From Promethearchaeota archaeon (lineage in GTDB: Archaea; Asgardarchaeota; Lokiarchaeia; Sigynarchaeales; SOKP01), in the NCBI GenBank assembly GCA_030608765.1, contig JAUWDN010000034.1, positions 1 through 7,745 of the forward strand: 7,745 nt of DNA, read 5' to 3'. Positions 1 to 7,745 of this stretch are shown here, one piece after another. The notes under the pieces are model-generated. The model did no database searches. It saw only the letters and a program-made list of their open reading frames with translations, and was not told where the DNA came from. Every line of letters begins with the position of its first letter. Position 1 is the first letter of the stretch. The translations under genes were made by a program, and so were the position numbers.

Positions 1-40
1 ATTTGTTTATAGAATATAAAATTTAGCTGTTTTTAGTAAA

Positions 41-53
41 TGTAAGACTTACA
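41..53. promoter_or_regulatory. 13-bp palindrome, possible operator
   Basis: TGTAAG-A-CTTACA is a perfect 6-bp inverted repeat around one central base. It lies in an AT-rich stretch with no reading frame (1-180), about 65 bases before the TATA-like box of the aminotransferase gene. It could bind a dimeric regulator of that gene or of a gene left of the window. Such a short palindrome can arise by chance in AT-rich DNA, so the call is weak. Confidence 0.25.
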
Positions 54-114
54 AATAATAAAATTGCTAATTCTTGAGGATTAAATTATCGATTTTAACA
101 ATCTCTTTTCATAA

Positions 115-158
115 AATTTATAACTTTGTGTGAATGAATTAGAACTAATTTTATTCAC
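115..158 (+). promoter_or_regulatory. Putative dapL promoter: TATA-like box and hairpin/palindrome
   Basis: TTTATAA at 117-123 resembles an archaeal TATA box and would place transcription start near 145-150. Overlapping that point, GTGAAT (130-135) plus AATTA (137-141) pair with TAATT (146-150) plus ATTCAC (153-158) around a GAAC loop, leaving a small bulge (G136 opposite T151-T152). The structure ends 12 bases before the SD-like GGTG of the gene. It could be an operator over the start site or a 5' leader hairpin controlling translation. The pairing is seen directly; the regulatory role is inferred. Confidence 0.35.
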
Positions 159-170
159 TGAAATTCTCGC

Positions 171-174
171 GGTG
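171..174 (+). promoter_or_regulatory. SD-like site that supports an ATT start
   Basis: GGTG, the core of the archaeal/bacterial GGAGGTGA anti-16S sequence, ends six bases before the ATT codon at 181. That is normal spacing. No comparable site precedes the TTG at 265 or the CTG at 214, which are the nearest conventional start codons in this frame. It therefore argues for initiation at 181. Confidence 0.4.
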
Positions 175-180
175 TTTTAA

Positions 181-1356
181 ATTAATATAAAATATGCTTA
201 TAGAATAAACAAACTGCCTGTATACATTTTTGCTGAAATTGAACAAATAATAAATAAAAAGAAATTGGAAGGGGTTGACTTAATTCCATTAGGTATAGGT
301 GATCCCGATTTAACGACCCCCGAACTGATTATAACCGAGATTATAAAACAAGTAAAAAATCCCGAAAATCAAAATTACCCAACAAGTATGGGTGAACAAG
401 ACTTCAGAGAGGCTGTACAAAGGTGGTATAAAGTAAGATTTAATTTGGATTTCGATGCAAACGATGAAGTAACTAATTTAATCGGAGGAAAGGAAGGAGT
501 AGCAAATATCGCTAGAGCATTTGTTAACCCAGGAGATATCGTGTTATGCCCGAATCCCGGATATCCAGTTTATGAAAATGGTGCTACTAAGCTTTGTGAC
601 GGAAAAGCATATCTAGTCCCATTATTAGAAGAAAACAATTTTTTACCGGACTTTGATGCAATTGACGCAGAAATCCTCAAAAAAGCTAAATTAATGTATT
701 TGAATTACCCCAATAACCCTACAGGGGCAATAGCACCTAAAGAATTCTTAAAATTGGCAGTAGATTACGCTGAAGATTATAAATTTCTCATTGTTTACGA
801 TAATCCTTATTCAGAGTTCACATATGGAGACTACATTGCTCCGTCGCTTTTAGAAATAGATCAGAATCATGTTGAAATAAATAGCGCATCAAAAATGTTT
901 TGCATGACCGGATTTAGGTGTGGTTGGGCAGTTGGCCATAAAGATGTCATTACAGGAATAAGAAATGTAAAGTCTCATATTGACTCTGGTTGTCCAAGGT
1001 TTATACAAAAGGCAGTAGCTAAAGGTTTAAATGAATATACATCCCACGAAAAACCAAAAATTGTAAAAGAAATTGTTAGAACATACGAAAGAAGGCGGGA
1101 TGTGCTAATAAAGGGGCTCAATAATATCGGATGGAAAACAAAAAAACCTAAAGCAACTTTTTTCATCTGGACTCACATACCAGAAGGAGAAACTGATAGT
1201 ATGGATTTTGTGAAAAAGTTAATTGATAAAGGAGTAATTCTAACGCCTGGTATTGGTTTTGGCAAATTTGGAGAAGGTTTTGTGAGATTTGCCTTAACTC
1301 AACCAATTGATAAAATAAGAGAAGCTTTAGAAAGAATTGAAAGAATACTCAATTAG
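181..1356 (+). CDS. dapL: LL-diaminopimelate aminotransferase-type PLP enzyme, apparent ATT start
   Basis: This is a fold-type I PLP aminotransferase. DapL enzymes transfer the amino group of glutamate to tetrahydrodipicolinate, giving LL-diaminopimelate for lysine synthesis in the cytosol. Numbering from ATT 181 (391 residues, normal for the family): LGIGDPDL near 36-43, the NYPNNPTG loop at 175-182, the PLP-pyridine Asp in VYDN at 207, the Schiff-base Lys in SASK at 238, and the substrate-carboxylate Arg in VRFA at 369. The frame stays open upstream of the TTG at 265 back to a TAA at 178. Those 28 codons read as the conserved family N-terminus (YRINKLPVYIFAEIE), so the TTG start would truncate a real part of the protein. 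No ATG, GTG or TTG exists there; ATT 181 follows an SD-like GGTG. No other lysine gene is in the window. A related aminotransferase specificity is possible. Confidence 0.85.
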   Translation: MNIKYAYRINKLPVYIFAEIEQIINKKKLEGVDLIPLGIGDPDLTTPELIITEIIKQVKNPENQNYPTSMGEQDFREAVQRWYKVRFNLDFDANDEVTNLIGGKEGVANIARAFVNPGDIVLCPNPGYPVYENGATKLCDGKAYLVPLLEENNFLPDFDAIDAEILKKAKLMYLNYPNNPTGAIAPKEFLKLAVDYAEDYKFLIVYDNPYSEFTYGDYIAPSLLEIDQNHVEINSASKMFCMTGFRCGWAVGHKDVITGIRNVKSHIDSGCPRFIQKAVAKGLNEYTSHEKPKIVKEIVRTYERRRDVLIKGLNNIGWKTKKPKATFFIWTHIPEGETDSMDFVKKLIDKGVILTPGIGFGKFGEGFVRFALTQPIDKIREALERIERILN

Positions 1357-1373
1357 GGTACTATAACTTTAGA

Positions 1374-1580
1374 CTATTTCTTAATAGATTTTCTTTTCCA
1401 CCAATCATAATCTTTATTAATTTCTTCCTCAATTTCAATTTCTCCGGGAATCCAGTTTGAATAATCCATATATTTCCAAAAGGTACTTTCATTTGTATGT
1501 GTTCTTTCGTCCTTTATTGGAACTGTATTATTTTCTATGGCAATCTGACTTTGAATTTTATCAAGAACTCGTTTTTCCAT
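1374..1580 (-). CDS. Small hypothetical protein, 68 aa (copy A of a duplicated module)
   Basis: I do not recognise the family. The protein is highly charged, with no membrane segment or signal peptide. It has an acidic stretch after the PGEIE motif (45-49) and a basic, Trp-containing C-terminus (DYDWWKRK, then KK). The start is convincing: GGAGGTGA at 1592-1585 (minus strand) sits four bases before ATG. The gene converges on dapL, with only 17 bases between the two stop codons. Its last 28 residues align without gaps with the last 28 of the small ORF at 2038-2232, sharing the S, PG, IE, E and Y positions (about 9 identities). Both ORFs have an inverted repeat upstream. The strong SD and the related second copy make it likely to be a real gene; function unknown. 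Confidence 0.6.
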   Translation of the reverse strand: MEKRVLDKIQSQIAIENNTVPIKDERTHTNESTFWKYMDYSNWIPGEIEIEEEINKDYDWWKRKSIKK

Positions 1581-1584
1581 TTTT

Positions 1585-1592
1585 TCACCTCC
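1585..1592 (-). promoter_or_regulatory. Full-consensus ribosome binding site of the 68-aa ORF
   Basis: Read on the minus strand this is GGAGGTGA, fully complementary to the 16S anti-SD, four bases before the ATG at 1580. It is the best SD site in the window after that of the large membrane gene, and it is the main reason to accept this short ORF. Confidence 0.7.
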
Positions 1593-1662
1593 AATTTTTT
1601 TTTACTAATCCTGAGGTGCCGGAATCCCCTATGATCTCATTTTAATTATATTTAATTTCTTT

Positions 1663-1722
1663 GATGAGAGAGCAAATCCAAGAAAAAATTAAAAAGAAGA
1701 TCGAAGAGGATTGGCTCTCATC
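1663..1722. repeat. Inverted repeat upstream of small ORF A (copy 1)
   Basis: GAGAGCAAATCC (1668-1679) pairs with GGATTGGCTCTC (1708-1719), with one A/G mismatch, around a 28-base purine-rich loop. An outer GAT/ATC extends the stem past a 2-base bulge. The element lies 70 bases upstream of the SD of the minus-strand small ORF. It is related to the inverted repeat at 2309-2365 in arms, loop (shared AATTAAAAAGAA) and position. It could be a leader hairpin of the small gene, a protein-binding palindrome or a termination structure. Confidence 0.6.
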
Positions 1723-2037
1723 TATAATAACAATAATAATACTACTACCGCAACTAACAAAATGCTTCTAACTCTTAAAATTGAATATTTAGTAGTATTA
1801 TTTAAAATCATTAGAATAAATAAAATAATGAGGCTATTTAAATGTTTCATTTTTTATTCCCATTTTATAAAAAATCATTCAAATATAATGAATTTAATAT
1901 TATAATTGATTTGTTCATCTAAAAATGAATATATATCAATCTAATTAACTTTAAAATTGTATAGAATTAAAGATTCCAAAATTATAGCTTTCTCAGCCAA
2001 TAGATTGTGGTTAAGAGTAAATAGAAAAAAATAAAAA
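1723..2037. other. AT-rich noncoding stretch with a trinucleotide-like tract
   Basis: No supportable gene is seen. At about 1723-1752 there is a low-complexity run of ATA/ACA/AAT/ACT triplets directly after the inverted repeat. The remainder is AT-rich, with stops in all frames and no SD-linked start. If the small ORF at 1374-1580 is transcribed leftward, its promoter should lie here or inside the inverted repeat; several TATA-like runs exist, but none stands out. Confidence 0.5.
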
Positions 2038-2232
2038 TTATTTTGATAGTTTTGAATATTTTTGTCTCAGATAAGCAATTCTTTTTTGGTCTTCACTTTC
2101 AATTTTACCAGGGTAGGCATCTGAGATATCAAAAGACATCATAACAGGCGCAATATCAGAACTCCAATCTTTATAATAGTCCAATATGGGATCAGATTCT
2201 ATTTTATCTGCCAATTCATTTTTCACCTCCAT
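2038..2232 (-). CDS. Small hypothetical protein, about 58-64 aa (copy B, start uncertain)
   Basis: Family not recognised. The protein is polar and charged, with no membrane segment. The C-terminal half SDAYPGKIESEDQ... ends in a Lys-rich tail and aligns without gaps over 28 residues with the small ORF at 1374-1580. The N-termini share (L/A)DKI. The start is ambiguous. The first ATG (2232) overlaps the GGAGGTGA motif (2230-2223) itself. The ATG with ideal spacing (2219-2217) is out of frame and meets a stop after six codons. The in-frame TTG at 2214, eight bases after the SD, would give 58 residues. Either TTG is used or a one-base loss has damaged the start. It is a real gene or a recently decayed one; function unknown. 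Confidence 0.5.
   Translation of the reverse strand: MEVKNELADKIESDPILDYYKDWSSDIAPVMMSFDISDAYPGKIESEDQKRIAYLRQKYSKLSK
2223..2230 (-). promoter_or_regulatory. GGAGGTGA ribosome binding site at small ORF B
   Basis: On the minus strand this is a perfect GGAGGTGA, the same motif as in front of the 68-aa ORF. It begins two bases after the A of the first in-frame ATG, so that ATG cannot be served by it. It fits the in-frame TTG at 2214 or the out-of-frame ATG at 2219. Confidence 0.6.
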
Positions 2233-2308
2233 TTTATGATTTTGATTTTTGCTTCAAGAATTAAACCCTTATCCCGCTTTTTCTTAGAAATTAATAGACA
2301 TTTTACGT

Positions 2309-2365
2309 AGAGAATAAATCCAAACAATTAAAAAGAAAAAGAGAAGGAAGAAGGATTTATTCTCT
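2309..2365. repeat. Perfect inverted repeat upstream of small ORF B (copy 2)
   Basis: AGAGAATAAATCC (2309-2321) is exactly complementary to GGATTTATTCTCT (2353-2365), giving 13 uninterrupted base pairs around a 31-base loop that is A/G-rich on the plus strand. It lies 78 bases upstream of the SD of the minus-strand small ORF. Compared with copy 1 (GAGAGC... here GAGAAT...), two adjacent pairs have changed on both arms together, which preserves pairing. That points to selection on the palindrome or hairpin, not only on primary sequence. Confidence 0.65.
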
Positions 2366-2589
2366 TCATAATACTGTAATTAAGGGAATAATGGTGCTCT
2401 TGCAGCCAACCCATGAACCAGTATTATGTCGCGAAAAATTCATTATTAAAAAAATAGAACGAGTGGATACTAATAAATATTGTGGGTATTTTTTCCCATG
2501 TGTTTTAATATAATAAATAAATTTAACCAAAGTTGTAAAGAAAGCTGTTTAATAACCTATTAAATTAATTGTGCTTTAATTAAACTATA
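2366..2589. other. Noncoding stretch before the GH4 gene
   Basis: No convincing gene. A less AT-rich patch at about 2391-2425 begins a 40-codon plus-strand ORF (2391-2513) with no good SD and no recognisable product. The rest is AT-rich, with TATA-like runs. It probably carries the divergent promoters of the minus-strand small ORF and of the GH4 gene. Confidence 0.4.
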
Positions 2590-2610
2590 TAGATGTAATG
2601 CAAACATCTA
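2585..2610 (+). promoter_or_regulatory. Putative GH4 promoter with palindromic operator
   Basis: TAGATGT (2590-2596) and ACATCTA (2604-2610) form a perfect 7-bp inverted repeat around a 7-base spacer, ending 22 bases before the ATG. A TATATAG run at about 2586-2592 overlaps its left arm. If that is the TATA box, transcription starts just after the palindrome and a bound dimer would block it. A sugar-responsive repressor would suit a glycosidase gene, but that is inference. Confidence 0.4.
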
Positions 2611-2632
2611 AATTAACTCATATCAAAGAAGA

Positions 2633-3955
2633 ATGAATAAAAGAATCGTTCTAATTGGGGCTGGTAGCACCTCTTTTGGGCCTTCTACTTTTTTAGATCT
2701 TTACCAGAGCAATTATCTACAGGGATCAACAATAGTCTTACACGATATCAACAAAGAACACTTAGAAGTTATTTATGAATTAATTGGGGCTGAAAACAAG
2801 ATACATAATAATAAATTCAACATTGAAAGCACTATAAATCGTGAAGAAGCATTAAATGGAGCAGATTTCGTTATAAGCTCAATAGAGGTTGGAGAACGCT
2901 TTAAATTATGGAGAGAAGACTATGAAATTCCTAGAAAGTATGGATCGACTCAAATACTAGGCGAATGCGGGGGGCCAGGAGGTACTATGCACGCTTTTAG
3001 AATAATTCCTCCCATTTTGGAGATTGTTAAAGATGTGAATAAAATTTGTCCTGATGCATTTTTCATAAATTTTTCTAATCCTATGGCGAGGGTATGCTTG
3101 GCTATTAAAAGAACAGCTCCAAATCTTAAATTTATTGGACTTTGCCATCAAATCGGAGATTTGAATTATCATTTACCTCTTATGCTCAAAAAGAAATTGG
3201 GAAATTTAAAATTGATGCCCTATGGATTAAATCATTTTGGATTTTTGATGGGTCTCGAAGAACTACCTTCTGGAAAAGACTTGATGCCTGAGTTTAACAA
3301 AATAGCATTAGAATATTTCAATCAACACAAAGATAAGTTTCAATTTTCTACTTTAACACTTGAGGTTTATAAAAGATTTAGATACTTTCCCTATGTAAGC
3401 GATACCCACCTTGGTGAATACTTACGGTTTGGTGAAGAATTTACTGAAACATCGGATATGACAGATTGGATTGATAGAACTGAAAAATTTGGTGAGATGA
3501 TTTATAAACGTGTTATGAGAAACTTTAAGCGCTTTAAAGAAGGAAGATATCGCAAAAAAGGAATGTTCTATAAAGGAACATCAGGAGAAAGAGCAATTCC
3601 TATAATCGAAGCAATTATTTCTGACAGTAATTCTTATGAAAGCGCAGTTAATGTTCCAAACGATAATATCATCGAAAATTTATCTCAAGATCTTGTTATT
3701 GAGTGCCCAGTAATAGTTAATAAGAGTGGTGTAAAAGGAGTTAAATGGGGTAAATTACCACGTGATATTGCTGCAATACTTCGTATTGAAGCTTCGATCC
3801 AAGATTTGTGTGTTGAAGCAATTCTTCATAAATCAAAAGACTTAGCAATCGCAACCTTAGCTATTGATCCCAATGTGGGTAGTTTCGAGATGGCGGAAAA
3901 AATATTTAACGAAATGAGAGAGAAACAAAAAGAATTCATTCCCAATTTTCAATAA
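2633..3955 (+). CDS. Glycoside hydrolase family 4 enzyme (alpha-galactosidase/alpha-glucosidase/alpha-glucuronidase type)
   Basis: GH4 enzymes cleave glycosidic bonds by an NAD+-dependent oxidation-elimination mechanism that needs a divalent metal such as Mn2+. The 440 residues are a full family length. The N-terminal Rossmann dinucleotide site is IVLIGAGSTSFG (5-16), followed by the Asp of LHDIN (about 38). Further signatures are GADFVISSIEVG (76-87), GGPGG (113-117), the SNP motif with Asn149, GLCHQIG with metal-ligand Cys171, LNHFG with metal-ligand His201, and SDTHLGEYL (256-264). The substrate cannot be fixed from sequence: the motifs fit the alpha-glycosidase branch better than 6-phospho-beta-glucosidases. 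There is no signal peptide, so it should act on imported sugars in the cytosol. The start is the only sensible ATG; the preceding AAAGAAG is a weak SD. It stands alone between a palindromic promoter region and a hairpin/T-run, so it is probably monocistronic. Confidence 0.92.
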   Translation: MNKRIVLIGAGSTSFGPSTFLDLYQSNYLQGSTIVLHDINKEHLEVIYELIGAENKIHNNKFNIESTINREEALNGADFVISSIEVGERFKLWREDYEIPRKYGSTQILGECGGPGGTMHAFRIIPPILEIVKDVNKICPDAFFINFSNPMARVCLAIKRTAPNLKFIGLCHQIGDLNYHLPLMLKKKLGNLKLMPYGLNHFGFLMGLEELPSGKDLMPEFNKIALEYFNQHKDKFQFSTLTLEVYKRFRYFPYVSDTHLGEYLRFGEEFTETSDMTDWIDRTEKFGEMIYKRVMRNFKRFKEGRYRKKGMFYKGTSGERAIPIIEAIISDSNSYESAVNVPNDNIIENLSQDLVIECPVIVNKSGVKGVKWGKLPRDIAAILRIEASIQDLCVEAILHKSKDLAIATLAIDPNVGSFEMAEKIFNEMREKQKEFIPNFQ

Positions 3956-3969
3956 AAAAAAATTATTAT

Positions 3970-3987
3970 ATTCTACCAGAATTTTTC
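3970..3987 (+). terminator. Small hairpin with T-run after the GH4 gene
   Basis: ATTCT-ACC-AGAAT forms a 5-bp stem directly followed by a T-rich run, 15 bases past the GH4 stop. The stem is short and AT-rich, so the T-run may matter more than the hairpin, as in archaeal termination. Confidence 0.4.
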
Positions 3988-4054
3988 AATTAAGTTATGA
4001 TTTTACCATATTTTATTCAATTTTACCCCTTTCTTCACATAAACATTTTTTAAG

Positions 4055-4090
4055 GAAAGTTTCTATTTATCTCAGAGTAGAGAAACTATC
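4055..4090 (+). promoter_or_regulatory. Inverted repeat in front of the membrane-protein operon
   Basis: AGTTTCT (4058-4064) pairs with AGAAACT (4081-4087), and the flanking GA/TC extends the stem past one A/A mismatch. The second arm ends 13-16 bases before the ATG at 4103. There is no good SD in front of that ATG (only TTGGGAAA), so a leader hairpin or an operator at the transcription start are both plausible. Confidence 0.35.
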
Positions 4091-4102
4091 TTTATTGGGA
4101 AA

Positions 4103-5044
4103 ATGAAATCTAATAAAAACGGAAGCTCTGAAGGTAAAATTGAAAAAGCCACCGAATTGCTCTGGAAAATATGGTGGTTTAGTTTCTATTTAATTATAGT
4201 GCCTTCCTTAGTCGCTGTAGTAGGTTTTTTCATTTTCTTCTTTATTGGAAAAGACATTTATGTCTCAATTGGTTTATCAGTTATAACTTTCATGTTTGTT
4301 CTGTTGTTTTTCTATAAAGCATTTGATAAATATAGAGATAATCCATTTTTCCTAAACACAAAAAATAACCTTTCTGCTAGAATCAATATACTTTTCTTAA
4401 TTACAATTTTAGCCTTGATTGTAACTCCTATTTTCGTTATTTTGACTCCAGGAGACAATTATTTTGAACTCTTACCTTTAATTTCATTTATCGTATTATA
4501 TAATATTGTATATTATTATTACTACAACCAACCTATAGATATTTTTGATTTTGTTGTAGAAAAATACAAACATGAAATACCTATTTCTCAGTGGATTAAA
4601 AAACCACATAATTTTATAATACTCGTTAATTACATCATTCACATCGTATTTCTGTCTTATACTTTTGATACGAAAATATCATGGTTGTTTCCACTTGTCT
4701 CGAATATCATATTTTATCTTATTTCTCGACTAACAACCATGAAGACCATAAAGGTTTTATCTACATCAAATAAAAATAGCAACGAATTTTTACTGGAGTT
4801 AACTAAATATAAGAAAAAGTTTGTAAATTCTATCCTAGGTTTAACATTCGCATTATTGATTCAAATGCCATTTGCAATAACCTTGATCTTTATTTTCATG
4901 GGTATTCAACACGAAATCATAGAAATTATTACAATCTCGATTTTATCTCTTATCTTATTATTATTCTACTTTAAAATCAGATTGTATATAAGTTCGTTTT
5001 ATAGCAAAATTCTCAGGAGGTTTGAAATCGATGAATTCGAGTAA
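4103..5044 (+). CDS. Polytopic membrane protein of unknown function, 313 aa, about 8 helices
   Basis: I do not recognise a named family. A hydrophilic N-terminus of about 20 residues is followed by roughly eight hydrophobic segments: 24-49, 51-71, 93-114, 122-141, 170-187, 192-208, 243-267 and 272-290. They form four hairpins separated by Lys/Arg-rich loops (72-92, 142-169, 209-240) and a basic tail (291-313), which puts the loops and both ends inside by the positive-inside rule. No catalytic or transport motif is visible. The last hairpin begins KKKFVNSI, similar to KKFTNTI in the downstream giant protein, and the hairpin architecture is the same, so the two may share an origin. The downstream gene overlaps it by 14 bases, implying co-transcription and perhaps a common complex. 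Confidence 0.85.
   Translation: MKSNKNGSSEGKIEKATELLWKIWWFSFYLIIVPSLVAVVGFFIFFFIGKDIYVSIGLSVITFMFVLLFFYKAFDKYRDNPFFLNTKNNLSARINILFLITILALIVTPIFVILTPGDNYFELLPLISFIVLYNIVYYYYYNQPIDIFDFVVEKYKHEIPISQWIKKPHNFIILVNYIIHIVFLSYTFDTKISWLFPLVSNIIFYLISRLTTMKTIKVLSTSNKNSNEFLLELTKYKKKFVNSILGLTFALLIQMPFAITLIFIFMGIQHEIIEIITISILSLILLLFYFKIRLYISSFYSKILRRFEIDEFE
5015..5021 (+). promoter_or_regulatory. Ribosome binding site of the giant membrane protein
   Basis: AGGAGGT lies nine bases before the ATG at 5031 and inside the coding sequence of the upstream membrane gene. It fixes the start of the downstream frame and shows that the two are arranged for translation from one mRNA. Confidence 0.75.
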
Positions 5045-7745
5045 TTCTGAAGAAGTTGAATTAGATAAGAGCAATAGGTATCAAAAGCTAAATTTGTTCG
5101 TTTCGATTCTATTAATTCTACTAACTCTTTTAATTTCTTTATTGAACAACGCTCCTGTTATAATATTCCTTTCCTTACCCGCAATGTTCGTTCTCACATA
5201 TTACGAAGAAAAATTGAATTTTACTCTTAAAATTTATAGTAGATATATATATTTGATTAATTGCTTAGTAGTCCTAGCCTTATTAGTATTCTGGATATTC
5301 CCAGCATACCTTGGGATAACGCTCATAAATATACAGTTTATTATTTTTTGCTTATCACTTTATTTCATATTTCAAATTTTTATGAAACTAGGTTATTTTA
5401 AGGAGAAAAATGTTCTAGTCTTACAGAATATTCTTGCTGTTACTTGTTTTACTATAATTTTATATTCATTCTTTCCTCTTGTTGAATTCGTATACATTAA
5501 TTTTACTGTGGATCCAATTTTAATTTTAATTTCTGAAGTATTGATCCATTCGATTATAGTTTTGATAATTACATTAATTTCGTTTTATTTCTTATATGCA
5601 CGTGTCCATTTGTATGAAAAACCCTGGAAACTTTTTAATACTTGTGTAATAACCGTATTTTTGTTGATTGAATTGATCGGGTTTACATTAATCAACTTAA
5701 AAAATATCGTTTTAGGAGTTCCTGGTTTAATTCAAACAGATTTAATTATATCAACAATTTTCCTTTCAATTGCGTTTCTTTCATTTATACTATTTAATTA
5801 TATCATTAAGGTATTTTCTCGTGAAACCAGTTTATTTTATAGCTATATTACTTTCTGGTTTTTAAGCTTCTCCATTTTCATTGTACTTCTAGCCCTCTAT
5901 TGGAATAATTATGTTATCATATTATTTGATTCAATCTTTTTTACGATTTTATCGCTAATAAACCTAAAATTTGGAACTGTTATTAATAAAATAGAAGAAA
6001 CTACATTCTTAAAGATCGCTAAAATTTATTTTTACGCGCTCTTGCTTGAGATTTTCCTCTTATTTTGTGGTATATTCAATTTGCTTTTTATGTTAGATCT
6101 GTTTATTACTCTGTTTCTTTCATTTTGCATTATTGGAGTGATTCTTAATCTTTTATCTTCGTACGAGAAACTTGTTTCAAGAAAAATGAAATTAGTTTTA
6201 ACATCCTTCATTTTCGCATTTGACATATATGTTGTTGGATTTTATTTTACAGAAGCTAATATTGACTATTTCTATTTTTATCTTGTTGCTCCCATTGTTT
6301 TTTGCCTTTTATTGTATGCTCCCATATACTATCTTTATAAAGAGGATGTGATAAAACCTAAAGTTCTAGCTTTATATAGTTACACTTCCTCATGGGTGAT
6401 AGCGGTTTTAATTTTCGTTTTAAATTTTTTTATCATTAACATTTATTTTAGCGCCGATATCGTATTAGGGACGCTATTAAACGTTTTATTCTTTACTTTT
6501 TGTCTAGTTCTTCTCATTTCGTTTGGAAAGAAAATAAAAAGGATAAAGGAATCGTCTTCTAAGTTTCTCTTGAATATCTTAAGTTATCCTATCATTATTG
6601 AAATTTTTGTTCTACTTTTTACCGTTTTTACAATTTATTTGCGTTTTGATGTGTTCTTATCGTCTTTCTTATCGCTATCTATAATTAGCATTATTTTTTA
6701 CCTGTTATCAAAGGAAGAGAAATTACTTCCTAAATTTCCGGCAATGATACTAATCACAATCACACTTTACTATGGTATTATTATTGCAGGATATTATGGC
6801 GTTATCTTCACAATTGGAACTTTCTTTATGTATTTCATACCACTTATTATTGTTTGCATTCTTTCGTATATTCCTATTTTTTATTTGTATAAAAAAACTG
6901 TTTTAAGTCATAATACATTCCTAAGTTATCATTTCTATTGTTCTATTATCATATCTCTGGCTATTTTTATCTTTAATTTCTTTGTTATTATTAACTTCTT
7001 TAATATCTTCTTAATCATATTAATTCTCTTCAATATTCTTTATATCTCCGTTGTTTCTTATTATATTTTTAAATTCGGAGCAAAAATAAACTTATTATCA
7101 ACTGAATCCTTTAAAAAATTTACGAATACCATCAACTACTTTATCATTTTAGAGATTTATGCAATATTGTTTTCAAATTTTAACCTAGTATTTCTAATAG
7201 AGCCCATTTTATCAGCTTACTTCTCGACTATTCTAATTTGCTTCCTCATCAATATTTTATCAAAAAATAGAATTATCTTTACAGAGAAGAGTGCGATTGG
7301 ACTTAATATATTAGCTTTAAGTTTCACTAGTGTTTTAAGCTCTTACTACATATATTTAATTGTTTATAACTCGGTTTTTGTACTTGTTATCCCATTGTTA
7401 GTGTTTAGTTCATTAATGCTACTTCCTTTGTTTTATACCTCTAGCAAGAAAGTTTTTAGCAAACTCGTAGAAAAAATCATATTGATAGACAGCTTGCTAA
7501 TATCTGCGTTAATAATGGCCCTCCCATCGATAATAGGATTGGAGTTAATCAGATTTGGGATGGTTATTGATTATTATTTTATTATCAATGGAACAGAACG
7601 GGTACTAGTGACACAAGAGGATTTAGCTCCAAATAGAATATTAGCCGAAGAAGCTAGCCGAAGTTCAAGTGCTACACACCAAGCAAAAGTATTTTCCACG
7701 AGAAGTGGTTTTAGAGCACCAGTAACTATAGAAAGAAAGAAAGAT
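5031..7745 (+). CDS. Giant multi-spanning membrane protein with tandem six-helix repeats (3' end outside window)
   Basis: The frame runs from ATG 5031 for 905 codons to the last base without a stop, so the gene is cut by the window edge. I followed it line by line and found no interruption. A polar N-terminus (1-21) is followed by about 27 hydrophobic helices in pairs. Charged loops (Lys/Glu/Arg) start near residues 59, 119, 191, 260, 320, 380, 437, 500, 561, 621, 681, 745 and 806, a spacing of mostly 57-64. From about 255 onward three hairpins make a 184-residue unit present three times. Matching positions include Phe-Gly 314/498/682, Tyr 335/519/703, Glu 340/524/708, Asn 465/649 and Pro 604/788 and 615/799. 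After the last helix (about 824-843) comes a hydrophilic tail rich in Arg, Ser and Lys. No known family, enzyme motif or signal peptide was recognised. It probably acts with the upstream membrane protein. Confidence 0.9.
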   Translation, partial: MNSSNSEEVELDKSNRYQKLNLFVSILLILLTLLISLLNNAPVIIFLSLPAMFVLTYYEEKLNFTLKIYSRYIYLINCLVVLALLVFWIFPAYLGITLINIQFIIFCLSLYFIFQIFMKLGYFKEKNVLVLQNILAVTCFTIILYSFFPLVEFVYINFTVDPILILISEVLIHSIIVLIITLISFYFLYARVHLYEKPWKLFNTCVITVFLLIELIGFTLINLKNIVLGVPGLIQTDLIISTIFLSIAFLSFILFNYIIKVFSRETSLFYSYITFWFLSFSIFIVLLALYWNNYVIILFDSIFFTILSLINLKFGTVINKIEETTFLKIAKIYFYALLLEIFLLFCGIFNLLFMLDLFITLFLSFCIIGVILNLLSSYEKLVSRKMKLVLTSFIFAFDIYVVGFYFTEANIDYFYFYLVAPIVFCLLLYAPIYYLYKEDVIKPKVLALYSYTSSWVIAVLIFVLNFFIINIYFSADIVLGTLLNVLFFTFCLVLLISFGKKIKRIKESSSKFLLNILSYPIIIEIFVLLFTVFTIYLRFDVFLSSFLSLSIISIIFYLLSKEEKLLPKFPAMILITITLYYGIIIAGYYGVIFTIGTFFMYFIPLIIVCILSYIPIFYLYKKTVLSHNTFLSYHFYCSIIISLAIFIFNFFVIINFFNIFLIILILFNILYISVVSYYIFKFGAKINLLSTESFKKFTNTINYFIILEIYAILFSNFNLVFLIEPILSAYFSTILICFLINILSKNRIIFTEKSAIGLNILALSFTSVLSSYYIYLIVYNSVFVLVIPLLVFSSLMLLPLFYTSSKKVFSKLVEKIILIDSLLISALIMALPSIIGLELIRFGMVIDYYFIINGTERVLVTQEDLAPNRILAEEASRSSSATHQAKVFSTRSGFRAPVTIERKKD
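5808..7445 (+). repeat. Three tandem protein repeats of about 184 residues (6 helices each) within the giant membrane gene
   Basis: Cut at the Lys that starts the same loop type, the copies are residues 260-436 (177), 437-620 (184) and 621-805 (185). Each contains three helix hairpins, with a loop of type YLYK, then KFG/SFG followed by an E-T/S-rich loop, then SSYEK/LSKEE/LSKNR. The second and third copies share the clearest strings: PI-YLYK, F-x-x-NFF-x-I, FG-x-KI, then E-S near KF, and later a P-I/L...P-I/L-F/Y-Y pair. The DNA has diverged too far to show the repeat by eye, so the duplication is old. Residues 1-255 contain further, more diverged hairpins. Confidence 0.7.

Follow-up and report, generated by a model that had tools for sequence, protein, structure and literature searches.

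The 7,745-nt stretch of Promethearchaeota DNA analysed here (the window) encodes roughly the N-terminal third of a giant, uncharacterised Asgard membrane protein, the ORF of which is truncated. The N-terminal part of this protein carries a real 184-residue repeat, and the giant family matches no known protein family that our searches could find. We believe that the giant is almost certainly a hairpin-array protein, embedded nearly throughout in the membrane, with an N-terminal piece of 313 aa that is encoded separately in the window.

The giant ORF starts at ATG 5031 on the forward strand (TTG 5022 is the alternative start listed) and is still open where the contig ends. The initial annotation took it as a 905-residue protein, which has to be corrected. 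Window residues 849-905 were identical at 57/57 positions to positions 158-214 of P0014, an RNA polymerase subunit B, and this tail only also matched the subunit B family NCBIfam NF007175, with an E value of 7.9e-20. The full-length relatives P0039, P0037, P0036, and P0038 had 96.7%, 95.3%, 80.6%, and 78.1% identity, respectively, to window residues 1-852, and all four of these inspected proteins contained membrane sequence, not RNA polymerase, beyond residue ~852. The 97%-identical relative extends to 2709 aa, and the closest relatives are approximately 2710 aa long. Because the relatives run on as membrane sequence and the tail is subunit B, we read the window end as a contig-end chimera in which a 57-codon segment encoding RNA polymerase subunit B (7575..7745, +) stands in frame with the giant; the two proteins have a few residues in common (YFII) at the join, at about 7575-7586. 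Residues 1-852 (5031..7586, +), with 27 predicted helices and the N-terminus inside, were therefore treated as the genuine part of the giant. An in-frame RNA polymerase tail of this kind, read here as an assembly chimera, would mislead annotation.

The genuine part (residues 1-852 alone) was compared with itself. At offset 184, the best 180-residue stretch contained 60 identities, which ranked this offset first among 570 (30 to 599); the runner-up was 368 (2 × 184) with 39 identities. In 300 shuffles that preserved the pattern of hydrophobic, intermediate, and polar residues, the mean and maximum at offset 184 were 32.2 and 47, respectively, and 47 was also the highest value across all offsets between 30 and 599. 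The off-diagonal at 184 residues that a self-alignment was expected to reveal was thus found. When a profile of 17 sequences was used, offset 184 scored 94.0, whereas the highest of 30 column shuffles binned by hydropathy reached 25.0. The E value of hhalign was 1.2e-22 with 17 sequences; with 83 sequences, residues 297-474 matched 481-659 and residues 539-679 matched 721-858 with E values of 6.8e-36 and 5.4e-24, respectively. The best of 210 reversed-profile controls had an E value of 2.1e-3 and a score of 27.5, which was exceeded by 42/210 forward comparisons, although these 42, some of them with overlapping segments, are not independent of one another. Judged by both the class-preserving shuffles and the reversed profiles, the self-similarity at 184 residues exceeds the expectation from hydrophobic composition.

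The repeat comprises six-helix unit 1 (5790..6341, +, residues 254-437), unit 2 (6342..6893, +, residues 438-621), and unit 3 (6894..7448, +, residues 622-806), with pairwise identities of 31, 24, and 27% among the three. The recurring residues pointed out in the initial annotation were all correct (Phe-Gly 314/498/682, Tyr 335/519/703, Glu 340/524/708, Asn 465/649, Pro 604/788, and Pro 615/799), and its charged loops about every 60 residues sit within predicted cytosolic loops in 13/13 cases. Its three units in exact register stand as three tandem six-helix units of the same orientation; the exact register fails at the first helix of unit 1, which recurs at +179, not +184, because the start of unit 1 is approximately 5 residues shorter than that of the other units. 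Six helices per unit were obtained by both the topology program and AlphaFold2, the units being compared by helix boundaries only. The helix starts of units 1/2/3 in the AlphaFold2 model were 264/443/627, 294/477/661, 323/507/691, 357/541/725, 384/568/752, and 416/599/782.

The proposed architecture of at least three units holds for the window, but the units make up only about a fifth of the whole protein, and relatives have between 1 and 3 of them. At least one unit was recognised by the unit profile in 83/83 full-length proteins, with three units in 21, two in 11, and one in 51. All 17 window-clade proteins had three units, two of the three matches in P0066 being partial. Between the anchors flanking the repeat region, 6 proteins had a span of 187-195 residues, 35 a span of 320-337, 5 a span of 453-465, and 32 a span of 554-597; the remaining five of the 83 spans were 389, 506, 607, 619, and 832 residues. 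In 12/17 window-clade proteins the span was 558 residues, equal to 190 + 2 × 184. Not all steps are multiples of 184, as spans of 325 and 460 suggest a step of approximately 133. Several proteins with a span of 578-597 residues had one recognisable unit only, so we assumed that the rest is filled by diverged or other hairpins. Since the spans cluster in 78/83 proteins, it seems that the length of the arm changes stepwise and the core stays.

For the unit tree and the conservation counts, hits with an E value >1e-5 or with ≤150 profile positions were dropped, and 131 units were kept, to which the three from the window were added. In the midpoint-rooted tree of these 134 units, the first two units of the window clade formed a group (support 0.81) that also took in early units from a few relatives. 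Unit 3 joined the final units of P0075 and P0078, and another clade showed a separate duplication (20 tips, support 0.999). The unit sequences point to a 184-residue module, present in 1-3 copies, that was duplicated at least twice independently. Conserved positions of the unit include G315 (131/134), S364 (124/134), Y434 (124/131), E340 (121/134), and P431 (118/133). Glu340 of unit 1 (codon 6048..6050, +) is predicted to be embedded in the membrane, and its equivalents are Glu524 (codon 6600-6602, +) and Glu708 (codon 7152-7154, +).

The full-length homologue L001 has 2712 aa and 87 predicted helices. When it was used as the query, 94 relatives were found, 83 of which were at least 2400 aa long (up to 3754 aa); the full-length counts in this study omit the 11/94 relatives shorter than 2400 aa. 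The alignments A3 and A4 held 28 and 31 sequences, respectively. The source names, where given, were Promethearchaeota, Lokiarchaeota, and Hodarchaeota, with the exception of one sediment-metagenome record and one bacterial label, and they describe the giant as a hypothetical protein or a membrane protein of unknown function. A core profile matched 59/227 genomes of the phylum, 58 with a single match and one with two matches on separate contigs, and a protein query at a stricter limit matched 55/227. Open frames of at least 2500 aa were found repeatedly in many independent genomes. In ten further loci, the longest ORFs were 4296, 3938, 3932, and 3508 aa, with approximately 127, 117, 117, and 93 predicted helices, respectively. 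The 4296-aa homologue (L034 3156-16046) lies on a 4.36-Mb contig, probably a near-complete genome. The dN/dS between the window and L001 was 0.21 overall; the values for the three units were 0.26, 0.20, and 0.19. Purifying selection acts on the gene, and most genomes that carry it have one copy. In two genomes (L026 and L028) the giant was fragmented into frames of 1343 + 716 aa and 2065 + 796 aa, respectively, and these pieces may reflect sequencing error, fission, or decay.

Topology was predicted with a simple self-written program, and models were made with AlphaFold2. For window residues 1-852, the program gave 27 helices with the N-terminus inside and 47 K/R residues inside vs. 3 outside. 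The AlphaFold2 model of the window part (31 aligned sequences) had 27 long helices in hairpins, with a pLDDT of 79 and a pTM of 0.41. The earlier count of at least 27 helices is therefore reproduced by both methods for the genuine part, and 87 are predicted in the whole of L001. Among the 83 full-length proteins, 77-117 helices were predicted (median 87), the N-terminus was inside in 82, and the K/R content per loop residue was 0.236 inside vs. 0.043 outside. When one member was shuffled five times, no clear asymmetry remained (0.125-0.137 inside vs. 0.106-0.139 outside), and the same shuffles still yielded 68-76 "helices". Because a shuffled sequence gives so many, helix counts are soft, and the charge asymmetry is the firmer evidence. 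A large soluble domain was absent from the 83 proteins, in which the longest non-transmembrane stretch had a median of 42 and a maximum of 86 residues. A second AlphaFold2 model, of L001 1201-2350, had a pLDDT of 76 and a pTM of 0.43, with low confidence near parts of the conserved core. At pTM values of 0.41 and 0.43 the models do not establish an overall shape, and the term "arms" is accordingly taken from the sequence and not from a structure. The AlphaFold2 models consisted of helical hairpins, and the listed Foldseek matches were all at chance level, mostly helical-repeat proteins with a TM-score ≤0.26; with models of this pTM, a protein such as PIEZO that is missing from the list is not thereby excluded as a fold relative.

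The initial annotation presented the six-helix units as the main feature, but the most conserved part of the protein lies outside the window. Conservation was maximal at L001 1261-1800, with invariant Trp, Pro, Asn, and Gly; a Trp-rich stretch at about L001 1442-1456, with invariant Pro and Asn just after it, is placed on the inner face by the topology program. A second tandem repeat of approximately 260 residues was found in the C-terminal third (region 1836-2363; L001 1836-2004 vs. 2098-2264, E 5e-24), and weaker links connected the middle of the protein with its C-terminal third (L001 894-1079 vs. 1924-2102, E 2e-6).

At the other end, a gene of 313 aa with 8 predicted helices (4103..5044, +) overlaps the start of the giant by 14 nt. 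In 48/83 full-length relatives this piece is fused to the N-terminus of the giant, so we believed that the window clade splits what others make as a single chain. The 313-aa gene matched 50/227 genomes; the giant was also matched in 48 of these 50, and in the other two the match was partial. A Shine-Dalgarno-like AGGAGGT (5015..5021, +) is located 9 nt before ATG 5031, and such a motif precedes the giant in 2/6 split loci checked. From the sequence we infer that translation of the 313-aa gene and the giant is coupled.

The initial annotation had noticed no recognisable transporter motif, and this proved right: the window ORF had no family above the cut-off, and the only notable matches were to RNA polymerase in the tail. 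In Pfam scans of 16 full-length members at E 0.1, no transporter model and no Piezo model was found. The same scan gave zinc-ribbon-type families in 2/16 members, PF16020 in one (E 0.0028), and PF13597 in one (E 0.051); the zinc-ribbon matches in these two giants were the only Pfam matches with E <1e-3 among the 16. A profile search with 17 core segments gave nothing better than E 0.17, and the giant had no PDB sequence match and no convincing fold match.

Some known systems share features with the giant. MFS transporters, LeuT-fold proteins, and mitochondrial carriers usually have two or three repeat copies, often inverted, and 6-14 helices. Like them, the giant has membrane helices in sequence-related repeats, whereas its copies are up to three in tandem and in the same orientation amid approximately 87 helices, with no family match. 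Soluble alpha-solenoids such as TPR and HEAT proteins, the top Foldseek matches, resemble the giant model in having antiparallel helix hairpins in series, but their TM-scores were ≤0.26 among the matches listed, and the giant differs in its hydrophobicity and in loops that are positive on the inside. In PIEZO, arms of serially repeated four-helix transmembrane units are attached to a centre, and there is a large soluble extracellular cap. The giant is likewise a very long polytopic protein with repeated helical units in series, its arms being a reading from sequence; however, its units have six helices and 184 residues instead of four helices, and instead of a cap it has no non-transmembrane stretch longer than 86 residues in 83 proteins. 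According to PMC5880808, mouse Piezo1 has 2547 residues and 38 transmembrane helices, compared with 77-117 predicted helices in the giant, which is archaeal. The Piezo_TM1-24 model (PF24871) exceeded its cut-off in 0/4 genomes and also in 0/14 control genomes, hence without a positive control; three weak matches in the 4 genomes (E 0.65-1.7) were not at the strand and place of the giant. The giant is thus apparently not PIEZO, as three PIEZO features were not found in it, one of them (Piezo_TM1-24) lacking a positive control.

The gene neighbourhood was compared in 23 loci, namely the window, L001, L010, and 20 others picked for long contigs or known matches, not at random. A family 4 glycosyl hydrolase (GH4; in the window 440 aa, 2633..3955, +) was present in 15/23 loci, and a class I/II aminotransferase (363 aa, 265..1356, +) in 17/23. 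This aminotransferase ORF, with a TTG start, is approximately 30 residues shorter than the homologues of 392-396 aa at several other loci, as is that of L001, and the N-terminus of the window copy may have been lost. A Liv/Urt-type substrate-binding protein was found in 11/23 loci; the clusters of its ATPase and of its permease each occurred in 10 loci, and 9 loci had an MFS transporter. The substrate-binding gene starts 162-230 nt downstream of the giant in the 10/11 loci measured (another ORF intervenes in L029). The Liv/Urt-type ABC transporter neighbours belong to one clade, and the neighbours of distant members are mostly different. A WD40-repeat protein (681 aa, L039 4756-6801) is encoded 15 nt downstream of a giant homologue, in the same orientation, and a protein of approximately 180 aa without a Pfam match is found near the giant in 6/23 loci (cluster c8, e.g., L014 14713-15252).

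Long helices, tight outer turns, and positive inner loops about every 60 residues are predicted to form a linear array of transmembrane hairpins, in which six-helix modules (three hairpins, 184 residues) were tandemly duplicated within the N-terminal arm. We propose that two hairpin arms would flank and support a central core rich in Trp, Pro, and Asn in the plane of the membrane. Such arms and core suggest mechanical action in this plane: the protein might be a tension-responsive or curvature-setting membrane scaffold, with the arm length tuned through the gain or loss of hairpins, and with force carried to the centre as in a PIEZO blade. The core would either conduct ions or only anchor the scaffold. 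A mechanical function, drawn by analogy, is possible but doubtful, and the whole explanation, anatomy and mechanical action together, falls somewhat short of an even chance in our judgement. The GH4, aminotransferase, and one-clade ABC transporter neighbours count against it, as they point to uptake or metabolism over mechanics. So do arm-length steps that are not always multiples of 184 and the lack of any mechanosensitive protein among the Piezo_TM1-24 results in 4 genomes and the listed Foldseek matches.

Another reading makes the giant a multi-module transporter or channel, with a pathway through each six-helix unit or through the core; the buried Glu of each unit would bind ions or protons, and the products of the neighbouring ABC, MFS, and GH4 genes would handle the same nutrients. 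We kept this reading because of the buried Glu (Glu340/524/708, predicted intramembrane and Glu in 121/134 units) and the neighbouring ABC operon, whose Liv/Urt-type genes start close downstream in the 10 loci measured. We nevertheless consider it unlikely, as no transporter family was matched by 16 full-length members at E 0.1 or by 17 core segments within the limits of their scan, a unit number of 1 to 3 is odd for a coupled transport unit, and clades differ in their neighbours. The giant might instead be a platform within the membrane on which partner enzymes of envelope or glycolipid synthesis are assembled and kept together, with neither a pathway of its own nor force sensing. Its size, the absence of soluble domains, the conserved Trp-rich segment on the inner face, and the GH4 nearby in 15/23 loci agree with a platform, but no single partner, save the often-fused 313-aa piece, is kept across the clades examined, and we give this idea little credence. 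That hydrophobic composition mimics the repeat, or that the long frames are assembly errors or decayed genes, is very improbable. The window 3′ end is chimeric, shuffles also give many "helices", and the gene is in pieces in two genomes; against this, the repeat exceeds the shuffled and reversed controls, frames of at least 2500 aa recur in many independent genomes, dN/dS is 0.21, and the inside/outside charge bias is strong. An artefact was accepted for the window 3′ tail and rejected for the family, where the controls, the recurrence, and the dN/dS contradict it.

To our knowledge, the 38 helices of PIEZO are the largest membrane helix count of any studied protein. Promethearchaeota are the archaea closest to eukaryotes. 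If the predicted topology holds, the giant would have two to three times the 38 membrane helices per chain given for PIEZO in PMC5880808. Returning to the mechanical reading, we speculated that the giant may be the own force-bearing membrane machine of Asgard archaea, unrelated to PIEZO, with 80 to more than 120 helices, adjustable arms, and a Trp-rich core, which would sense or set tension and curvature, although we regard this as rather unlikely. The finding raises testable questions: how a cell inserts and folds a membrane chain of this length, why the arm gains modules, and whether the giant shapes the membranes of Promethearchaeota cells.
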